NCBI RefSeq assembly: GCF_900109225.1
Contig: NZ_FNZK01000001.1
Span: 186,001-250,000 of the forward strand
Direction of reading: 5' to 3'
Origin: Propionispira arboris
Lineage (GTDB): Bacteria; Bacillota; Negativicutes; Selenomonadales; Selenomonadaceae
DNA: 64,000 nucleotides
A model generated the notes under the pieces. The model was given only the letters and a program-made list of their open reading frames with translations. It ran no database searches and was not told the DNA's origin. The translations under genes and the position numbers were made by a program. Below, in pieces: positions 1 through 64,000 of this stretch. Every line of letters begins with the position of its first letter. The stretch's first letter is position 1.

Positions 1-14
1 ATTTTTTTGAATAC

Positions 15-43
15 TTGCAGGAATCGATAATATTTTGTAAAAT
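15..43 (+). promoter_or_regulatory. candidate promoter for lpxC
   Basis: TTGCAG at 15-20 and TAAAAT at 38-43 are separated by 17 nt, a sigma-70/SigA-like layout. Initiation would fall near 50, just before the lpxC ribosome-binding site at 63-68. The operon may also be read through from genes beyond the left edge, so this could be a secondary promoter. Confidence 0.35.
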
Positions 44-77
44 AGACGAAGGCTATCATGTCAGGAGGATATTTTTT

Positions 78-902
78 ATGCAATACCAAACCACAATTGC
101 AAAAGACGTGACATATACGGGTAATGGTTTACACTCAGGCCGGAAAGTTACCATTACGTTAAAACCGGCTCCGGTGGATACAGGTATCGTGTTCATTCGT
201 GTTGATCTTGATGGATTGCCAAGAATAGCAGCTATTTCAGACAATGTCACATCGACCATAAGAGCGACAACGATTGCGGAGAATGATGTAAAAGTATTCA
301 CAATCGAACATCTCTTATCGGCTTTACATGCTGCCCGGATTGATAACTCTTTTATTGAGATCAATGCGGAAGAGCCGCCGGTAGGAGATGGCAGTGCGCT
401 CATCTTTTTTGATTTAATACATAAAACGGGGATCAAAGAACAATCTGCCTATCGCAAAGAAATTATTATTGATAAAGTGTATCGGATTGATGATGATAAG
501 CGATTTGTGATGGTGCTGCCTTATGACGGTTTTCGCGTGAGCTTTACATCAATCAATCCGCATCGCTTGATTGGTACGCAATATGTTGACTTTACCATTG
601 ATACATTGACTTACCAGCAAGAAATTGCTCCGGCCCGGACGATTGCGTATGAAAAAGAAGTGGCCGAACTGGAAAAAATGGGACTTGGCTTAGGCGGTAC
701 ATTAGAGAATGTCATTGTTTATAATGATGAAGGCTGGCTCAATAAGCTTCGGTATGAAGATGAACTTGTCCGCCATAAGGTTCTGGATGTTATCGGTGAC
801 CTGCGGCTCGCCGGGATTATCCGCGGTCATGTCATAGCAGTACAATCAGGACATGCCTTAAATGCCCGACTGGCAAAAAAAATTACCGCTGCATTTAAAT
901 AA
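78..902 (+). CDS. lpxC: UDP-3-O-acyl-N-acetylglucosamine deacetylase LpxC
   Basis: This is the zinc enzyme for the committed step of lipid A synthesis, removing the N-acetyl group from UDP-3-O-acyl-GlcNAc in the cytoplasm. The 274-residue product is somewhat shorter than E. coli LpxC (about 305). The zinc site is visible as H78 in the EHLLSAL motif plus H233 and D237 in HKVLDVIGDL; E77 is the likely general base and H259 sits in the late SGHALN motif. ATG 78 is chosen because AGGAGG lies at 63-68 and the family-typical N-terminus starts there; an upstream in-frame TTG at 15 has no ribosome-binding site. First gene of a same-strand lipid A series. Confidence 0.97.
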   Translation: MQYQTTIAKDVTYTGNGLHSGRKVTITLKPAPVDTGIVFIRVDLDGLPRIAAISDNVTSTIRATTIAENDVKVFTIEHLLSALHAARIDNSFIEINAEEPPVGDGSALIFFDLIHKTGIKEQSAYRKEIIIDKVYRIDDDKRFVMVLPYDGFRVSFTSINPHRLIGTQYVDFTIDTLTYQQEIAPARTIAYEKEVAELEKMGLGLGGTLENVIVYNDEGWLNKLRYEDELVRHKVLDVIGDLRLAGIIRGHVIAVQSGHALNARLAKKITAAFK

Positions 903-976
903 AAAGATTTTCAAAATATACAGGTGAGAAGAAACTTAAACTTTATAAGTTCTAGATGAAAGAGAGGAAATACAAT

Positions 977-1420
977 ATGATTTTATCTGTAACTGATATA
1001 CAAAAAATATTACCACACCGTCCACCATTCCTTTTGGTAGATCGGATTATTGAACTAGAGCCGATGAAACGTGCCGTTGGTATAAAGAATGTAACCATGA
1101 TGGAACCACATTTTCGCGGGCACTTTCCTGGCAATCCAATTATGCCGGGCGTACTAATCTTAGAGGCTATGGCACAGGTTGGTGGTGTGGCGATGCTTTA
1201 CCCGGATGAAAACCGCGGAAAACTAGCATTGTTTGGTGCGATGGATAATGTGAAATTTAAAAAGCCTGTTGTGCCGGGCGATCAGCTTGTCATGAAAGCG
1301 GAACTGATTAAAATGCGTGGCTATATTGGGAAAATACATGCAGAAGCATTTGTCGATGATCAGCTGGCGGCACAGGCAGATTTTACATTCGCCCTTAAAA
1401 AACCGGCAAATGAACAGTAA
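977..1420 (+). CDS. fabZ: 3-hydroxyacyl-ACP dehydratase FabZ
   Basis: FabZ dehydrates 3-hydroxyacyl-ACP in fatty acid elongation and competes with LpxA/LpxD for the same substrates, which explains its regular place in lpx operons. The 147-residue hotdog-fold protein has catalytic H49 in [12 protein letters not shown] and E63 in the ILEAMAQ helix. ATG 977 is preferred over in-frame ATG 956 because GAGAGG at 962-967 is spaced for 977 and the conserved core ([14 protein letters not shown]) follows at once. Gap to lpxC is 74 nt. Confidence 0.96.
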
Positions 1421-1625
1421 ATCAGCTGGGTTTTTGTGTATGCCTTAGCTAAAGATCGATTTTTGCTGAATTATAGGTAAATTTGACTAAATTCTACAGG
1501 TGGAATTTATGATGAACAATTGGATTATAAAATTAGATGCAGTTATCATCAAGATAGCTGCTATGTGAAAAAATAATGCGCTGGGATACTAGCGGGGCTG
1601 AGAAGCTTAAGGAGTTGAAATACGA
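1421..1625 (+). other. 205-nt spacer with a possible 19-codon ORF
   Basis: The gap between fabZ and lpxA holds no recognisable gene. A 19-codon ORF runs from ATG 1509 to TGA 1568, preceded by a plausible ribosome-binding site (AGGTGG at about 1498-1503). Its peptide is short and hydrophobic and matches nothing I know. No terminator is evident. Confidence 0.25.
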
Positions 1626-2438
1626 ATGATATCAAACAACAAGGTCGTTGCTTATATACATGACACTGCTGTGATTCATCCAGGGGCTCGTATTGGGAAA
1701 AATGTGCAAATTGGGCCTTATGCAGTAATTGGTGAAAATGTTATAATTGACGAAGGTACTAAAATAGGTCCGCATGTAGTTATTACCGGCTGGACAAGTA
1801 TTGGAAAAAATTGTGTGATTTTTCAGGGGGCTTCGATCGGTGAAGAACCGCAGGATCTTAAGTTTGCTGGTGAAAAATCTTATGTATTTATTGGGGATCG
1901 TACCAAAATCCGCGAATGTGCCACCGTACATCGTGCGACGGGTGAAGGCGAAGAGACTCGTATTGGTACAGACTGTCTTATGATGGCTTACACGCATGTT
2001 GCCCATAACTGTATTGTAGGTAACAATGTCATCATGTCGAATGCTGCGACATTAGCGGGGCACGTCGTTGTGGAAGACCGTGCTGTCATCGGTGGGCTTA
2101 CAGGCGTACATCAATTTGTGAAAATTGGCCGCAACGCAATGGTTGGCGGTGCATCAAAGATTGTTCAGGACGTTGTGCCTTATACAATTGTAGACGGTCA
2201 TCCGGCGAAAGTAGCAGGTCTTAATAGTGTTGGTATGGCGAGAGCTGGCATTGCGCTGGATTCACGTCGTAATATAAAAAAAGCTTACAAACTATTATAT
2301 CGTTCGAGTTTAAGCCTGACGCAGGCTATTTCTATGATTGAACAGGAAGTAGATTCTTGCTCCGAGGTCGAACATTTTTTGCGGTTTTTACGCAATGCGG
2401 AATGTGGCATTTGTCGAAGCCGCCGCGATATAGAATAA
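1626..2438 (+). CDS. lpxA: UDP-N-acetylglucosamine O-acyltransferase LpxA
   Basis: LpxA transfers a 3-hydroxyacyl chain from ACP to the 3-OH of UDP-GlcNAc, the first lipid A reaction. The 270-residue protein shows a left-handed beta-helix N-terminal part with hexapeptide repeats and a helical C-terminal part, as in the family. AYTHVAHNC at 121-129 supplies the two conserved histidines; H127 corresponds to the E. coli catalytic H125. A good AAGGAG at 1609-1614 supports ATG 1626. It precedes lpxI and belongs to the same operon-like run. Confidence 0.97.
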   Translation: MISNNKVVAYIHDTAVIHPGARIGKNVQIGPYAVIGENVIIDEGTKIGPHVVITGWTSIGKNCVIFQGASIGEEPQDLKFAGEKSYVFIGDRTKIRECATVHRATGEGEETRIGTDCLMMAYTHVAHNCIVGNNVIMSNAATLAGHVVVEDRAVIGGLTGVHQFVKIGRNAMVGGASKIVQDVVPYTIVDGHPAKVAGLNSVGMARAGIALDSRRNIKKAYKLLYRSSLSLTQAISMIEQEVDSCSEVEHFLRFLRNAECGICRSRRDIE

Positions 2439-2528
2439 ATTAATTTTCAAGATGTATCATGCAATTATTGGGTGTATAATCATAACTATAGTTCGATAAA
2501 GTGAAAAAGTGTTTGCGGAGGATAGAAA

Positions 2529-3335
2529 ATGGAGAAAATAGGTCTTCTTGCCGGAATTGGTAAATTGCCGGTAGAATTTGCCCGGGCTGCATTAGCCATG
2601 GGGCTGGGAGTTTTTGCTGTTGCTCTGGTTGATGGTACAGACGAAGCATTGAAACAGAATGTTACAGACATGCAAAAGATAAGTATTGCGCGTCTTGATA
2701 CAATTATAAAATATTTAAAAGAACATGGTATTACGCAGGTTACAATGATTGGTAAAGTCACGAAAGAAATTATGTTTAGCGGCGAACATGCACAGCCGGA
2801 TGAGCGGATGACAAGGCTGCTGTTATCATTATCAGATCGTAGTGATGATACAATGATGTTTGCGTTTATACAGGAACTTGCCAAAGAAAATATTCAGGTA
2901 TTTGATCAAACGGCTTTGATTCGGAAGCTGATGGTGCATGAGGGGATTCTTACCAGACGGGAGCCGTCTGCAGAGGAAAAAGTAGATATGGACTATGGAT
3001 TTCAGATGGCGAAAGCCATTGGCGGTTTGGATATAGGACAAACCGTTGTTGTAAAACATCAGGCAGTAATGGCCGTAGAAGCAATTGAAGGCACGGATGC
3101 CTGTATTCTTCGTGGTGGGAAGCTGGCGCGTGGCGGTGCCATTGTGGCGAAAGTTGCAAAACCGAAGCAGGATATTCGCTTTGATGTGCCGGCGGTTGGG
3201 GTTACAACAATAGAGTCTATGATTCAGGCAGGTGCAGCAGGGCTTGTTTTAGAAGCTGGCAAAACTTTGCTGGTAGAAAAAGAAAAAGTGATTGCACTGG
3301 CTGATAAAAATGAAATAACCATTGTCGCTATGTAA
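2529..3335 (+). CDS. lpxI: UDP-2,3-diacylglucosamine pyrophosphatase LpxI
   Basis: LpxI (formerly DUF1009) hydrolyses UDP-2,3-diacylglucosamine to lipid X and UMP. It is unrelated in fold to LpxH and replaces it in many bacteria, apparently including this one, since no LpxH-like gene is in the window. The 268-residue product begins with the family's GLLAGIGKLPVEFA motif and carries the conserved C-terminal half (GRGGAIVAKVAKP-like stretch, DVPAVGVTTI). A GGAGG-type site precedes ATG 2529. It sits between lpxA and lpxB, matching the pathway order. Confidence 0.94.
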   Translation: MEKIGLLAGIGKLPVEFARAALAMGLGVFAVALVDGTDEALKQNVTDMQKISIARLDTIIKYLKEHGITQVTMIGKVTKEIMFSGEHAQPDERMTRLLLSLSDRSDDTMMFAFIQELAKENIQVFDQTALIRKLMVHEGILTRREPSAEEKVDMDYGFQMAKAIGGLDIGQTVVVKHQAVMAVEAIEGTDACILRGGKLARGGAIVAKVAKPKQDIRFDVPAVGVTTIESMIQAGAAGLVLEAGKTLLVEKEKVIALADKNEITIVAM

Positions 3336-3349
3336 ATCAAGATTTATGA

Positions 3350-3393
3350 GGCGCGGCGGATACTTTTACAGAAAGTGTCCTCGCGTCTTTTTA
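3350..3393 (+). terminator. intra-operon stem-loop with T tract (lpxI-lpxB)
   Basis: An imperfect stem pairs roughly 3352-3366 with 3372-3385 (G-U pairs and one bulge) and is followed by TCTTTTTA. It resembles a weak intrinsic terminator or attenuator inside the operon. It may tune lpxB-msbA transcription, or serve as an RNA-stability hairpin. Confidence 0.4.
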
Positions 3394-3427
3394 TGCTTGA
3401 ATGGATAGAAGTTGGAGGAAGAGGAGC

Positions 3428-4588
3428 ATGTATAAAATTATGTTTTCTGCCGGGGAAGTCTCTGGCGATTTACACGGTGCGGCTATCGCTAAGGCACTGA
3501 AGAAAATCCAGCCAGAAAGCAAACTATTTGGTTTCGGCGGTGAAAAGATGCGCTCAGCCGGTGTAGATATCCTCTATGATATGAAAGAGTATAATGTTAT
3601 GGGATTTTGGGAAGTACTCAAAAATTTGCGGAGGATGTTTAAGCTTCGCGATGATTTACTTATGGTCATCCAAAGAGAAAAACCAGATCTTCTAATTTTA
3701 ATTGATTATCCTGATTTTAACTGGCGGCTCGCTGAAAAAGCTAAAAAGCTGGGTGTGCCGATTTTTTCGTATATTCCACCATCGGCCTGGGCCTGGCGCA
3801 AAGGCCGTGCGAAATCAGTGGCGAAAATTGCCGATAAAATTGTAGCGATTTTTCCCTTTGAGCTTGCTGCATATGAAGCAGTTGGTGCTAATATTGAATT
3901 TGTTGGCAATCCTATGATTGATTCAGTAAAACCAGAGATGGATAAGGCAACGGCGGCAGATTATTTTGACGCAAATCTAAATAACCCTAATGTTTTGCTC
4001 TTACCGGGCAGTCGGCAGCAGGAAGTAACAATTTTATTGCCGGAAATGTTAAAAGCAGCAGAACGTATCTATGCTAAATATCCAGAAACACAGTTTTATC
4101 TGCCGGCAGCTGCAACGATTTCACGGACGATGCTGCAAACAATTATTGCACCATTTCATCTGCCGATTCGTATAACGGATACCTATACGTATGATTTGAT
4201 GAATATTTGTGATGTAGCGGTTGCCACTTCGGGAACCGTCACATTAGAAGCAGCTTTAATGGAATTGCCCACAGTAGTACTTTACAAAATGTCACCTATT
4301 TCTTATTTCATTGGTAAGCTGTTTATTCATGTTACTAATTTTAGTTTGCCAAATATTATTGCGGGCGAACGGATCATTCCGGAACTTCTCCAGCAAGAAG
4401 TTAATACAGAAAGAATTGCACGTGAAATGCTTGCCTTGTTTAAAGGTACGGCCGGTGGTGCTGCTGTTAAACTTATGCTGGCCCAAACCAAAGCTAAACT
4501 TGGCCAGCCACATGCAGTAGATCGCATCGCAAAGCTCATTATAGAAACAGCTGACCATTGTGCATTGCAAAATTCGAACAAGAATTGA
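3428..4588 (+). CDS. lpxB: lipid A disaccharide synthase LpxB
   Basis: LpxB joins lipid X and UDP-2,3-diacylglucosamine into the beta-1,6 tetraacyldisaccharide 1-phosphate at the inner face of the cytoplasmic membrane. The 386-residue GT19 protein has the N-terminal SAGEVSGDLHGA motif, the YIPPSAWAWRKGR segment and the C-terminal nucleotide-binding region with SGTVTLEAAL. ATG 3428 follows GAGGAGC closely and starts the conserved sequence; an upstream in-frame ATG at 3401 lies before the ribosome-binding site and would add a non-conserved nonapeptide. Confidence 0.97.
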   Translation: MYKIMFSAGEVSGDLHGAAIAKALKKIQPESKLFGFGGEKMRSAGVDILYDMKEYNVMGFWEVLKNLRRMFKLRDDLLMVIQREKPDLLILIDYPDFNWRLAEKAKKLGVPIFSYIPPSAWAWRKGRAKSVAKIADKIVAIFPFELAAYEAVGANIEFVGNPMIDSVKPEMDKATAADYFDANLNNPNVLLLPGSRQQEVTILLPEMLKAAERIYAKYPETQFYLPAAATISRTMLQTIIAPFHLPIRITDTYTYDLMNICDVAVATSGTVTLEAALMELPTVVLYKMSPISYFIGKLFIHVTNFSLPNIIAGERIIPELLQQEVNTERIAREMLALFKGTAGGAAVKLMLAQTKAKLGQPHAVDRIAKLIIETADHCALQNSNKN

Positions 4589-4616
4589 GATTGAATCAGC
4601 GGAGGAACTACATAAA

Positions 4617-6350
4617 ATGAATAATTATAAACGTTTGCTTTTGTTTATAAAACCTTACTTGCCAAGATTGGGTATGGCAGTTGTCTGCATTGTTTTTGCA
4701 GCGGCCGCGAATCTTTACGTACCATGGATTATTAAAGACATTATTGACGATGTTCTGGCGAACCGTGATATGCAGATGCTCAATACAATTGCCATTGGGA
4801 TTGTTGTGGTCTTTTTTTTGCGAGGGTTGTTTTTTTACGGACAAACTTACCTGGTGTCTTATATTGCCCAAAAAGTAATTATCGATATAAGACAGCTGCT
4901 TTATATGAAATTCCAGCGTTTATCACTGGCCTACTATGAAAAAAAACAAACGGGGACCATCATGAGTTATATTACGAATGATGTGGCAGCTCTGCAATCA
5001 GCGCTGGTAGACAGCTTAATCGAAATGGTTACGGAAGGGTCTATCTTGATCGGTTCGGTAGCTACGATGTTTTATCTGCACTGGAAATTAACGCTGCTCA
5101 CACTGATTACCGTTCCGCTGATTGCGCAGGCAATGAAGATTTTCGGCAGTAAGTTAAAATCAAGTGGTACCGTCATTCAGGAACGCATTGCCGACATTAC
5201 ATCACTTTTACAAGAATCAATATCAGCGGTTCGTGTGGTGAAATCCTTTGTACGGGAAGATTATGAAATAGAACGGTTTAAAAAGCAAAATTTCTTGAAT
5301 TTTCGGGCGCAAATGAAAAATACGCAGCTCATGGCGATTCTTACCCCAACGGTAGAATTTTTAGCAGCGATTGCAGTTACGTTGATTGTCTGGTATGGTG
5401 GTTATGAAGTTGTTAATGGTACAATTACGGCAGGGGCTTTAATTGCTTTTTTAACCTATGCTGTAAATTTAGCAAACCCGGTAAAACGCCTTAGCCGGGT
5501 ATATGGAACGATTCAAAAAGCCATGGCGGCAGCAGATCGCGTGTTTGAAGTACTGGATACCCAGGAAGATATCAAAGATAAAGAAACGGCGATTATTTTA
5601 CCAAAAATTGACGGAAAAGTTACGTTTGAAAATGTTGTTTTTGAATATAAAAAAGACACGCCGGCACTGCGGGGAATCTCATTGGAAGCGAAACCAGGAC
5701 AGATGGTAGCAATTGTTGGTCCATCTGGTGCCGGTAAGTCAACGATCGCAAATCTTATCCCGCGTTTTTATGATGTGAACTCTGGTGCGATTAAGATTGA
5801 CGATATAGACATTCGTGATGTGCAGATGAATTCACTGCGAGAACAAATCGGCATTGTTCCACAAGAAACAATGCTGTTTAGTGGTACTGTGGCGGAAAAT
5901 ATTCAATACGGACGTTTGGAAGCGACACTGGAAGAGGTGGTTGAAGCTGCCAAAGCCGGCAATGCCCATGAATTTATTCTAGAACTTCCCAATGGTTATG
6001 AAACAAAAATTGGCGAACGCGGCTCCAACCTCTCAGGTGGACAAAGACAGCGTATTGCAATTGCAAGGGCTATACTAAAAAATCCGCGGGTCTTAATTTT
6101 GGATGAGGCTACATCGGCGTTGGATACTGAAAGTGAAAAGCTTGTGCAAGGTGCACTTGATAAGCTGATGATTGGTCGGACTTCGTTTGTTATAGCTCAC
6201 AGGCTGTCGACGATATTACAGGCTGAGCAAATCATTGTGCTTGATCGTGGTCAAATCAAGGAAGTCGGCACGCATGCAGAACTTCTTCATCAAAAAGGGC
6301 TCTATAGTAATTTATATAATATTCAATTCAATAAAAAAACAGAAATATGA
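4617..6350 (+). CDS. msbA: lipid A export ABC transporter MsbA
   Basis: MsbA flips the lipid A core across the inner membrane using ATP. The 577-residue half-transporter has an N-terminal six-helix membrane domain (about 1-320) and a nucleotide-binding domain: Walker A GPSGAGKS at 368-375, signature LSGGQ at 472-476 and Walker B VLILDEATSALD from about 492. GGAGG at 4601-4605 selects ATG 4617; the in-frame ATG at 4560 lies inside lpxB. Other half-transporters look alike, but position between lpxB and waaA makes MsbA the best call. Confidence 0.92.
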   Translation: MNNYKRLLLFIKPYLPRLGMAVVCIVFAAAANLYVPWIIKDIIDDVLANRDMQMLNTIAIGIVVVFFLRGLFFYGQTYLVSYIAQKVIIDIRQLLYMKFQRLSLAYYEKKQTGTIMSYITNDVAALQSALVDSLIEMVTEGSILIGSVATMFYLHWKLTLLTLITVPLIAQAMKIFGSKLKSSGTVIQERIADITSLLQESISAVRVVKSFVREDYEIERFKKQNFLNFRAQMKNTQLMAILTPTVEFLAAIAVTLIVWYGGYEVVNGTITAGALIAFLTYAVNLANPVKRLSRVYGTIQKAMAAADRVFEVLDTQEDIKDKETAIILPKIDGKVTFENVVFEYKKDTPALRGISLEAKPGQMVAIVGPSGAGKSTIANLIPRFYDVNSGAIKIDDIDIRDVQMNSLREQIGIVPQETMLFSGTVAENIQYGRLEATLEEVVEAAKAGNAHEFILELPNGYETKIGERGSNLSGGQRQRIAIARAILKNPRVLILDEATSALDTESEKLVQGALDKLMIGRTSFVIAHRLSTILQAEQIIVLDRGQIKEVGTHAELLHQKGLYSNLYNIQFNKKTEI

Positions 6351-6358
6351 AGACTAAC

Positions 6359-6405
6359 ATTTGAAAGTTTGACAAAAATCTAAAATTTTTTGCTGACTTT
6401 CAATT
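6359..6405 (+). other. nested inverted repeat between msbA and waaA-lpxK
   Basis: TTGAAAGT at 6361-6368 pairs perfectly with ACTTTCAA at 6396-6403, and inside it AAAAAT pairs with ATTTTT around a CTAAA loop. There is no T run after the outer stem, so an RNA-processing or stability hairpin is more likely than a terminator. The TTGACA at 6369-6374 lacks a matching -10. Confidence 0.35.
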
Positions 6406-6426
6406 AGTACAAAAGGTGGAGACACT

Positions 6427-8910
6427 ATGCAGATACTTTACAATATAGCCACAGTTCTGCTGGCGATTATGGCAATACCATTGTTGATTATTCGCGCGAT
6501 AAGAGAAGATGGTTTTATCGAACGAATAAAGCAGAGTCTGGGGAACCTTCCCAAACATGCACTGGATGCGGTTGAAAAGAAACAATGCATCTGGGTTCAT
6601 GCTGCTTCGGTTGGTGAAATCGTAGCGGCCAGTCCGCTCATCAAAGAATTTCGGATTGAATTTCCTAATAGTCCAATCTTAGTATCTGTTGTAACAAGCA
6701 GCGGCTATGCTATGGCCAATCGGATTGTAAAAGATGCCGATACGATTATCTATTTCCCCTTGGACTTACCATGGATAGCCGAAAGCCTTGTAAAAAAAGT
6801 TCAGCCACGTGTTTTTTTGCCAGTAGAAACAGAATTATGGCCTAATTTTCTGAAAGCTGCCCGTCGCTTTCATATTCCAGTTATGATGGTCAATGGACGC
6901 ATCAGTGATAAAAGTGTGAAACGATATCATCATTTACACAGTTTGTTAAAAGATATGATTGGTACCGTTAATACTTTTGCGATGCAGTCCGATATTGATG
7001 CTCAGTATATTGTTCGTCTCGGAGCAGCTGAAAATCTCGTTACGGTTACTGGTAATACGAAATTTGATCAGACTTACACCAATGTATCACTCGATGAAAA
7101 ACAGCAAATGATTTTTGAGATGGGACTTACAAATGCTACCGGGATTTTACTGGCTGGCAGTACCCATAAAGGCGAAGAAAATCATATATTAGAGGCATTT
7201 CGCCAGCTTAGAAAAAAATTTCCAATGGCAAAACTAGTGATTGCACCACGTGATATCATGCGCAAAGATGAAATCATGACACTCTGCCAAATGTTTCAAT
7301 TTAAAGTCAAAACCCGGACGGAGCTGCAAACTCATCCCGCAACGGATCATGATGTGGTGATATTGGATACAATTGGCGAACTGGGGAAAGTTTATAGTGT
7401 AGGGGATGTCATTTATGTCGGTGGAAGCTTAATTCCCCATGGCGGGCATAATATTTTGGAACCGGCTGCACATGGCAAGGCCATTATTGTTGGCAATAAA
7501 ATGTTTAATTTTAAAGACACTCATGCCCTTTTTTCAAAACGGAATGCCTGTATTACGGTCGAAAATCAGGCTCAATTAGGTGTGAGCATTGAAAACCTTT
7601 TTCGTGACTCAGTCGAACGATGCCGCATGGAGCAGGAAACATTAGCCATTATGAAAGAAAATCGTGGTGCTGCTCGTAAAAGTGCGGTTTTGCTGCATGA
7701 ACTTTTAAATGCATGTGAACAACGACAAAATTCTGGGATTGTTAAATCAACCGAAAAAATAGAAAATTTTCAGACGTATTTGTACCAACTGGTTCATGGG
7801 CGAGCGGAGCATGGTATTTTGTCACAATTTGCCATCAGTATTCTCTATAGTTTTTCGTTTATTTATCACTTGCTGGTGAATTTTAAACTGGCAGGTTATC
7901 GCTGGGGTATTTTAAAACAACAGCAGCTTGCCTGTCATGTAATCAGTTTAGGGAATATTACTGTAGGCGGTACAGGGAAGACCCCAACTGCCCAAAGATT
8001 AGCTCGTGCTATTCGTGACATGGGCTATCGGGTTGTAATCTTGAATCGCGGCTATCGGGCTAAATGGAAGGGCCAGGTCGGTGTGGTATCAGATGGTAAG
8101 AAGCTTTATATGTCGGCCGCTGAAGCTGGCGATGAAGCATTCCTGCTGGCTAAAAATTTACCGAATGTACCGGTTCTTATTGGGGCCGAACGAGCTATTA
8201 CGGGGCAATATGCTGTTGAGCATTTTGGCGCGGAAGTGGCCATTCTGGATGATGGTTATCAACATTGGCAGCTTAAGCGTGACATGGATATTTTACTGAT
8301 TGATGCAATTAATGTGTTTGGCAATAGTTATATGCTGCCGCGTGGTACGCTGCGTGAACCGGTCACTCACCTGGATCGGGCTGATGTTTGTCTGATGACG
8401 AAAGTCGACCAGGCTGCTCCGGGGGTTTGTGAACAAATTAAAGAAACAGTTGCAAAATACAATGAACATGCGCTTATTGTCGAAAGCATTCATTTACCAC
8501 GCTGCTTTATTGAAGTAGCGGACTGGGATCGTGATATTGCGGCAGAGGGCATCGACATAAGTTATATGCATAACAAAAAAGTTATGGCTGTTTCCGCAAT
8601 TGGGAATCCTGCATCTTTTGAGCAGACAATCAGTGATATAGGGGCTGTTATTGTTGAAAGCCTGCGTTATCCGGATCATCATGATTATACGACAGAAGAA
8701 ATGCAGGATGTTTTTCGGCAATCGCTTAAACAAGGTGTAGAAGCAATCATCATTACAGAAAAAGATGCTGTTAAGATTCCAAATGAGATTATCCATGCGG
8801 ATCATCCAATCCCAATTTATGTAATCAGTATTGAAATTACCTTCCAGGAAGGCGATCTTGAATTCCATGAATTGTTAAGTCAAAGTCTTAAAAAAAAGTT
8901 GGGAAAATAA
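6427..8910 (+). CDS. waaA-lpxK: Kdo transferase / lipid A 4'-kinase fusion (WaaA-LpxK)
   Basis: One uninterrupted 827-residue frame joins two lipid A enzymes. Residues 1 to about 430 are Kdo transferase WaaA (KdtA): N-terminal membrane helix, GFIERIKQSLG with the family's catalytic Glu (E32), WVHAASVGE, GSTHKGEE and GGSLIPHGGHNILEPA. Residues from about 450 onward are LpxK: a membrane-associated segment, P-loop GGTGKT at 514-519, and DDGYQHWQLKRD. The pair would phosphorylate the tetraacyldisaccharide and add Kdo at the inner membrane. No stop or restart lies between the domains, so this is a true fusion. AGGTGGAG precedes ATG 6427. Confidence 0.95.
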   Translation: MQILYNIATVLLAIMAIPLLIIRAIREDGFIERIKQSLGNLPKHALDAVEKKQCIWVHAASVGEIVAASPLIKEFRIEFPNSPILVSVVTSSGYAMANRIVKDADTIIYFPLDLPWIAESLVKKVQPRVFLPVETELWPNFLKAARRFHIPVMMVNGRISDKSVKRYHHLHSLLKDMIGTVNTFAMQSDIDAQYIVRLGAAENLVTVTGNTKFDQTYTNVSLDEKQQMIFEMGLTNATGILLAGSTHKGEENHILEAFRQLRKKFPMAKLVIAPRDIMRKDEIMTLCQMFQFKVKTRTELQTHPATDHDVVILDTIGELGKVYSVGDVIYVGGSLIPHGGHNILEPAAHGKAIIVGNKMFNFKDTHALFSKRNACITVENQAQLGVSIENLFRDSVERCRMEQETLAIMKENRGAARKSAVLLHELLNACEQRQNSGIVKSTEKIENFQTYLYQLVHGRAEHGILSQFAISILYSFSFIYHLLVNFKLAGYRWGILKQQQLACHVISLGNITVGGTGKTPTAQRLARAIRDMGYRVVILNRGYRAKWKGQVGVVSDGKKLYMSAAEAGDEAFLLAKNLPNVPVLIGAERAITGQYAVEHFGAEVAILDDGYQHWQLKRDMDILLIDAINVFGNSYMLPRGTLREPVTHLDRADVCLMTKVDQAAPGVCEQIKETVAKYNEHALIVESIHLPRCFIEVADWDRDIAAEGIDISYMHNKKVMAVSAIGNPASFEQTISDIGAVIVESLRYPDHHDYTTEEMQDVFRQSLKQGVEAIIITEKDAVKIPNEIIHADHPIPIYVISIEITFQEGDLEFHELLSQSLKKKLGK

Positions 8911-8943
8911 ATAAAATGTAAGGCAAGATAGGAGTTGTTTTGC

Positions 8944-9678
8944 GTGAAAATATTATGTGTAATTCCAGCCAGATATGCTTCGACACGTCTGCCTGGTAAA
9001 CCGCTTGCCGATATCAATGGGAAACCAATGATTCAAAGAGTCTATGAACGGGCCTGCCTGGCAAAAACTCCCGCACAGGTTTTGGTAGCTGCGGATGATG
9101 AGCGGGTATTTGATGCTGTCAGAAAATGCGGCGGACAAGCAATGATGACAGCAAAAGATCATGCCACAGGTACAGACCGCTTGGCTGAAGTGGCTAAAAA
9201 ATATACAGATATGGATATCATTATCAATGTGCAAGGAGATGAACCTCTGATTGAACCACAGATTATAGACGCGCTGGCTGCTGCTTTTATAGAAGATCCC
9301 GAGCTTAACATGGCAACAATCAAAACACCGATTGAAGATGCTGAAAAAGAAAATCCAAATAACGTAAAAGTTGTAACAGATCGAAATGGTTATGCCTTGT
9401 ATTTTTCGCGTTCTTTGATGCCATATCCACGTGTTGATACGGGGGTTCCAGTATATAAACATATCGGGATTTATGCTTACCGACGAGATTTTCTGTTAAA
9501 GTATGCAGTGATGGAATCTACACCACTGGAAAAGACCGAATCACTCGAGCAATTGCGAGCCCTTGAAAATGGTTATAAAATTAAAGTATTGGAAACGAAT
9601 TTTAAATTTGTTGGCGTTGATACACAAGAAGACCTGCTAAAAGTCAATGAAATCTATAAAGCGTTAGAAAATGTTTAA
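8944..9678 (+). CDS. kdsB: CMP-Kdo synthetase KdsB
   Basis: KdsB activates Kdo with CTP to CMP-Kdo, the donor for WaaA. The 244-residue cytidylyltransferase starts with the signature CVIPARYASTRLPGKPL, contains NVQGDEPLIEP and ends with the FVGVDTQEDL motif. GTG 8944 is chosen as start: TAGGAGT at 8929-8935 is well spaced, while the in-frame TTG at 8935 overlaps that site. It lies 33 nt after the fusion gene that uses its product. Confidence 0.96.
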   Translation: MKILCVIPARYASTRLPGKPLADINGKPMIQRVYERACLAKTPAQVLVAADDERVFDAVRKCGGQAMMTAKDHATGTDRLAEVAKKYTDMDIIINVQGDEPLIEPQIIDALAAAFIEDPELNMATIKTPIEDAEKENPNNVKVVTDRNGYALYFSRSLMPYPRVDTGVPVYKHIGIYAYRRDFLLKYAVMESTPLEKTESLEQLRALENGYKIKVLETNFKFVGVDTQEDLLKVNEIYKALENV

Positions 9679-9687
9679 ATGAAAAAT

Positions 9688-9802
9688 CATAAAAGAAATT
9701 ACAGCCAGTCTGGCAGTCTGTTAGTAAGGGAATATAGGGCATCGTTTGCTTCCTCCGTAACGCCACTCAACCCTATACTCCCTTACTGACGATTGCCATA
9801 TA
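9688..9802. repeat. palindromic intergenic element, complete copy
   Basis: Between kdsB and kdsA, an arm at 9711-9739 (TGGCAGTCTG...ATATAGGG) pairs with 9771-9798 (CCCTATACTC...GATTGCCA), about 27 of 29 positions including G-U pairs, around a 31-nt loop. Parts of the loop, the right arm and the left flank recur before lptB at 14509-14590, where the left arm is missing. It looks like a REP- or MITE-like element, or a mobile RNA hairpin; no transposase is nearby. The right end (GACGATTGCCATATA) lies 35 nt before kdsA. Confidence 0.65.
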
Positions 9803-9836
9803 TAAATTTCGTAAATTTTGAAAGGTGGTATATAGT

Positions 9837-10661
9837 ATGAATACAGTATCCGTGGGAAATATTAAAATAGGTACAGGACATCCATTGGTTTTATTGGCGG
9901 GACCTTGTGTATTAGAAGGACTCGAACGCAGTCTTAAGATTGGTAGAGGTATCAAAGCAATTACGCAGCGACTTGGTATACCTTATGTTTTTAAAGCATC
10001 TTTTGACAAAGCCAATCGTTCTTCCTTCAATGGGTTTCGCGGCCCGGGAATAGAAGATGGTCTCAAAATGCTGCAGACGATCAAAGACGAATTACAAGTG
10101 CCAATTGTCAGTGACATTCATAATGAAAATCAGATTGAAGCCGCTGCAAAAGTGCTTGATATCATTCAGATACCAGCATTTTTATGCCGCCAGACGGATC
10201 TTTTATATGCTGCGGCCAAATCCGGCAAAACCGTTAACGTAAAAAAAGGCCAGTTCATGTCTCCAAAAGACATGGAAAATGTCATCCATAAAATTGAAGA
10301 AGGCGGGAACAAAAATATTCTCCTGACAGAACGCGGCGCATCGTTCGGATATAATAATCTTGTTGTAGATATGCGATCTTTTCCGATTATGCGTTCTTTT
10401 GGCTATCCGGTTGTTTTTGATGCAACGCATAGTGTACAGCTTCCTGGTGGGGCAGGCACCTCTTCGGCGGGAAATCGGGAATATGTCGAATATCTTACGC
10501 GGGCGGCTGTTGGTGCAGGGGTTGATGCACTCTTTATGGAGGTTCATGATAATCCGGAAGAAGCTCTGTGTGATGGACCTAATATGGTTTATCTTGATAA
10601 ATTGGAAGATCTTTTAAAAGATGCATTAGCGATTAATGAAATTGTGAATAAACATAAATAA
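9837..10661 (+). CDS. kdsA: 3-deoxy-8-phosphooctulonate synthase KdsA
   Basis: KdsA condenses phosphoenolpyruvate with arabinose 5-phosphate to Kdo 8-phosphate. The 274-residue TIM-barrel protein carries [15 protein letters not shown]-like [30 protein letters not shown] and [11 protein letters not shown]. Position 24 in AGPCVLE is cysteine, where metal-independent E. coli KdsA has asparagine (GGMNVLE); this predicts the metal-dependent class. AAAGGTGG at 9821-9828 supports ATG 9837 over the in-frame alternative at 9825. Confidence 0.96.
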
Positions 10662-10680
10662 GAAAGTAGAGGGTATTTCC

Positions 10681-11649
10681 ATGATTAAAGAAAAAGCAAT
10701 TGAAACACTCAACATTGAAGCAGATGCTGTTCGGGCCCTCATCCCGCGAATTGATGACGAATTCGAGCAAGCTGTGCAGTTTATTCTGGCCGGCAAAGGG
10801 CGTGTTGTTGTAACTGGTATGGGAAAATCAGGCCATGTTGGCCGAAAAATCGCTGCCAGTCTGGCAAGTACAGGGACACCAGCATTTTTTATGCATCCCG
10901 GCGAAGCTTTTCATGGCGATCTTGGTATGGTAACAGAGAATGATATTGTTTTGGCAATTTCCAATAGTGGTGAATCGACTGAAATTGTAAATATATTAGC
11001 CTTAATTAAACGGATTGGCGCTACGATTATTGCGATGAGCGGTCGTCGTGATTCTACACTTGGGAAAAATGCGGAATTTTTCATTGATATTGGTGTAGAA
11101 CGGGAAGCTTGTCCACTTGGGCTCGCACCAACTGCCAGTACGACGGCTACACTTGCTATGGGGGACGCTATAACCATTGCCCTGTTGTCGGCACGCAACT
11201 TTACTGCACAGGATTTTGCTTTATTCCATCCGGGTGGTGCCCTTGGCCGCAAACTGCTCTTGACGGTAGAAAATATCATGCATAGAGGTGAAGACAATCC
11301 GATTATTTCGGTTCGTCAAACAGCTAAAGAAGCATTGTTTATGATGACAGATAAAGGGCTTGGTGCAACTTCTGTCGTTGATGCGAACGGATTCTTCATT
11401 GGACTCGTGACGGATGGGGATATTCGCCGCGGCCTTGCCAAAGGAAGTCAGTTCCTTGATGAGCCTATCGAAAATCTGATGACAAGAACACCAAAAACAA
11501 TCAGCAAAGAAAAATTGGCAGCAGCAGCTTTAAGTGTTATGGAAAAAAACAAACCTCGTCCGATTACGGTGCTTCCTGTTGTTGACAATGAAAACAAACC
11601 AATTGGTATTGTCCATCTTACGGATTTATTGCGTCAGGGAGTTGTCTAG
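10681..11649 (+). CDS. kdsD: arabinose-5-phosphate isomerase KdsD/KpsF
   Basis: The enzyme converts ribulose 5-phosphate to arabinose 5-phosphate, the precursor for KdsA. The 322-residue protein has an N-terminal SIS domain (GMGKSGHVGRKIAASLASTG, HPGEAFHGDLGM) and a C-terminal pair of CBS domains from about residue 205. Family length and order are normal. It starts 19 nt after kdsA and ends 1 nt before kdsC, so the Kdo genes follow one another in a single unit. Confidence 0.95.
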   Translation: MIKEKAIETLNIEADAVRALIPRIDDEFEQAVQFILAGKGRVVVTGMGKSGHVGRKIAASLASTGTPAFFMHPGEAFHGDLGMVTENDIVLAISNSGESTEIVNILALIKRIGATIIAMSGRRDSTLGKNAEFFIDIGVEREACPLGLAPTASTTATLAMGDAITIALLSARNFTAQDFALFHPGGALGRKLLLTVENIMHRGEDNPIISVRQTAKEALFMMTDKGLGATSVVDANGFFIGLVTDGDIRRGLAKGSQFLDEPIENLMTRTPKTISKEKLAAAALSVMEKNKPRPITVLPVVDNENKPIGIVHLTDLLRQGVV

Positions 11650-11650
11650 G

Positions 11651-12217
11651 ATGGAAAAGACAGTAAGCCTGGATCTTATCGAACGTGCGAAAAAAATCAA
11701 ACTTTTGATTCTCGATGTGGATGGTGTGCTGACAGATGGCAAGCTCATGATTGGCCCATCCGGTGAACTTTGCAAAACATTTCATGTACACGATGGTTTG
11801 GGAATAGCGCTTAGCAAAAAATTTGGTTTAAAAACGGCCATTATTACAGGAAGAACATCAAAAATGGTCAAATTCAGGGCTAATGAACTTAAAATTGACG
11901 CGCTTTATCAGGGTCAAAGTAATAAAGTGAATGCTTTGGTCAAATTGCAGCAGGAATTTCATGTCAATCTCGATGAAATTGCCTATGTAGGGGACGATTT
12001 GATTGATCTGCCAGTTTTGACTCGAGTCGGTTTAGCTTGTGCCGTGCCAAATGCCGTGTCCGAAGTTAAAGCGAGATCACATTACATAACAGTGGCTCAT
12101 GGCGGACATGGGGCTGTACGGCAGGTTATTGAAATGATTCTAAGGGCACAAGGCTTTTGGGATCAGATTATTTCAGATTATACGCAGGCAAAAACGTTCG
12201 AAGATATAGAGCAATAA
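11651..12217 (+). CDS. kdsC: Kdo 8-phosphate phosphatase KdsC
   Basis: KdsC removes phosphate from Kdo 8-phosphate to give Kdo. The 188-residue HAD-family protein has nucleophile motif LDVDGVLTDG (D22, D24), ITGRTS as motif II and GDDLIDLPV as the metal-binding loop. It has no cap domain, as expected for the tetrameric KdsC type. ATG 11651 follows the kdsD stop by one base and uses an AGGGAG-like site within kdsD, which suggests translational coupling. Confidence 0.95.
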   Translation: MEKTVSLDLIERAKKIKLLILDVDGVLTDGKLMIGPSGELCKTFHVHDGLGIALSKKFGLKTAIITGRTSKMVKFRANELKIDALYQGQSNKVNALVKLQQEFHVNLDEIAYVGDDLIDLPVLTRVGLACAVPNAVSEVKARSHYITVAHGGHGAVRQVIEMILRAQGFWDQIISDYTQAKTFEDIEQ

Positions 12218-12250
12218 AGAGAAAAATATGGTATGATAGATTATGAAGTC

Positions 12251-12277
12251 ATTCCCCTTTTTGGGGGATTTTTATTA
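12251..12277 (+). terminator. hairpin with T tract after kdsC
   Basis: ATTCCCC at 12251-12257 pairs with GGGGGAT at 12263-12269 around a TTTTT loop, followed by TTTTATT. It has the form of an intrinsic terminator between kdsC and lpxL. Because lpxL and the lpt genes continue on the same strand 34 nt later with no obvious promoter, partial read-through is likely. Confidence 0.6.
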
Positions 12278-12310
12278 CATTTGACTGATGGAAAAGGAGA
12301 TTCGAACTCC

Positions 12311-13225
12311 ATGCAATATAAAATTTTAAAATTGATCAGTTATATTTTATGCCAACTACCGCATTCTTGTATTTTGTGGCTTGGCAAATATATGGGTTTA
12401 TTGTATTTCAACATTGCGGCGAAACAACGCAATCGTGCTATTCGGCAGCTCCGGGAATCACTTGGTAAATCACAAAAAGATGCGGAAAAGCTGATTCGAG
12501 GTTCTTTTATCAATATTGGTCGTAACTTTTTGGAAATTATGTATATGCCGAATTTAAAAAAAGAAAATTTCGAAACCTATATGGAAATCGATCATATAGC
12601 ACGTTTTAAAGCTGCTCTGGCTGAAGGACATGGTGTCGTTATTTTAACGGCACATGTTGGAAACTGGGAATGGCTTTCAGCGGCACTTGTTTTTTCTGGT
12701 ATACCACTTACGGCGATAGCCAAACCACAACCAAACGAGCAGCATACCCGAATATTAAATGAATTTCGGGCGATGGTCGGGGTGGAAATTTTTTCTCGTG
12801 GTACCAGTGAACTTCTTGGTGCTGCAAAAGCTCTGAAAAAGGGGAAGGCATTAGGCTTCCTTGTTGATCAGGATGCCGGGCCGGGCGGTGCTTTTGTCGA
12901 TTTTTTAGGGCGAACTGCCTCAACACCGATGGGACCGGCGGTATTTGCAAAAAAATTTGCTGCTCCCATTGTACCCGCTTTTATTGTTCGTAAACCAGAT
13001 GGAAAACACAAGGTCATCATTGGTGAAGTACTCCATTATGAAGATAAAGGTAACTCCGATCAGGATCTATATGATCTTACGGTCGAGATGACTCGTATTG
13101 TAGAAAAGGTTATTCAAGAGAATCCCACACAATGGCTGTGGTTTCAGAAACGTTGGAATACGACACCCGAGATGAAAAAAACAAAACATCATACGGTGAA
13201 GCAACAGGTGGCAGAAAATGAATAA
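12311..13225 (+). CDS. lpxL: late lipid A acyltransferase, LpxL/HtrB family
   Basis: The family adds secondary acyl chains to Kdo-lipid A at the inner membrane. The 304-residue protein has an N-terminal hydrophobic segment and the acyltransferase motif H115-VGNW-E120 (the HX4D/E active site), then the FLVDQDAGPGGAFVDFLG block typical of HtrB-like proteins. AAGGAGA at 12294-12300 supports ATG 12311; the in-frame ATG at 12233 lies before the terminator-like hairpin. It overlaps lptC by 8 nt. No second (LpxM) copy is present in the window. Confidence 0.92.
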   Translation: MQYKILKLISYILCQLPHSCILWLGKYMGLLYFNIAAKQRNRAIRQLRESLGKSQKDAEKLIRGSFINIGRNFLEIMYMPNLKKENFETYMEIDHIARFKAALAEGHGVVILTAHVGNWEWLSAALVFSGIPLTAIAKPQPNEQHTRILNEFRAMVGVEIFSRGTSELLGAAKALKKGKALGFLVDQDAGPGGAFVDFLGRTASTPMGPAVFAKKFAAPIVPAFIVRKPDGKHKVIIGEVLHYEDKGNSDQDLYDLTVEMTRIVEKVIQENPTQWLWFQKRWNTTPEMKKTKHHTVKQQVAENE

Positions 13226-13775
13226 CAAAAAAAGCAAAATGATTATTTTTGCATTTATTGCAATGGGGGCTGCTTTAATTTATTGGGCGATTGTCACCCA
13301 GCCGGCTCCGCAAAATAAAGATGTCCAACCAGTTACAATGGACAATAAAAGTATGAGTTATTCAGGCAATACCATTACAGAAGCAAAAAATGGTGTGAAA
13401 TTATGGGAAATGACAGCTGAATTTATCGAAGTTGATGCTGCTACTCAAAATGTTACACTCAAAAATATTAATGGTAAATTTTATCAGCCAAATGGTATCG
13501 TGGTTACGCTTACAGCACCACAGGCTCAATATGAAGCAAAAGCAAAAAACATTACCATCGCTGGTGGTGTACATGCAACCACGACGGATGATAGTGATCT
13601 GAAGGCAGAAAAAATGTTTTGGGATGCGGCTGCGCAAACCCTGACAGGCGAACAAAATATTATCCTGACCCATGGTGATACTGTGATTGTCGGAGATAAA
13701 ATTGAAACGCAGGATGGGTTCCAAAAAGTTAAAGTAAGCGGGAATGCACATATTACAAAAGGAGGAGCTCAATGA
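13218..13775 (+). CDS. lptC: LPS export periplasmic protein LptC
   Basis: LptC connects the LptB-FG transporter with LptA in the periplasmic LPS bridge. The 185-residue product has one N-terminal membrane anchor (about 8-27) and a periplasmic OstA/LptC beta-jellyroll with repeated strands (LWEMTAEFIEVD, LKNINGKFYQPNG, ITIAGGVHATTTDD). It overlaps lpxL by 8 nt and lptA by 4 nt (ATGA), so expression is probably coupled. Sequence is divergent as is usual for LptC; context makes the call firm. Confidence 0.9.
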   Translation: MNNKKSKMIIFAFIAMGAALIYWAIVTQPAPQNKDVQPVTMDNKSMSYSGNTITEAKNGVKLWEMTAEFIEVDAATQNVTLKNINGKFYQPNGIVVTLTAPQAQYEAKAKNITIAGGVHATTTDDSDLKAEKMFWDAAAQTLTGEQNIILTHGDTVIVGDKIETQDGFQKVKVSGNAHITKGGAQ

Positions 13776-14464
13776 TGAAACTGAAAAAAATGCAGAAGGT
13801 ATTGCTTAGCACAGCTGTCTGCTTCATTCTGACCACCAGTACATTGTATGCTGCAGCCGACCGTAAACCCGTTGAACTCAATGCAAATACCGTTGAATAT
13901 GATACGCAGACTGGCCTGATTACAGCTACTGGCAGTGTGAAAATGATACAGGATGGAGCTGTTTTAACGGGAGCATCCGCACAGTATAATTCCAAGACGC
14001 AAGAAGGTTTTGTAACGGGTGGGGTTGTGGTCGATAAAGAAGATATGCATATGACAGCGGCAATGATTAAAACGGCAGGCGCGAATCATATGATAGCAAC
14101 GGGGAATGTTGTTGCTGTTAAAGCCGACAAAACATTAACCGGTCCGCAAATTGATTATTATCCGGACACAAGTTATGCGGTTATAGAATCTGATGCGCGC
14201 GTGACAATGACAGATGGTACATTTACCTCAGATCGTATGGAAGCATATCTTAATGAAAATCGCTTGATTGGTACAGGTAATGTCCATATTGTCAGCCCGC
14301 CGAGAAACTTAGATGCAGTCGGCGATCAGGCAGTTTATTATGGCAAAGATGATGGAAAAGTTGTTTTGACGGGTAATGCTGTGGCGACACAAAATAATAA
14401 TACACTGCGCAGCAACAAATTAACGATTTATCTCGCGGGTGGAAAAGCGGATGTAACAACATAA
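13772..14464 (+). CDS. lptA: LPS transport periplasmic protein LptA
   Basis: LptA forms the periplasmic bridge carrying LPS to LptD. The 230-residue product has a signal peptide (basic start, hydrophobic stretch, TLYAAA cleavage region near 27-29) and OstA-type repeats such as VELNANTVEYDTQTGLITATG and ATGNVVAVKADKTLTG. It is a little longer than E. coli LptA (185), fitting an extra repeat. Start at 13772 overlaps the lptC stop; ATG is doubled (13772, 13775). Confidence 0.92.
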   Translation: MMKLKKMQKVLLSTAVCFILTTSTLYAAADRKPVELNANTVEYDTQTGLITATGSVKMIQDGAVLTGASAQYNSKTQEGFVTGGVVVDKEDMHMTAAMIKTAGANHMIATGNVVAVKADKTLTGPQIDYYPDTSYAVIESDARVTMTDGTFTSDRMEAYLNENRLIGTGNVHIVSPPRNLDAVGDQAVYYGKDDGKVVLTGNAVATQNNNTLRSNKLTIYLAGGKADVTT

Positions 14465-14508
14465 TGAAATTAGTTTAGTATTATATAATGCAGTTTATAT
14501 ATAGAACG

Positions 14509-14590
14509 CATTAAAGAAATTCATTCAGCCTATGAGTCGCCAGGATAACACCACTCAACCCTACACCCCGTTCCTGACGATTGCCATATA
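14509..14590. repeat. palindromic intergenic element, collapsed copy
   Basis: Here the left flank (CATTAAAGAAATT, 14509-14521) and right part (TAACACCACTCAACCC to GACGATTGCCATATA, 14547-14590) match the element at 9688-9802, but the left stem arm is gone, so no long hairpin forms. The right end again lies about 50 nt before a gene start (lptB). A 13-nt match to the left flank also occurs at 19677-19689. Confidence 0.55.
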
Positions 14591-14638
14591 AAATGTTTAA
14601 TGCCATATATATGTAAGAAAAATGGAGGAATTGCCCCC

Positions 14639-15358
14639 GTGTTTATAGAAGCTAGAAATTTAGTTAAAACATATAAAAATCGCAATGTCGTGGATGGGGT
14701 TTCTCTGAAAGTCGAAAAAGGTGAAATTGTCGGCTTACTGGGACCAAATGGTGCAGGCAAAACGACAACGTTCTATATGATTGTAGGTCTCGAAAGACCA
14801 AGTAATGGTGATGTATATATATCGGATGTCAAAATTACGGATATGCCAATGTATGAAAGAGCCGTGCAGGGAATCAGCTATTTAGCACAGGAAGCATCCA
14901 TTTTTCGCAAGCTTACGGTTGAAGAAAATCTCATGGCAATTTTAGAAACGACCAGTTTATCCAAAGAAGATCGGCAAAAAAAGATGGATGCACTGCTGGC
15001 GGAGTTCCACATTGGGCATGTGCGCAGTCGTAAAGGTACAGAACTTTCCGGTGGAGAACGCCGCCGTGTCGAAATTGCCCGGTGTCTGGCGATTGAGCCG
15101 CATTTTATTTTGCTGGATGAACCATTTGCCGGTGTCGATCCAATAGCAGTAGCTGATATACAAGAAATTATTGAATATCTTCGGCAGCGCGGTATTGGTA
15201 TATTGATTACCGATCACAACGTCAGAGAGACACTCAGTATCGTCGATCGGGCTTACATTTTAAATGAAGGTAAAATTCTGCTTGAAGGTGACAAGGATAC
15301 AATAGCCAATAGTGATATTGCCAAAAAATTCTATTTAGGTCACAACTTTACATTATAG
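14639..15358 (+). CDS. lptB: LPS export ABC transporter ATPase LptB
   Basis: LptB powers extraction of LPS from the inner membrane together with LptF/G. The 239-residue ATPase has Walker A GPNGAGKT at 35-42, the Q-loop region [19 protein letters not shown] typical of LptB, signature [15 protein letters not shown] and Walker [20 protein letters not shown] 14639 is the best start: GGAGG at 14624-14628 has 10-nt spacing and the protein then has the usual family length; an in-frame ATG at 14600 lies upstream of that site. Confidence 0.96.
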
Positions 15359-15368
15359 GAGAAATGCA

Positions 15369-16454
15369 ATGCGAATTTTAGACAGATATATTATACAAGA
15401 AGTTTTCCTCACTTTTATATTCGGTATATTTGCATTCTCCGCTGTTTTTGTTGGCTCAGGAACTTTATTCCGAATTGCTCAATATATGACAGATTATGGA
15501 GCATCCTTTACGGCAGTATTACGGCTGTTTATTTTTAGTCTGCCAAGCATTATTGTTTTAACATTTCCCATGTCAATGCTTTTGGCTACATTACTCACAT
15601 TTGGTAAATTATCAGGATCAAGTGAACTCACGGCTATGAAATCTTGTGGTATTAGTTTTTCGCGAATTGCAATGCCGGTGATTTGTATTGCGTTTTTTGT
15701 CAGCATCTTTGCGATTGCCTTTAGTGAGTTTGTCGTTCCCAAAGCAAACGAATCGTATAATAATATTGTGCGTTATGAAATTCAGGGAAATACTTCGCCA
15801 AAATCACAGGATCATATCATAGTGAAAGAGATAAAAGATAATAATATTCAACGGCTTGTTTATGCACGGCGTTATGATGCAGAAACCAATTCTATGCAGG
15901 GCGTATCCGTGCAGGAGTTTGAAAAAGAAGTCCTCGTTCATGTGGAAAATGCCGAATATGCTACATGGGAATCGGATCATTGGACTATGTATAATGGAAT
16001 GCTGTATGATTTTTCTGGTGGAGAAACAGAACGAACGATTCGATTTGATAAACAAAATCTGCCAATTATGCAAGATCCAAAGGCACTGGTACGAGAACAA
16101 AAAAAACCGGAAGAACTTACGATGAAAGAGCTAAGGGCTCAGATTAACATTATGAAATCGCAGTATGTAGATACGAAAAAACTTGAAACAGAATTGTATC
16201 AGAGGATTACAATTCCCATGGCAAGCCTGGTCTTTGCTTTAATTGGCATGCCATTGGGGCTGCAGCCGAATCGGACCAGCTCCTCCATTGGCTTTGGACT
16301 TAGTATTATCATTATTTTTATTTATTATAGTATCATGACGGTATCAAGTGCGCTTGGTCAGGGCGGCATACTGTCCCCGGCTTATGCGGTTTGGATTCCA
16401 AATTTGATCGGGTTCATTGCTGGAGTGACATTATTGCGCAAAGCAGCGAAATAA
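15369..16454 (+). CDS. LPS export permease, LptF/LptG family
   Basis: This is the membrane component of the LPS exporter. The 361-residue protein has the family arrangement: three N-terminal membrane helices starting at RILDRYIIQEV, a periplasmic beta-jellyroll in the middle (about 125-260) and three C-terminal helices including the PLGLQP motif. Only one such gene is present here, while Proteobacteria carry both lptF and lptG; either it forms a homodimer or a second permease lies elsewhere. It starts 10 nt after lptB with TAGGAG. Confidence 0.92.
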   Translation: MRILDRYIIQEVFLTFIFGIFAFSAVFVGSGTLFRIAQYMTDYGASFTAVLRLFIFSLPSIIVLTFPMSMLLATLLTFGKLSGSSELTAMKSCGISFSRIAMPVICIAFFVSIFAIAFSEFVVPKANESYNNIVRYEIQGNTSPKSQDHIIVKEIKDNNIQRLVYARRYDAETNSMQGVSVQEFEKEVLVHVENAEYATWESDHWTMYNGMLYDFSGGETERTIRFDKQNLPIMQDPKALVREQKKPEELTMKELRAQINIMKSQYVDTKKLETELYQRITIPMASLVFALIGMPLGLQPNRTSSSIGFGLSIIIIFIYYSIMTVSSALGQGGILSPAYAVWIPNLIGFIAGVTLLRKAAK

Positions 16455-16487
16455 TAAAGTTTAATTTTATTAGGGATGTGACACCTT

Positions 16488-17705
16488 ATGTATGGAATCG
16501 TTCTTATCATAGTTCTTGTGATTACGGGTGGTGCGATTGCTTTTATTGGTGATCGGTTAGGGACAAAAGTCGGTAAGAAAAAATTGTCGATTTTTGGGCT
16601 GCGTCCAAGGCATACTTCGATTATTGTAACGATTATCACGGGGATTTTGATTACAACATTGACATTTGGTATTATGGCTGCGGTGTCGAAAGACGTACGA
16701 ACGGCATTATTCGGTATGGAAAAACTCAATCAGCAGATTAAAGAAACGCAGACAAACCTCACCGTAGTAACGGATGAACTGGCTGCGGCTAATCTTGAAC
16801 AGGAAAACACAAATAAAGACTTGGCGAAAACAAAAAACGAGGTAAGTTCATTAAAAACAATTCAGGTGGAACTGGAAAGCCGCAATACGGCATTGGAATC
16901 CAATAATCGAAACCTTGAAGCTGGGAATGCCCAGCTTGTTTTGCACAATGATGATTTAATGGCACAAAACAGCGCTTTAGGTGATCAAAATACCAGTCTC
17001 ATGCAAGCTAATAGTTCATTGAATGAAGAGAATAATATATTGGCTGTGCGAAGTGCCGAATTTCGCCAAGGTCTGCAATTTGTTCGTCAAGGTGATATCA
17101 TTTATCGGGCCGGAGAAATTATTGCCAGTGGTGTGGTGGATGTCGCAAACAATGACAAAACGATCAATGCTGATCTTACGAGCCTTGTCTATCTGGCTAA
17201 CCGGAATATTACACAGCGCATGGGAGCTAAGAGCCCGATAGAAGGGGTTTGGATTTCGCAAAAGGAATTTGATGAAGCCTTTAATACGATAAAAAATGCC
17301 AGGCAAAATACAGTTATTCGTATTGTAGCTGCTGGCAATATTGTCTATGGTGAACCGGTTCGGGCTAATATACAGATTTATAAAAACAGTCTTATTTATC
17401 ATGAAAATGATTATGTTTTTGCTGAAAAATTCAGTGTAAAAGGACAAAGTGCGGATGAAGCAGAACGCACGGTTATTGAATTTCTGAAGCATGTCAACAT
17501 TTCGGCTATTAAAAAAGGTATTCTGTCCGATCCGATTAAAGGTTCCGTAGGTGTTATGACGGGATCACAATTTTATGATATTATTAACAGCATCGATCCG
17601 ATACGCGGCGATATTTTGCTTACTGCCTATGCTCAATCAGATACCAATGCGCTGGGGCCGCTTAAGTTACGGATAAAGGTAGAAGAAATTTTGGGGCAAA
17701 AATGA
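16488..17705 (+). CDS. DUF3084 membrane/coiled-coil protein
   Basis: The 405-residue product has two N-terminal membrane helices (about 3-20 and 45-67), then a long heptad-rich, N/Q/E-rich coiled coil (about 80-190, with repeated SLxxxNxxL elements), then a conserved C-terminal DUF3084 domain beginning near FRQGLQFVRQGDIIYRAGE. The function is not established. Its location directly after the lpt genes and before the SLH-porins suggests an envelope role, perhaps linking the inner membrane and periplasm; that is inference. It overlaps the next gene's first ATG by 4 nt. Confidence 0.85.
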   Translation: MYGIVLIIVLVITGGAIAFIGDRLGTKVGKKKLSIFGLRPRHTSIIVTIITGILITTLTFGIMAAVSKDVRTALFGMEKLNQQIKETQTNLTVVTDELAAANLEQENTNKDLAKTKNEVSSLKTIQVELESRNTALESNNRNLEAGNAQLVLHNDDLMAQNSALGDQNTSLMQANSSLNEENNILAVRSAEFRQGLQFVRQGDIIYRAGEIIASGVVDVANNDKTINADLTSLVYLANRNITQRMGAKSPIEGVWISQKEFDEAFNTIKNARQNTVIRIVAAGNIVYGEPVRANIQIYKNSLIYHENDYVFAEKFSVKGQSADEAERTVIEFLKHVNISAIKKGILSDPIKGSVGVMTGSQFYDIINSIDPIRGDILLTAYAQSDTNALGPLKLRIKVEEILGQK

Positions 17706-17728
17706 AAGAAATAGTCAAGGTGATTGAA

Positions 17729-18130
17729 ATGCAAAAGACAATACTATCCATTGATCCGGGACGTGAAAAATGCGGAGTAGCGGTTGTTTCACGCGCCGGT
17801 ATACTAATCAAGCGAGTGGTGGCAACAATAAATATCCTGCCAGAAATCGGAAAACTGTGCGATTATTATCCGGTTGATCTGATTATCATGGGAAATGGCA
17901 CGACCAGTAAGGCGGCGCAGCTTCAAATCAAAGCCGCTTTTCCTGATATGCCCCTGCAAATTTGTGAGGAATATCGCACCACTGATGCGGCAAAAATTCG
18001 TTACTGGCAGGAAAATCCTCCGAGCGGCTGGAGGCGCTTACTGCCAACGACGATGCAGGTACCCCCGGATCCGGTGGATGATTATGCTGCCGTGATTTTA
18101 GCTGAACGATATTTTATTAAGAATTCGTAA
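17729..18130 (+). CDS. RuvC/YqgF-like RNase H-fold protein
   Basis: The 133-residue product begins ILSIDPGREKCGVAVV, the first strand and acidic residue of a RuvC/YqgF-type RNase H fold, and has further conserved acidic positions in EEYRTTDAAKIRYW and DPVDDYAAVILA. It may be a nuclease or an inactive relative; substrate is unknown. ATG 17729 follows AAGGTGA at 17717-17723; an in-frame ATG at 17702 overlapping the DUF3084 stop (ATGA) is an alternative and would add nine residues. The pairing with DUF3084 recurs in my recollection of Negativicutes clusters but could not be checked. Confidence 0.75.
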   Translation: MQKTILSIDPGREKCGVAVVSRAGILIKRVVATINILPEIGKLCDYYPVDLIIMGNGTTSKAAQLQIKAAFPDMPLQICEEYRTTDAAKIRYWQENPPSGWRRLLPTTMQVPPDPVDDYAAVILAERYFIKNS

Positions 18131-18159
18131 ATTTTTTGTAAAATTTTTCATAATATTTG

Positions 18160-18188
18160 TTGCAATCATCAACGGAATATGCTATTAT
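18160..18188 (+). promoter_or_regulatory. ompM1 promoter (extended -10)
   Basis: TTGCAA at 18160-18165 and TATTAT at 18183-18188 with 17-nt spacing; TGC directly before the -10 makes it an extended -10. The ompM2 promoter has the same architecture (TTGTAA, 17 nt, TGCTATCAT), which supports both calls. Initiation near 18195 gives a leader of about 118 nt. Confidence 0.75.
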
Positions 18189-18227
18189 AAAAAAGAACTT
18201 GAGATTGGATGAAGAGGAAAGACTTGG

Positions 18228-18269
18228 ATGAGGAAACGTGGATACTCAGCGAACGGTTATTCTTCCTAA
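18228..18269 (+). CDS. ompM1 leader ORF, 13 codons
   Basis: ATG 18228 to TAA 18269 encodes MRKRGYSANGYSS, with an AAGAGGAAAG purine-rich site at about 18211-18219. The ompM2 leader has an ORF of the same length and start (MRKRGNSANCSSF). Its stop codon lies in the 5' arm (18265-18271) of a hairpin whose 3' arm covers the ompM1 ribosome-binding site. The alternative is that the sequence is conserved as RNA structure; the differences between the two copies include nonsynonymous ones. Confidence 0.5.
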   Translation: MRKRGYSANGYSS

Positions 18270-18303
18270 AAAAATCGATAGTTCGAAAATAAATTTTAGG
18301 GGG
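18265..18303 (+). promoter_or_regulatory. hairpin occluding the ompM1 ribosome-binding site
   Basis: CCTAAAA at 18265-18271 pairs with TTTTAGG at 18294-18300, the latter overlapping the AGGGGG ribosome-binding site (18298-18303); an inner TCGA/TCGA pair can close the loop. A ribosome ending on the leader ORF would sit on the 5' arm and free the site. The ompM2 leader has an equivalent structure. Confidence 0.5.
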
Positions 18304-18312
18304 ATTTTTCAA

Positions 18313-19602
18313 ATGAAAAAAACTTTAATCACAGCAATTACTACTGCATTAGTAGTAGGCGCAGCAAGCACAACTTTTGCTGCAGCAAATCCTTTCAGCG
18401 ACGTTCCATCTGACCATTGGTCTTATGACGCTGTAAGCCAATTAGCAAAAGACGGTGTTATCGATGGTTACGGCGACGGAACATATCGTGGCGACCAGAA
18501 AATCACTCGTTATGAAATGGCTCAAATGGTAGCAAAAGCAATGGCTAAATCGGATGTTTCCGCTGCTGATAAAGCAATGATCGACAAATTAGCTGCTGAA
18601 TATGCTGATGAATTGAACAACCTTGGCGTACGTGTATCAAACCTTGAAAAGAAATCCGATAACGTTAAATTCACTGGTTTAATGCGTTTGGATGGTAAAA
18701 GATACAATAATAGTCCTGTTCATAATGATGATACAGTTGGAACTGGCTTACTTCGTTTAGAAGTTAATGCAGCTGTAAATGACAACTGGAATGTAAAAGC
18801 ACGTTTAGATGGTCAGACTAGCTTGAATCAGGATAAAGCTCTTAATGGTGAAGATAAAGTTACACTTAAGAGAATTTATGCAGAAGGTCCTTTGTTCGGT
18901 GCGGATACTAAAGTTGGTAAATTTGGTGCTTTTGACAACGAAAGTTTAACCAATGGTGGTTTAATCATCGATACTGACTTAACTGGTGCTGAATTTATAT
19001 TTGGTAATGCCTTAAAAACAAAAGTAACATATGGTCGTTTAGATACAGAAGATATCGCTAATATTGGTTATTCTACATCTGCTGCTGATTATGCTGCTAT
19101 CCAGTTTGGTTATACTGCAGGTAAAGTAGCTTTGGGTGCAGGTTATACACATCTTAAAGATAATGCTAGCGGTAATACCACTGGATTTACAAACAATTAT
19201 GGTGATGACAAAGTTGGAATCTGGAATGTTGGTTTTGACTATGCATTAAGCAAAGATTTCACTTTCGGCGGCGAATATGCAAGCAGTGATGCTGATGCTA
19301 AAGACGTTGGTTATAACAGCGATGAAGAAAAGGCTTATTCTGCACAGTTAACATACAAAGGTGCTAAATCCGATGTTGCTGGTTCTTATGGCTTATGGGC
19401 TGCTTACCGTTCAATCGGTGAATTAGCTACAATTGCTCCAACATATGATGGTGCTGAAGCTGGTCTTAAAGGTTATGAACTTGGTGTAAATTACATGCTT
19501 GATAAAAATATCATGACTAAAGTAGTTTATTTTGATGGTAGCGAAATTACTTCCGATACGGATATCAAAAAAGTATTCGGTCGTCTTGAATTCGCATTCT
19601 AA
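18313..19602 (+). CDS. ompM1: SLH-domain outer membrane porin OmpM (copy 1)
   Basis: OmpM proteins are the main outer-membrane porins of Negativicutes and tether the outer membrane to peptidoglycan through their SLH domain. The 429-residue product has a signal peptide (cleavage near TFA-AAN, about 23), one SLH domain (about 26-75: FSDVPSDHWSYDAVSQLAKDGVIDGYGDG), a helical linker (80-113) and a long beta-barrel of alternating strands ending in the aromatic-terminated RLEFAF. ATG 18313 follows AGGGGG at 18298-18303. It has its own promoter, leader and terminator. A second, frameshifted copy follows. Confidence 0.95.
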   Translation: MKKTLITAITTALVVGAASTTFAAANPFSDVPSDHWSYDAVSQLAKDGVIDGYGDGTYRGDQKITRYEMAQMVAKAMAKSDVSAADKAMIDKLAAEYADELNNLGVRVSNLEKKSDNVKFTGLMRLDGKRYNNSPVHNDDTVGTGLLRLEVNAAVNDNWNVKARLDGQTSLNQDKALNGEDKVTLKRIYAEGPLFGADTKVGKFGAFDNESLTNGGLIIDTDLTGAEFIFGNALKTKVTYGRLDTEDIANIGYSTSAADYAAIQFGYTAGKVALGAGYTHLKDNASGNTTGFTNNYGDDKVGIWNVGFDYALSKDFTFGGEYASSDADAKDVGYNSDEEKAYSAQLTYKGAKSDVAGSYGLWAAYRSIGELATIAPTYDGAEAGLKGYELGVNYMLDKNIMTKVVYFDGSEITSDTDIKKVFGRLEFAF

Positions 19603-19620
19603 TTTGAGATACAATATCAA

Positions 19621-19653
19621 AAAGGCTCTCACTTCGGTGAGAGCCTTTTTTTA
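19621..19653 (+). terminator. intrinsic terminator of ompM1
   Basis: AAAGGCTCTCAC and GTGAGAGCCTTT form a perfect 12-bp stem around a TTCG tetraloop, followed by a run of T. It ends ompM1 transcription before the separate ompM2 promoter. Confidence 0.95.
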
Positions 19654-19742
19654 CGTCAAATACCATATATAATAATGCATTAAAGAAATATAATACAACT
19701 CATATAGATAAATTGAGCATAAAAGATGTGCATTGGGTAAAA

Positions 19743-19779
19743 TAACCAAAATCAGGGTGATTATATTGATTTTTGGTTA
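19743..19779. promoter_or_regulatory. inverted repeat upstream of the ompM2 promoter
   Basis: TAACCAAAATCA at 19743-19754 and TGATTTTTGGTTA at 19767-19779 form an almost perfect inverted repeat with a 12-nt centre, ending 27 nt before the -35. No T run follows. It could be an operator or upstream activator site; ompM1 has no equivalent. The rest of the 353-nt gap between ompM1 and ompM2 holds the terminator, promoter and leader listed separately. Confidence 0.4.
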
Positions 19780-19806
19780 AATTTATGTAAATCTTTGGTG
19801 TACATC

Positions 19807-19835
19807 TTGTAATTAACAGCTTTACATGCTATCAT
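19807..19835 (+). promoter_or_regulatory. ompM2 promoter (extended -10)
   Basis: TTGTAA at 19807-19812 and TATCAT at 19830-19835, 17-nt spacing, with TGC before the -10. It matches the ompM1 promoter in layout, giving a leader of about 115 nt. Confidence 0.7.
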
Positions 19836-19871
19836 GAAAAAGAATTTGAGATTCATTGGAAGAAAACAGCA

Positions 19872-19913
19872 ATGAGGAAACGAGGAAACTCAGCGAATTG
19901 TTCTTCTTTCTAA
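19872..19913 (+). CDS. ompM2 leader ORF, 13 codons
   Basis: ATG 19872 to TAA 19913 encodes MRKRGNSANCSSF, the counterpart of the ompM1 leader peptide: same length, same first five residues and SAN core. The upstream GGAAGAAAA is a weaker ribosome-binding site than in ompM1. The stop codon again begins the 5' arm of the hairpin over the ompM2 ribosome-binding site. Confidence 0.5.
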   Translation: MRKRGNSANCSSF

Positions 19914-19945
19914 AAATTTAGAATTCATCAATAAATTTTAGGAGG
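19910..19945 (+). promoter_or_regulatory. hairpin occluding the ompM2 ribosome-binding site
   Basis: CTAAAAATTTA at 19910-19920 pairs, with one bulged A, with TAAATTTTAG at 19932-19941. The 3' arm overlaps the first two bases of AGGAGG (19940-19945). The arrangement relative to the leader ORF stop is the same as for ompM1 although the pairing is longer. Confidence 0.5.
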
Positions 19946-19955
19946 ACTTATTTTT

Positions 19956-21277
19956 ATGAAAAAAACTCTAATCACAGCGATCACAACTGCATTAGTAGTA
20001 GGCGCTGCCAGCACAACGTTTGCTGCTGCCAATCCTTTCAGCGATGTTCCAACAGACCATTGGTCTTATGATGCTGTCAGCAAATTAGCAAAAGACGGTG
20101 TTATTGAAGGTTATGGCGACGGATCATTCCGTGGTGACCAGAAAATCACTCGCTATGAAATGGCTCAAATGGTAGCAAAAGCAATGACAAAATCCGATGT
20201 TTCTGCTGCTGATAAAGCAATGATTGACAAATTGTCAGCTGAATATGCCGATGAATTAAACAACCTTGGTGTTCGTGTGACGAACCTCGAAAAAAATCTG
20301 ATAATGTTAAATTCAATGGTTTAATGCGTTTGGAAGGTACACGTTATAACAAAGCGTATAAAGGTAATGATGACATCGCAGGTACAGGCTTGCTTCGTTT
20401 AGAAATTAATGCCGCTGTTAATGATGACTGGTTAGTAAGAGCCCGTTTAGATGGACAAACTAGTTTGAATAATGATAATGGTACAATTGGCACATCGACT
20501 GGTAAAGACCAGGTTACTACCAAAAGAATTTTTGCTCAAGGACCATTATTTGGTGCAACAGCAAAAATTGGTAAATTTGGTACATTCGATAATGCTGCAT
20601 TAACCAATGGTGGTCTTATTATCGATAAAGAACTTACTGGGGCAGAATTTGCCTTTGGTAAAGCAGTAAAAACTACATTAACTTATGGTCGCATTGCAAA
20701 CGGGAGCATTCTTGGCGTAGTTGGTTCAAAAGCTGGTCAGGTTGCAGATTATGCATCGGCACAATTTAGCTATGCACCGACAAAAGCTTTAACCGTAGCA
20801 GCTGGTTATAATTATTTGAGTGATGATGGTTTCACAAATGTTAAATATGCCGGAAAAAACATAGGTGATAATTATGGTTTCTGGAATGCTGGTTTTGATT
20901 ATAAACTCACAAAAGATTTCACTTTTGGCGGTGTTTATGTAAAAAGTGATGCCGAAACAAATAATGCAACGATTAATTCCATTCAAGCCGATAGTAGTGA
21001 AGCTAAATCTTATTCTATACAGTTAACTTACAAAGGCGTAAAAGCCAGCGTTCCTGGTTCTTATGGTCTCTGGGCTGCTTATCGTCAGCTTGGTTCCTTT
21101 GCAACCATCAATACGACTTTTAATGGTGCTGAAACTGGCACAAAAGGGTATGAACTAGGCGCAATGTATATGCTTGATAAAAATATTTTATCCAAAACAG
21201 TTTACTATGATGGTGAAAATATCACGGGTGGTAAAGATATTAAAAAAGTATTCGAACGTCTTGAATTCGCATTCTAA
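19956..21277 (+). pseudogene. ompM2: SLH-domain porin OmpM copy 2, frameshifted in an A7 tract
   Basis: The first frame (19956-20324, 122 codons) encodes signal peptide, SLH domain and linker nearly identical to OmpM1, then departs after NLEK and stops. The second frame (from 20324 or read in from 20297) continues the OmpM barrel to the end RLEFAF. Comparison with ompM1 shows one missing A in the run 20290-20296: A7 is present where eight are needed for GAA AAA AAA TCT. Restored, the protein would be about 440 residues. The broken frame's TAA overlaps an ATG (TAATG at 20322-20326), so a barrel without a signal peptide could be reinitiated. Phase variation, recent inactivation and a sequencing error are all possible; both halves look otherwise well preserved. 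Confidence 0.9.
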
Positions 21278-21298
21278 TTTTAGATTTTATAATTTGCT

Positions 21299-21358
21299 AT
21301 TTATAGCAGACAAAAAGAGCTTTTGCTTCGGCAAAAGCTCTTTTTGTCTGCTATAAAT
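21299..21358. terminator. 28-bp bidirectional terminator after ompM2
   Basis: The arms 21299-21326 and 21331-21358 are perfectly complementary over 28 bp around a TTCG tetraloop, with an internal AAAAAGAGC/GCTCTTTTT part that gives a T run on either strand. Unusually long for a terminator. Confidence 0.9.
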
Positions 21359-21462
21359 TTGATTTCTCTTGGAATGAACTCAATTAAAAGGGTTTTTCTT
21401 TTTCATCGCGAATCTGTAAAAGAGTCAACAAAAAATGTATTTATTCAAAGTGAGGGGATCGT

Positions 21463-21909
21463 ATGAATTTTAAGAAAATACTTATTGCATCAATTTTGGT
21501 GTTAAGCCTGACTTGTACGGCAGCGATCAATTCAACGCAGGCTTTTAGTCTGGGTAGCCTGGGGGGCATCATAAAAGCTGGTGGGATTGCCGTATTGGTG
21601 GATACATTTTCCGGGCAGCTGAATAGTTTCATTAATACGCTTACAGCGAAAAATGGTGTTAGCTCAGATTATGCAACAAAAGTCGTACCAGTTATTACTG
21701 TGGGCAATGGAACTTATGCCGGGGCAGCACAGGTTACCGGGCCGCAGGATTTAGTTGATCAAACGAAAGCGGTTTTGCAGCTTGAAGGAGATTTTAGTGG
21801 GGATCGTTTCCGGGTCAAGGCGTTGATTCCAATCAACACGAAAACCGCTACTAACTTTTCGCGTGTTCAGGGAGTTGGCGTATCTGCACAAATCGATGTA
21901 AAAATATAA
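21463..21909 (+). CDS. unrecognised exported protein, 148 aa
   Basis: I do not recognise this family. The product has a clear signal peptide (MNFKKILIASILVLSL..., cleavage near TQA-FS, about 27), a Gly/Ala/Ile-rich amphipathic segment (about 30-50) and a C-terminal part rich in short beta-strands (KVVPVITVGNGTYAGAAQV; FRVKALIPINT). No cysteines remain in the mature part and there is no lipobox. GAGGGGAT precedes ATG 21463. It lies between the porins and lptD and is followed after 31 nt by another exported protein, so an outer-membrane or periplasmic role is inferred. Confidence 0.75.
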   Translation: MNFKKILIASILVLSLTCTAAINSTQAFSLGSLGGIIKAGGIAVLVDTFSGQLNSFINTLTAKNGVSSDYATKVVPVITVGNGTYAGAAQVTGPQDLVDQTKAVLQLEGDFSGDRFRVKALIPINTKTATNFSRVQGVGVSAQIDVKI

Positions 21910-21940
21910 CCAGGAAAATAATAGGAGGTTTTAAAAAAAT

Positions 21941-22867
21941 ATGTTGAAATTTCGTAAAATTACATCCTTGCTGCTGGCAGGAATGTTCTTCTTTTCGACC
22001 GTAATGGTATCCGCACAGGAGATCGACAATACAGTACAAGGCAAACTCGTGGCAATTGAAAATGGCATGTACGGGCATACACAAACAGGTGCATTGTTGG
22101 AACGAACCAATAAATTAGAAAAAGACTATTTGGGAATGCATCCCACCGGTACAATGATTAGCCGTATTGATAATCTCTATAATATTTTGTACGATAATAC
22201 ATCTGCACCATCGGCTATAACACAATTGAATGCTATTGAATGGGCGGTGACACATGAAGTTACGATGAACTCCATCCAGGCAAGAAGTGAACAACTGGAA
22301 ACTGTCATTGAAGGCGGACCAAAAGAAGGTACCTTGAAAAAACGTATAGCGAAACTAGGAGAACTGGCTTTTGGGGGAGTGAAAATTCCTCTGGTGCAGA
22401 CCAGTATTCCAACCGATACCTTGGTGAAAATAGCGCTTGTGACACCAATTAAAAGTCAGGAACTCAAAGTGGGTGATACAATAAAATATCAGGTAGCGGA
22501 AGATGTTATGATCAACGGGACTTTGGTTTTTGCCAAAGGCGCACCGGGAACAGGAACTGTTAACAAAGTGACACAGGCACGCAATTTTGGTCGTGATGCG
22601 AAAGTCGAAATTGGTTTTGATCAGACGACCGCGATTGATGGCAGTACCGTAACGACATTTCTGGGCGAAAAAGCCAAACAAGAAATGAAATCCGTTGCTA
22701 TGGCAGCAGGTGCAACGGTTGCGGGCATGGTTCTTTTAGGACCAATTGGCGTGGTGACAGGTGCTTTTATTAATGGTAAAAACATTAATATTGAAGCTGG
22801 TACGGAGCTGTATATCCAAACAAAAGAGGATACAACTGTCTTTGGTATTCAAGCTGCTGCCAAATAA
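21941..22867 (+). CDS. unrecognised exported protein, 308 aa, glycine-zipper C-terminus
   Basis: The product has a signal peptide (cleavage near VSA-QE, about 25), a helical N-terminal half with two repeats of a short unit around GxHxTGxxxxRxxxLEKDYLG and HPTGTMISRIDNLYNI, a beta-rich domain (about 165-240, VKIALVTPIKSQELKVGDTIKYQV) and a glycine-zipper-like segment (about 248-278, AGATVAGMVLLGPIGVVTGAFING). Function unknown. TAGGAGGT precedes ATG 21941, and a terminator follows, so it probably forms a two-gene unit with the 148-residue protein. Confidence 0.75.
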   Translation: MLKFRKITSLLLAGMFFFSTVMVSAQEIDNTVQGKLVAIENGMYGHTQTGALLERTNKLEKDYLGMHPTGTMISRIDNLYNILYDNTSAPSAITQLNAIEWAVTHEVTMNSIQARSEQLETVIEGGPKEGTLKKRIAKLGELAFGGVKIPLVQTSIPTDTLVKIALVTPIKSQELKVGDTIKYQVAEDVMINGTLVFAKGAPGTGTVNKVTQARNFGRDAKVEIGFDQTTAIDGSTVTTFLGEKAKQEMKSVAMAAGATVAGMVLLGPIGVVTGAFINGKNINIEAGTELYIQTKEDTTVFGIQAAAK

Positions 22868-22885
22868 ATTTTATATGGGAAAAAC

Positions 22886-22916
22886 AAGACAGTCAAAAAA
22901 GGCTGTCTTTTTTTTT
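22886..22916 (+). terminator. intrinsic terminator before lptD
   Basis: AAGACAGTC at 22886-22894 pairs with GGCTGTCTT at 22901-22909 (one G-U pair) around AAAAAA, followed by a run of T to 22916. Confidence 0.85.
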
Positions 22917-22922
22917 GTTATT

Positions 22923-22931
22923 TGATACAAT
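22923..22931 (+). promoter_or_regulatory. possible extended -10 promoter for lptD
   Basis: TGATACAAT at 22923-22931 fits an extended -10; no good -35 is visible 17 nt upstream, where the terminator lies. A promoter is expected here because lptD follows a terminator. Confidence 0.3.
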
Positions 22932-23022
22932 ATAAGGGAGTATCATAAGAGCAGGTATTTATGAATGGATGTCGAACATAAATTAAGTTAGAGATTCTGA
23001 CGGATATAGACAGGAGAACGTA

Positions 23023-24537
23023 ATGAAAAATAAGATAAAAATATGTTCAGGTTTGTTTGCTTTGGTTACGGTATTTAATTCCTATCTTTTAGCAGAAGCG
23101 GCACCGAATGCATTAGATATTTTAACAGATCGGGAAAATGAACGAGAAGCAGCCAAAGACCGTCTGGACCCGGAGCTGCAGGCACTGCATGACGAACTTG
23201 CCGCTCAGCAAAAAAATGAACCGAAAACTATTGATGCAAAATTGCCGCCCCCGGTAACCTTTGAAGGCGATGATATTTCTTTCAATGAAAAAAATGGCGA
23301 AGTCTTTGCAAAAGGGCATGTAAAAGTTACGCAGCTGGAGGCACGGATGACGACAGATGCTTTGCGTGGCAATACACAAAACTCAGATGTATATGTCGAG
23401 GACAAAATGCATCTCTTGCAGGTTCAAGCACCACCATTGGTTTTGGATGGTTATAAGACAAACTATAATTATCAAAAGAAAACAGGAACTATGGAAAATG
23501 CCAAAGGCAAAGTTGATGGACGGTATATAAAAGGCGAAAAACTGGAGTTTTATCCGGATGAAATGATCATTTATAATGGTTCCGTTACAAAATGTCCGGC
23601 GATTAAACCAGACTATCATATTAGTGCGGAAAAAATTGAAATTTGGCCGGATGATCATATGGTTGCTTATAATGTTAAATTTTATATTAAAAATCAAGTC
23701 ATTTATTCGACCAAAAAATATGAAACGAAAATCGGGAAAAATAAAAAAGGCGAAAACACAGCCTTTCCCCGCGTTCGCTATAGTAAAGAAGATGGTATAA
23801 CCATCCGTCAGGACTTTGAACAAGAACTCAAAAAAAATGTGAATGCCTATGCGGAGCTATCCTATTCACCAAAACGCGATTTTAAAAATGTGTATGGTGT
23901 TGGCTGGAAAAATAGTTTATTGAAACTAGCACTTGAAACAGGTGATTACGAAGATGGCGATAACAACTGGATTAAAAAAGAACCAACGTTTTTGATCGAT
24001 TATGGTCCAAAGCAAATCGGTGATTTTCCGTTCCACTATTCCTTTAGTTCTGAATATGGTAAATGGGATGATGATATCAAGACAAGCTGGCATCAAAGCT
24101 ATTCTGTCTATGTAGATCGTGATCCTATTAAGTTTAGTCCAAGCTTAAGTCTTTATACAGGCTTTGGTTATAAAATCATTAAAGAATCGTATGATAATTC
24201 ACAAATTAATACGGTCATGTATGATGGCGTTTTACTGAAAGATATCAATCCTAAATTAACAGTTTATACAAGTTATCATTATACAAAAGACAGTAAAGTA
24301 CAATCCGCTTTCGACTATGGAAATGCAGATTTTGCCAAAAATATTGAAAGTGGCTTTTCTTATAAATTTGATGACAAAAATCGCTTTGTTGCAGAACAAA
24401 GTTATGATGTAGATAAAAAACAGACGCATGATTTTGATTATTATTGGTACCATGATTTACATTGTGCACAAATGGAAGTCCGTTATCGTGAAAAACGGGA
24501 TGCCTGGAGTGTGAAATTTCATTTAAAGAATTGGTAG
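23023..24537 (+). CDS. lptD: LPS assembly outer membrane protein LptD
   Basis: LptD inserts LPS into the outer leaflet of the outer membrane. The 504-residue product has a signal peptide (cleavage near AEA-AP, about 27), an N-terminal OstA/LptA-like jellyroll (about 75-190, DDISFNEKNGEVFAKGHVKV) and a C-terminal barrel with alternating aromatic strands ending at HLKNW. It is much shorter than E. coli LptD (784), mostly through a smaller barrel. Only one cysteine pair candidate is visible, so the disulfide scheme of E. coli is not kept. No LptE is evident nearby. CAGGAG precedes ATG 23023. Confidence 0.85.
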   Translation: MKNKIKICSGLFALVTVFNSYLLAEAAPNALDILTDRENEREAAKDRLDPELQALHDELAAQQKNEPKTIDAKLPPPVTFEGDDISFNEKNGEVFAKGHVKVTQLEARMTTDALRGNTQNSDVYVEDKMHLLQVQAPPLVLDGYKTNYNYQKKTGTMENAKGKVDGRYIKGEKLEFYPDEMIIYNGSVTKCPAIKPDYHISAEKIEIWPDDHMVAYNVKFYIKNQVIYSTKKYETKIGKNKKGENTAFPRVRYSKEDGITIRQDFEQELKKNVNAYAELSYSPKRDFKNVYGVGWKNSLLKLALETGDYEDGDNNWIKKEPTFLIDYGPKQIGDFPFHYSFSSEYGKWDDDIKTSWHQSYSVYVDRDPIKFSPSLSLYTGFGYKIIKESYDNSQINTVMYDGVLLKDINPKLTVYTSYHYTKDSKVQSAFDYGNADFAKNIESGFSYKFDDKNRFVAEQSYDVDKKQTHDFDYYWYHDLHCAQMEVRYREKRDAWSVKFHLKNW

Positions 24538-24546
24538 GAGATCGTT

Positions 24547-25533
24547 ATGAAAAGTGATTTATTAGATGTAATAGAGCAGATGCAAGGTAAACGGGTACTT
24601 GTCATTGGTGATATGGTGGCGGATGTTTATTTGCATGGAACAATTTCGCGAATTTCGCGGGAAGCCCCGGTGTTAGTTTTAGAACAAGCGGATGAAGAAA
24701 TCATTGCCGGCGGCGCAGCTAATGTCGTACACAATGCAGCAACGCTTGGCGGTAAAGTGTTTGCCGTAGGCCTGCTTGGTCTGGATAATGCCGGGCGCGG
24801 CTTAAAAGAAATTCTGGAAGCAAAGGGCGTCAATACGGCGGGATTTTTTTGTGATGAAAAAAGACCAACGATCACGAAAACAAGGATTATTGCCGGCGGC
24901 AGAGCAACGGTGAGTCAGCAGATCGTTCGGATTGATAAAGAAAGCAAAATGCCGATGATTCCAGCTTTTGAAGCGAATATCATGCAATATCTGGAATCAA
25001 TATTGCCACAGGTTCAAGGTGTGGTACTAAGTGATTACGGCAGTGGAACCTTGACGGACAGCATTAAGGCAATGATACTTTATCATTGTGCAAAAAATAG
25101 TATTCCAACGATGGTAGATTCGCGCTACGATATTTTGAGTTTTAAAGGTATAGATTTTATCAAGCAAAATGATGGTGAACTGGCAGCAGCCGTGGGGTTT
25201 AAATTGACTACAGAAGAACTTTTATATGAAGCTGGAACAAAATTACTACACCAGATGGAAGCCAAAGGCGTACTTATAACTCGTGGTGAAAAAGGGATGG
25301 TTTTGTTTGAAAACAATGGAGCGATTCATGATATACCTGTATCGGATAAAAGCGAAGTGTATGATGTATCGGGGGCTGGTGATACTTGTGTTGCAACTAT
25401 GATTTTGGCCCTTGCTGCTGGAGTTGAACCGGCTTTGGCTGCCGAATTATCGAACTTTGCCTCTGGAATTGCAGTTCGAAAATTGGGTACGGCCACAGTA
25501 TCGGCTAGTGAATTAATGAAACTTGTAAAATAA
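24547..25533 (+). CDS. hldA: D-glycero-beta-D-manno-heptose-7-phosphate kinase (HldA/RfaE domain I)
   Basis: The enzyme phosphorylates heptose 7-phosphate at C1 in ADP-heptose synthesis. The 328-residue PfkB-family protein has GGAANVVHNAATLGG near 56-70, the LSDYGSGTLT segment and the C-terminal DVSGAGDTC anion-hole/catalytic-Asp motif. In E. coli it is fused to the adenylyltransferase as HldE; here the two are separate neighbouring genes with their own ribosome-binding sites, which is a natural split and not a frameshift. It starts 10 nt after lptD (TAGGAGATCGTT before ATG). Confidence 0.92.
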   Translation: MKSDLLDVIEQMQGKRVLVIGDMVADVYLHGTISRISREAPVLVLEQADEEIIAGGAANVVHNAATLGGKVFAVGLLGLDNAGRGLKEILEAKGVNTAGFFCDEKRPTITKTRIIAGGRATVSQQIVRIDKESKMPMIPAFEANIMQYLESILPQVQGVVLSDYGSGTLTDSIKAMILYHCAKNSIPTMVDSRYDILSFKGIDFIKQNDGELAAAVGFKLTTEELLYEAGTKLLHQMEAKGVLITRGEKGMVLFENNGAIHDIPVSDKSEVYDVSGAGDTCVATMILALAAGVEPALAAELSNFASGIAVRKLGTATVSASELMKLVK

Positions 25534-25569
25534 AAAATTAAAAAACTGTGAAGAAGGTAGGAGAAATGT

Positions 25570-26043
25570 ATGCTGATTGATGCCACTAAAATAGAAGCGT
25601 TCTGTGCCGAACTGCGTAAAAATGGAAAGAACATTGTTTTTACCAATGGATGTTTCGATATTCTCCATGCTGGACATGTACGGTATTTAAATAAAGCAAA
25701 GTCCTTTGGTGATTGTCTTCTACTTGGACTCAATACGGATGCTTCCGTACGCCGTCTCAAAGGCGAGAACCGTCCAATCAATAATGAACTTGATCGGGCT
25801 GAAGTTGTGGGGGCGCTAAAATCGGTCGATTATGTAGTTCTGTTTGATGAACCCACGGCTGAATCTTTGCTTGGTAAAGTAAAACCAGATGTTTATGTCA
25901 AAGGCGGCGATTACACAATTGCTACATTGCCTGAAGCAAAAACAGTTCAAGCGAATGGTGGTAGAATTGAATTTGTGAACCTTGTTGAAGGACGCTCAAC
26001 GACGAATGTAATTGAAAAAATAAAAGCAGCTCCGAATTCATAG
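25570..26043 (+). CDS. hldC: heptose 1-phosphate adenylyltransferase (HldC/RfaE domain II)
   Basis: The enzyme transfers AMP from ATP to heptose 1-phosphate to give the ADP-heptose precursor. The 157-residue cytidylyltransferase-like protein carries FTNGCFDILHAGHVRYL with the HxGH-type nucleotide-binding motif, NTDASVRRLKG and the C-terminal EGRSTTNVIEKI (ISTT-like) signature. It completes hldA's function 37 nt downstream. GTAGGAGA precedes ATG 25570. The other heptose genes (gmhA, gmhB, hldD) are not in the window. Confidence 0.93.
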   Translation: MLIDATKIEAFCAELRKNGKNIVFTNGCFDILHAGHVRYLNKAKSFGDCLLLGLNTDASVRRLKGENRPINNELDRAEVVGALKSVDYVVLFDEPTAESLLGKVKPDVYVKGGDYTIATLPEAKTVQANGGRIEFVNLVEGRSTTNVIEKIKAAPNS

Positions 26044-26062
26044 AGAAAGGGGTCTTCCTCTG

Positions 26063-27085
26063 ATGATAATTCAAAATATCCTCGTTATCAAACTCAGCGC
26101 AATTGGTGATGTTATTCATGCCCTGCCAGTATCCCATGCGCTTAAAGAAACCTTTCCCAAGGCAAAAATTACCTGGGTTGTTGAACCGCCGGCTTATGAC
26201 CTTTTGACGAATAATCCTTACATAGATGAAATTATTGTTTTTGAAAAAAAGAAATTCAAATCAATCGGCGGCTTTATGGAACAGATAGGGCCGTTTTCGT
26301 CTGCTCTACAAAAAACAAAATATGATGTCGTTCTTGATTTGCAGGGGCTTTTTAAATCTGCTGCCATCGCCTGGCTTAGCAAAGCGTCTTTGAAGCTGGG
26401 ATGTGTGGATATGCGTGAATTTAGCGATAAAATAAGTCGACCAGTCATAGGAACAAATGCAAAAGGCCATATTGTTGAACGATATCTTGATGTGGTACGT
26501 GAACTTGGCTGCAAGGTCGAACAGGTTATATTTCCCCTTGTAATAACGGACAAAGAAGCTGATATTGCTGATAAATTAATGGTGCAGGCTGGTATGAATA
26601 GTCAAAATCCATATGTGGTTTTAGCCGTCGGTGCAAATTGGCCGAATAAACGCTGGCCAGCTAAATATTATGCAAAATTAGTCGACTGGTTCTATAATCA
26701 AAATATTATTCCGGTTCTGATTGGCGGTGGTGTAGTCGATGAACGTTTGGCTGATGAAATTGCAGCAGCAGCGGAAATTCCTCCGGTGAACCTTGTGGGA
26801 AAAACAACGCTCAAACAGCTAGCCCACATTATTAAAAAATCAAAAGTTACGCTCGGTGGCGATACCGGGCCCGTCCATTTGGCAGCGGGGCTTAATATAC
26901 TAACCATTATGTTAATGGGACCAACGGATGCAAATCGCAATGGTCCATATCGTCAGCTGGATCACGTGATCGAAGTGTCCTATGATTGTAAACACTGTTG
27001 GAATCGTACGTGTAAGTTTGACAGAGATTGTCTCGACGCGATATCCGTACAACAAGTGATTGAAAAAATTAAAAATCTTATTTAG
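26063..27085 (+). CDS. GT9 LPS heptosyltransferase
   Basis: GT9 enzymes transfer heptose from ADP-heptose to Kdo or to heptose in the LPS inner core. The 340-residue GT-B protein begins ILVIKLSAIGDVIHALPVSHAL, the acceptor-side motif, and has the donor-side GGDTGPVHLAAGLN and MGPTDANRNGPY motifs. The tail (SYDCKHCWNRTCKFDRDCLDAI) carries a Cys cluster common in this family. Immediately after the ADP-heptose genes, heptosyltransferase I (WaaC-like) is likely but WaaF-type cannot be excluded. Confidence 0.88.
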   Translation: MIIQNILVIKLSAIGDVIHALPVSHALKETFPKAKITWVVEPPAYDLLTNNPYIDEIIVFEKKKFKSIGGFMEQIGPFSSALQKTKYDVVLDLQGLFKSAAIAWLSKASLKLGCVDMREFSDKISRPVIGTNAKGHIVERYLDVVRELGCKVEQVIFPLVITDKEADIADKLMVQAGMNSQNPYVVLAVGANWPNKRWPAKYYAKLVDWFYNQNIIPVLIGGGVVDERLADEIAAAAEIPPVNLVGKTTLKQLAHIIKKSKVTLGGDTGPVHLAAGLNILTIMLMGPTDANRNGPYRQLDHVIEVSYDCKHCWNRTCKFDRDCLDAISVQQVIEKIKNLI

Positions 27086-27139
27086 GGTTATTTTAAGTAA
27101 TTCTAGATAGGATGAAAGATAGAATTGTGGAGTGATATG

Positions 27140-29116
27140 ATGTCGCGATTTTCGGTGTTTTTTGAAAATATTCAAAGAGATATAAAAACGTATGTGTTTT
27201 TATTATTATTATTTTGTTTGTATCGTGGAGCTTTTATATGGATTATGCAAAGTTATATCGAACCGAATACAGGTATGACTGATATAGCATTGGCTATGTG
27301 GGCCGGGTTTCGTCTGAGCTTGAAATCAGCTGGAGTCTTGGCTTTGTTATCTTTTTTAGTCTGCACAATGAGCAATGTTTTTGTACCAAAACTTAAAACA
27401 ACTTCAATTCGTTTATGGCTGGGCGGCCTTTACATTGCCGTTTTGTCGATTCTATTTCAGGCACGTTTTCCCTACTACAATGCATTTCATGTGACATTTA
27501 ATCAAAATGTGTTTAATACCATGAATGATGATGTCTATGCATTGTTTATTACGATGATTCAAGAGTACAATTTACCTGTCAGACTTTTAGGCGCACTGGT
27601 TATTTTGTATTTTTTGTATTTTTTGTTCAAAACATTGCTGAAAAGTCCCAATTATCCTTTGCCACAGTTTACGACAAAGACACAACATTTATTTTTTCGT
27701 GTCGTTGTCATAGTGATGATCCCAATTTTTATGCTTTTTATGCGATTTGGTGGCAGTTTTAATTATAATCATTCTATCAACTGGGAAAATGGAGCTATTA
27801 CGAAGTCCAGCTTTTTGAATGAAGCTATCCTGGATGATATGCAGGCATTGTATCGTGCGTATGCTGTTCATGATCGTATGGCACAGGGGGATCAGATAAG
27901 TGGTATTCACAAAGAGAAAATCCGCGAATACAGCAAACTGGTTGCTGGGAATAATGTAGAATCAGATGATTTGACACCTTACTTAGCACGGCAGGCAGCG
28001 GGTGCTAAGATTGCAAAACCACGTCATATTTTTATCGTGATTGGTGAAACCTATTCACAATGGCCTTTGATGGAAAAATTTGATAAATTGAATCTAGCAA
28101 ATGGCTTGAAAGATATCATCAAACAAGATGACACAGCGTATACGCAGGCTTTTTTGCCCAATGCATCCTTTACCGCAATGGCTGTTACAGCACTCGTCAC
28201 AGGGCTCTCAGACGTTTCAATTCCCGTGAATTATCAACAGCGGAGCTATGAACAAACCTATATTACGGCATTGGCACCACAAATGCAGAAATTGGGCTAT
28301 AAAGTTGATTTTTGGTATGGTGGTTTTCCCTCTTGGGAACGGATTAAAGATTTTACCTTGGCTCAAGGTTTTGATCATTTTTATAGTTGTGCAGATTTTG
28401 GTGCTGAACCAGATAATATTTGGGGAACAAAAGATGAATATATCTTCCAGGCGTTATCAAAACATCTTGATGAAGAAGCACCGACGGTGCATCTAATTTT
28501 AACTGTATCCAATCATCCACCCTATAATTTAGACTTGGATAAGGCTGGATTTGATGCGGCAAAAATCATGGATGGACTACCAGAAGATCAGAAAAATAAT
28601 AAAGAATTAATTCGTAAACTTGGACATTACTGGTATATGGATAAAGTGGTTCATGACTTTGTCAAAGAAACAAAAGAAAAATATCCGGACAGCCTATTTA
28701 TTATTACAGGGGATCATTCAGATCGGGTTAATGTTACGGACACACCAACCCCTTATGAACGGTATACGATTCCACTTGTTATTTCTGGACCTGGTATTAC
28801 CAAAGCTTTGCTGCCAAGTGATATAGCTGGCAGTCAGGTGAATATTATGCCAACTTTAATTGAACTTTTAGCACCGAAAGGTTTTACTTACTATTCGATT
28901 GCAAATAGTTTAACCAAAGGCAATCAAATAGGTTTTAATAATGACTATTCGATTACGCCTTATGCGATTGGCAAGATAACAAATCCAACAGATTATGAAG
29001 TATTCAATCATGGTGATCTGTCAAAGATAGAGGCAGCACAAGATAGTTCACAAGATAAAATATCTATGATGAGAACTCTGTCCTGGTGGCTTTTAGTCAA
29101 AGGAAATCAATTATAA
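27140..29116 (+). CDS. LtaS/sulfatase-fold phosphotransferase, membrane bound
   Basis: The 658-residue product has about five N-terminal membrane helices (to residue 215) and an extracytoplasmic alkaline-phosphatase/sulfatase-fold domain. Metal and catalytic motifs of LTA-synthase/phosphoethanolamine-transferase enzymes are visible: IFIVIGETYSQWPL (metal-binding Glu), NASFTAMAVTALVTG (nucleophile Thr/Ser region), FIITGDHSDRVN (metal-binding Asp-His). In a diderm with no sign of teichoic acid genes, decoration of LPS core with phosphoglycerol or phosphoethanolamine is the likely role. ATG 27140 follows TGGAGTGAT; in-frame ATG 27137 and TTG 27125 are less well placed. Confidence 0.85.
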   Translation: MSRFSVFFENIQRDIKTYVFLLLLFCLYRGAFIWIMQSYIEPNTGMTDIALAMWAGFRLSLKSAGVLALLSFLVCTMSNVFVPKLKTTSIRLWLGGLYIAVLSILFQARFPYYNAFHVTFNQNVFNTMNDDVYALFITMIQEYNLPVRLLGALVILYFLYFLFKTLLKSPNYPLPQFTTKTQHLFFRVVVIVMIPIFMLFMRFGGSFNYNHSINWENGAITKSSFLNEAILDDMQALYRAYAVHDRMAQGDQISGIHKEKIREYSKLVAGNNVESDDLTPYLARQAAGAKIAKPRHIFIVIGETYSQWPLMEKFDKLNLANGLKDIIKQDDTAYTQAFLPNASFTAMAVTALVTGLSDVSIPVNYQQRSYEQTYITALAPQMQKLGYKVDFWYGGFPSWERIKDFTLAQGFDHFYSCADFGAEPDNIWGTKDEYIFQALSKHLDEEAPTVHLILTVSNHPPYNLDLDKAGFDAAKIMDGLPEDQKNNKELIRKLGHYWYMDKVVHDFVKETKEKYPDSLFIITGDHSDRVNVTDTPTPYERYTIPLVISGPGITKALLPSDIAGSQVNIMPTLIELLAPKGFTYYSIANSLTKGNQIGFNNDYSITPYAIGKITNPTDYEVFNHGDLSKIEAAQDSSQDKISMMRTLSWWLLVKGNQL

Positions 29117-29130
29117 GGAGTACAGGGATC

Positions 29131-30234
29131 GTGAATATTTTGATTTTATTTTCACAGCCATGGCGCGTTGGTGGAGCTGAAACACATGTGGAAGCATTAA
29201 TGCAGGGACTCGTCGGGCATACTTTATTTTTAACGGTTAATGAGGGCAGCGATACAGACAAATTGAGACAGCTGCAAAAAAAGTTCCCTAACGTAGAAAT
29301 CATCAAAATACAAGCACGTGGCGCAAATATTTTTCGGTGGATAAGCGACATTAAAAGCTTATGTGCTTTCATAAAAAAAGAACATATACAGGTGATTTCA
29401 GCGCAACAAAGAACGGCTGGGATTTGGGCGTATATAATTCGTCATTATACGCGGATCCCTTATACGGTAACCATGCATGATCCATGGCATCGCGCTATGT
29501 TCAAATCGGTTTATGCAAAAATATTTTCTCAGGTGTTTTGTGTTAGTCGGAATCTTTCCGATACATTACAAAAAGACTTTGGTTTTCTTCCCAAGCAGAT
29601 TCAACTCATCAATAATGGTATTGATTTTAGAAAATTTAAACCAAAAGACAAACAAACATGCAGGCAGGAACTAGGCCTTGATCCAACAGCCCCTCTTGTC
29701 CTGCACGTCAGTCGTCTCAGTCGAGTCAAGGGAGCAGTGACGTTAAAGATTATTGACAGTATACCAAGGGTACTGCAAAAAAGACCCGAAGCAAAACTGA
29801 TCCTTATCGGTGAGGGGCCATTAAGAGCAACAATCAATGAAAAAATTCTTGCTTTTAATCAGCAATATGGCGATAAAATTCAAATTTATGATTTTGTTTC
29901 GTCCCTTACCGAATGGTATAATGCTGTTGACATACTGATTGGTGAAGGGCGCGTTGCGATGGAGACTTTGGCTTGTTTAAAGCCGATTGTCGCGATTCGA
30001 AATGCTGATACGTTTATTGGCGCTATAAATGGAGCCAATATTGCGTATGCTTGTGATGTGAATTTCGATGGGAAAGATCAGCCGGTAAATGCAGATAATA
30101 TGGCAAGTGCGATGGAGCGGGCCTTTCAACTAGAGCAAGAGGAAAGCCAGAAAATTGCTGATTATATTAAAGATCGTTTGAGTTTAGACACGATGGCACA
30201 AGCTTATATGGATGTATTTAAACGGATTACATAG
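29131..30234 (+). CDS. GT4-family glycosyltransferase
   Basis: The 367-residue GT-B protein has FSQPWRVGGAETHVEALMQGL at the start (nucleotide-loop and GGAE motif), a central hinge (VLHVSRLSRVKGA) and the donor-binding EX7E-like region (IGEGRVAMETLACLKPIVA). Donor and acceptor sugars cannot be read from sequence. GTG 29131 is chosen because AAGGAG lies at 29115-29120; an in-frame ATG at 29086 lies inside the preceding gene. Position within the core genes points to LPS core assembly. Confidence 0.88.
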   Translation: MNILILFSQPWRVGGAETHVEALMQGLVGHTLFLTVNEGSDTDKLRQLQKKFPNVEIIKIQARGANIFRWISDIKSLCAFIKKEHIQVISAQQRTAGIWAYIIRHYTRIPYTVTMHDPWHRAMFKSVYAKIFSQVFCVSRNLSDTLQKDFGFLPKQIQLINNGIDFRKFKPKDKQTCRQELGLDPTAPLVLHVSRLSRVKGAVTLKIIDSIPRVLQKRPEAKLILIGEGPLRATINEKILAFNQQYGDKIQIYDFVSSLTEWYNAVDILIGEGRVAMETLACLKPIVAIRNADTFIGAINGANIAYACDVNFDGKDQPVNADNMASAMERAFQLEQEESQKIADYIKDRLSLDTMAQAYMDVFKRIT

Positions 30235-30249
30235 AAGGAGGTTTCCCTG

Positions 30250-31251
30250 GTGAGAAAAATTTTAATTATCAATCGATTGGGAATTGGTGATGTCGTAGTG
30301 ACTACACCATTGGCAAAACTCATCAAGGAGTATAATGGTGCTAAAGTTGGATTTGTCGTTGCGGCAAAGTCTGCGGATTTACTCGTTAATCATCCTTATA
30401 TTGATGATGTTTTTCCTTATAGCAAAAAAAATAAAAAAAATATCATTTTGGATATCAAGGAAAAAGGGTATAATGAAGCTATTATTGTGGATGATCGTTT
30501 TACTTCGACCGTATTAGCCTGGAAAGCAAAATGTAAATTGTTAAATAAGGGATTTGAGATATCTTTAGGGGCAAATCGGCTCTTTAAGCGTAAACTTCAT
30601 AACGTAAAAGCAATAGAGGACTTTGCTTCTTATATTAAACTGATCAATCCGCAGGCAGAAAATTATGAAATAACAGCCGTATTGGGAAATCCTGATAAAA
30701 CAAGAAGCCATTATCTAGAAAACTGGCTGGCAGAACACAAAAAGATAACAAAGAAACTAGTTCTTGTTGTACCCAAAAGTGCAGCGCTTAATAAAAATTG
30801 GCCAATTTCATATTTCAGTGAAATAAATGATTTTTTAAATGCAGAAGGCATTATTCCATTGTATATTGGTTCAAATGGTGATAAAGACTATATTAACCAG
30901 ATTAAAGGAAATAAAATCAATGCGGCCGGTCTGTTTAGTTTGCGAGAACTGCCATCAATTGCTAAACAGGCCGCATTTGCCATTTCAGTTTGTACAGGGC
31001 CTATGCATATTATAAGTACGGTAAACGTGCCGACTATTGTCTTATATGGTCCCAGTGATCCAATACGCTGGGCTCCAGGAAATGCTATCATACTAAAGAG
31101 CAGCCTACCTTGTGTGCCCTGTCAGAGACTGGATTGTACGTTGCCAAAATGTGAACAAAACTGTATGGAACTCATTTTTCCGGAACAAGTAAAACAAGTG
31201 ATTATAGAACAAGGCTGGTTAGCAAGCGAAATCAAGGAGAGAACACTATGA
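30250..31251 (+). CDS. GT9-family glycosyltransferase (heptosyltransferase-like)
   Basis: The second GT9 enzyme of the window, 333 residues. It opens with ILIINRLGIGDVVVTTPLAKLI and has ISVCTGPMHIISTVNVPTIVLYGPSDPIRW at the donor site. A Cys-rich stretch (CVPCQRLDCTLPKCEQNC) near the end may bind metal or form disulfides, and resembles the tail of the other GT9. Two intact A8 runs occur at 30424-30431 and 30433-30440. GTG start with AGAAGGAGG upstream; overlaps the next gene by 4 nt (ATGA). Confidence 0.86.
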   Translation: MRKILIINRLGIGDVVVTTPLAKLIKEYNGAKVGFVVAAKSADLLVNHPYIDDVFPYSKKNKKNIILDIKEKGYNEAIIVDDRFTSTVLAWKAKCKLLNKGFEISLGANRLFKRKLHNVKAIEDFASYIKLINPQAENYEITAVLGNPDKTRSHYLENWLAEHKKITKKLVLVVPKSAALNKNWPISYFSEINDFLNAEGIIPLYIGSNGDKDYINQIKGNKINAAGLFSLRELPSIAKQAAFAISVCTGPMHIISTVNVPTIVLYGPSDPIRWAPGNAIILKSSLPCVPCQRLDCTLPKCEQNCMELIFPEQVKQVIIEQGWLASEIKERTL

Positions 31252-32219
31252 ATTTAAATCATGCGGTAAAAAAACAAGAAACTTTTGGTGCTCTCAAATA
31301 TGAAGACAAACAGCCTATACATATCGCATTTGGTGTGGATGCGAATTTCATTCGACCAATGGGCGTAGCGATGACGTCATTGCTCGATAATAACCAGCAG
31401 CATAGTTTGGTGTTTCATGTGTTTGCTAATTCGATTGAACTGGTAGATATTGAACGACTAAACAAGTTGGCACAGGCGGAGAAGGTTCTTATCCATTTAT
31501 ATCATATTAATCCAGTTATTTTTGAGTCGATGCAAACGACCTGGAATTATACAGCAGCTACGTACAACCGGTTTATCGTAGCGAAACTTCTGTATCCTTC
31601 GATTGACAAAGTGATTTATATGGATGCAGATATGGTCTGTAAGGGAGATTTAGCAGAATTGGTACAGTTTGATTTTTCTGATAAGATTGCCATGGTTGTT
31701 GCCGACCAGGGGAAATTTGTGGCAAACCATATGAAAACATTAGATTTGAAAAATGGACAGTATTTTAATGCAGGCATGTTATACATTGATCTCAAAGCCT
31801 GGAATGAAAATCAGATTTCAGAACAGGCAATGGACCTTTTAGCAAAAAGAAAGTTTTTTTTGCTCGATCAGGATGCTTTAAATATTCTGTTAGATGGCAG
31901 AGCCAAGTTTATTGAACGTAAATGGAATGAAATTTGTAATATGGAGAAAAAATATAGCAAGATTTCGGATGAAGCCATAATTGTCCATTTTGCTTCTCGA
32001 AATAAACCATGGCATGTCTGGTGTATGCATAAAGAAAAAGAATTGTTTATTCGTTATGCCAAAGCTTCTCTTTGGTGCGATGTCCCGTTTTTTTCTGTAC
32101 CGCGTAGTTATAAAGAGATGAAAATGATGGGGGCAGCCAAACTTCAGCAGGGAAAATATAAAGAAGCAATTCTTTGGTATTGGAAATACTGGCAGGCTAA
32201 GCGGGTGGAAAAGAAATGA
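31248..32219 (+). CDS. GT8 glycosyltransferase, WaaI/WaaJ type (copy 1)
   Basis: GT8 enzymes of this type add glucose or galactose to the LPS outer core using a metal ion. The 323-residue protein has the typical IHIAFGVDANF near the start, DAD at 126-128, YFNAGMLYIDLKAW and LLDQDALNILLDG. Residues 288-314 form a TPR-like C-terminal tail shared with five neighbouring proteins. Its N-terminus differs from the other three copies, which begin with a FDN(V/I)I element. Confidence 0.92.
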   Translation: MNLNHAVKKQETFGALKYEDKQPIHIAFGVDANFIRPMGVAMTSLLDNNQQHSLVFHVFANSIELVDIERLNKLAQAEKVLIHLYHINPVIFESMQTTWNYTAATYNRFIVAKLLYPSIDKVIYMDADMVCKGDLAELVQFDFSDKIAMVVADQGKFVANHMKTLDLKNGQYFNAGMLYIDLKAWNENQISEQAMDLLAKRKFFLLDQDALNILLDGRAKFIERKWNEICNMEKKYSKISDEAIIVHFASRNKPWHVWCMHKEKELFIRYAKASLWCDVPFFSVPRSYKEMKMMGAAKLQQGKYKEAILWYWKYWQAKRVEKK

Positions 32220-32231
32220 GGCGGTGGAATT

Positions 32232-33212
32232 ATGAACCTTTTTGACAATGTTATTTTAAAAACTGAAATTATAGATGAAAATCCAACATTTGAAATGCAA
32301 AAAGAAGATTTGCATATTGCCTTTGGAATAGATGCTAATTTTGCAATAGGCATGGGTGTATGTATGACGTCAATCGCTTTACATAACCAGCAAGAAAAAA
32401 TAAATTTTCATGTTTTTACAGATGGCATTCAAGCCGAAGATTTTGAACGCTTAAAACAGTTGACGCATTATAAAAATGTGAAGCTTATAATATATTATAT
32501 AAACAAAAAAGTTTTCGAGAAATTCCCAACTTCTGTCGGGTGGACTTATGCTACCTATTATCGGTTTATTATGGGGAAAGTCTTATATGGACAAGCTAAG
32601 AAGGTTTTATATTTAGATGCAGATGTATTATGTATAGGTTCTTTAAAAGAATTGATTGAAATTAATATGGAAAATAATACAATTATTGGAATTTGTGATT
32701 TTTTAGAAAACTTTATCGTACGCATGCAAGAATTATCAATAAAAAATGGAAAATATTTCAATGCAGGTGTTATGTACATTGATGTTGAGCGCTGGTGTGA
32801 GGATGAAATATCTGAGCGTGCCATACAATTATTGAGTAAAGACCCAACAAAATATAAGTCTTTAGATCAAGACGTATTGAATGTTCTTTTGGATGGAAAA
32901 GTAAAGTTTGTTAATAAAAAGTGGGATTATATGTATAATACGATACGAATGAAACATCTATTGCCTAACGATACGATTTTAATTCATTTTACGGGTGATA
33001 AACCATGGCAAAGTTGGACGCAGCATCACTTTTTAGCGAAATATTATATGGAATATATACAAAAATCTCCTTGGCATAATGTTAAAATGAGAGACGCTTC
33101 CAGTTATAAAGAAAAACGCAAATTGGCGCGATCATATTTTCGGCGGCAGGAATATATTATTGCAATACAGTGGTATTGGAAATATCTTGTAGCGAGACAG
33201 CTAAAAAAATAG
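32232..33212 (+). CDS. GT8 glycosyltransferase, WaaI/WaaJ type (copy 2)
   Basis: The 326-residue paralogue has N-terminal NLFDNVILKTEI, then LHIAFGIDANF, DAD at 129-131, YFNAGVMYIDVERW, SLDQDVLNVLLDGK and HFTGDKPWQSWTQHHF. The C-terminal tail occupies 292-318. It is more A+T-rich in codon choice than copy 1. It starts 12 nt after copy 1 (GAGGCGGTGG upstream of ATG 32232), fitting tandem duplication followed by divergence of acceptor or donor. Confidence 0.92.
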   Translation: MNLFDNVILKTEIIDENPTFEMQKEDLHIAFGIDANFAIGMGVCMTSIALHNQQEKINFHVFTDGIQAEDFERLKQLTHYKNVKLIIYYINKKVFEKFPTSVGWTYATYYRFIMGKVLYGQAKKVLYLDADVLCIGSLKELIEINMENNTIIGICDFLENFIVRMQELSIKNGKYFNAGVMYIDVERWCEDEISERAIQLLSKDPTKYKSLDQDVLNVLLDGKVKFVNKKWDYMYNTIRMKHLLPNDTILIHFTGDKPWQSWTQHHFLAKYYMEYIQKSPWHNVKMRDASSYKEKRKLARSYFRRQEYIIAIQWYWKYLVARQLKK

Positions 33213-33227
33213 ATTGCGAGGTTTTTT

Positions 33228-34214
33228 ATGGATATTTTTGATAATATTATAACTAGAATGGAATCGTTCAGTGGAGATGAAATTAAAAATAAAAAGATAG
33301 ATATACATATTGCTTTTGGAATTGATGCCAATTTTGCTCGCGGTATGGGAGTTTGTATCACGTCTATTATTTTAAATAATTTAGATAAAAAAATTGAATT
33401 CCATATTTTCACAGATCAACTACATGTTGTTGATTTAGAAAAATTAAAACAGTTAACGACGTATAAAAACATAAGCATTAAGATTTATTATATAGATGCC
33501 AATGGATTTAAAGCTTTTCCTATTACGATAGCATGGTCACAGGCTATTTATTATCGATTTATAATGGCAAAATTTTTATGCGATAAAGTAGATAAAGTTT
33601 TATATCTTGATGCAGATATTTTGTGTATAGGGTCCTTAGATGGTCTTATTCAAGAAGATATGCAAGGAAACATAATTTTAGCTATTGAAGATCAAGTTGG
33701 TGGACTGCAAGAAAGAATTACATATTTATCGATGCAAAGTAAACAATATTTCAATTCTGGTGTAATGTATATAGACATTAATCGGTGGAATAAAGAAAAG
33801 ATTACAGATAAAGCGATCGATTTATTGCGAAAATATCCAGAACGATATAAATCATTTGATCAGGATGTTTTAAATGTTTTACTGGATGGAAAGACAAATT
33901 TTATAGATCGAAAATGGAACTATATTTATAATTTAGGCTATATGGAACAGGTTTTGCCCGGCAATGTAAATTTAATCCATTTTACAGGTGATAAACCTTG
34001 GCAGCAATGGACGCAACACCATTTTATGGTTAAATGCTACGAAGCTTATAGTCTTAAATCACCATGGAATAGTGTGCCGCTGACAGTACCTTTCCATTAC
34101 AAGGAAAAACGTAGAATGGCGAAATCTTGCAAAAAAAATGGGGAGTACCTACAGGCATTCATATGGTTTGTCAAATATATATATACAAGAATTCAAATAA
34201 AATGTAAAGAATGA
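33228..34214 (+). CDS. GT8 glycosyltransferase, WaaI/WaaJ type (copy 3)
   Basis: The 328-residue paralogue begins DIFDNIITRMES, then IHIAFGIDANFARGMG, DAD at 128-130, YFNSGVMYIDINRW, SFDQDVLNVLLDGK and HFTGDKPWQQWTQHHF. The shared C-terminal tail is at 291-317, with Phe instead of Tyr after the conserved Trp. It is the copy most similar to copies 2 and 4. It follows copy 2 by 15 nt. Confidence 0.92.
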   Translation: MDIFDNIITRMESFSGDEIKNKKIDIHIAFGIDANFARGMGVCITSIILNNLDKKIEFHIFTDQLHVVDLEKLKQLTTYKNISIKIYYIDANGFKAFPITIAWSQAIYYRFIMAKFLCDKVDKVLYLDADILCIGSLDGLIQEDMQGNIILAIEDQVGGLQERITYLSMQSKQYFNSGVMYIDINRWNKEKITDKAIDLLRKYPERYKSFDQDVLNVLLDGKTNFIDRKWNYIYNLGYMEQVLPGNVNLIHFTGDKPWQQWTQHHFMVKCYEAYSLKSPWNSVPLTVPFHYKEKRRMAKSCKKNGEYLQAFIWFVKYIYTRIQIKCKE

Positions 34215-34231
34215 AAAGGAGGCGAATCCGT

Positions 34232-35149
34232 ATGTCTGAAATCACGATCGTGAGTGGCTTTTTTGATATTGGCCGAGGTGATATGGCAGGCTTTCAGCGT
34301 AGTACTCAAAAATATGTAGAATATTTTAGATTTTGGGCAAGAATGAAGAATAAACTTGTTGTTTATACAGATAAAGTTACGGCTGAACAAGTATTGAAAA
34401 TAAGAGATTCATTTCATTTAAAAGATAGAACACGAATTATTATTATTGATGATGTATATAAACTTGAACCGGACTTATTTAAACAAATTTGTGTTGTGAC
34501 TGATAATAAAGAGGCAGTTAACTTTCGAACTTGTCCACAAAATCCAGAATCTTGGAATCCAAAGTATAACTACGTTACTTGTCTAAAACCGTATTTTGTT
34601 GCTGATGCAGTAAAGAATGGTTATGCAGATGGAATGGTAGCCTGGGTTGATTTTGGCTACAATCATGGTGGACAAACCTGCATTCATGCGGAAGAGTTTG
34701 ATTTTCTATGGTGTTATGATTTTACTCCGAAAATTCATTTGTTTGCTATGGAACCAATGGATGATATGCCGGTTTTTGAAATAGTACGAACCATGCGGGC
34801 TTACATCGCAGGTGCTATTATGGCAGCCCCAGCGCCACTATGGCAGGAGTTTGCCGATTTGTACAAGCAGTCGGTATTGCATTTAACGCATTGTGGGTTT
34901 GCTGATGATGATCAGACCGTTTCGGTTATGGCATATAGAGAAAATCCAGATCTATTTGAAATTCATCCCGTGGATGATTGGTTTATTGCTTTAAAAGAAG
35001 TGGGCGGTGAACATTTGACAAGAGCTTCAAAAATACAATATAAAGAATCAAAAAAACAAGCGCAAGCCTTGTGGCAAGCTGGTAACTATACACAAGCTTT
35101 AAAATGGTATGGAAAATATGCAAGGGAAAAACTTCAGACAAAACGATAA
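34232..35149 (+). CDS. HtrL/YibB (WlaTC)-family protein (copy 1)
   Basis: The 305-residue protein begins SEITIVSGFFDIGRGDMAGF and belongs to the HtrL/YibB family, represented in E. coli by a gene beside the waa core locus and in Campylobacter by wlaTC; a GT-A-like glycosyltransferase role is suspected. An acidic VAWVDFGYNH motif could bind donor or metal. The tail at 270-296 matches the GT8 tails. AGGAGG at 34217-34222 places the start at ATG 34232; an in-frame ATG at 34211 lies before this site and overlaps the previous stop. Confidence 0.82.
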   Translation: MSEITIVSGFFDIGRGDMAGFQRSTQKYVEYFRFWARMKNKLVVYTDKVTAEQVLKIRDSFHLKDRTRIIIIDDVYKLEPDLFKQICVVTDNKEAVNFRTCPQNPESWNPKYNYVTCLKPYFVADAVKNGYADGMVAWVDFGYNHGGQTCIHAEEFDFLWCYDFTPKIHLFAMEPMDDMPVFEIVRTMRAYIAGAIMAAPAPLWQEFADLYKQSVLHLTHCGFADDDQTVSVMAYRENPDLFEIHPVDDWFIALKEVGGEHLTRASKIQYKESKKQAQALWQAGNYTQALKWYGKYAREKLQTKR

Positions 35150-35165
35150 GTTGAGGGTCTTACTG

Positions 35166-36140
35166 ATGGAACTATTTGATAATATTATTTTAAAAATAGA
35201 ACAAATAAACATGAAACGTAACGTTGAAGAATGTCAGACTGATTTTCACATTGCCTTTGGTATTGATAAAAATTTTGCCAGAGGTATGGGGATTTTAATG
35301 GATAGTATCCATTGCCATAATCAAGAAAAAAACATTAGTTTTCATGTTTTTACAGATGGAATTGAGCAGCAAGATTTAGCAAAATTACAAGAATTAACAC
35401 AATATAATAATATTAGTATAAAAATTTATTATATTAATATTGAAGCATTTAGAAATTTACCAACGACATTGGCTTGGTCATATGCTACTTACTATCGCTT
35501 TATTATGGGGAAAGTTTTACATGGATTGGTAGATAAAGTACTTTATATTGACGCGGATATTTTATGTATTGGAATGCTGGACAAACTGCAAACGATGGAT
35601 ATGAAGGGTAACATTGTTTTAGCAATCAGTGAAGAGGGGAAATTTAATGTAAATCGGCTGTCACTGAAAAACGGGAAATATTTTAACGCTGGTTTCTTGT
35701 ATATTGACATTAATAAATGGAACGATGCTCAGATTGCCGAGCAGGCGGTTGCTTTATTAACGGAAAATCCAGAAAAATATACATATCTTGATCAGGATGT
35801 CTTGAATATACTATTAGATGGTAAAACTTTATTTATTGCACAGCAGTGGAATTATCTATATGATATGCGCAAAATGGATAATAAACCTCCAAAAGACGTT
35901 ATTTTTATACATTTTATTGGTGATAAACCATGGCAGCATTGGTCTGAACATCATTTCATGGTGAAGCTTTATCAGAAATATGCACAAAAAACGCCGTGGG
36001 CTAATGTTCCGTTAGTAAAACCAAAACATTATAAAGAGAAAAAAAGAATGGCTCGTTCTTATCGGAAGCGAAATATGTATTTGCAGGCGCTTTATTGGTA
36101 CCTTGCTTATGCCGTTGCGAAAATAAAAGCAAAAAGTTAA
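35166..36140 (+). CDS. GT8 glycosyltransferase, WaaI/WaaJ type (copy 4)
   Basis: The 324-residue paralogue begins ELFDNIILKIEQ, then FHIAFGIDKNFARGMG, DAD at 129-131, YFNAGFLYIDINKW, YLDQDVLNILLDGK and HFIGDKPWQHWSEHHF; tail at 289-315. ATG 35166 is chosen for GAGGGT at 35153-35158 and for homology of the N-terminus with copies 2 and 3; an in-frame ATG at 35109 lies within the preceding gene. With its neighbour it repeats the GT8-HtrL order, suggesting duplication of a gene pair. Confidence 0.92.
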   Translation: MELFDNIILKIEQINMKRNVEECQTDFHIAFGIDKNFARGMGILMDSIHCHNQEKNISFHVFTDGIEQQDLAKLQELTQYNNISIKIYYINIEAFRNLPTTLAWSYATYYRFIMGKVLHGLVDKVLYIDADILCIGMLDKLQTMDMKGNIVLAISEEGKFNVNRLSLKNGKYFNAGFLYIDINKWNDAQIAEQAVALLTENPEKYTYLDQDVLNILLDGKTLFIAQQWNYLYDMRKMDNKPPKDVIFIHFIGDKPWQHWSEHHFMVKLYQKYAQKTPWANVPLVKPKHYKEKKRMARSYRKRNMYLQALYWYLAYAVAKIKAKS

Positions 36141-36170
36141 TCTAGTAGATTTGGTGGTGTGGGGAAAATA

Positions 36171-37100
36171 ATGTCTGAACTTACAATCGTAACTGCATTC
36201 TTTGATATAGGCAGAGCTAATTGGAAAGGTTTTGAAAGAAACTCAAATAAATATGTGGAGTATTTCAAGTTTTGGGCTCGAATAAAAAATAAACTGGTTG
36301 TGTATACAGATGAAGCTACAGCGCAGCAAGTGTGGAAAATTCGCGAAGGATATGGATTGAAAAATCAAACACAAGTTATAATAGTGAATGAAATTGATCA
36401 ATTAGATCCAGAGGTCGCTTCGCAGTTAAATCAAGTAGTAGCCAATGAAATTCTGCTAAAATTTCGTGAACGACCAGAAAATCCAGAATCACATAGTGCC
36501 AAATATAATTATGTTACCTATTTGAAACCATATTTTATTGCTGATGCGATAAAAAAACAACGAATTGATGGAATGATAGCGTGGGTTGATTTTGGCTATA
36601 ATCATAATGGTGAAGCATATCCAAATACAAAAGAATTTGATTTTTTATGGGAATATGATTTTTCAAAGCATATTCATATTTTTACGACACAAGATATTGA
36701 TGATATGCCCATATTTGATATTATCCATAAAATGAAAGTTTATATATCAGGTGGAATTATTGTAGCTCCTGCATCATTATGGGCGGAGCTCGCGGTACTA
36801 TTCAGACAGTCGATTTTACATCTAACGCATTGCGGATTAGCTGATGCAGATCAGACCTTGCTTGTTATGGCTTATCGTGAAAAACCAAGCTTGTTTTCTG
36901 TGCATGCTGTGATGGATTGGTTTATGGTATTAAAAGAATTTGGGGCGACGCATTTGTCGATTAAACATGCTAAGCCGCTTTATAAGACCTATAAAAGAGA
37001 GGCCAGAAAACATTGGCAGGAAAGAAGATATCAAGAAGCCATAAAATGGTATCTGAAATATGGAAAAGAAAAAATATGGAGATGTCCGAGACAAGGATAA
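36171..37100 (+). CDS. HtrL/YibB (WlaTC)-family protein (copy 2)
   Basis: The 309-residue paralogue starts SELTIVTAFFDIGRANWKGF and keeps the IAWVDFGYNH and LTHCGLADADQT motifs of copy 1. The C-terminal tail is at 271-297. ATG 36171 lies 6 nt after GGGG of a TGGTGTGGGG site; an in-frame GTG at 36159 is embedded in that site. It completes the GT8, GT8, GT8, HtrL, GT8, HtrL series. Confidence 0.82.
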   Translation: MSELTIVTAFFDIGRANWKGFERNSNKYVEYFKFWARIKNKLVVYTDEATAQQVWKIREGYGLKNQTQVIIVNEIDQLDPEVASQLNQVVANEILLKFRERPENPESHSAKYNYVTYLKPYFIADAIKKQRIDGMIAWVDFGYNHNGEAYPNTKEFDFLWEYDFSKHIHIFTTQDIDDMPIFDIIHKMKVYISGGIIVAPASLWAELAVLFRQSILHLTHCGLADADQTLLVMAYREKPSLFSVHAVMDWFMVLKEFGATHLSIKHAKPLYKTYKREARKHWQERRYQEAIKWYLKYGKEKIWRCPRQG

Positions 37101-37137
37101 ATACAATGTTGGTTTTGCCACAAAGGACAGGTGAGTT

Positions 37138-38192
37138 ATGGCTTTAGTAAGTATAGTGATGCCAATCTATAATGCTGAAAAATATGTATCACAGGCAATT
37201 GACAGTGTTTTAAACCAAACGATGACAGACTTTGAACTTATTTTAATCAATGATGGATCAACTGATAAAAGTGCTGAAATTTGTGCATCGTATGCACGAA
37301 ACGATCAACGAATAACGCTGATTCATCAAAAAAATGGTGGAATTTGCTCAGCCCGTAACAAAGGTTTGACATTAGCTCGAGGCGAATATATCGCATTTAT
37401 TGATAATGATGATGTTTATTTGCCGGATTTATTAGAAGAAAATTATATTTTGGCAAAAAAATATAATGCTGATATTTTAAAATATGGAAACCAATATATC
37501 AAACAAAAAAATTTTCAGTTGATGCGATTCATTCATCGGGAAAGCTCAATGAAGAAGCGTTGCTTGTTATAAGGAAAAATGATCTGCCGGCAGAATATAA
37601 GAAACTGAATGAAGCGGACTTATTAGTATATGTGTGGGATGGTCTTTTTAAGACGGAGTTGATTCGAGAAAAACAAATTACCTTTGACTCGCAGTTTAAA
37701 TATGGACATGAAGATCGAGTTTTTTGCATGCAGTTATATCCACATAGCAAGTGTGTAGTGATAAATCCTAAAATTTATTATCAACATATTGTCTATAAAA
37801 CATCGACATCAAGAGTTTTTTCAATTGATCGCATTGACGATACGAAAAGGCTGTTGACATATGAACAAAATTTATTTGATAGCCTGCAATTATCAAAAAG
37901 TTATCCTGCTTATTGGCAGCAGCGAGTTATCACCTATGTGATTTTAATTTGCAGTATCATGAGAAAACCAGAAGCACAATTATCATGGCAAGAAGTATTG
38001 CAGGTTCTTCATACGCTACGAGAAACATATTATCTTCCTGCTTTTGTTGGTTTTCATAAAACAGAACAGAGTAAACGATTGAAAAATAAAATATACGCAT
38101 GGCTCTTTGAACATGATTATTTAAAAACACTAGCTTATGTTCTACTGGTTGATCAAAAAATAAAATATATGGTAAAACTTTTGGTTAAATAA
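37138..38192 (+). pseudogene. GT2 glycosyltransferase, frameshifted in an A7 tract
   Basis: The first frame (37138-37572) encodes a standard GT2 N-terminus: VSIVMPIYNAEKYVSQAIDSV, INDGSTDKS, NGGICSARNKGL and DNDD. After ILKYGNQYIKQK it leaves the family-like sequence and stops. The other frame supplies KFSVDAIHSSGKLNEEALLVI and continues through YVWDGLFKTELI, HEDRVFC to the stop at 38192. The junction is the A run 37505-37511: A7 is present where A8 would keep one frame of about 351 residues. The rest is well conserved, so a recent change, a variable tract or a sequencing error is likely, exactly as in ompM2. Confidence 0.85.
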
Positions 38193-38231
38193 AGGTCAAT
38201 ACATTACAGAAAAGGAAGGTTTCTTAGTCCG

Positions 38232-39773
38232 ATGTTATTTAATTCCTATGAGTTTTTATTCTTTTTTTTGCCGGTTGCAATGGGGATTTTCTATTTCATT
38301 GTAAAATTAAAATCTAAAAGATTGGCTGTGCCGTGGCTCGTTTTTGTATCTTTTATATTCTATGCATGGTGGAATCCAGTCTTTTTAATATTGTTGGGTG
38401 CCTCCGTTTGTTTTAACTATGGTGTTGGTTATTTTTTGTTGCAGAAAAATTACCATTCTTATAAGAATATAAAACCCATATATCTATTAATTTTTGGGGT
38501 TTTTATAAACTTATTGGCATTAGCTTATTATAAATACTTTAATTTTTTTATTTTAAATATGAATACTTTATTTAATTTATCTATACCAAGTGAAAATATA
38601 ATTTTACCTATAGGCATTTCATTTTTTACATTTACGCAAATTGCTTTTTTAGTTGATGCTTACCGTGGTTGCGTTGAAGAATATAGATTTATCTCTTATA
38701 TGTTGTTTGTGACTTTTTTTCCACATTTAATTGCGGGTCCCATTTTACATCACAAAGAAATGATGTCGCAATTTGAATCAGACAAATTATTGAAGGTTAA
38801 CTGGGAAAATATAATAATTGGCACAGTGGTTTTTATTTTAGGACTTTTTAAAAAAGTAATTATTGCGGATCATCTTGCACTATATGCTACACCAATTTTT
38901 GATGCTGCAGCACAAGGCAATGTACCACAATTATTTGAAGCTTGGATTGGAGCTCTGGCTTATACATTACAGTTGTATTTTGATTTTTCAGGCTATTCGG
39001 ATATGGCTATTGGACTTGCATTGTTATGTAATGTTCGATTGCCTGTGAATTTTTTTTCTCCATATAAGGCAAAGTCTGTTATTGATTTTTGGCGTAGATG
39101 GCATATGACGTTATCGCGTTATCTAAAAGATTATGTATATATTCCATTAGGTGGAAATCGGTATGGGGAATTTCGTCGTTTAAGAAATTTACTTGTGACT
39201 ATGTTGCTTGGTGGTATATGGCATGGTGCAGGTTGGACTTTTTTTGTTTGGGGTGGGTTACATGGTTTTTATTTAATAGTGAACCATACCTGGCGAAAAT
39301 TTGAAATTTGTTTGCCAAATATTATAAATTGGGGTCTAACTTTTGTCAGTGTAGTGACGGCCTGGGTATTTTTTCGTGCCGATACACTACAGACGGCGAT
39401 CCTTATAATAAAGGGCATGTTTGGTTTCAATGGGATAAGCTTAGCAGAAAACCTAGCTTATCGAATACCACTATTATCAGGCTTTGGCTTTGATTTTTCT
39501 GGGTTTATGACAATAACAAATTTGTCGCTAACTAAAGTAGTGCCTTGGATTCTTATAGCTTTGATTATTGTTTTGCTTTTGCCGAATACTATGGAACTTA
39601 CGGCTGCCTATAAACCTGCATTGCGAATTAGTGCAAAAAATATTGAGACAAAATATGTACAATATTGGCAATGGAAACCATCTTATGTATGGTCTATTGC
39701 ACTTGGAATTATTGCTGTTCTTAGCATTTTATCAATGTCAAATGTCTCAGCATTTTTATATTTTCAATTTTAA
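38232..39773 (+). CDS. MBOAT O-acyltransferase (AlgI-like)
   Basis: The 513-residue polytopic membrane protein shows the MBOAT pattern: FNSYEFLFFFLPV start, many hydrophobic helices, DFSGYSDMAIGLAL, NFFSPYKAKSVIDFWRRWHMTLSRYLKDYVYIPLGGN and the catalytic-His segment GGIWHGAGWTFFVWGGLHG. Such proteins move acyl groups across the inner membrane for O-acylation of extracellular glycans. The next gene encodes an SGNH-like partner, the usual pairing. A T8 run at 38272-38279 is intact. Target could be LPS core or the surface polysaccharide. Confidence 0.92.
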   Translation: MLFNSYEFLFFFLPVAMGIFYFIVKLKSKRLAVPWLVFVSFIFYAWWNPVFLILLGASVCFNYGVGYFLLQKNYHSYKNIKPIYLLIFGVFINLLALAYYKYFNFFILNMNTLFNLSIPSENIILPIGISFFTFTQIAFLVDAYRGCVEEYRFISYMLFVTFFPHLIAGPILHHKEMMSQFESDKLLKVNWENIIIGTVVFILGLFKKVIIADHLALYATPIFDAAAQGNVPQLFEAWIGALAYTLQLYFDFSGYSDMAIGLALLCNVRLPVNFFSPYKAKSVIDFWRRWHMTLSRYLKDYVYIPLGGNRYGEFRRLRNLLVTMLLGGIWHGAGWTFFVWGGLHGFYLIVNHTWRKFEICLPNIINWGLTFVSVVTAWVFFRADTLQTAILIIKGMFGFNGISLAENLAYRIPLLSGFGFDFSGFMTITNLSLTKVVPWILIALIIVLLLPNTMELTAAYKPALRISAKNIETKYVQYWQWKPSYVWSIALGIIAVLSILSMSNVSAFLYFQF

Positions 39774-39793
39774 ATTATATAGGTGGTTACGTC

Positions 39794-40888
39794 ATGTCAT
39801 ACAAACGCAGTTTTATTTTAATTTTATCTGTATTATTATTTGGATTAGCGGGAAGTGCCGTTTTTAATTATTATATCGATCCAGCGGGGATCTTTCGGAC
39901 GAGCCAATATGAAGCCGGAATTGCCAATATAATTCTTAGCGGAAAAAATGCAGCTAATGTAGGTAATTGTGATGAAAGATTAGTACAAAAATACATTGTC
40001 GAAAATAGCAAAGATCAATTAGACGTTTTGGTTCTGGGTTCAAGTCGAACGATGCAAATTCATAGCTACTTATTCCCTCAAAAGAAATTTTTTAATAATA
40101 GTGTGTCTAGTGCTGCTTTGGAAGATGATATTGCTATCTTCGGAATGTATCAGAAAAAAAAAATACTTCCTAAAAAAGTTATTATTGGGTTAGATCCATG
40201 GCTTTTAAATAAATATAATGGACGTATGGATTGGCAGTCTATTGCGAATGATTACAAAAATGCGTGTGGTTATATGGGGATAAGCTATTCTTCAGCAAAA
40301 GGAAAAACGTTAGAGCAAAGGATGTATAAAAAATATCTGGAGTTGATATCATTGCCTTATTTGCAGGCATCTTATCAAAATTGGAAACAGCGCAAAACGA
40401 AACAAAACACATATTATGAAACGACGGCAACTGACTTACCAGTTTCTATTAAGTTTGCGGATGGGGCATTAGGTTATCCAGCTGCGCAGCGCAATGTCAC
40501 AGTAGAAGATGCAGAAGCAAAAGCTGTTAAATTGGCTGCGTCTAAACCAATAGAGTTCCTTGGTGATTTTAATGAAATGGACAAAGATTATCAGCAAGAA
40601 TTTGAGAAATTTATTGCCTATTTACAATCTCAAGATATAGAAGTTGTTTTCTTTTTACCGCCCTACCATCCACTTGTTTATAATGTTTTGCAAATAAATC
40701 CTCAATATTCGGTCGCAAGAGAAACGGAAACTTACTTTAGAGATTTTGCCAAACAACACAACATTAGTGTATTGGGGTCTTACAATCCAGCTATCAATGG
40801 TTTATCTGCAGTTGATTTTTATGATGGTATGCATATAAAAACCGAAGCAGTCGATAGGGTTTTTAAATCTGGAATTCTAACACAATAA
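39794..40888 (+). CDS. SGNH-hydrolase-like (AlgX/DltD-type) partner of MBOAT
   Basis: The 364-residue product has an N-terminal membrane anchor or signal (about 5-25), an SGNH block I-like segment VLVLGSSRTMQ with the nucleophile serine, and the C-terminal FYDGMHIKT segment with Asp and His of the triad. It probably receives acyl groups from the upstream MBOAT protein and places them on the glycan outside the inner membrane. A10 at 40154-40163 (Gln-Lys-Lys-Lys-Ile) is the longest A run seen in a coding frame here and is in frame. AGGTGG precedes ATG 39794. Confidence 0.85.
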   Translation: MSYKRSFILILSVLLFGLAGSAVFNYYIDPAGIFRTSQYEAGIANIILSGKNAANVGNCDERLVQKYIVENSKDQLDVLVLGSSRTMQIHSYLFPQKKFFNNSVSSAALEDDIAIFGMYQKKKILPKKVIIGLDPWLLNKYNGRMDWQSIANDYKNACGYMGISYSSAKGKTLEQRMYKKYLELISLPYLQASYQNWKQRKTKQNTYYETTATDLPVSIKFADGALGYPAAQRNVTVEDAEAKAVKLAASKPIEFLGDFNEMDKDYQQEFEKFIAYLQSQDIEVVFFLPPYHPLVYNVLQINPQYSVARETETYFRDFAKQHNISVLGSYNPAINGLSAVDFYDGMHIKTEAVDRVFKSGILTQ

Positions 40889-40910
40889 AATAGGACAATA
40901 AGCCTATTTT
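40887..40910 (+). terminator. weak hairpin at the end of the acyltransferase pair
   Basis: AAAATAGG at 40887-40894 pairs with CCTATTTT at 40903-40910. It overlaps the stop codon and the T run is part of the stem, so termination would be weak. Confidence 0.4.
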
Positions 40911-41089
40911 ACTTCAGGGACACGTTTGCTATATTGTTAAAGGGTATAAATCAAAATTAGGTGAGAATATTAAGATTTATAAAGAATAAGTAAACTGTTT
41001 GAATGAAAACCACAAAGGACTGTGGAAATAACAAGGGAATGTGCTGAACTATATAACAACACAATAGAAGTTTTACAGTTATTGTGTAG

Positions 41090-41140
41090 GGTATACGTAT
41101 AGACATTTGCGGTTTGGCAAGTGTACGTATACCTTTTTTG
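41090..41140 (+). terminator. strong terminator or attenuator before the polysaccharide operon
   Basis: GGTATACGT at 41090-41098 pairs with ACGTATACC at 41125-41133; after a 4-nt bulge ACATTTGC (41103-41110) pairs with GCAAGTGT (41117-41124), loop GGTTTG, followed by six T. The 519-nt gene-free stretch 40889-41407 also holds a 10-bp hairpin at 41254-41276 and promoter-like elements at 41209-41214 and 41363-41371. If a promoter lies before 41090 this is an attenuator; otherwise it ends transcription from the core region. Confidence 0.7.
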
Positions 41141-41253
41141 TTTCTCACTTTTTTTATAGAGAGCGTTTGTTTTTTATAAAAGGCAGTGGTAATATTTCAA
41201 ATTCAAAGTATAATAAAAGGATTTTGTATTATACTGAGATAAAGTTTGTGCAT

Positions 41254-41276
41254 AAGCATACATGTTATGTGTGCTT
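41254..41276. promoter_or_regulatory. 10-bp hairpin/inverted repeat upstream of wza-like gene
   Basis: AAGCATACAT at 41254-41263 and ATGTGTGCTT at 41267-41276 pair over 10 positions (one G-U) around GTT. It lies about 90 nt before the -10 at 41366 and has no T run, so an operator is possible. Confidence 0.35.
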
Positions 41277-41362
41277 GAAATAGAAATATGTATAAAGATG
41301 ATATCATTTCGTAGAAGATTTGAGTTATAACTGGAAAATTCATGCACCATAGAATTGAAATA

Positions 41363-41371
41363 TGTTATAAT
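41363..41371 (+). promoter_or_regulatory. extended -10 promoter of the polysaccharide operon
   Basis: TGTTATAAT at 41363-41371 is a perfect TATAAT with TGn in front. The -35 position (about 41343-41348) is poor, as is tolerated with an extended -10. Initiation near 41378 would give a 30-nt leader to ATG 41408. Confidence 0.55.
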
Positions 41372-41407
41372 ACAAGGTATATTTATAATAAAATAAAATA
41401 AAATGAG

Positions 41408-42214
41408 ATGGGAGTGTTTAATATCATTAAACGTTCTATATTGGCAGGCTTGCTCGCGTTGACATTTGCTGTGGCGAATTTTTCGTGTGCCTATGCTGCT
41501 CAAGAAGAAAAACCCGTAGAACTTGTAGCGAATGATCAATTTAAAATTGCTCAATTGGGTGCGGGACAATTGACAGATGAATACAGATTGTCTAAATATG
41601 ATGTAATCAATATCATGATTGTTGGGTTTTCCAATACGTTTGGTGTTAGTAACAGTGATAATAGTGTTGGCATATCGTCCACGCAATCTGCTACTACGAC
41701 CGAAACACTAGGTGCAAATGACATTATGATAGGACCGGATGGTTATGCTCAACTTCCTTATGCTGGAGCAGTTAAGCTTGCTGGACTTACCGTGAAAGAG
41801 GCAACGGATGTTTTATCACAAAAACTGAGCGAATATATAAAAATTCCTAGCATGTCGGTGATGATTAAACGGTATGGACCGCGAAAAGTTTATGTTATGG
41901 GAGAAGTGAAAAAACCAGGGATTCAAGAACTTACCGTGGATTCGATGAATGTGTTTGCCGCTGTTTCGTCAGCAAGTGGTGTAGCTACCCATGGTCGACC
42001 AAAACATATTCAAGTTTTACGAAGTATCGGTGATACGATGTATTATAAAGAAGTGAATATAGATGCCTTTATCAAAAAGCATGATTTGAGTCAGAATCTT
42101 GCCTTACAAGATGGCGATATTGTTTATGTTCCTGCTTCGAACAAGATTGATATTACAGAAGATATTTTACCATTAGTGAGTTTATATGGTGTATATCGTG
42201 GTTTGACCAATTAA
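41408..42214 (+). CDS. polysaccharide export protein (Wza family)
   Basis: The 268-residue product has a signal peptide (cleavage near AYA-AQ, about 31), a polysaccharide-export domain (YRLSKYDVINIMIVG; GPDGYAQLPYAGAVKLAGLTVKEA) and one SLBB-like domain (KVYVMGEVKKPGIQEL; HGRPKHIQVLR). It lacks a canonical lipobox. It presumably contributes the outer-membrane or periplasmic export channel for the polysaccharide. ATG 41408 has no convincing ribosome-binding site; GGGAG occurs just after it, so the true start is less certain than for the neighbours. First gene of the accessory locus. Confidence 0.88.
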   Translation: MGVFNIIKRSILAGLLALTFAVANFSCAYAAQEEKPVELVANDQFKIAQLGAGQLTDEYRLSKYDVINIMIVGFSNTFGVSNSDNSVGISSTQSATTTETLGANDIMIGPDGYAQLPYAGAVKLAGLTVKEATDVLSQKLSEYIKIPSMSVMIKRYGPRKVYVMGEVKKPGIQELTVDSMNVFAAVSSASGVATHGRPKHIQVLRSIGDTMYYKEVNIDAFIKKHDLSQNLALQDGDIVYVPASNKIDITEDILPLVSLYGVYRGLTN

Positions 42215-42247
42215 TTACTAAAAGAAAACAAGGAGAGTTTAACTTTT

Positions 42248-43591
42248 ATGGATAAAGAAGAATCAATCGATTTGCGGGAACTTATGCAGATCGTTATTCG
42301 ACATAAAAAAATCATGTGTATTATAATTACTGTGTGTACAGCAATAGCGATGATTACGGCATTTTTTATATTGCCAAAAACTTACGAATCAACAACCTTG
42401 GTTCGAGCCAAATCAAGCAGCAAATTGGATCTGTCAGGGGCTTCAGCAGCGATGGCTGCACTTGGGGTAGGTGGGGCTGCAACATCACCTACCATGGTGT
42501 ATATAGAGCTTATGAAAAGCCGTGCGGTAGTTAACCCGATTATTGAACAGCTTGATTTACCAGCAGAAAAAAAAGAAAATCTCACAGCAAAAGGTTTTGC
42601 TAAGAGTAGTCTTGAAATTATAAATACGAAAGGTACGGATTTGATTGAAATCAAGGCGAAAGGGGAATCCCCAGAAGAAGCACAACAGATTTCCCAAGGC
42701 GTGGTGGATGGTTTTTTGAATTTGATGACCCAGATGAATCAGGATCAACAATCGCTTATGGCGAAGTTCTTATCAGGGCGGATTGATGTAGCGCGAGATG
42801 ACCTGGATCAGGCTACACAGAAGTTAGATGCTTTTGGACAAGACAAAAAAGTTTATGTACCAGAAGTGCAAGCAAAAGCAGAAATTGAAAAAATGGCAGC
42901 GTTTGATACCATGTACAGTCAACTAAAAGTTAAAGAAGATAGCGCCAATGCACAGCTGCAGAGTGCTACGTCGCAGCTTGGTAAACAGAATTCTGCTTTA
43001 AAAGAATTTAATGTAGCGGATAATCCTACGATTCAAAAAATCCGTGATAGCATTGTTTCAGCGCAAGTTGAATTAGTGGGACTGCAGCAGCGATACCAAG
43101 ATAAGCACCCTGATATTATTGCAAAACAACAGGAAATCGCAGAGCTTAACACGCAGCTTGGCAGGGAAGTTTCTAACTATGTGGATGCCGGAACCGTGAC
43201 GATGAATCCGGTGCAGGCGGGACTTATTAAAGATAAAGTAGGTGCTGAGACGGATCTTGCTGTTACACAGGCAAGCTTAAGTGCAATTCAAGGACTGCAA
43301 AAAAAAGCAGAAGGCGATATGAGCAAACTATCTTCGGACAGTATGGAATATATTAAACTACAACGTGATGTAACCATAAAACAGGGTATTTATGTGAGTT
43401 TGGTGCAAAACTATGAAACAGCACGTGTCCAAGAAGCGATGAATAGCATGGATATTCAAATTGTTGATGCGGCGGATTTACCGAACGGACCAAGTGGACC
43501 AAATAAAAAATTAATCACAGCGATTGGAATGCTTGTCGGTTTAATCATTGCATTTGGCTATACGCTGCTACTGTATAGTAAACGGAGATAA
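42248..43591 (+). CDS. Wzz/Wzc-type chain-length protein without kinase domain
   Basis: The 447-residue inner-membrane protein has the Wzz topology: N-terminal helix (about 22-43), periplasmic coiled-coil-rich domain with an ALGVGGAATSPTMVYIELMKSRAVV segment, and C-terminal helix (about 425-443) after a Pro-rich LPNGPSGPNKKL motif. It ends 9 residues later, so there is no fused BY-kinase. It would set polymer length with the Wzy-like protein at 47338. CAAGGAGAG precedes ATG 42248. Confidence 0.88.
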   Translation: MDKEESIDLRELMQIVIRHKKIMCIIITVCTAIAMITAFFILPKTYESTTLVRAKSSSKLDLSGASAAMAALGVGGAATSPTMVYIELMKSRAVVNPIIEQLDLPAEKKENLTAKGFAKSSLEIINTKGTDLIEIKAKGESPEEAQQISQGVVDGFLNLMTQMNQDQQSLMAKFLSGRIDVARDDLDQATQKLDAFGQDKKVYVPEVQAKAEIEKMAAFDTMYSQLKVKEDSANAQLQSATSQLGKQNSALKEFNVADNPTIQKIRDSIVSAQVELVGLQQRYQDKHPDIIAKQQEIAELNTQLGREVSNYVDAGTVTMNPVQAGLIKDKVGAETDLAVTQASLSAIQGLQKKAEGDMSKLSSDSMEYIKLQRDVTIKQGIYVSLVQNYETARVQEAMNSMDIQIVDAADLPNGPSGPNKKLITAIGMLVGLIIAFGYTLLLYSKRR

Positions 43592-43604
43592 TATAAGGAG
43601 ATAG

Positions 43605-43650
43605 ATGGTATTCTTTATTATGGATAGATTTTTGATGTAATAAAGAATAC
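43605..43650 (+). promoter_or_regulatory. 13-bp perfect hairpin with embedded 11-codon ORF
   Basis: GTATTCTTTATTA (43608-43620) and TAATAAAGAATAC (43638-43650) are perfectly complementary with a 17-nt loop. An ORF with AAGGAG at 43595-43600 runs from ATG 43605 to TAA 43640 (MVFFIMDRFLM), so its stop opens the 3' arm. No T run follows. It may stabilise mRNA or regulate the initiating transferase gene. Confidence 0.4.
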
Positions 43651-43682
43651 TCTTGCTGTCTAGGCTTTTGAGGAGCGTAGTT

Positions 43683-45140
43683 ATGATAAATGTAATATTG
43701 CGGCAACGCAACTGGGCAGTAAAGTTGAATTATTATCTTAGTCCGGGTATTTTAGTTGTTACAGATTATCTGGCAGTATGTCTGGGAATCTACACATCAA
43801 TATTTTTTAGAGATGCAATAGTGGCATTTTGTGGAATGGACAGTAATGTTTTGACAATAAAAGATATTCACTTGTATTTTGTTTTACCGATCATTTATAT
43901 TGGCTTTATTGCTTATGCTGATATGTATAGGCGCCGCATGATGTTCTATCAGTTTGCGGGTTCACTGTTTCGCATTTCTACGTATGTATCGATTATGATT
44001 ATATTTATCGGATATTTGATAAATATAGCAGAGCCAATATCACGAGTTTTTATGGTTTTATTTTGGCTTGTTAGTTTTTTGCTTATTTCTCTAGAACGTT
44101 TTTGGACAAAAAAACTTCTGGTGAAATTTGGTATGTGGCAATGGCCAGTCATTATTGTAGGAGCAGGGAAGACGGCTGAAATTTTGGCTGCTGCGTTTGA
44201 AGAAGATAAAAGTGTGGGCTATAAAATTGTTGGATTTATTGAAGATGAAAAAGATCGACCTTTATTAGCAAAATATCAACACTTAGGTGAATTTGATCAA
44301 GCTGAAGAGATAATAAAAGCGGCTGATGTGCAGGATGTTATTTTGGCAACACCTGGGCTCAAACGAGAAGAGCTTGTGCAGCTTTTTTATCGGATTCAAC
44401 CTTATGTAAGAAATCTAACAATTGTACCAGATGTATTTGGTGTACCAATTGGTAATATAAAAACGGAAGTTTTGTTTAATGAACAAGCTCTTTTGATTAA
44501 TACTTGTAATAACTTAAATCGTAAGTCTAATCAAGTCTTAAAGCGTCTGTTTGACATAGTTGTCGGCAGTGTTGTTTTCATCTGCATTTTACCGATACTT
44601 ATGATACTAACAATCCTTATAAAATTGGATTCGAAAGGATCACCTTTTCACATTGCGCAGAGGATTGGTAAAAATGGTGAGCTGTTTTATTGTTATAAAT
44701 TTCGTACGATGTATGAAAATTCAGATGTGATTTTAGAAAAATTTTTTCAGACAAACCCGCAGTATAAGGAAGAGTGGGAAAAGTTTGCAAAACTAAGAAC
44801 GGTCGATCCTAGAGTGACAAGAGTGGGGAAATGTTTGCGCAGATATAGTTTGGATGAATTGCCACAAATTGTTAATGTACTTATGGGAAGTATGGGACTT
44901 GTTGGACCGAGACCGTATTTACCGAGGGAAAAAGAAAAAATTGGACATTATATGCATGTGATTTGTATGACAGTGCCAGGGATTACAGGGCTGTGGCAAG
45001 TTAGCGGCAGAAATGAAATATCATTTGAAGGTAGATTGAAATTAGATTCATGGTATGTACGAAATTGGTCATTATGGCAGGATATAGTATTGTTATTTAA
45101 GACGATTGGTGTCGTGTTAAAGCGAAAAGGGGCATATTAA
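43683..45140 (+). CDS. undecaprenyl-phosphate sugar phosphotransferase (WbaP-like)
   Basis: The enzyme starts repeat-unit synthesis by moving a sugar 1-phosphate to undecaprenyl phosphate. The 485-residue protein has about five N-terminal membrane helices, a Rossmann-like middle domain (WPVIIVGAGKTAEILAAAF; VGFIEDEKD) and a C-terminal catalytic domain: KRLFDIVVGSVVF, FYCYKFRTM, RRYSLDELPQIVNVLMGSMGLVGPRPYL and ITGLWQVSGRNE. Full-length WbaP type is typical for hexose-1-phosphate (Gal or Glc). GAGGAG at 43669-43674 supports ATG 43683; the in-frame TTG 43653 is less likely. Confidence 0.93.
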   Translation: MINVILRQRNWAVKLNYYLSPGILVVTDYLAVCLGIYTSIFFRDAIVAFCGMDSNVLTIKDIHLYFVLPIIYIGFIAYADMYRRRMMFYQFAGSLFRISTYVSIMIIFIGYLINIAEPISRVFMVLFWLVSFLLISLERFWTKKLLVKFGMWQWPVIIVGAGKTAEILAAAFEEDKSVGYKIVGFIEDEKDRPLLAKYQHLGEFDQAEEIIKAADVQDVILATPGLKREELVQLFYRIQPYVRNLTIVPDVFGVPIGNIKTEVLFNEQALLINTCNNLNRKSNQVLKRLFDIVVGSVVFICILPILMILTILIKLDSKGSPFHIAQRIGKNGELFYCYKFRTMYENSDVILEKFFQTNPQYKEEWEKFAKLRTVDPRVTRVGKCLRRYSLDELPQIVNVLMGSMGLVGPRPYLPREKEKIGHYMHVICMTVPGITGLWQVSGRNEISFEGRLKLDSWYVRNWSLWQDIVLLFKTIGVVLKRKGAY

Positions 45141-46234
45141 TGAAGGTTTTGCATATTAGTGAATATGCCCAGGGAGGGCTTGCGACGTATATTAAAACGT
45201 TGTTTAGTTATGATGGCAAAGATAATATTGAAAATTATTTATTGGTTTCGGAGTATAAATCGGACCATCAATGGAATATCCCTTCAGATAAGGTGAATTA
45301 TTATCATTATAAGAGAGGGCTAAAAGATATATTACCAGCAATGTACGCGATACAGAAACATATTGCTAAATTACAGCCTGATATCATTTATATACATAGT
45401 ACGTGGGCCGGCGTATTGGCAAGGTTTCCATATTTGTTCAGAAAGAAAAATGTAAGGGTTTTATATAATGCGCATGGGTGGTCCTTTCTTAGGGATACAA
45501 GTGGATGGAAGAAGTGGATATATGCTTTGATTGAATGGGGGTTAAGTTTGACAACAGATGCAATTATAAATGTTTCTGATTATGAATATCAAAGTGCTAT
45601 GAATTATGGTTTATTCAAGTCAAAGTTGATAGTCATTCATAGCGGAATATCCTCTAAGGAAGATTGTAATGAGGTCTGTTTTGAAGTGAATACTAATAAG
45701 ATTAATTTGCTTTTTGTGGGTAGGTTTGATCCGCAAAAGGGAATTGATTATCTGTTGAAAGAAATAAAAAAATGTAAACGTAAAGATATTCATCTTTACG
45801 TTATTGGAGATAACGTCGTTTCTGATGGGATGGGTATTCAGGCAATCAATAATGATCGAGTGACGTTCTTAGGCTGGATTTCGCATGACGATGTTGCAGC
45901 TTATTATAAAGCCTGTGATGCTGTTATTATGCCATCACGTTGGGAGGCGTTTGGATTGGTTGCGATAGAGGCTATGAAATATATGAAGCCTGTTATAGTT
46001 AGTGATCGAGGAGCTTTACCTGAATTAGTAAAGGATAAAGTTAATGGTTATGTTTTTTCAATGGATGAGAATAAAAGTCTTGGATATATTTTAGAAAATT
46101 TAAGCCGAGAAAAGTTACATGCTTTAGGGGAAAAAGCACGACAAGTTTTTGAAGAGTACTTTACAGATCAACATATGTTAAAAGAAACAATAGAGGTATA
46201 TAAAAATGCAACCAGTAAAAGTTTTACATTTTGA
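45140..46234 (+). CDS. GT4-family glycosyltransferase
   Basis: The 364-residue GT-B enzyme has HISEYAQGGLATYIKTL at the acceptor side, the hinge LLFVGRFDPQKGIDYLL, and the EX7E donor-site segment PSRWEAFGLVAIEAMKYMKPVIVSD. The ATG overlaps the previous stop (TAATG), implying translational coupling to the initiating transferase. It probably adds the second sugar of the repeat. Confidence 0.9.
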   Translation: MKVLHISEYAQGGLATYIKTLFSYDGKDNIENYLLVSEYKSDHQWNIPSDKVNYYHYKRGLKDILPAMYAIQKHIAKLQPDIIYIHSTWAGVLARFPYLFRKKNVRVLYNAHGWSFLRDTSGWKKWIYALIEWGLSLTTDAIINVSDYEYQSAMNYGLFKSKLIVIHSGISSKEDCNEVCFEVNTNKINLLFVGRFDPQKGIDYLLKEIKKCKRKDIHLYVIGDNVVSDGMGIQAINNDRVTFLGWISHDDVAAYYKACDAVIMPSRWEAFGLVAIEAMKYMKPVIVSDRGALPELVKDKVNGYVFSMDENKSLGYILENLSREKLHALGEKARQVFEEYFTDQHMLKETIEVYKNATSKSFTF

Positions 46235-47291
46235 ATTATCTAGTAAATTAGGCGGAATAGAATCTTTTCTTTATAATGTTTATCGCAATATTGATCGAAA
46301 GAAAATACAGTTTGATTTTGTGACTAGCGTTGAACATGCTGCTTTAGAAGACGACTTTAAAAAGATGGGGGCAAAAGTTTATTATATCAAACGGAAGAAC
46401 ATTTTAACGTATTTTTTAGAAATAAAGCAATTATTGATTAAAAATAAATACGAGGTTGTACACATTCATAAAAATTCTGCGGCAAACATCATACCATTGC
46501 TTGTTTGTAAATATGTGGGGATAGAAAAGATTATCGTACATGCCCACAATACAAATCCATCGAAGGGAAATTTAGCAAGGGTATTGCATTATATAAATCG
46601 CCCTATATTAAATAGGTGCAATGTGAGAAGGCTTGCTTGCTCAGATAAAGCCGCACACTGGTTATTTGGCAATAATACAGATGCAATGATTATTAATAAT
46701 GGAATTGAAATTTATAAATATCAATATAATTCAGCAATTCGTAAAAAAAAGCGGGAAAAATTGGGCTTCACTAATGATGACTTTATTCTTGGAAATGTTG
46801 GACGAATGACGCAACAGAAAAATCAGTTGTTTTTGCTAGATATTTTTTATGAAGTGAGAACAAAATACAAAAAATCAAAATTAATTATATGTGGAAATGG
46901 TGAATTGGAAAAGAAAATACAGGAGAAAATTGTTGGTCTTGGTTTAATTGATGATGTGCTTTTACTTGGTGTTCGACGAGATATAAATGAAATATTACAG
47001 GTGATGGATGTTTTTGTTATGCCTAGTCTTTATGAAGGTTTACCTGTTGCAGCAATTGAAGCACAGGGGGCTGGATTGCCTGTTATTGCATCGGATACAG
47101 TTTCCAAGCAGACTAATATATTAGCAAGTTATTGTAATGTACCATTGAGTGAGTCCGCTCAATATTGGGCTAGAGTTATATTGGATAAAAGAACTTACTT
47201 CAGGAATAATACAACTGGATGTATTACAAAAGCAGGTTTTAATATAGAGTATACAGCAGGTATTTTAGAAAATTTATACTTAAATAAATAA
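46206..47291 (+). CDS. GT4-family glycosyltransferase
   Basis: The 361-residue protein begins VLHFELSSKLGGIESFLYNVYRNI and carries GNVGRMTQQKNQLFLLDIF and PSLYEGLPVAAIEAQGAGLPVIASD, the GT4 hinge and EX7E motif of capsule-type transferases. It overlaps the previous gene by 29 nt. The product resembles EpsF/CapM-like enzymes; specificity is unknown. Confidence 0.9.
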   Translation: MQPVKVLHFELSSKLGGIESFLYNVYRNIDRKKIQFDFVTSVEHAALEDDFKKMGAKVYYIKRKNILTYFLEIKQLLIKNKYEVVHIHKNSAANIIPLLVCKYVGIEKIIVHAHNTNPSKGNLARVLHYINRPILNRCNVRRLACSDKAAHWLFGNNTDAMIINNGIEIYKYQYNSAIRKKKREKLGFTNDDFILGNVGRMTQQKNQLFLLDIFYEVRTKYKKSKLIICGNGELEKKIQEKIVGLGLIDDVLLLGVRRDINEILQVMDVFVMPSLYEGLPVAAIEAQGAGLPVIASDTVSKQTNILASYCNVPLSESAQYWARVILDKRTYFRNNTTGCITKAGFNIEYTAGILENLYLNK

Positions 47292-47337
47292 GTATAAATT
47301 TTTATAGTGCTGTTATGCAGAAAAAGGTGAGAATTGT

Positions 47338-48441
47338 ATGTCAACGCAGGGCTGGTTGTTGTTTCTAATTACAATATTTGTTGTATTCATGGGATTTGCT
47401 ATAAAAAGATCAAAAATTGTATTCCTCATTCAGCTTATTTGGCTTATCTTGCTAGTAGGGGGTAATACAGGTTCTTTAGATTATGATATTAATGCTTTAT
47501 TGTATTTTGGCGGAATTAATGGTTGGGACTGGGATCAATTAACTTTATTGGGTTGGCTATATGCTATATTAACCGGTAGTGCTAATGATTGGAATTTTGG
47601 ATTTATAGAGTATAATTTTATCATGTCAGCTCTTTCTATAGGGCTTATTGGTTATGTAATTAAGAAAAATACATATAATTATAATGTGGTAATGTCATTG
47701 TTGTATTTTTATCCGGTTATTGAAATGGTCATACAAAAACGATTTTTACCTGGTATGGCAGTAATGCTTTATGCAACACAATTTCTAGGGAAATGTGATC
47801 TTAAATCGAGTATAAAATATTTAGCGTGTCTGGTAATTGCAGTGGGGTTACATAGTTCGCTGATATTTTATATTTTATTTTTTTTCTTATCACGTTTTTC
47901 GGATCGGCATACAAAATTGCTAAAAAAATTGATAATAATCCTTTTTTTAGTGGAACTTATTGGCGGGCAGTTAGTACCCATGATTGCCGGGGAGCTTTTT
48001 GCAGCTGATAAAATTGAATTGTATTTTTCAACGTATGCGGAGAAATCAAGTTGGCTGAAGTTTATTTGCTGGGCCGTGTTACACTTATATTTTGTTGGAT
48101 TGGTTTGTTATATATATAGAAAAAGTGATAAAACAGAGTTGGGTTTCCTGACTTATAAATTGAATCTCTATTCATTGATTATTATTCCGTTATATACAAT
48201 TGATCCGGTATTTATGCGATTTTATCGTATAGTATTGATCTATGATTATATGTATCTTAGCGGGTATATGACCTGGAAATTTTCTAACAATAGTAGTAAG
48301 AATATTATTGCTACAATTGGCTTATTGCTAGGAACTTTTATTTACTTCTATGTTTGGTATTGTGCCGGGATTGGAAATATGACGTTTGAAAAAATGGCGC
48401 AGCCTGTTTTTGAAAATAATATATTGGCGGATATCTTATAA
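47338..48441 (+). CDS. EpsG/Wzy-like polysaccharide polymerase
   Basis: The 367-residue polytopic protein has about ten hydrophobic segments and the EpsG-family pattern: DYDINALLYFGGINGWDWDQL loop near residue 47, FGFIEYNFIMSALS, and RFLPGMAVMLYA. Such proteins join repeat units at the outer face of the inner membrane. It is the only polymerase candidate in the window, with Wzx at 61877 and Wzz-like protein at 42248, so a Wzx/Wzy pathway is indicated. Sequence identity in this class is low, so the call rests on topology and context. Confidence 0.8.
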   Translation: MSTQGWLLFLITIFVVFMGFAIKRSKIVFLIQLIWLILLVGGNTGSLDYDINALLYFGGINGWDWDQLTLLGWLYAILTGSANDWNFGFIEYNFIMSALSIGLIGYVIKKNTYNYNVVMSLLYFYPVIEMVIQKRFLPGMAVMLYATQFLGKCDLKSSIKYLACLVIAVGLHSSLIFYILFFFLSRFSDRHTKLLKKLIIILFLVELIGGQLVPMIAGELFAADKIELYFSTYAEKSSWLKFICWAVLHLYFVGLVCYIYRKSDKTELGFLTYKLNLYSLIIIPLYTIDPVFMRFYRIVLIYDYMYLSGYMTWKFSNNSSKNIIATIGLLLGTFIYFYVWYCAGIGNMTFEKMAQPVFENNILADIL

Positions 48442-48462
48442 TATTATGTTGGAGGAGATTAC

Positions 48463-49365
48463 TTGATTAAGATAAGATTGAAAGGGCGACTTGGCAATCA
48501 GCTGTTTATTTATGCGTTTGCCAGGTGTCTGGCAGAAAAATATGAAGACCATGTTGTGATATACGATCGTAAGGATGAAGAAGATTCGATATGGCATTCA
48601 CATCTGGATGGATATAAATTGCATACGAGTGTGGGATTTTCTTCAGATAAAAAAAAGTTTATGCAGATGGACTTATATCAAAAATTACTCTTCGTCTTTG
48701 ATCGTTTTTGTATAAAAGCCCTTAATCCTGTGCAGAAAAAAAGATTTCAGGAATGGAAATTGAAATATTATACGCAGCATGGTCTTTTATTGTGTATGGA
48801 TGGGGTGTTTAACTTACCAGATCGAATTCCAAAATCATTATATTGTGATGGGTATTTTCAATCAGCAGAGCTTTTTGATTGTATTCGCGATAAGCTGTTA
48901 TTGGAATTACAACCAAAAGAAGAGCACAGGCAGACAGAAAAAGATTTTATCGGGCAGATTGAGAGTACAAATTCTGTTTGTTTAACAATCCGATTAGGCG
49001 ATTATATAAACAATACAACACATCAGGTTTGCACTAAAAAATATTATTTAGATGCAATGCAAAAAATGAGGGAGCTTCACCCGGACTGCATATTTTTTGC
49101 ATTTTCCGATGAAGTAGAGAAATTAAAAACTATTTTAGGTGATGATGGTTCTATTATTTATGACTCGGGCACGTCAAAGGACTATATGTCATTGGATATT
49201 ATGTCAAAGTGCAAACATTTTATAATATCTAATAGCAGCTTTAGCTGGTGGGCACAATATTTATCTGATAACAAAGATAAGGTGGTTATTGCACCGTCTA
49301 AATGGTATGCAGACGCAGTCCCTTGTGATATCATGCAAGATGATTGGATCTTATTAGATTGCTGA
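48463..49365 (+). CDS. GT11 fucosyltransferase-like (alpha-1,2)
   Basis: The 300-residue protein has the GT11 N-terminal motif GRLGNQLFIYAFARCLA and the C-terminal ISNSSFSWWAQYLS motif. The donor-binding motif normally written HxRRxD reads TIRLGDYI, so the first His and second Arg are missing; donor preference may differ from GDP-fucose. Start is TTG 48463, directly after GGAGGAG (48451-48457); no ATG fits. Acts after the GT4 enzymes on the repeat unit or as a branch. Confidence 0.82.
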   Translation: MIKIRLKGRLGNQLFIYAFARCLAEKYEDHVVIYDRKDEEDSIWHSHLDGYKLHTSVGFSSDKKKFMQMDLYQKLLFVFDRFCIKALNPVQKKRFQEWKLKYYTQHGLLLCMDGVFNLPDRIPKSLYCDGYFQSAELFDCIRDKLLLELQPKEEHRQTEKDFIGQIESTNSVCLTIRLGDYINNTTHQVCTKKYYLDAMQKMRELHPDCIFFAFSDEVEKLKTILGDDGSIIYDSGTSKDYMSLDIMSKCKHFIISNSSFSWWAQYLSDNKDKVVIAPSKWYADAVPCDIMQDDWILLDC

Positions 49366-49383
49366 TTTTAGGAGATTAAGATT

Positions 49384-50424
49384 ATGATGTTAAGTATTAT
49401 TGTTTTAGTTTATAATGAAGGAGAATTGTTGAGACGATGTATCGATAGCTTATTACATCAGTCAAAGAAGTGTGAATATGAAATCCTTTTGATTGATGAT
49501 GGATCACAGGACTGTTCTCGTGATCTTTGTGATGAATATGCACAGAACCATAGTGAGGTTTATGTTTATCATAAAAAAAATGGAGGCTGTGTGCATTCGC
49601 GAAAGTTTGGAATAGCACGTGCACAAGGTGAATATATTACGTTTGTTGATGGTGATGATTTTGTTGAGACAGATTATATAGCTGCTATACTTATGGCTAT
49701 TGAGCATCAGGCCGATTATTATATTTTAAATAATAAACGGAATTTTTTTATGCATGATGGTTTTTATATTGAAAAAAATTTTATGGGAAATGGTTATATT
49801 GATTTAGAGCAGGCATATTACTGGATTTTGAATTCAATGGCTGGTGCAGTATGGGATAAAGTGTATGTAAAATCTGTATTAAATGAGCAGAACATTATAT
49901 TTGATAAATTTATTACTTATGGTGAGGATGTGTATATTAACTTACAATATCTTCAAGGTGTGAAATCGGTTTATGTGCAAGATACAGCTGCTTATATACA
50001 CATATTGAATTCGCCGACAAGTGTATGCGAGAATGATGTCCCTATTAAGCGGCTGGATGAAATAAAAGTTTTGTATGATGTCGGAATTGATTTTATGATA
50101 AAGAGCGGGTTTCAGCAATTTGAAGATAAATTTAAGTTTGCTATAATAGGAAATTATATTAAGACAATAGGCCTTATGATGGCTCAGGGGATGCCAGAGA
50201 AAGCGGTAAGAAAGTACTGGTTAGATGGACCCTTTTCAAGAGTGCTGCAGGATGTGTCCCCTCAATCTGTCAAAGAAAAGATTTTTTTCTTGATATTGAA
50301 AAAAAAGAATTTTTTAGCAGCAAAATGGATTAGTAAGATTTTGCATTCATCATGGTATTATTTATATAAAGACTCTTGTTATGAAAAAAAGGATAAGAAG
50401 TTGAAATCAAGATTAAGGGCGTGA
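49384..50424 (+). CDS. GT2-family glycosyltransferase
   Basis: The 346-residue GT-A enzyme begins MLSIIVLVYNEGELLRRCIDSLL and has LLIDDGSQDCSRDLCDEY, KKNGGCVHSRKFGI and DGDDFVETDYI, the nucleotide-binding and DXD-type metal motifs. The C-terminal third includes short basic helices that could associate with the membrane. TAGGAGATT precedes ATG 49384. Specificity unknown. Confidence 0.9.
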   Translation: MMLSIIVLVYNEGELLRRCIDSLLHQSKKCEYEILLIDDGSQDCSRDLCDEYAQNHSEVYVYHKKNGGCVHSRKFGIARAQGEYITFVDGDDFVETDYIAAILMAIEHQADYYILNNKRNFFMHDGFYIEKNFMGNGYIDLEQAYYWILNSMAGAVWDKVYVKSVLNEQNIIFDKFITYGEDVYINLQYLQGVKSVYVQDTAAYIHILNSPTSVCENDVPIKRLDEIKVLYDVGIDFMIKSGFQQFEDKFKFAIIGNYIKTIGLMMAQGMPEKAVRKYWLDGPFSRVLQDVSPQSVKEKIFFLILKKKNFLAAKWISKILHSSWYYLYKDSCYEKKDKKLKSRLRA

Positions 50425-50428
50425 AGGA

Positions 50429-51391
50429 TTGAATCGTAGTGTGTTTATAATTCCTTACTTTGGAAAGTTTAATAATTATTTTCAGTTGTTCTTGAATTCT
50501 TGTGAAAAGAATCCTGATTTTGATTGGTTGATTTTTACGGATGATAAACGCGCATTTAACTATCCATCGAATGTTCATGTGTATTACACAACATTTGAGT
50601 TACTTCAGGAGAGAATAAAACATTTATTTGATTTTGATATTATATTGCATCAACCCTATAAACTTTGTGATTACAAAATAGCGTATGGATATATTTTTCG
50701 TGAATATATAAGAGACTATGAATTTTGGGGCTATTGTGATATCGATATGCTTTTTGGAAGAATTTCTAAATTTATTACAGATGAGATATTAACCCAAAAT
50801 GATAGAATACTAGAGCGTGGTCATTTGACGCTATTTAGGAATTGTGAACAGATTAACAAATTGTTTATGAACGATCATAAGGCACTATTTATTGATTATC
50901 GATATGCCTTTACGACTAAGTATTGTTGCCATTTTGATGAATTTGAGCCATGGAATCAGGTTATGCAAGATATGAAGCTTAGGCAGTGGGTTGTACCTAT
51001 ATTTGCAGATATTTCTAGTGATAGCTATCGCTTTGTTCTTGAATATGGAAATCATAAGAAGAATAAACAAATTTATTTGTGGCGTGATGGTATTTTGAGT
51101 AGGTATTATCTTGAGAATGGTAAAATCTATCAGGATGAATGGTGTTACATACATTTACAAAAACGAAAAATGATATTGGAAGACAGTATAGATAATATGG
51201 AATATTGGATTGTTCCTAATAAGTTTATAGCGTATAGTGAAGCAGGTCATATGGAAAAATTCATTGATATGTATGGAATTGATGAATTTTATCTAAATCG
51301 AAAAATTGGGCGAATAAAAGAGATTTTGGAAAATATTTTAAACGGTGCACTATTGTTTAGAATAAAGAGAATTAGAATAAGAGATAAATAA
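50429..51391 (+). CDS. DUF6625-like putative glycosyltransferase
   Basis: The 320-residue product begins RSVFIIPYFGKFNNYFQLFLNSC, resembling the DUF6625 group found in polysaccharide loci, and has FWGYCDIDMLFGRI near 105-118, whose DID could serve as the metal-binding motif of a GT-A fold. TTG 50429 is the probable start, with AAGGG at 50415-50419; an in-frame GTG at 50441 is possible. Function is inferred from context only. Confidence 0.7.
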   Translation: MNRSVFIIPYFGKFNNYFQLFLNSCEKNPDFDWLIFTDDKRAFNYPSNVHVYYTTFELLQERIKHLFDFDIILHQPYKLCDYKIAYGYIFREYIRDYEFWGYCDIDMLFGRISKFITDEILTQNDRILERGHLTLFRNCEQINKLFMNDHKALFIDYRYAFTTKYCCHFDEFEPWNQVMQDMKLRQWVVPIFADISSDSYRFVLEYGNHKKNKQIYLWRDGILSRYYLENGKIYQDEWCYIHLQKRKMILEDSIDNMEYWIVPNKFIAYSEAGHMEKFIDMYGIDEFYLNRKIGRIKEILENILNGALLFRIKRIRIRDK

Positions 51392-51435
51392 ATGTGTGGA
51401 AGGCTTTTTGTGATGAAAAAGAGGAGAGTATTTCT

Positions 51436-52278
51436 ATGGTTTTAGATGGTGTAGTGACATTATATAATCCAGAACTGGATGTTTTAGGAAATATAGAGAG
51501 CTATGTTGGCTGTCTGCGAAATTTGTATGTTTTTGATAATTCAGAAAATGTAAATACACATATTAAACAATGTTTGGAAAATAAACCCAATGTGATATAT
51601 GTTTCATTTAATAAAAATAAAGGCATAGCAGAGGCCCTTAATTATGTTTTAGATGTGGGGCAAGATACAAAGTTTTTGTTGACTATGGATCAGGATACAT
51701 CTTTTCCAACAGGTATGACGCAAGCGTATATAGCGCAGGTTGAAATGTGGGAGAAATTGAATCCAAATGAGGTGGCAATTTACTCAGTGAGGATTATGCT
51801 TAAACATGGCATGGTAGATGAATACTCAAAGAGCCCTGAATATATTGACTGTACGATAACATCAGGAAATATAGTTAGTGTTAGTGCTGCAAGGCGTGTT
51901 GGTGGGTATAATAATGATTTGTTTATTGATGAGGTAGACAGTGACTTTAGTTTAGCAATTAGGCAGTGTGGTTATAAAATATTACGATTTAATAATATGT
52001 TTATTAACCATTTAATAGGAGATATTTCAAAAGAACAGTGTTTATGGTTTTCTTATAATACAAGCAATCATTCTCCTATACGCAGATATTATATGATGCG
52101 TAACAGACTATATATGATGAAAAAATATCCTAAAATTAGAAGAGCGTATGGTATATCTTTATTAAAGATTATTATAAAAGTTCTCTTGGCAGAAAAAGAT
52201 AAGTGTAAAAAATTGAAGTATATGTTTTTAGGAATGTATGATTTTTTATTTGGGAATATGGGAAAATATAAAAGGTAA
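51436..52278 (+). CDS. GT2 glycosyltransferase (rhamnosyltransferase-like)
   Basis: The 280-residue protein has DGVVTLYNPELDVLGNI, YVFDNSEN, NKGIAEALNYVLD, LLTMDQDTSF and ITSGNIVSVSAARRVGGYNNDLFIDEVD-type segments, as in RfbF/WbbL-like rhamnosyltransferases. AGGAGAG at 51422-51428 supports ATG 51436 over the in-frame GTG 51394. If rhamnose is the donor, the dTDP-rhamnose genes must lie elsewhere. Confidence 0.85.
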   Translation: MVLDGVVTLYNPELDVLGNIESYVGCLRNLYVFDNSENVNTHIKQCLENKPNVIYVSFNKNKGIAEALNYVLDVGQDTKFLLTMDQDTSFPTGMTQAYIAQVEMWEKLNPNEVAIYSVRIMLKHGMVDEYSKSPEYIDCTITSGNIVSVSAARRVGGYNNDLFIDEVDSDFSLAIRQCGYKILRFNNMFINHLIGDISKEQCLWFSYNTSNHSPIRRYYMMRNRLYMMKKYPKIRRAYGISLLKIIIKVLLAEKDKCKKLKYMFLGMYDFLFGNMGKYKR

Positions 52279-52331
52279 TATTTGCGAAAAGAATAGTACA
52301 AGATATATAATGAATATGTGATTGAGGTGAT

Positions 52332-52985
52332 ATGTTGAACATTTTTAAGAATATACATGTGCGGATTTGTGAACAAGGAATATTTTGTACATTTTTGTTT
52401 TATGTGTTACATATGATGGATATTATGTATGGGTATGGAATATTTCAAAGGAGAATAGCAATAAAATGGACTTCTCGCATATCTGGGACTAAGTATATGA
52501 AAATTGGTCATAATTTTAGTGCTGGAGAGTATTTGTGGTTATCTGCAATAGATATACATTATAGTCATGGAGTGCTTAAACGTTTTGCGCCTCAAATAAT
52601 TATTGGGAACAATGTCAGCGTTGAAGACTTTGTGCATATAGGTTGCGTTAATCACATCGAAATAGGTGATAATGTTCTTATGGGAAGCAAGATATATATT
52701 ACAGACCATAATCATGGGATTTATAATGGGGAGATTCAAAGTAATCCTTTAACTCCACCAGCAGGACGTAGTTTGGATGAGCATAAAGAAGTAGTTATTG
52801 GTTCTAATACTTGGATTGGTGAATTTGTTACTATTTTGCCCGGCGTACATATCGGCGAAGGCTGTATTATAGGGACACATAGTGTGGTTTCACATGATAT
52901 TTTGCCGTATTCTATTGCGGTGGGAGCACCAGCGCGTGTAATTAAACAATTTGATTTTAAAAACAAAAAATGGGTGCGAGTGTAA
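52332..52985 (+). CDS. hexapeptide-repeat acyltransferase (WcaF/Maa-like)
   Basis: The 217-residue protein folds as a left-handed beta-helix: repeats such as IIIGNNVSVEDFVHIGCVNHIEIGDNVLMGSKIYI, the DHNH catalytic loop (TDHNHGIY), and VVIGSNTWIGEFVTILPGVHIGEGCIIG. The N-terminal 60 residues include a hydrophobic stretch. It would O- or N-acetylate a sugar. Given the FdtA/FdtB genes 2-4 kb downstream it could be the amino-sugar N-acetyltransferase, but the FemAB-like gene is an alternative for that role. Confidence 0.88.
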   Translation: MLNIFKNIHVRICEQGIFCTFLFYVLHMMDIMYGYGIFQRRIAIKWTSRISGTKYMKIGHNFSAGEYLWLSAIDIHYSHGVLKRFAPQIIIGNNVSVEDFVHIGCVNHIEIGDNVLMGSKIYITDHNHGIYNGEIQSNPLTPPAGRSLDEHKEVVIGSNTWIGEFVTILPGVHIGEGCIIGTHSVVSHDILPYSIAVGAPARVIKQFDFKNKKWVRV

Positions 52986-53474
52986 GATGACACTATAAGT
53001 ACAAATATAATATAGCAATAGCATTAATGAAATTTTGATGAGGTTGGAAAATATATAATGCTACAATAAATCAAGACATTTTCTGAACACAATTATAATG
53101 TGATCTGCTATAAAGAAGGATGGTTCATTATATGTTGCGTACAAGAAGAAATTTTTCAGCTTACCATATTATGATTGGTGAAAAAATCTAAAACGTCAGA
53201 TTCATTATAAAAAATTTGTACTTATGTCTTGATAAGTGAGTTGCTATACTCCCCGAAACATTCACAAACGGTAAAAAATGGAACGTTCTCATAAATAGTT
53301 AGAAATCAAAGTATGTACTTTTGAGTTACACTTGCAATTTGCGGGGAGGCGTTTTCTTGTAAGCAATAATACACTGAAACTTCTTTCGGTGTTCATTGCA
53401 GTCTAGTAGATTTATTATAATCATATCAAAAAATGTCTTATTTTATGTTAGCTATTTATAATAGGAGAAATTGT
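52986..53474 (+). promoter_or_regulatory. gene-free 489-nt region with structured elements and a promoter-like -10
   Basis: No ORF of note lies here. A hairpin at 53363-53399 pairs GCAAT/ATTGC and ACACTGAAA/TTTCGGTGT around CTTC. CTCCCCG (53249-53255) can pair with CGGGGAG (53342-53348). TATAAT lies at 53416-53421, without a strong -35. The region ends at the AGGAG (53463-53467) of the next gene, so a second transcription unit of the locus probably begins here, with or without a structured leader. Confidence 0.4.
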
Positions 53475-54929
53475 ATGACAATTAATGACAAATTTGATAG
53501 AGCAAAAGCTATCATACAAAGGCTAATACAAGAGGAAAAATATGAGGATGCTTTGCAACTCATTTCTTCGCAGGCGGATATTATGTATACTTATAATCAG
53601 TGGTATACGGATGATGACCTAGAAAAATTGCTTTACGATATTGAAAATACACTTTCGGTGGATGCTGTTATTGATTCGGTGGGGGAAAATACAGTTTTTT
53701 ATTATGATGCATTCGGTCTTAATAATCGTGGTCTTACTCAGATTTATTTGGCGGCATTGCTGAAGTTGAATTTTCACATTGTGTACGTTACAATTTTAGA
53801 AGCTAAGGGAAATATTCCAACCATAGAGTCTTTGTTAAATATAGGGAATGGTGAGGTTGTTTATTTAGCAAGCGCTTCATCTTCATATAGGGTAGCCAAT
53901 TATCGAGCATTATGCTCAATTATAGCTCGTGTTAATCCGTATTATGCTTTTCTTTATACTACACCTTCGGATGTTTCGGGGATTATGGCATTTCAACATT
54001 TTGCAGGTCAGATGCAACGATACCAAATTAATCTGACAGATCATACTTTTTGGCTTGGACGAAATGCTTTTGATTATTGTTTGGAATTTCGTAATTATGG
54101 AGCATCAATTTCTGTAAAATACCGACAGATTCTAGCTAATAAGCTTTTGAAACAGCCATATTATCCGATTGTCAATCAGAATATTCTTTTTGAAGGATTT
54201 CCTTTTGAACGAACAGCGGATGACTTTATAATTTTCTCGGGTGGTTCAATTTACAAGACGGTTGATAAAGCGCATACGTATTATCGGTTAATTGAATATT
54301 GTCTGCAAAAATTTTCCCAAGTGAAATTTTGGTATGCAAGTAACGATGATAATGTTGAGTTGGTGGATTTGATGAAAAGATATCCGACGCGAGTATATCA
54401 TACGAGGGAACGACAAGATTTATTTCAAATCATGAAAAATATAGATATGTATCTTAATACCTATCCAGTTTCAGGTGGATTGATGGTCCAATATGCTGCT
54501 TTAGCGAAAAAAGCACCACTAACACTTGTTCATGACGATGATGCGAAAGGAATTTTAATTGGGCAGGAAAATTTGGATATTGAATTTTATATGATTGATG
54601 ATTTTAAGAAAGAAGTTGTTCGTTACATTGAAGATAAAGATTATAGAGATAAAAAAGATGCGCGCATGGACAATGCAATTATCAGTGCAAGCGAGTTTAC
54701 GGAGAATTTATCGCGTATCATGCAGACGTCTACATCGGCTTATCCAATAAAATGTATTGATATTGATACGATGATTTTTCGGCAAAATTATCGAGAAAAG
54801 TTTGGTGAATATGGTTTTGAAATGGCGTTAGTAAAACGAAATAATTTGCGTTTTATGCGTTATTTTCCTGCTATGTTTGTTAAAGGAATTATGTTTAAGT
54901 TGATAAAAAAATTTAAGCAGCGGGTTTGA
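53475..54929 (+). CDS. unrecognised glycosyltransferase-like protein, 484 aa
   Basis: I do not recognise the family with certainty. The 484-residue product has a helical N-terminal part with a TPR-like element (IIQRLIQEEKYEDALQLI, about 14-31), then alternating beta/alpha sequence resembling a GT-B fold: FYYDAFGLNNRGLTQIY, IIFSGGSIYKT at the expected hinge, and TYPVSGGLMVQYAALAKKAPLTLVHDD at the donor site. No signal peptide or membrane helix. ATG 53475 is set by AGGAG at 53463-53467. A role as cytoplasmic glycosyltransferase is inferred. Confidence 0.65.
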   Translation: MTINDKFDRAKAIIQRLIQEEKYEDALQLISSQADIMYTYNQWYTDDDLEKLLYDIENTLSVDAVIDSVGENTVFYYDAFGLNNRGLTQIYLAALLKLNFHIVYVTILEAKGNIPTIESLLNIGNGEVVYLASASSSYRVANYRALCSIIARVNPYYAFLYTTPSDVSGIMAFQHFAGQMQRYQINLTDHTFWLGRNAFDYCLEFRNYGASISVKYRQILANKLLKQPYYPIVNQNILFEGFPFERTADDFIIFSGGSIYKTVDKAHTYYRLIEYCLQKFSQVKFWYASNDDNVELVDLMKRYPTRVYHTRERQDLFQIMKNIDMYLNTYPVSGGLMVQYAALAKKAPLTLVHDDDAKGILIGQENLDIEFYMIDDFKKEVVRYIEDKDYRDKKDARMDNAIISASEFTENLSRIMQTSTSAYPIKCIDIDTMIFRQNYREKFGEYGFEMALVKRNNLRFMRYFPAMFVKGIMFKLIKKFKQRV

Positions 54930-54958
54930 AAGAGTAAATATGGGAGGTGTGTTTATTT

Positions 54959-56053
54959 ATGATTATGGCAAATAATTTATTGCGGCAGTTTTCACTGCAT
55001 GCTGATGAGTATGAGGAAAAAGCAATTGAGGTTCTTCGTTCGGGCTGGTATGTCCTAGGAAAGGAAGTAAAATCATTTGAGCAAGAATGGGCAGATTATA
55101 TCGGAGCAAAGTATTGTGTTGGACTTGCAAGCGGGTTAGATGCACTGTGGATTAGTTTTCGCTTGCTTGAAATTAAGGCAGGAGATGAAGTCATCGTTAG
55201 TGCGAATGCTTATATCGCCTGTGTTATGGGCATTACGATTAATGGAGCAACACCCGTGTTTGTGGAACCCGATATGTATGATAATATTGATGCAGATAAA
55301 ATCGAAGCGGCTGTTACGTCGAAAACAAAAGCGATTCTTGTGGTTCACCTTTACGGGGAATCGTGTGATATGACAAAAATAATGGATATTTCTAGACGAT
55401 ATAATTTGAAAATTGTTGAGGACTGTGCACAAAGTCATGGGAACCATTGGCACGGAAAAACCGTTGGTACGTTTGGAGACATCGGTTGTTTTAGTTTTTA
55501 TCCAACAAAAGGTTGTGGGGCTTTTGGAGATGCTGGTTGCATTGTTACAAATAATGCAACGTTGGCAAAGAAATTCCGTATTTTCCGTAATTATGGGAGT
55601 GAAAAACATTATCAAAATAAGGTGGTAGGCAGCAATAGTCGTCTTGATGAGATACAGGCAGGACTTTTGCGTGTAAAGTTGTCGCACCTTGATGAGTTTA
55701 ATGAGGAGCGCTGTAGGATTGCAGATCGTTATCTAAAAGAGATAACGAATCCAATGGTTCAATTACCCCAAATTCGACCAGAAGCTGATTCGACGTGGCA
55801 TCAGTTTGTAATTCATACAGAAAAACGGGATGAATTACAAGCGTATCTTGAGGCAAATGATATTAGTACGCTTATCCATTATCCTATACCACCACATCTT
55901 TCAGAGGCATATCAATATCTTGGGAAAAAATCGGGGGATTATCCGATTGCAGAGAAATATGCGGATGAGGTGTTAAGTTTGCCAATGTATAATGGTATGA
56001 CAGATGAGGAACAGAGTAAGGTTATTATAACAATTAATGCCTTTAAGAGATAA
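54959..56053 (+). CDS. fdtB: DegT/DnrJ-type sugar aminotransferase (FdtB/QdtB-like)
   Basis: The PLP enzyme aminates a dTDP-3-keto-6-deoxyhexose at C3. The 364-residue protein has LASGLDALWISFRLLEI, VHLYGESCDM, EDCAQSHG and the PLP-lysine motif FSFYPTKGCGAFGDAG (K184), and NSRLDEIQAGLLRVKL. The following gene is an FdtA-like ketoisomerase, so dTDP-Fuc3N or dTDP-Qui3N is the expected product. GGGAGGTG at 54942-54949 supports ATG 54959 (ATG 54965 also possible). A degraded copy of its 3' end lies at 58529-58645. Confidence 0.88.
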   Translation: MIMANNLLRQFSLHADEYEEKAIEVLRSGWYVLGKEVKSFEQEWADYIGAKYCVGLASGLDALWISFRLLEIKAGDEVIVSANAYIACVMGITINGATPVFVEPDMYDNIDADKIEAAVTSKTKAILVVHLYGESCDMTKIMDISRRYNLKIVEDCAQSHGNHWHGKTVGTFGDIGCFSFYPTKGCGAFGDAGCIVTNNATLAKKFRIFRNYGSEKHYQNKVVGSNSRLDEIQAGLLRVKLSHLDEFNEERCRIADRYLKEITNPMVQLPQIRPEADSTWHQFVIHTEKRDELQAYLEANDISTLIHYPIPPHLSEAYQYLGKKSGDYPIAEKYADEVLSLPMYNGMTDEEQSKVIITINAFKR

Positions 56054-56074
56054 ATGCGAAGAGGAGATGCTTTT

Positions 56075-56497
56075 ATGCATAATATAAATAAGGTAAAAAA
56101 AATCGATTTTCCGCAAAAAGGCGATGAACGTGGGCATTTAGTCGTCGTGGAGGGGGAGGTGGACATACCTTTTGAAATTAAGCGTGTTTTCTATATTTAT
56201 GGTTCAACTATGGATGTAATACGAGGTCAGCACGCGAACCGTAGATCAGAATTTGTTCTTATTAATGTTGCGGGAACAAGTAAGGTAAAGGTAAAGGATG
56301 GCGAAGGTAGTGAGGCTGTATTTTGCCTGGATCAGCCACATAGTGGGATTTATCTTCCGTCGATGGTTTGGAAAGAAATGTACGATTTTAGTGTTGATTC
56401 AGTTTTGTTAGTTTTTGCTAATGCTCATTATGAGCCTGACGAATATATCCGCAATTATGACGAATATATCAAAGAAATTACTTCGCAGGGAATATGA
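56075..56497 (+). CDS. fdtA: dTDP-6-deoxy-hex-4-ulose 3,4-ketoisomerase (FdtA/QdtA-like)
   Basis: The enzyme moves the keto group of dTDP-4-keto-6-deoxyglucose from C4 to C3 before amination by FdtB. The 140-residue cupin-type protein has GDERGHLVVVEG, the conserved IKRVFYIYG segment, RGQHANRRSEFVLIN with the catalytic His, and HSGIYLPSMVWKEMYDFS. Whether it yields the galacto (FdtA) or gluco (QdtA) epimer cannot be read safely. GAGGAG at 56061-56066 supports ATG 56075. Partner of the preceding gene; an internally deleted copy lies at 58666-58788. Confidence 0.88.
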   Translation: MHNINKVKKIDFPQKGDERGHLVVVEGEVDIPFEIKRVFYIYGSTMDVIRGQHANRRSEFVLINVAGTSKVKVKDGEGSEAVFCLDQPHSGIYLPSMVWKEMYDFSVDSVLLVFANAHYEPDEYIRNYDEYIKEITSQGI

Positions 56498-56529
56498 TGG
56501 TTTTATGATATAGTTAGGAGTTACATAAT

Positions 56530-57534
56530 ATGGAAGAATTAAATTATAATATCGAAAAATATTTCGATAAGGATGCGCATATTTGGGATCAGTTTTTGCA
56601 GCAAAATACGGTTAATGGAACATTTTTACAGTCACGAAATTTTTTGGAATATCATCCCAAAGGTCGTTTTGTTGATTATTCCTATATAGTTTATGATAAA
56701 AAAGGTCATATAGCTGCAGTTTGCCCAGCTTGTCTTATTGTGAATGAAAATCAGCGGATGCTCATTTCGCATCAAGGAAGCACATTTGGTGGAATTATTT
56801 TCGGGGGAAAATATTATTGTGAACATAAAATTATAGAAATCATCAAGTGTTTAGAGGAATTTTGGAAGTGCGAAAAGATCAATGGTGTAGAGTTGCGAAT
56901 AACGCCAGATCTTTTCTCACAAGAAAATTGTGCAGCGTTGGAATATGGCTTGTATTATTGTGGGTATCAGGATTATGTAGAGGTCAGCACATATATAGAC
57001 TATAAGTATTATGAGAATGATATTCTGCGTAATTTTGAGCAAGGCAAGCGTACAAATGTTCATAATTGTCTCAAAGCAGGACTAGTACTGCGTGAGTTAA
57101 ATACAGATGAGCAGATTGCTGAATTTTATCAGATACTTTGCGAGAATCTTCAAAAATTCGGTTCAACGCCTGTACATACGCTTACTGAGTTATTAGAATT
57201 TAATAATTCACGGTTGACCGAAGAGTGTGGTTTTTATGGTATCTACGATGAGGAAAAAATGTTAGCTGGTGCGATGATGTTTTATTTCGCCAATGTCAAA
57301 GTAGCACATACACAATATTTGTGTGCTTTACAAAGTTATTATACGCTTAGTCCAATGACGTTTCTATATTATGAAATGATCAGGGAAATGCGGGAAAAAG
57401 GATATGAAAAAATTTCGTTTGGAATTAGTACAGAGCAGTATGGTAAAAAATTGAATTTTGGATTGACCAAAAGCAAAGAAGCGTTCGGTGGTAAGCATAC
57501 GCTAAATAGGACTTATTGGAAAGAACTAATATGA
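56530..57534 (+). CDS. FemAB/GNAT-like acyltransferase
   Basis: The 334-residue protein has the double-GNAT pattern of FemAB-like enzymes: an N-terminal segment with TFLQSRNFLEYH, a middle RNFEQGKRTNVHNCLKAG element, and a C-terminal GFYGIYDEEKMLAGAMMFYF followed by KISFGISTEQYGKKLNFGLTKSKEAFGG. Directly after fdtB-fdtA it probably acylates the 3-amino group of the sugar, perhaps with an amino acid or other acyl group. It ends overlapping the next start by 4 nt (ATGA). Confidence 0.78.
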   Translation: MEELNYNIEKYFDKDAHIWDQFLQQNTVNGTFLQSRNFLEYHPKGRFVDYSYIVYDKKGHIAAVCPACLIVNENQRMLISHQGSTFGGIIFGGKYYCEHKIIEIIKCLEEFWKCEKINGVELRITPDLFSQENCAALEYGLYYCGYQDYVEVSTYIDYKYYENDILRNFEQGKRTNVHNCLKAGLVLRELNTDEQIAEFYQILCENLQKFGSTPVHTLTELLEFNNSRLTEECGFYGIYDEEKMLAGAMMFYFANVKVAHTQYLCALQSYYTLSPMTFLYYEMIREMREKGYEKISFGISTEQYGKKLNFGLTKSKEAFGGKHTLNRTYWKELI

Positions 57535-58478
57535 GATACACTTTGATATTAGGAGGAACAGGTTTTATAGGTTCTAATTTAGTTTATGAATATATAAAAA
57601 GGGATAAGAACGTTATTATATTGGGTACATCTTATACTACTTATAATAAACACTTTAATGATATTGTTAATCAAATAACTATTATTAACGGGAGATTATG
57701 TAATATAAGTTTATTGAATAAAGTTTTTGAGCAATATGAAATTGAAGAAGTTATTCATTTAGTTTCAGGCTTAAAACCATCCAGTTTATTGGAAGAATTT
57801 TTAAATGAATATGAAGAGGTAATTATACCTACTATTAAGCTGATCGAAATTATGAATAAGCATAATGTACGAAAACTTATATATTTATCATCCGGTGGTA
57901 CAGTTTATGGAAACTATAGGGAAAATGGATGTTATAAAGAAGACGATCTATTACAACCTATCAATTATTATGGATTAAGTAAATGTAATTTAGAGGAGAT
58001 AATCAAATTAGAAGGAAGAAAAGGTACGATAGATTATCTAATTTTACGTCCATCTAATCCATTTGGGAAATTTCAAAATATCAATGGACAACAGGGTTTA
58101 ATTGCTGTTCTTTTAGGAAAAGTACTGGTTAAACAAGAAATAGAGATCTGGGGAGACGGTAGTGTTGTAAGAGATTATATACCTATTGAATATTTATGTC
58201 AGTGTATTATTAAATTAAGTGAGTTAAAGATAAAAAATGAAATATATAACATAGGTAGTGGAATAGGGCTTTCTGTAAATGAAATAATACAAATAGTTGA
58301 AAAATCTCTTAAAATTAAATTAAAAATACAATATAAAGAAGCAAGAAGTGTCGATTTAAATAAAGTGATACTAAATATTGATAAATTAAAAAGAACTATG
58401 GATGTTGATAAATTTGTTTTAGATAAATCAATTTTAAAATTTTATGATTTTATTTTGGAGGAGAACGATGATAATTAA
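57531..58478 (+). CDS. NAD-dependent NDP-sugar epimerase/dehydratase
   Basis: The 315-residue SDR-family protein has GGTGFIGS at 8-15 for NAD binding, LSSGGTVYG with the active-site Ser/Thr region, Y147-xxx-K151 in NYYGLSK, and LRPSNPFG. GalE-like 4-epimerase or related activity is likely. The gene is noticeably richer in A+T than its neighbours (many ATA, AAA, TTA codons) and sits between the FemAB-like gene and remnants of an fdtB-fdtA pair, so it was probably inserted by recombination. ATG 57531 overlaps the previous stop. Confidence 0.87.
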   Translation: MRYTLILGGTGFIGSNLVYEYIKRDKNVIILGTSYTTYNKHFNDIVNQITIINGRLCNISLLNKVFEQYEIEEVIHLVSGLKPSSLLEEFLNEYEEVIIPTIKLIEIMNKHNVRKLIYLSSGGTVYGNYRENGCYKEDDLLQPINYYGLSKCNLEEIIKLEGRKGTIDYLILRPSNPFGKFQNINGQQGLIAVLLGKVLVKQEIEIWGDGSVVRDYIPIEYLCQCIIKLSELKIKNEIYNIGSGIGLSVNEIIQIVEKSLKIKLKIQYKEARSVDLNKVILNIDKLKRTMDVDKFVLDKSILKFYDFILEENDDN

Positions 58479-58528
58479 ACTAGGTGTAGTAATATCAACT
58501 ATAATTGACTCCTTCATTTAAAAGAACA

Positions 58529-58645
58529 TCTACTGATTATCCGATTATAGAGAAATATGTCGATGAGATGCTAAGTTTGCTGATGCAGAATTGTATCACG
58601 GATGAGAAACAGGCAGTAGCAATCCGTGAAAGTAATCAATTTTAG
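58529..58645 (+). pseudogene. remnant of the 3' end of an fdtB-like gene
   Basis: The translation of 58532-58645 (TDYPIIEKYVDEMLSLLMQN..., then CITDEKQ) matches the last 35 residues of FdtB (SGDYPIAEKYADEVLSLPMYN..., then GMTDEEQ) and the DNA matches too. Upstream codons show no further similarity, so only the C-terminus survives. Confidence 0.75.
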
Positions 58646-58665
58646 ACATAAGTGGGGGGATTTTC

Positions 58666-58788
58666 ATGTATAATTTAAATTTGGTAAAGATATTTTATTT
58701 TAGAACAGATTTTATTTTATTGGTGTTAGCAAGTGAGCAGTATGATTCGCAAGAGTATACTCGCAATTATGAGGAATACTATGATTGA
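58666..58788 (+). pseudogene. internally deleted remnant of an fdtA-like gene
   Basis: A 40-codon ORF begins MYNLNLVKIFYF, like FdtA's MHNINKVKKIDF, and ends FILLVLASEQYDSQEYTRNYEEYYD-like, corresponding to FdtA's SVLLVFANAHYEPDEYIRNYDEY; about 100 central codons are missing. A GGGGGGA ribosome-binding site is still present. It overlaps the start of the next gene. Together with the fdtB remnant it records loss of a second fdtB-fdtA pair. Confidence 0.7.
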
Positions 58789-59677
58789 TAGACCATTAGT
58801 TTCACTTTGTATACCAACAAATGGGGTTGTTCATTGGGTGTTCCCTGTTCTTGATAGTATTTTTTCTCAAGGATTAGACAATAGTCTTTTTGAGGTCGTT
58901 GTTAGTGATAATGGGAATAATCCTGAATTCAAAAAGATAATGTTGGTCTATGCGAATGAACACTCAAATATTCTTTATCGTGAAACGAAAGCCGATGGAT
59001 TCTTATCTGCACCGGAGACATATAAAATAGCCAATGGCGTATTTATAAAATTTATTAATCATCGCACGAAACTTGTTCCGGGAGCATTGCAATATTTTGT
59101 ATCTTTTGTAAAAACTTATAAAGATACAAAGGTTAAGCCTATCGTTTATTTTTCAAATGGAGTTTTGCATTCTAAATCAACCATATCTTTTTTTCTTACA
59201 TTTGATCAATTTGTAGGAAAGTTATCATACTGGTCTTCCTGGTCAACTGGTATGGGGATTTGGAAAGAAGATTTTGATGTATTGCCAAAGAATATTCAAT
59301 ATAATAGTCTTTTTCCACATACAACATTATTGTTTAGTCAACGTAAGCGCGGTCATTATATTATAGATGAGACTGTCTTATTAGATGAATTGCCTCAGGG
59401 GAAAACGCCAAAAGGAAAGTATGATGTATTTTACGCATTCGAAGTGGAATATTTGTCAATTTTGTGTGATTTACTACGTACAGGAGATATTACACTAGAT
59501 ACGTTTAAAAATTTGAAAGAAAAAAATCTGGGATTTGTAGCAGATTTAGCGATAGATTTTCTAATTTTTCATAAGTATTGTTCATATGATTTATCAGGGT
59601 TTAAAAAATCATCAGCTGTATATTATTCGTTATATGAGGTACAAAAAAAATATTTTTCCGATTTCTTAGGCGCGTAG
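58781..59677 (+). CDS. GT2-like glycosyltransferase
   Basis: The 298-residue protein starts RPLVSLCIPTNGVVHWVFPVLDSIF and has EVVVSDNGNNPEFKK, then a degenerate middle without a clear DXD. It resembles GT2 enzymes with a variant acceptor region. ATG 58781 with GAGG at 58771-58774 is preferred; an in-frame GTG-type start at 58733 would include fdtA-remnant sequence. Its 5' end overlaps that remnant, so the gene's ribosome-binding site derives from it. Confidence 0.75.
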   Translation: MIDRPLVSLCIPTNGVVHWVFPVLDSIFSQGLDNSLFEVVVSDNGNNPEFKKIMLVYANEHSNILYRETKADGFLSAPETYKIANGVFIKFINHRTKLVPGALQYFVSFVKTYKDTKVKPIVYFSNGVLHSKSTISFFLTFDQFVGKLSYWSSWSTGMGIWKEDFDVLPKNIQYNSLFPHTTLLFSQRKRGHYIIDETVLLDELPQGKTPKGKYDVFYAFEVEYLSILCDLLRTGDITLDTFKNLKEKNLGFVADLAIDFLIFHKYCSYDLSGFKKSSAVYYSLYEVQKKYFSDFLGA

Positions 59678-59786
59678 TTAGAAAAATATACCGTCTTAAA
59701 AAAAATAGAACTTTAGAATTATAGAAAAAATATTATTCATTTTAAGTTTGGATAATAAAGCAATGTATGTCTTTAGGAGGTTTTAA

Positions 59787-60749
59787 GTGAATATTTCAGA
59801 AAATAAGTATTTTATCTTTGATACCCCAATACAGTTAAATTTAAAATACATTATTAAATCCATAGCGGCAAGCTTACTATCAAGTTACTATAAAATTTTC
59901 ATGAATTTCTTTCATCCACATATGGGACAAACAAAGAAATATAAAGTCGCTATTTGTGCGATTTTTAAGAATGAGGCACCTTATCTTAAAGAATGGATTG
60001 AATTTCATAAAATTGTTGGCATAGAGCATTTTTATCTGTACAATAATTTTTCTCAAGATAAATACAAAGAGATTTTGGCTCCATATGTAGAATCTGGAGA
60101 TGTAACGCTTATTGATTGGCCGCATAAACAGGCGCAGATGCAGGCTTATGCGGATAGTATCGCGCGGTTCAGTAATGAGGTGCAATGGATAGGATTTATT
60201 GATCTTGACGAATATATTGTGCCCAATAAGATGGATACGGTCTATGCTTTTTTACAGAAATTTGAGAAAAATCGACCTGTTGTGATGATGTATTGGCGGG
60301 TTTTTGGTTCATCAGGGCGAATTGAGCGTGATATAACGGGACTTGTTACAGAAGATTTCACAGTTTGCTGGTCTAAATATGACAGTATTGGTAAGTGTTT
60401 TTTTAATACGAAGTACGAATTTAATCCTCAAGACAAAAGGAATAAAACAATGCATGCTATGTGGGGAATGTACAACGGTATTGCGTTACCTCCTGTGAAC
60501 CTTTATGATAATGCATGTATTATGGGAAGAAATTCCATTAGTAACGGTGATTTTTCAATACAAATTAATCATTATTTTACAAAATCCTATCAGGAATATT
60601 TGACAAAAGTATCGCGTGGTGATGCTTATTTTAAAAAAAATCCACGAGATGAAGAGTATTTTTATGCACATGAGATGCTTTGTCAAGATGTTGATTATCA
60701 CGCATATAAATATTTGATAAAGCTAAAGAAGGCAATACAGGATAAGTAA
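59787..60749 (+). CDS. GT92-like (DUF23) glycosyltransferase
   Basis: The 320-residue protein has VAICAIFKNEAPYLKEWIEFHKIVGIEHFYLYNN, the signature of the Glyco_transf_92/DUF23 group, and FIDLDEYIVP with a DXD-like metal motif (DLD). About 40 N-terminal residues precede the domain with a hydrophobic, possibly membrane-associated stretch. GTG 59787 lies 6 nt after AGGAGG (59775-59780). Donor unknown. Confidence 0.85.
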   Translation: MNISENKYFIFDTPIQLNLKYIIKSIAASLLSSYYKIFMNFFHPHMGQTKKYKVAICAIFKNEAPYLKEWIEFHKIVGIEHFYLYNNFSQDKYKEILAPYVESGDVTLIDWPHKQAQMQAYADSIARFSNEVQWIGFIDLDEYIVPNKMDTVYAFLQKFEKNRPVVMMYWRVFGSSGRIERDITGLVTEDFTVCWSKYDSIGKCFFNTKYEFNPQDKRNKTMHAMWGMYNGIALPPVNLYDNACIMGRNSISNGDFSIQINHYFTKSYQEYLTKVSRGDAYFKKNPRDEEYFYAHEMLCQDVDYHAYKYLIKLKKAIQDK

Positions 60750-60774
60750 TTAAATAAGTTTCGGAGGATGTTGA

Positions 60775-61884
60775 ATGAAAAAAATAGGCGTTTTGACGTT
60801 TTGGAATATACCAAATTATGGTGCTTTTATGCAGGCTTATGCATTACAAAAAGCTATTGCTAAAATGGATGTATCAGCAGATATACGGCAGATTGCATAC
60901 TTAGATAAAGTCCATTATAGTGCGTACTATGGCATTATTAATACGAACTATCGGTTGTGGGCAATAAATGTTCATTTTTATAAAAATTTATTGAAACGTG
61001 TAATAAATTATAAACAGATTCAGCAACTTAAAGCTTTTTTTTATTACTATAAACAGATACCACATACGAAAAATTCTTCTCTTGAGGAAATAGAAAAGGA
61101 ACCATTTGATGTTATAGTATTGGGAAGTGATATTATTTGGGACTATTCAATTGATATTTTTAATCATGATGTTCATCTTTTTGGTAACTGTTTCAATGCA
61201 AAAAAGATTATTGCTTATGCGCCTAGTTTTGGTACAATAAAATCGGGGATGAAAGTGCCGAGTTATGTGACGAAAGGGCTTAAAAATCTTGATGCTATAT
61301 CGGTGCGTGATGAAAATTCCGCCAATCTTGTGCAGCAAATTGCAGATCGTGAGGCAGAGGTCGTTCTTGACCCGACTTTTCTTGTTGATTTCGTGCAGGA
61401 TGAGAATATTAAGAAGCCGGAACTTGATGATTACATTGTTGTCTACGGCAGCAATTTTACGGATGAACTTATCTGTGGTGCGCGAGAGTATGCCCATACA
61501 CATCATTTGCAACTTGTCTGCCTTAATAGTCTTGATGATACATTTGATTGGTGCGACATTAATGTTAGCCAGGAAAATATGACACCATTTGAATGGTGTG
61601 GCTATTTTAAGCACGCTGAGGCAGTTTTTACTTGTACCTACCATGGGTTGATATTTGGCCTGATTTTCAATAAACGTATTATTTTTAGTCCAACGCAGTT
61701 TATTCTCGATAAAGCCTCATCACTTATTGATTATTTAGAGCTGGAAGATGTATTGGTAAAATATCAAGCGTTCAAAGAGAAAGCTGACTGGTCCTGGAAC
61801 TATAAGACGATCGATCAACGTATTGATGCTCTGCGAGATAAATCATATTTATTTTTAAGGAATGCCATAGTGAATCATGAGTGA
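60775..61884 (+). CDS. polysaccharide pyruvyl transferase family protein
   Basis: The 369-residue protein begins IGVLTFWNIPNYGAFMQAYALQKAI and has DVIVLGSDIIWD, AYAPSFGTIKSG, ISVRDENSANLVQQI and FTCTYHGLIFGLIFNKRIIF, the CsaB-type GT-B motifs. It would add pyruvate ketal from phosphoenolpyruvate to a sugar of the polymer. The window-end gene pair (ferredoxin, F420-dehydrogenase beta-like) is often found beside this family. It overlaps the wzx-like gene by 8 nt. Confidence 0.88.
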   Translation: MKKIGVLTFWNIPNYGAFMQAYALQKAIAKMDVSADIRQIAYLDKVHYSAYYGIINTNYRLWAINVHFYKNLLKRVINYKQIQQLKAFFYYYKQIPHTKNSSLEEIEKEPFDVIVLGSDIIWDYSIDIFNHDVHLFGNCFNAKKIIAYAPSFGTIKSGMKVPSYVTKGLKNLDAISVRDENSANLVQQIADREAEVVLDPTFLVDFVQDENIKKPELDDYIVVYGSNFTDELICGAREYAHTHHLQLVCLNSLDDTFDWCDINVSQENMTPFEWCGYFKHAEAVFTCTYHGLIFGLIFNKRIIFSPTQFILDKASSLIDYLELEDVLVKYQAFKEKADWSWNYKTIDQRIDALRDKSYLFLRNAIVNHE

Positions 61885-63412
61885 GAATTCCAATGTAAAA
61901 CGCGTTCTCAAAAACACATTGGCTCTTTATTTTCGTATGATTGTATTGACGTTTATCTCACTTTTTACTGTACGTGTCGTGTTTCAGGTGCTGGGAGCGA
62001 GTGATTATGGTCTTTATAATGTTGTTGGTGGATTTGTTGGCATGTTTGGATTTTTGACTGGTACGCTTACAATAGCAGAGCAAAGATATTTCGCAATCAG
62101 TTTGTCTTCTCGTGATTGGGATAGTCTAAGTAAATTGTTTTCGGTGAATCTTGTCGTGAATGCTATATTCGGAATGATTCTTTTTTTAATTTCGGAAACG
62201 ATCGGGCTGTGGTTTGTCAGCACGCAACTTGTCATACCAGTGGAACGTATGACAGCAGCTTTTGTGGTCTATGAATTGTCTATCGTTAGTTTTTTGCTTG
62301 CATTAATTGTAGCACCGTATATGGCACTTTTAGTAGCAGATGAGAATTTATCTATTTATTCCGTTGTTTCTATTTTTGAGGGAATAAGCAAACTGCTCAT
62401 TGTTTACCTACTGCTTACTTCTAATTCTGATAAATTAATTACTTATGCAGTGTTACTTTGTCTTATTAGTATCAGTGTTAATGTTTTTTATGTAATTTAT
62501 TGTAAAATACAATATCCTGCATTACAACTTAAAGTTTATCGTGACAAAAATAGCTATAAAGAAGTTTTATCTTTTATGAACTGGAACCTTATTGGTGCGA
62601 TAGCTTCTGTCCTAAAAGGTCAGGGCATTAATATGGTTATGAATGTTTTCTTTGGTCCAGTTATCAATGCAGCACGGGGCATTGCTTTTCAGATAAATAA
62701 TGTTATTATGTCATTTTCACAGAACTTTATGAAAGCAATTGATCCGCAGATTATCAAAAGTTATGCAAAGGGAGAGCAGGAACGTTTCTTTTTTTTGATC
62801 ACAGCATCTTCCAAAATATCATACTATTTACTCTTCTTTATTGCTTTACCATTTATGTTGAATATCAACTATGTGTTGAACTTGTGGCTAGTAGAACCGC
62901 CTCAATATACATCAATATTTACAATACTTATATTGGTAGATGCATTGGTTGCAAGCATCACGGATCCTATCTGTACGGCGGTACAGGCTGTAGGCAAGGT
63001 AAAAGTGTATCAGCTTACTGTTGGTGTTATAGCTATATTAAATCTGCCAATTGCTTATAGTTTACTGGTTATTTATAATGATCCATTAGTGCCGTTTATT
63101 GTTAGTATAGTGATATCAGTAGTGATGGCATTGTCACGTTTAGTGACGTTTCGTCGACTGTATGATTTTTCTATTATGAATTATTGCTGTCAAGTTTTTT
63201 TCCCAATTTGTCTGGTGACGTTACTTATGGTTTGTGTTGATGGCTACCTTTTTAGTCAGGCAGATAATTTTCCTCATTTTATAGGAAACAGCATTGGCAC
63301 AATGGTTTTCTCAGCGAGTATTATTTATCGTATTGGCTTAAACGCTCGAGAAAAGAATATCATTAAAAATGCTTTTCCAGGGAAAAACTTGATAAATAAA
63401 TTCAGGAGATGA
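61877..63412 (+). CDS. polysaccharide repeat-unit flippase (Wzx-like)
   Basis: The 511-residue MOP/MATE-type membrane protein has about fourteen helices and starts with RVLKNTLALYFRMIVLTFISLFTVRVVFQVLGASDYGLYNVVGGFVG, the usual Wzx opening. It moves undecaprenyl-linked repeats to the periplasmic side for polymerisation. A T8 run at 62789-62796 is in frame. It completes the Wzx/Wzy set with the polymerase at 47338. Confidence 0.92.
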   Translation: MSENSNVKRVLKNTLALYFRMIVLTFISLFTVRVVFQVLGASDYGLYNVVGGFVGMFGFLTGTLTIAEQRYFAISLSSRDWDSLSKLFSVNLVVNAIFGMILFLISETIGLWFVSTQLVIPVERMTAAFVVYELSIVSFLLALIVAPYMALLVADENLSIYSVVSIFEGISKLLIVYLLLTSNSDKLITYAVLLCLISISVNVFYVIYCKIQYPALQLKVYRDKNSYKEVLSFMNWNLIGAIASVLKGQGINMVMNVFFGPVINAARGIAFQINNVIMSFSQNFMKAIDPQIIKSYAKGEQERFFFLITASSKISYYLLFFIALPFMLNINYVLNLWLVEPPQYTSIFTILILVDALVASITDPICTAVQAVGKVKVYQLTVGVIAILNLPIAYSLLVIYNDPLVPFIVSIVISVVMALSRLVTFRRLYDFSIMNYCCQVFFPICLVTLLMVCVDGYLFSQADNFPHFIGNSIGTMVFSASIIYRIGLNAREKNIIKNAFPGKNLINKFRR

Positions 63413-63418
63413 ACTTTA

Positions 63419-63694
63419 ATGATTAGTCAAAACGAAATTATAGAGTCAACTTGTTATATTGGACAATCTAATGATAATAATCCTAAGCCTTTGCCAAAAA
63501 TCTATAGTAAGCGTGAAAATTGCTGCGGGTGTACGGCCTGTTATGCGATATGCCCGGTAAAGGCTATAGTAATGAAGCCGGACAAAGAAGGGTTCCTTTA
63601 TCCAGTCGTAGATGCTAGTCAATGCATTCGTTGCTATCGATGCATTGATGTATGTGTATTTAAACAGGATCAGAAAAAGAAGGGGTATCTATGA
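63419..63694 (+). CDS. 2x[4Fe-4S] ferredoxin-domain protein
   Basis: The 91-residue product has two CxxCxxC-xxxCP-type cluster motifs: CCGCTACYAICPVKAI at about 37-52 and CIRCYRCIDVCVF at about 70-82 (last Pro replaced by Val). In related loci this domain is the N-terminus of a single F420-dehydrogenase beta-type protein; here it is separate, joined to the next gene by an ATGA overlap. A natural split with coupling is plausible; a frameshift cannot be excluded. Confidence 0.82.
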   Translation: MISQNEIIESTCYIGQSNDNNPKPLPKIYSKRENCCGCTACYAICPVKAIVMKPDKEGFLYPVVDASQCIRCYRCIDVCVFKQDQKKKGYL

Positions 63695-64000
63695 GCGAAA
63701 AACTGAATGATACACTTGTTTATGCAGCACGTGTGAAAGATAAACAAGTTTTAAAGAAAAGTTCATCTGGGGGAATGCTTACACCGCTGTCTGACTTCGT
63801 TTTGTCGCGAGGCGGTGCCGTGGTGTGCGCTATTTACAATTATACTACACATCAAGTAGAATATCAGCTTTGTGAAGATAAGGAAAGCTATGAGAAGGCA
63901 CGTGGCTCAAAATATATCCAAAGTATTCCAGGAAATATATTTATAAAAAGCATGAATTGGTTGAATAGTCATCTAGACAAGAAATTGCTTTTTATTGGCA
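63691..64000 (+). CDS. coenzyme F420 hydrogenase/dehydrogenase beta-subunit-like protein (partial)
   Basis: The frame is open from ATG 63691 to the window end (103 codons). It has VYAARVKDKQVLKKSSSGGMLTPL and ARGSKYIQS, the N-terminal FrhB motifs. Proteins of this group occur with pyruvyl-transferase-family genes in polysaccharide loci and may reduce or modify a sugar. AAGGGG precedes the start. The gene continues beyond the window. Confidence 0.82.
   Translation, partial: MSEKLNDTLVYAARVKDKQVLKKSSSGGMLTPLSDFVLSRGGAVVCAIYNYTTHQVEYQLCEDKESYEKARGSKYIQSIPGNIFIKSMNWLNSHLDKKLLFIG

Follow-up and report, generated by a model that had tools for sequence, protein, structure and literature searches.

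A conserved hairpin motif in the leaders of ompM porin-tether genes of Negativicutes: a candidate two-fold switch of translation

The tandem ompM genes of Propionispira arboris are preceded by leaders which, with a probability that we put at about 0.7, are structured cis-regulatory RNAs that set ompM translation through the choice between two folds. The genes lie in a stretch of 64,000 nucleotides (hereinafter, the window) from a genome of 4.26 Mb. Under this hypothesis, the first ~90 nt of the mRNA would form a long hairpin, the ON fold, topped by a tip stem and a 12-nt loop, GAAACRUGGANA; the 3' arm would then be tied to the 5' arm and the ompM Shine-Dalgarno (SD) sequence would be free, whereas in the OFF fold a strand of the 3' arm would pair with the SD instead. 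The loop would be the sensor, such that a small molecule or an RNA-binding protein bound there would shift the balance between the folds and hence the amount of OmpM, which is both a porin and an outer-membrane tether. We infer that the folds interchange in the cell, that the ON state is the stabilised long hairpin and that a trans-acting factor contacts the loop. The computational observations that carry the argument are the recurrence of the motif, paired changes in its stem, the pairing of the long arms, the blocking of the SD, the overlap of the two folds in most leaders and the association with a particular kind of gene.

Both genes encode SLH-domain porin-like products (Table 1), and the name OmpM is given for their apparent resemblance to proteins described in the accessible text of two papers (PMC5491611; PMC10628300). 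The SLH N-terminus of ompM1 is matched in 60 of 60 genomes of the class. The frameshift that splits ompM2 (window positions 20280-20330) adjoins a run of A and is either a sequencing error or the mark of a broken gene. On the 3' side of ompM1 (19620-19655), a terminator-like hairpin, GGCTCTCACTTCGGTGAGAGCC, followed by T can be recognised by eye, and ompM1 and ompM2 are therefore probably separate transcripts. To judge by its hexamers, the segment in front of ompM1 is a probable sigma-70-type promoter, from which the transcript would begin at about 18195; both candidate promoters would thus probably place the transcript starts at the feet of the respective long hairpins. Across 196 leaders, TATAAT-like hexamers (5/6) rise in number 36-40 nt ahead of the motif, where the 5-nt bin holds 38, compared to 11-25 in most bins further upstream and 3 in the bin that follows.

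Table 1. Features of the two ompM leaders and genes, in window coordinates
Feature	Start	End	Strand	Details
Candidate sigma-70-type promoter, ompM1	18160	18188	+	TTGCAA 18160-18165, 17-nt spacer, TATTAT 18183-18188; by eye
Long hairpin, ompM1 (predicted 5' end; ON fold, SD free)	18195	18284	+	-19.2 kcal/mol
13-codon ORF	18228	18269	+	Judged a by-product of the RNA motif
Tip of ompM1 hairpin	18229	18248	+	UGAG/CUCA stem closing the 12-nt loop GAAACGUGGAUA
Predicted switch strand (anti-SD), ompM1	18262	18271	+	Partner: 5' arm in part (ON) or SD (OFF)
Shine-Dalgarno region, ompM1	18294	18304	+	UUUUAGGGGGA; blocked in the OFF fold
ompM1	18313	19602	+	SLH domain and porin-type remainder; Pfam SLH 1.9e-13
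Candidate promoter, ompM2	19807	19835	+	TTGTAA 19807-19812, 17-nt spacer, TATCAT 19830-19835; by eye
Long hairpin, ompM2 (ON fold)	19842	19926	+	-18.8 kcal/mol, z -1.75, 10/200 shuffles equally good
Tip motif, ompM2	19873	19892	+	UGAG-GAAACGAGGAAA-CUCA
OFF hairpin, ompM2	19904	19946	+	Over SD AGGAGG (19940-19945); -8.7 kcal/mol, z -2.2, 11/200 shuffles
ompM2	19956	21277	+	Split by frameshift: ORFs 19956-20324 and 20324-21277

The original prediction for this locus held that a 13-codon leader ORF ends within a hairpin over the ompM1 ribosome-binding site. The elements of this description are present: ATG 18228 is followed by 13 codons and the stop TAA 18267-18269, and there is perfect pairing between CCUAAAA (18265-18271) and UUUUAGG (18294-18300), as part of a hairpin that covers the SD and in full comprises 10 bp, 18262-18271 with 18294-18303 (-11.1 kcal/mol, z -2.9, 3/200 shuffles fold equally well). 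The ompM2 leader follows the same plan, as had been proposed (ATG 19872 to TAA 19913, 13 codons, SD hairpin 19904-19946), but its sequence is different only in part because the block ATGAGGAAACGNGGANACTCAGCGAA is common to both leaders. The hairpin so described is the OFF hairpin of the present hypothesis. The prediction did not include the long hairpin at 18195-18284 (z -1.5, 16/200 shuffles equally good), which encloses the shared block and has bases in common with the SD hairpin; it is this block, not the ORF, that recurs in relatives.

In a search of relatives with the window leader, the 20-nt block TGAGGAAACGNGGANACTCA was found ahead of ompM in other genera, and the motif that emerges, (U)GAG-GAAACRUGGANA-CUC(A), tops the long hairpin at the predicted 5' end, with the ORF lying over it. 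Of 302 raw motif places, 262 were kept after curation, in which rows lacking an ORF with a signal-peptide-like start were dropped, as were, by a hand-set list, chance hits in taxa that are not related; 209 of the 262 are below 80% identity. The search patterns prescribed most of the motif columns, and the invariance of these columns is partly the result of selection. At the first position of the tip stem, these 209 leaders have G-C in 191 cases, A-T in 15 and other combinations in 3, and the outer pair, next to GAG/CUC, is T-A in 108, A-T in 34, C-G in 11 and G-C in 6, with 2 wobbles and 48 leaders unpaired. The two inner pairs are invariant throughout. Covariation was assessed over five pairs in 137 matches to a covariance model, R1 (see below), that make up 126 distinct rows, in an alignment that was itself fitted to R1: 89.6% of the cells pair, 48 cells are changed on both sides compared to 22.6 after shuffling, and the covariation score is 0.195 versus 0.081, neither value being reached in any of 500 shuffles. 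Two other counts are within the range of shuffling, namely, pairs with changes on both sides (3 versus 2.2; 154/500 shuffles as high) and pair types (10 versus 7.9; 37/500); a control with the stem slid by +3 exceeds the real stem in pair types (12 versus 10), and the fifth pair of the set is unpaired in 58 of 125 rows. RNAalifold applied to the R1 alignment recovered nothing beyond the 4-bp tip stem. In the ompM2 leader, the minimum free energy structure of the long hairpin lacks the UGAG/CUCA tip stem, which is assigned there by homology. One locus (L100) carries two copies of the motif, at 355 and 617, 262 nt apart, of which only the second directly precedes the ompM start; perhaps, this is a duplicated leader. 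In a scan of the window against Rfam 15, nothing passed the gathering score; with the limit relaxed to E 10, the sole match on either leader is on the minus strand (19865-19964) and far below the cut-off, and the leaders of six homologous loci gave none at E up to 1.

How widespread is the motif, and which genes does it accompany? The covariance model R1, built from 12 leaders, matches 288 of 341 Negativicutes genomes and 84 of 95 genera, often in multiple copies, at E<=0.1, where the chance expectation over the 341 genomes is about 34; among the matches listed, every place has an E value of 1.4e-6 or less. For the reading of motif places, 80 regions were fetched. At 111 of 130 distinct class-level places with the exact motif, a script found an ORF with a signal peptide within 170 nt, and 102 of these 111 ORFs are of the SLH type, that is, the element lies upstream of SLH genes, as described for the SLH motif discussed below. 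Three of the other places end at a contig edge, and 16 that the script missed were judged by eye: 15 read as starts of OmpM-type or porin genes and the remaining one (L080) looks like a damaged ompM copy. In the reverse direction, 30 loci were found by OmpM similarity (one each in 30 of 60 genomes), and 29 of them have an R1 match just upstream, including a partial one (L320, E 0.014); the sole locus without a match (L332/L353) belongs to a 1.6-Mb genome (G265) that may have lost the motif. Among 21 further loci, mostly weaker homologues (a set that includes L332 with its overlap L353, L350, which was not fetched through OmpM, and L354, a repeat of L134), R1 matches 12 (E<=0.036) and is missing in 9. 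From the comparison of these two sets, it follows that the element goes with the main porin-tethers and not with every SLH gene. Two other SLH genes in the genome of the window are among the nine loci without an R1 match. In Veillonella parvula SKV38, three R1 matches (E<=0.01) stand ahead of three tandem ompM-type genes; a fourth ompM has been described at a separate locus (PMC5491611, in the part available), and no fourth R1 match was detected in this genome. The motif, partly in the form AAGGAAAC..GG...CTT, was also seen before porin-like secreted proteins that lack SLH (L104, L112, L115, L116, L128, L095 and L098), as well as before SLH-less porin-like genes at L146, L159, L187 and L257.

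The motif extends beyond the Negativicutes. A pattern scan of named genomes yielded at least 119 stretches, among them places in records of Limnochordia, Candidatus Atribacteria and unclassified Bacillota, where the motif precedes SLH proteins or SLH-less porin-like proteins, along with apparent chance hits in unrelated taxa. In the phylum of the Atribacteria record, R1 (E<=0.01) matches 34 of 50 genomes; at ten loci from this phylum, the motif stands before an SLH protein in five and without a readable gene in two, and the pattern did not recover it in three. In the phylum of the Limnochordia record, R1 matched 25 of 101 evenly drawn genomes. Of 14 new loci, a number of strong ones lie ahead of SLH or porin-like genes; others, such as L309 and L317, look like chance matches, and some of the weak matches are probably due to chance as well. 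A single record labelled 'uncultured Clostridia bacterium' (L257) has the motif before a porin-like gene without SLH. One contig (C11 of genome G456; locus L306) carries four motif matches, of which the one that was read precedes an SLH protein, and may represent a further lineage with this regulation. On viral contigs, there were 21 pattern places, none of which stands before a recognisable porin in the ORF listing.

Below the tip, the arms of the long hairpin are not alignable and were tested by pairing. In the 209 leaders, the arms enclose the motif with 19.5 bp when paired with each other, compared to 9.8 bp if the 3' arm is taken from another leader and 11.2 bp after shuffling; when each genus or family group contributes a single leader (n=35), the values are about 20 versus about 11 bp (p ~1e-7). 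The hairpin of the original prediction was likewise tested across species by complementarity, in the 198 of 209 leaders that have a start 48-120 nt downstream. The SD-blocking segment fits its own SD best, with a rank-test p of ~5e-25 against the arms of other leaders and ~1e-34 against shuffled arms; mean duplex energies at n=198 are distorted by leaders without a duplex, and accordingly, rank tests were used. The leaders are related, so that these large-n p-values overstate independence, an objection that is addressed by the set thinned to one leader per group (n=35, drawn only from Negativicutes loci and the window), in which the median p is 2.7e-6 against other leaders and 3.5e-10 against shuffled arms, and the energies are -13.3 kcal/mol for the own SD, -10.2 for other leaders and -7.2 for shuffled arms, with duplex-less leaders set to zero. 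The claim that the leaders look regulatory and that a hairpin can hide the ribosome-binding site is supported by this conserved complementarity.

The SD-blocking pairing usually employs the 3' arm of the long hairpin. In 81% of the 197 leaders with a usable pair list, the 5' arm engages half or more of the SD-blocking bases when the ON fold is formed, so that by computation the two folds are mutually exclusive as in riboswitches; ompM1, at only 45%, falls below this mark and ompM2 reaches 64%. The energies of the two folds are close, with a median ON/OFF gap of -1.2 kcal/mol, 66% of the leaders within 5 kcal/mol and the ON fold the more stable in 59%; for ompM1, the values are -22.8 versus -20.3 kcal/mol and for ompM2, -18.8 versus -19.1 kcal/mol. 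This two-fold arrangement is, as far as sequence can tell, the layout of a translational expression platform. Folded as single sequences, the whole leaders of the window barely beat their shuffles (z -0.4 to -1.75), and the 5' part of the ompM1 leader folded alone has a z of +1.0; thus, the case rests on comparison. Transcription attenuation was also considered and rejected: the OFF hairpin of ompM1 is followed by a run of U (AUUUUU) and those of six leaders from other genomes are not, which makes a terminator unlikely as a general mechanism.

Could a constitutive structure explain these findings without a switch? A 5' hairpin could simply protect an abundant ompM mRNA from decay, with the SD pairing being incidental. 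The location of the hairpin at the 5' end, as predicted from the promoter position only, is compatible with such a role, and so is the report that the three tandem OmpM proteins belong to the most abundant outer-membrane proteins in V. parvula (PMC5491611, in the part available). A stabiliser should have no need of a 12-nt loop conserved across phyla, however, nor does it account for a leader-specific SD complementarity that exceeds the level set by composition, and we consider this explanation unlikely. An RNA thermometer, in which the SD hairpin would melt with temperature with no ligand involved, appears still more doubtful, with perhaps a slim chance of being correct: the SD-blocking hairpin is there, AU-rich in the window, and an ompA thermometer has been reported in Yersinia (PMC8245352, in the part available), yet both the conserved loop and the conserved competing hairpin would be superfluous for such a device.

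So what might the loop of the proposed switch bind? The loop sequence is recurrent and its complementarity to its own leader is at the chance level (z 0.27 and 0.01); a pseudoknot or kissing interaction with the own leader was accordingly discarded, and either a partner acting in trans or a local fold of the loop is favoured. The loop region contains two GGA triplets, that is, GGA in a hairpin loop as in CsrA/RsmA targets, and one of these is in an ACANGGA context, which we take to resemble a CsrA site. One possibility is thus that CsrA, or a small RNA that depends on Hfq, binds this GGA-rich loop and acts after transcription. In the class, CsrA is found in 126 of 214 genomes and Hfq is found in 132 of 174, so that either could play a part in the lineages that have it. 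Against this, CsrA was not found in any of nine chosen motif-bearing genomes (eight from six genera, and V. parvula) and Hfq was not found in five of the same nine (four of family f34, and V. parvula), the loop being kept throughout; CsrA was not found in G038-G042 and G117 either, despite motif matches at E 3.5e-6 or better. The motif persists in V. parvula and relatives in which neither protein was found, and we reject both as general effectors, leaving this route of control with a very small probability. It follows that the effector would be a small molecule, another protein or another factor common to these lineages.

We now turn to the central claim of the original prediction, namely, that the ompM ribosome-binding site is freed by a ribosome that ends translation of the 13-codon ORF within the hairpin arm. 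Both ORFs of the window are indeed 13 codons long with stops in the SD-blocking arm, and a TTG or ATG frame of 12-13 codons is kept in some relatives. Across the leaders, though, neither the start, nor the length, nor the stop position of the ORF is conserved. ATG, GTG or TTG occurs at the equivalent position in 99 of the 209 leaders (<80% identity) and ATG in 21, so that homologous leaders with no ORF, which the original prediction itself named as evidence against it, do exist; in the subset of 198, an NTG-type start is present in 96, a length of 13 codons in 7 and a stop inside the SD-blocking arm in 27, and the lengths scatter from 7 to more than 30 codons. ATG ORFs of 5-30 codons over the hairpin are no more common than in shuffled flanks (125/198 versus 128 +/- 7). 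Where the tip stem has changed on both sides (U-A to A-U or C-G; G-C to A-U), the start codon is abolished and the pairing kept, and the frame is lost wherever the stem pair is A-U or C-G. An NTG start arises because the stem begins with U-G and the base before it is unconstrained (C in 20 of 119). Of the leader as originally conceived, then, the SD complementarity is conserved and the ORF length is not; the ORF is probably a by-product of the conserved RNA motif, and we give control by a leader peptide hardly any credence. Weakest of all is a DNA operator, with TGAG-N12-CTCA bound by a transcription factor just downstream of the promoter: an imperfect palindrome close to the predicted start site is at hand, but its orientation to the gene is constant at places scanned on both strands, its conserved centre is asymmetric, the stem changes are paired and the flanking arms are complementary though not conserved, all of which leaves next to no room for this explanation.

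The leader RNA, common to most of the sampled Negativicutes, offers a direct handle on the amount of OmpM, and we saw nothing in the accessible text of the literature searched on how this amount is set. OmpM links the outer membrane to the cell wall and is a general porin in Veillonella, as stated in the available parts of PMC5491611 and PMC10628300. That genes of this kind carry the motif in Atribacterota and Limnochordia as well provides a regulatory trait, besides the proteins, with which to ask if the outer membrane descends from that of a diderm ancestor. A possible, if tentative, extension is that a single RNA sensor of ancient origin, passed down along with the OmpM tether, governs the synthesis of porins and tethers in the diderm lineages that tether through SLH, namely, Negativicutes, Limnochordia, Atribacterota and, going by the literature, perhaps Synergistota. 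The loop would then receive a signal of the state of the envelope by way of a ligand or a protein, neither CsrA nor Hfq, and the RNA would be a marker of the ancestral outer membrane of Firmicutes.

How does this leader compare with known systems? Translational riboswitches use expression platforms that sequester the SD, and the likeness is in a conserved aptamer-like core upstream of related genes, one strand of which can pair with an upstream arm or with the SD; the difference is that the conserved part here is just a short stem and a 12-nt loop, with ligand binding a candidate property, and this small size for a ligand aptamer counts against the switch reading. The 5'-UTR hairpin of Escherichia coli ompA is an mRNA stabiliser, and enterobacterial ompA leaders resemble ours, by description, in being structured 5' leaders of mRNAs for a major outer-membrane protein; to our knowledge, they have no class-wide conserved loop. 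The slpA gene of Thermus thermophilus has a long 5'-UTR that serves post-transcriptional autoregulation of an SLH-domain envelope protein, a likeness that is again by description only; we found no paper on this autoregulation in the literature searched. As for leader-peptide attenuators, the likeness is that a short ORF happens to sit in the window leader, and the difference is that its start, length and stop position vary freely among relatives.

The closest counterpart is the 'SLH motif' from Thermovirga lienii, a riboswitch candidate of which 80 examples were reported, in Synergistaceae, Clostridia and Negativicutes; about 60% of them precede SLH genes, and c-di-GMP has been a matter of speculation (Stav et al., 2019; PMC6429828, in the part available). 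Apart from that study, no motif of this kind was seen in the literature searched, and the accessible text of PMC8632094, on other Negativicutes motifs, and of PMC10628300 has nothing on the ompM leader. Both elements are candidate cis-regulatory RNAs upstream of SLH-protein genes (PMC6429828), and with fair confidence we regard them as the same, on a comparison by description; our element is probably the SLH motif or a superset of it. They differ in that the 80 published examples, about 60% before SLH genes, stand against 288 of 341 Negativicutes genomes here, often with several copies, and in that the places read here precede SLH or other porins. If the identity holds, the motif itself was already known as a candidate; what is added is its class-wide distribution, its occurrence in Limnochordia and Atribacterota records, a two-state SD platform that is conserved, the rejection of the leader ORF, the independence from CsrA and Hfq, and the restriction to porin-tethers.
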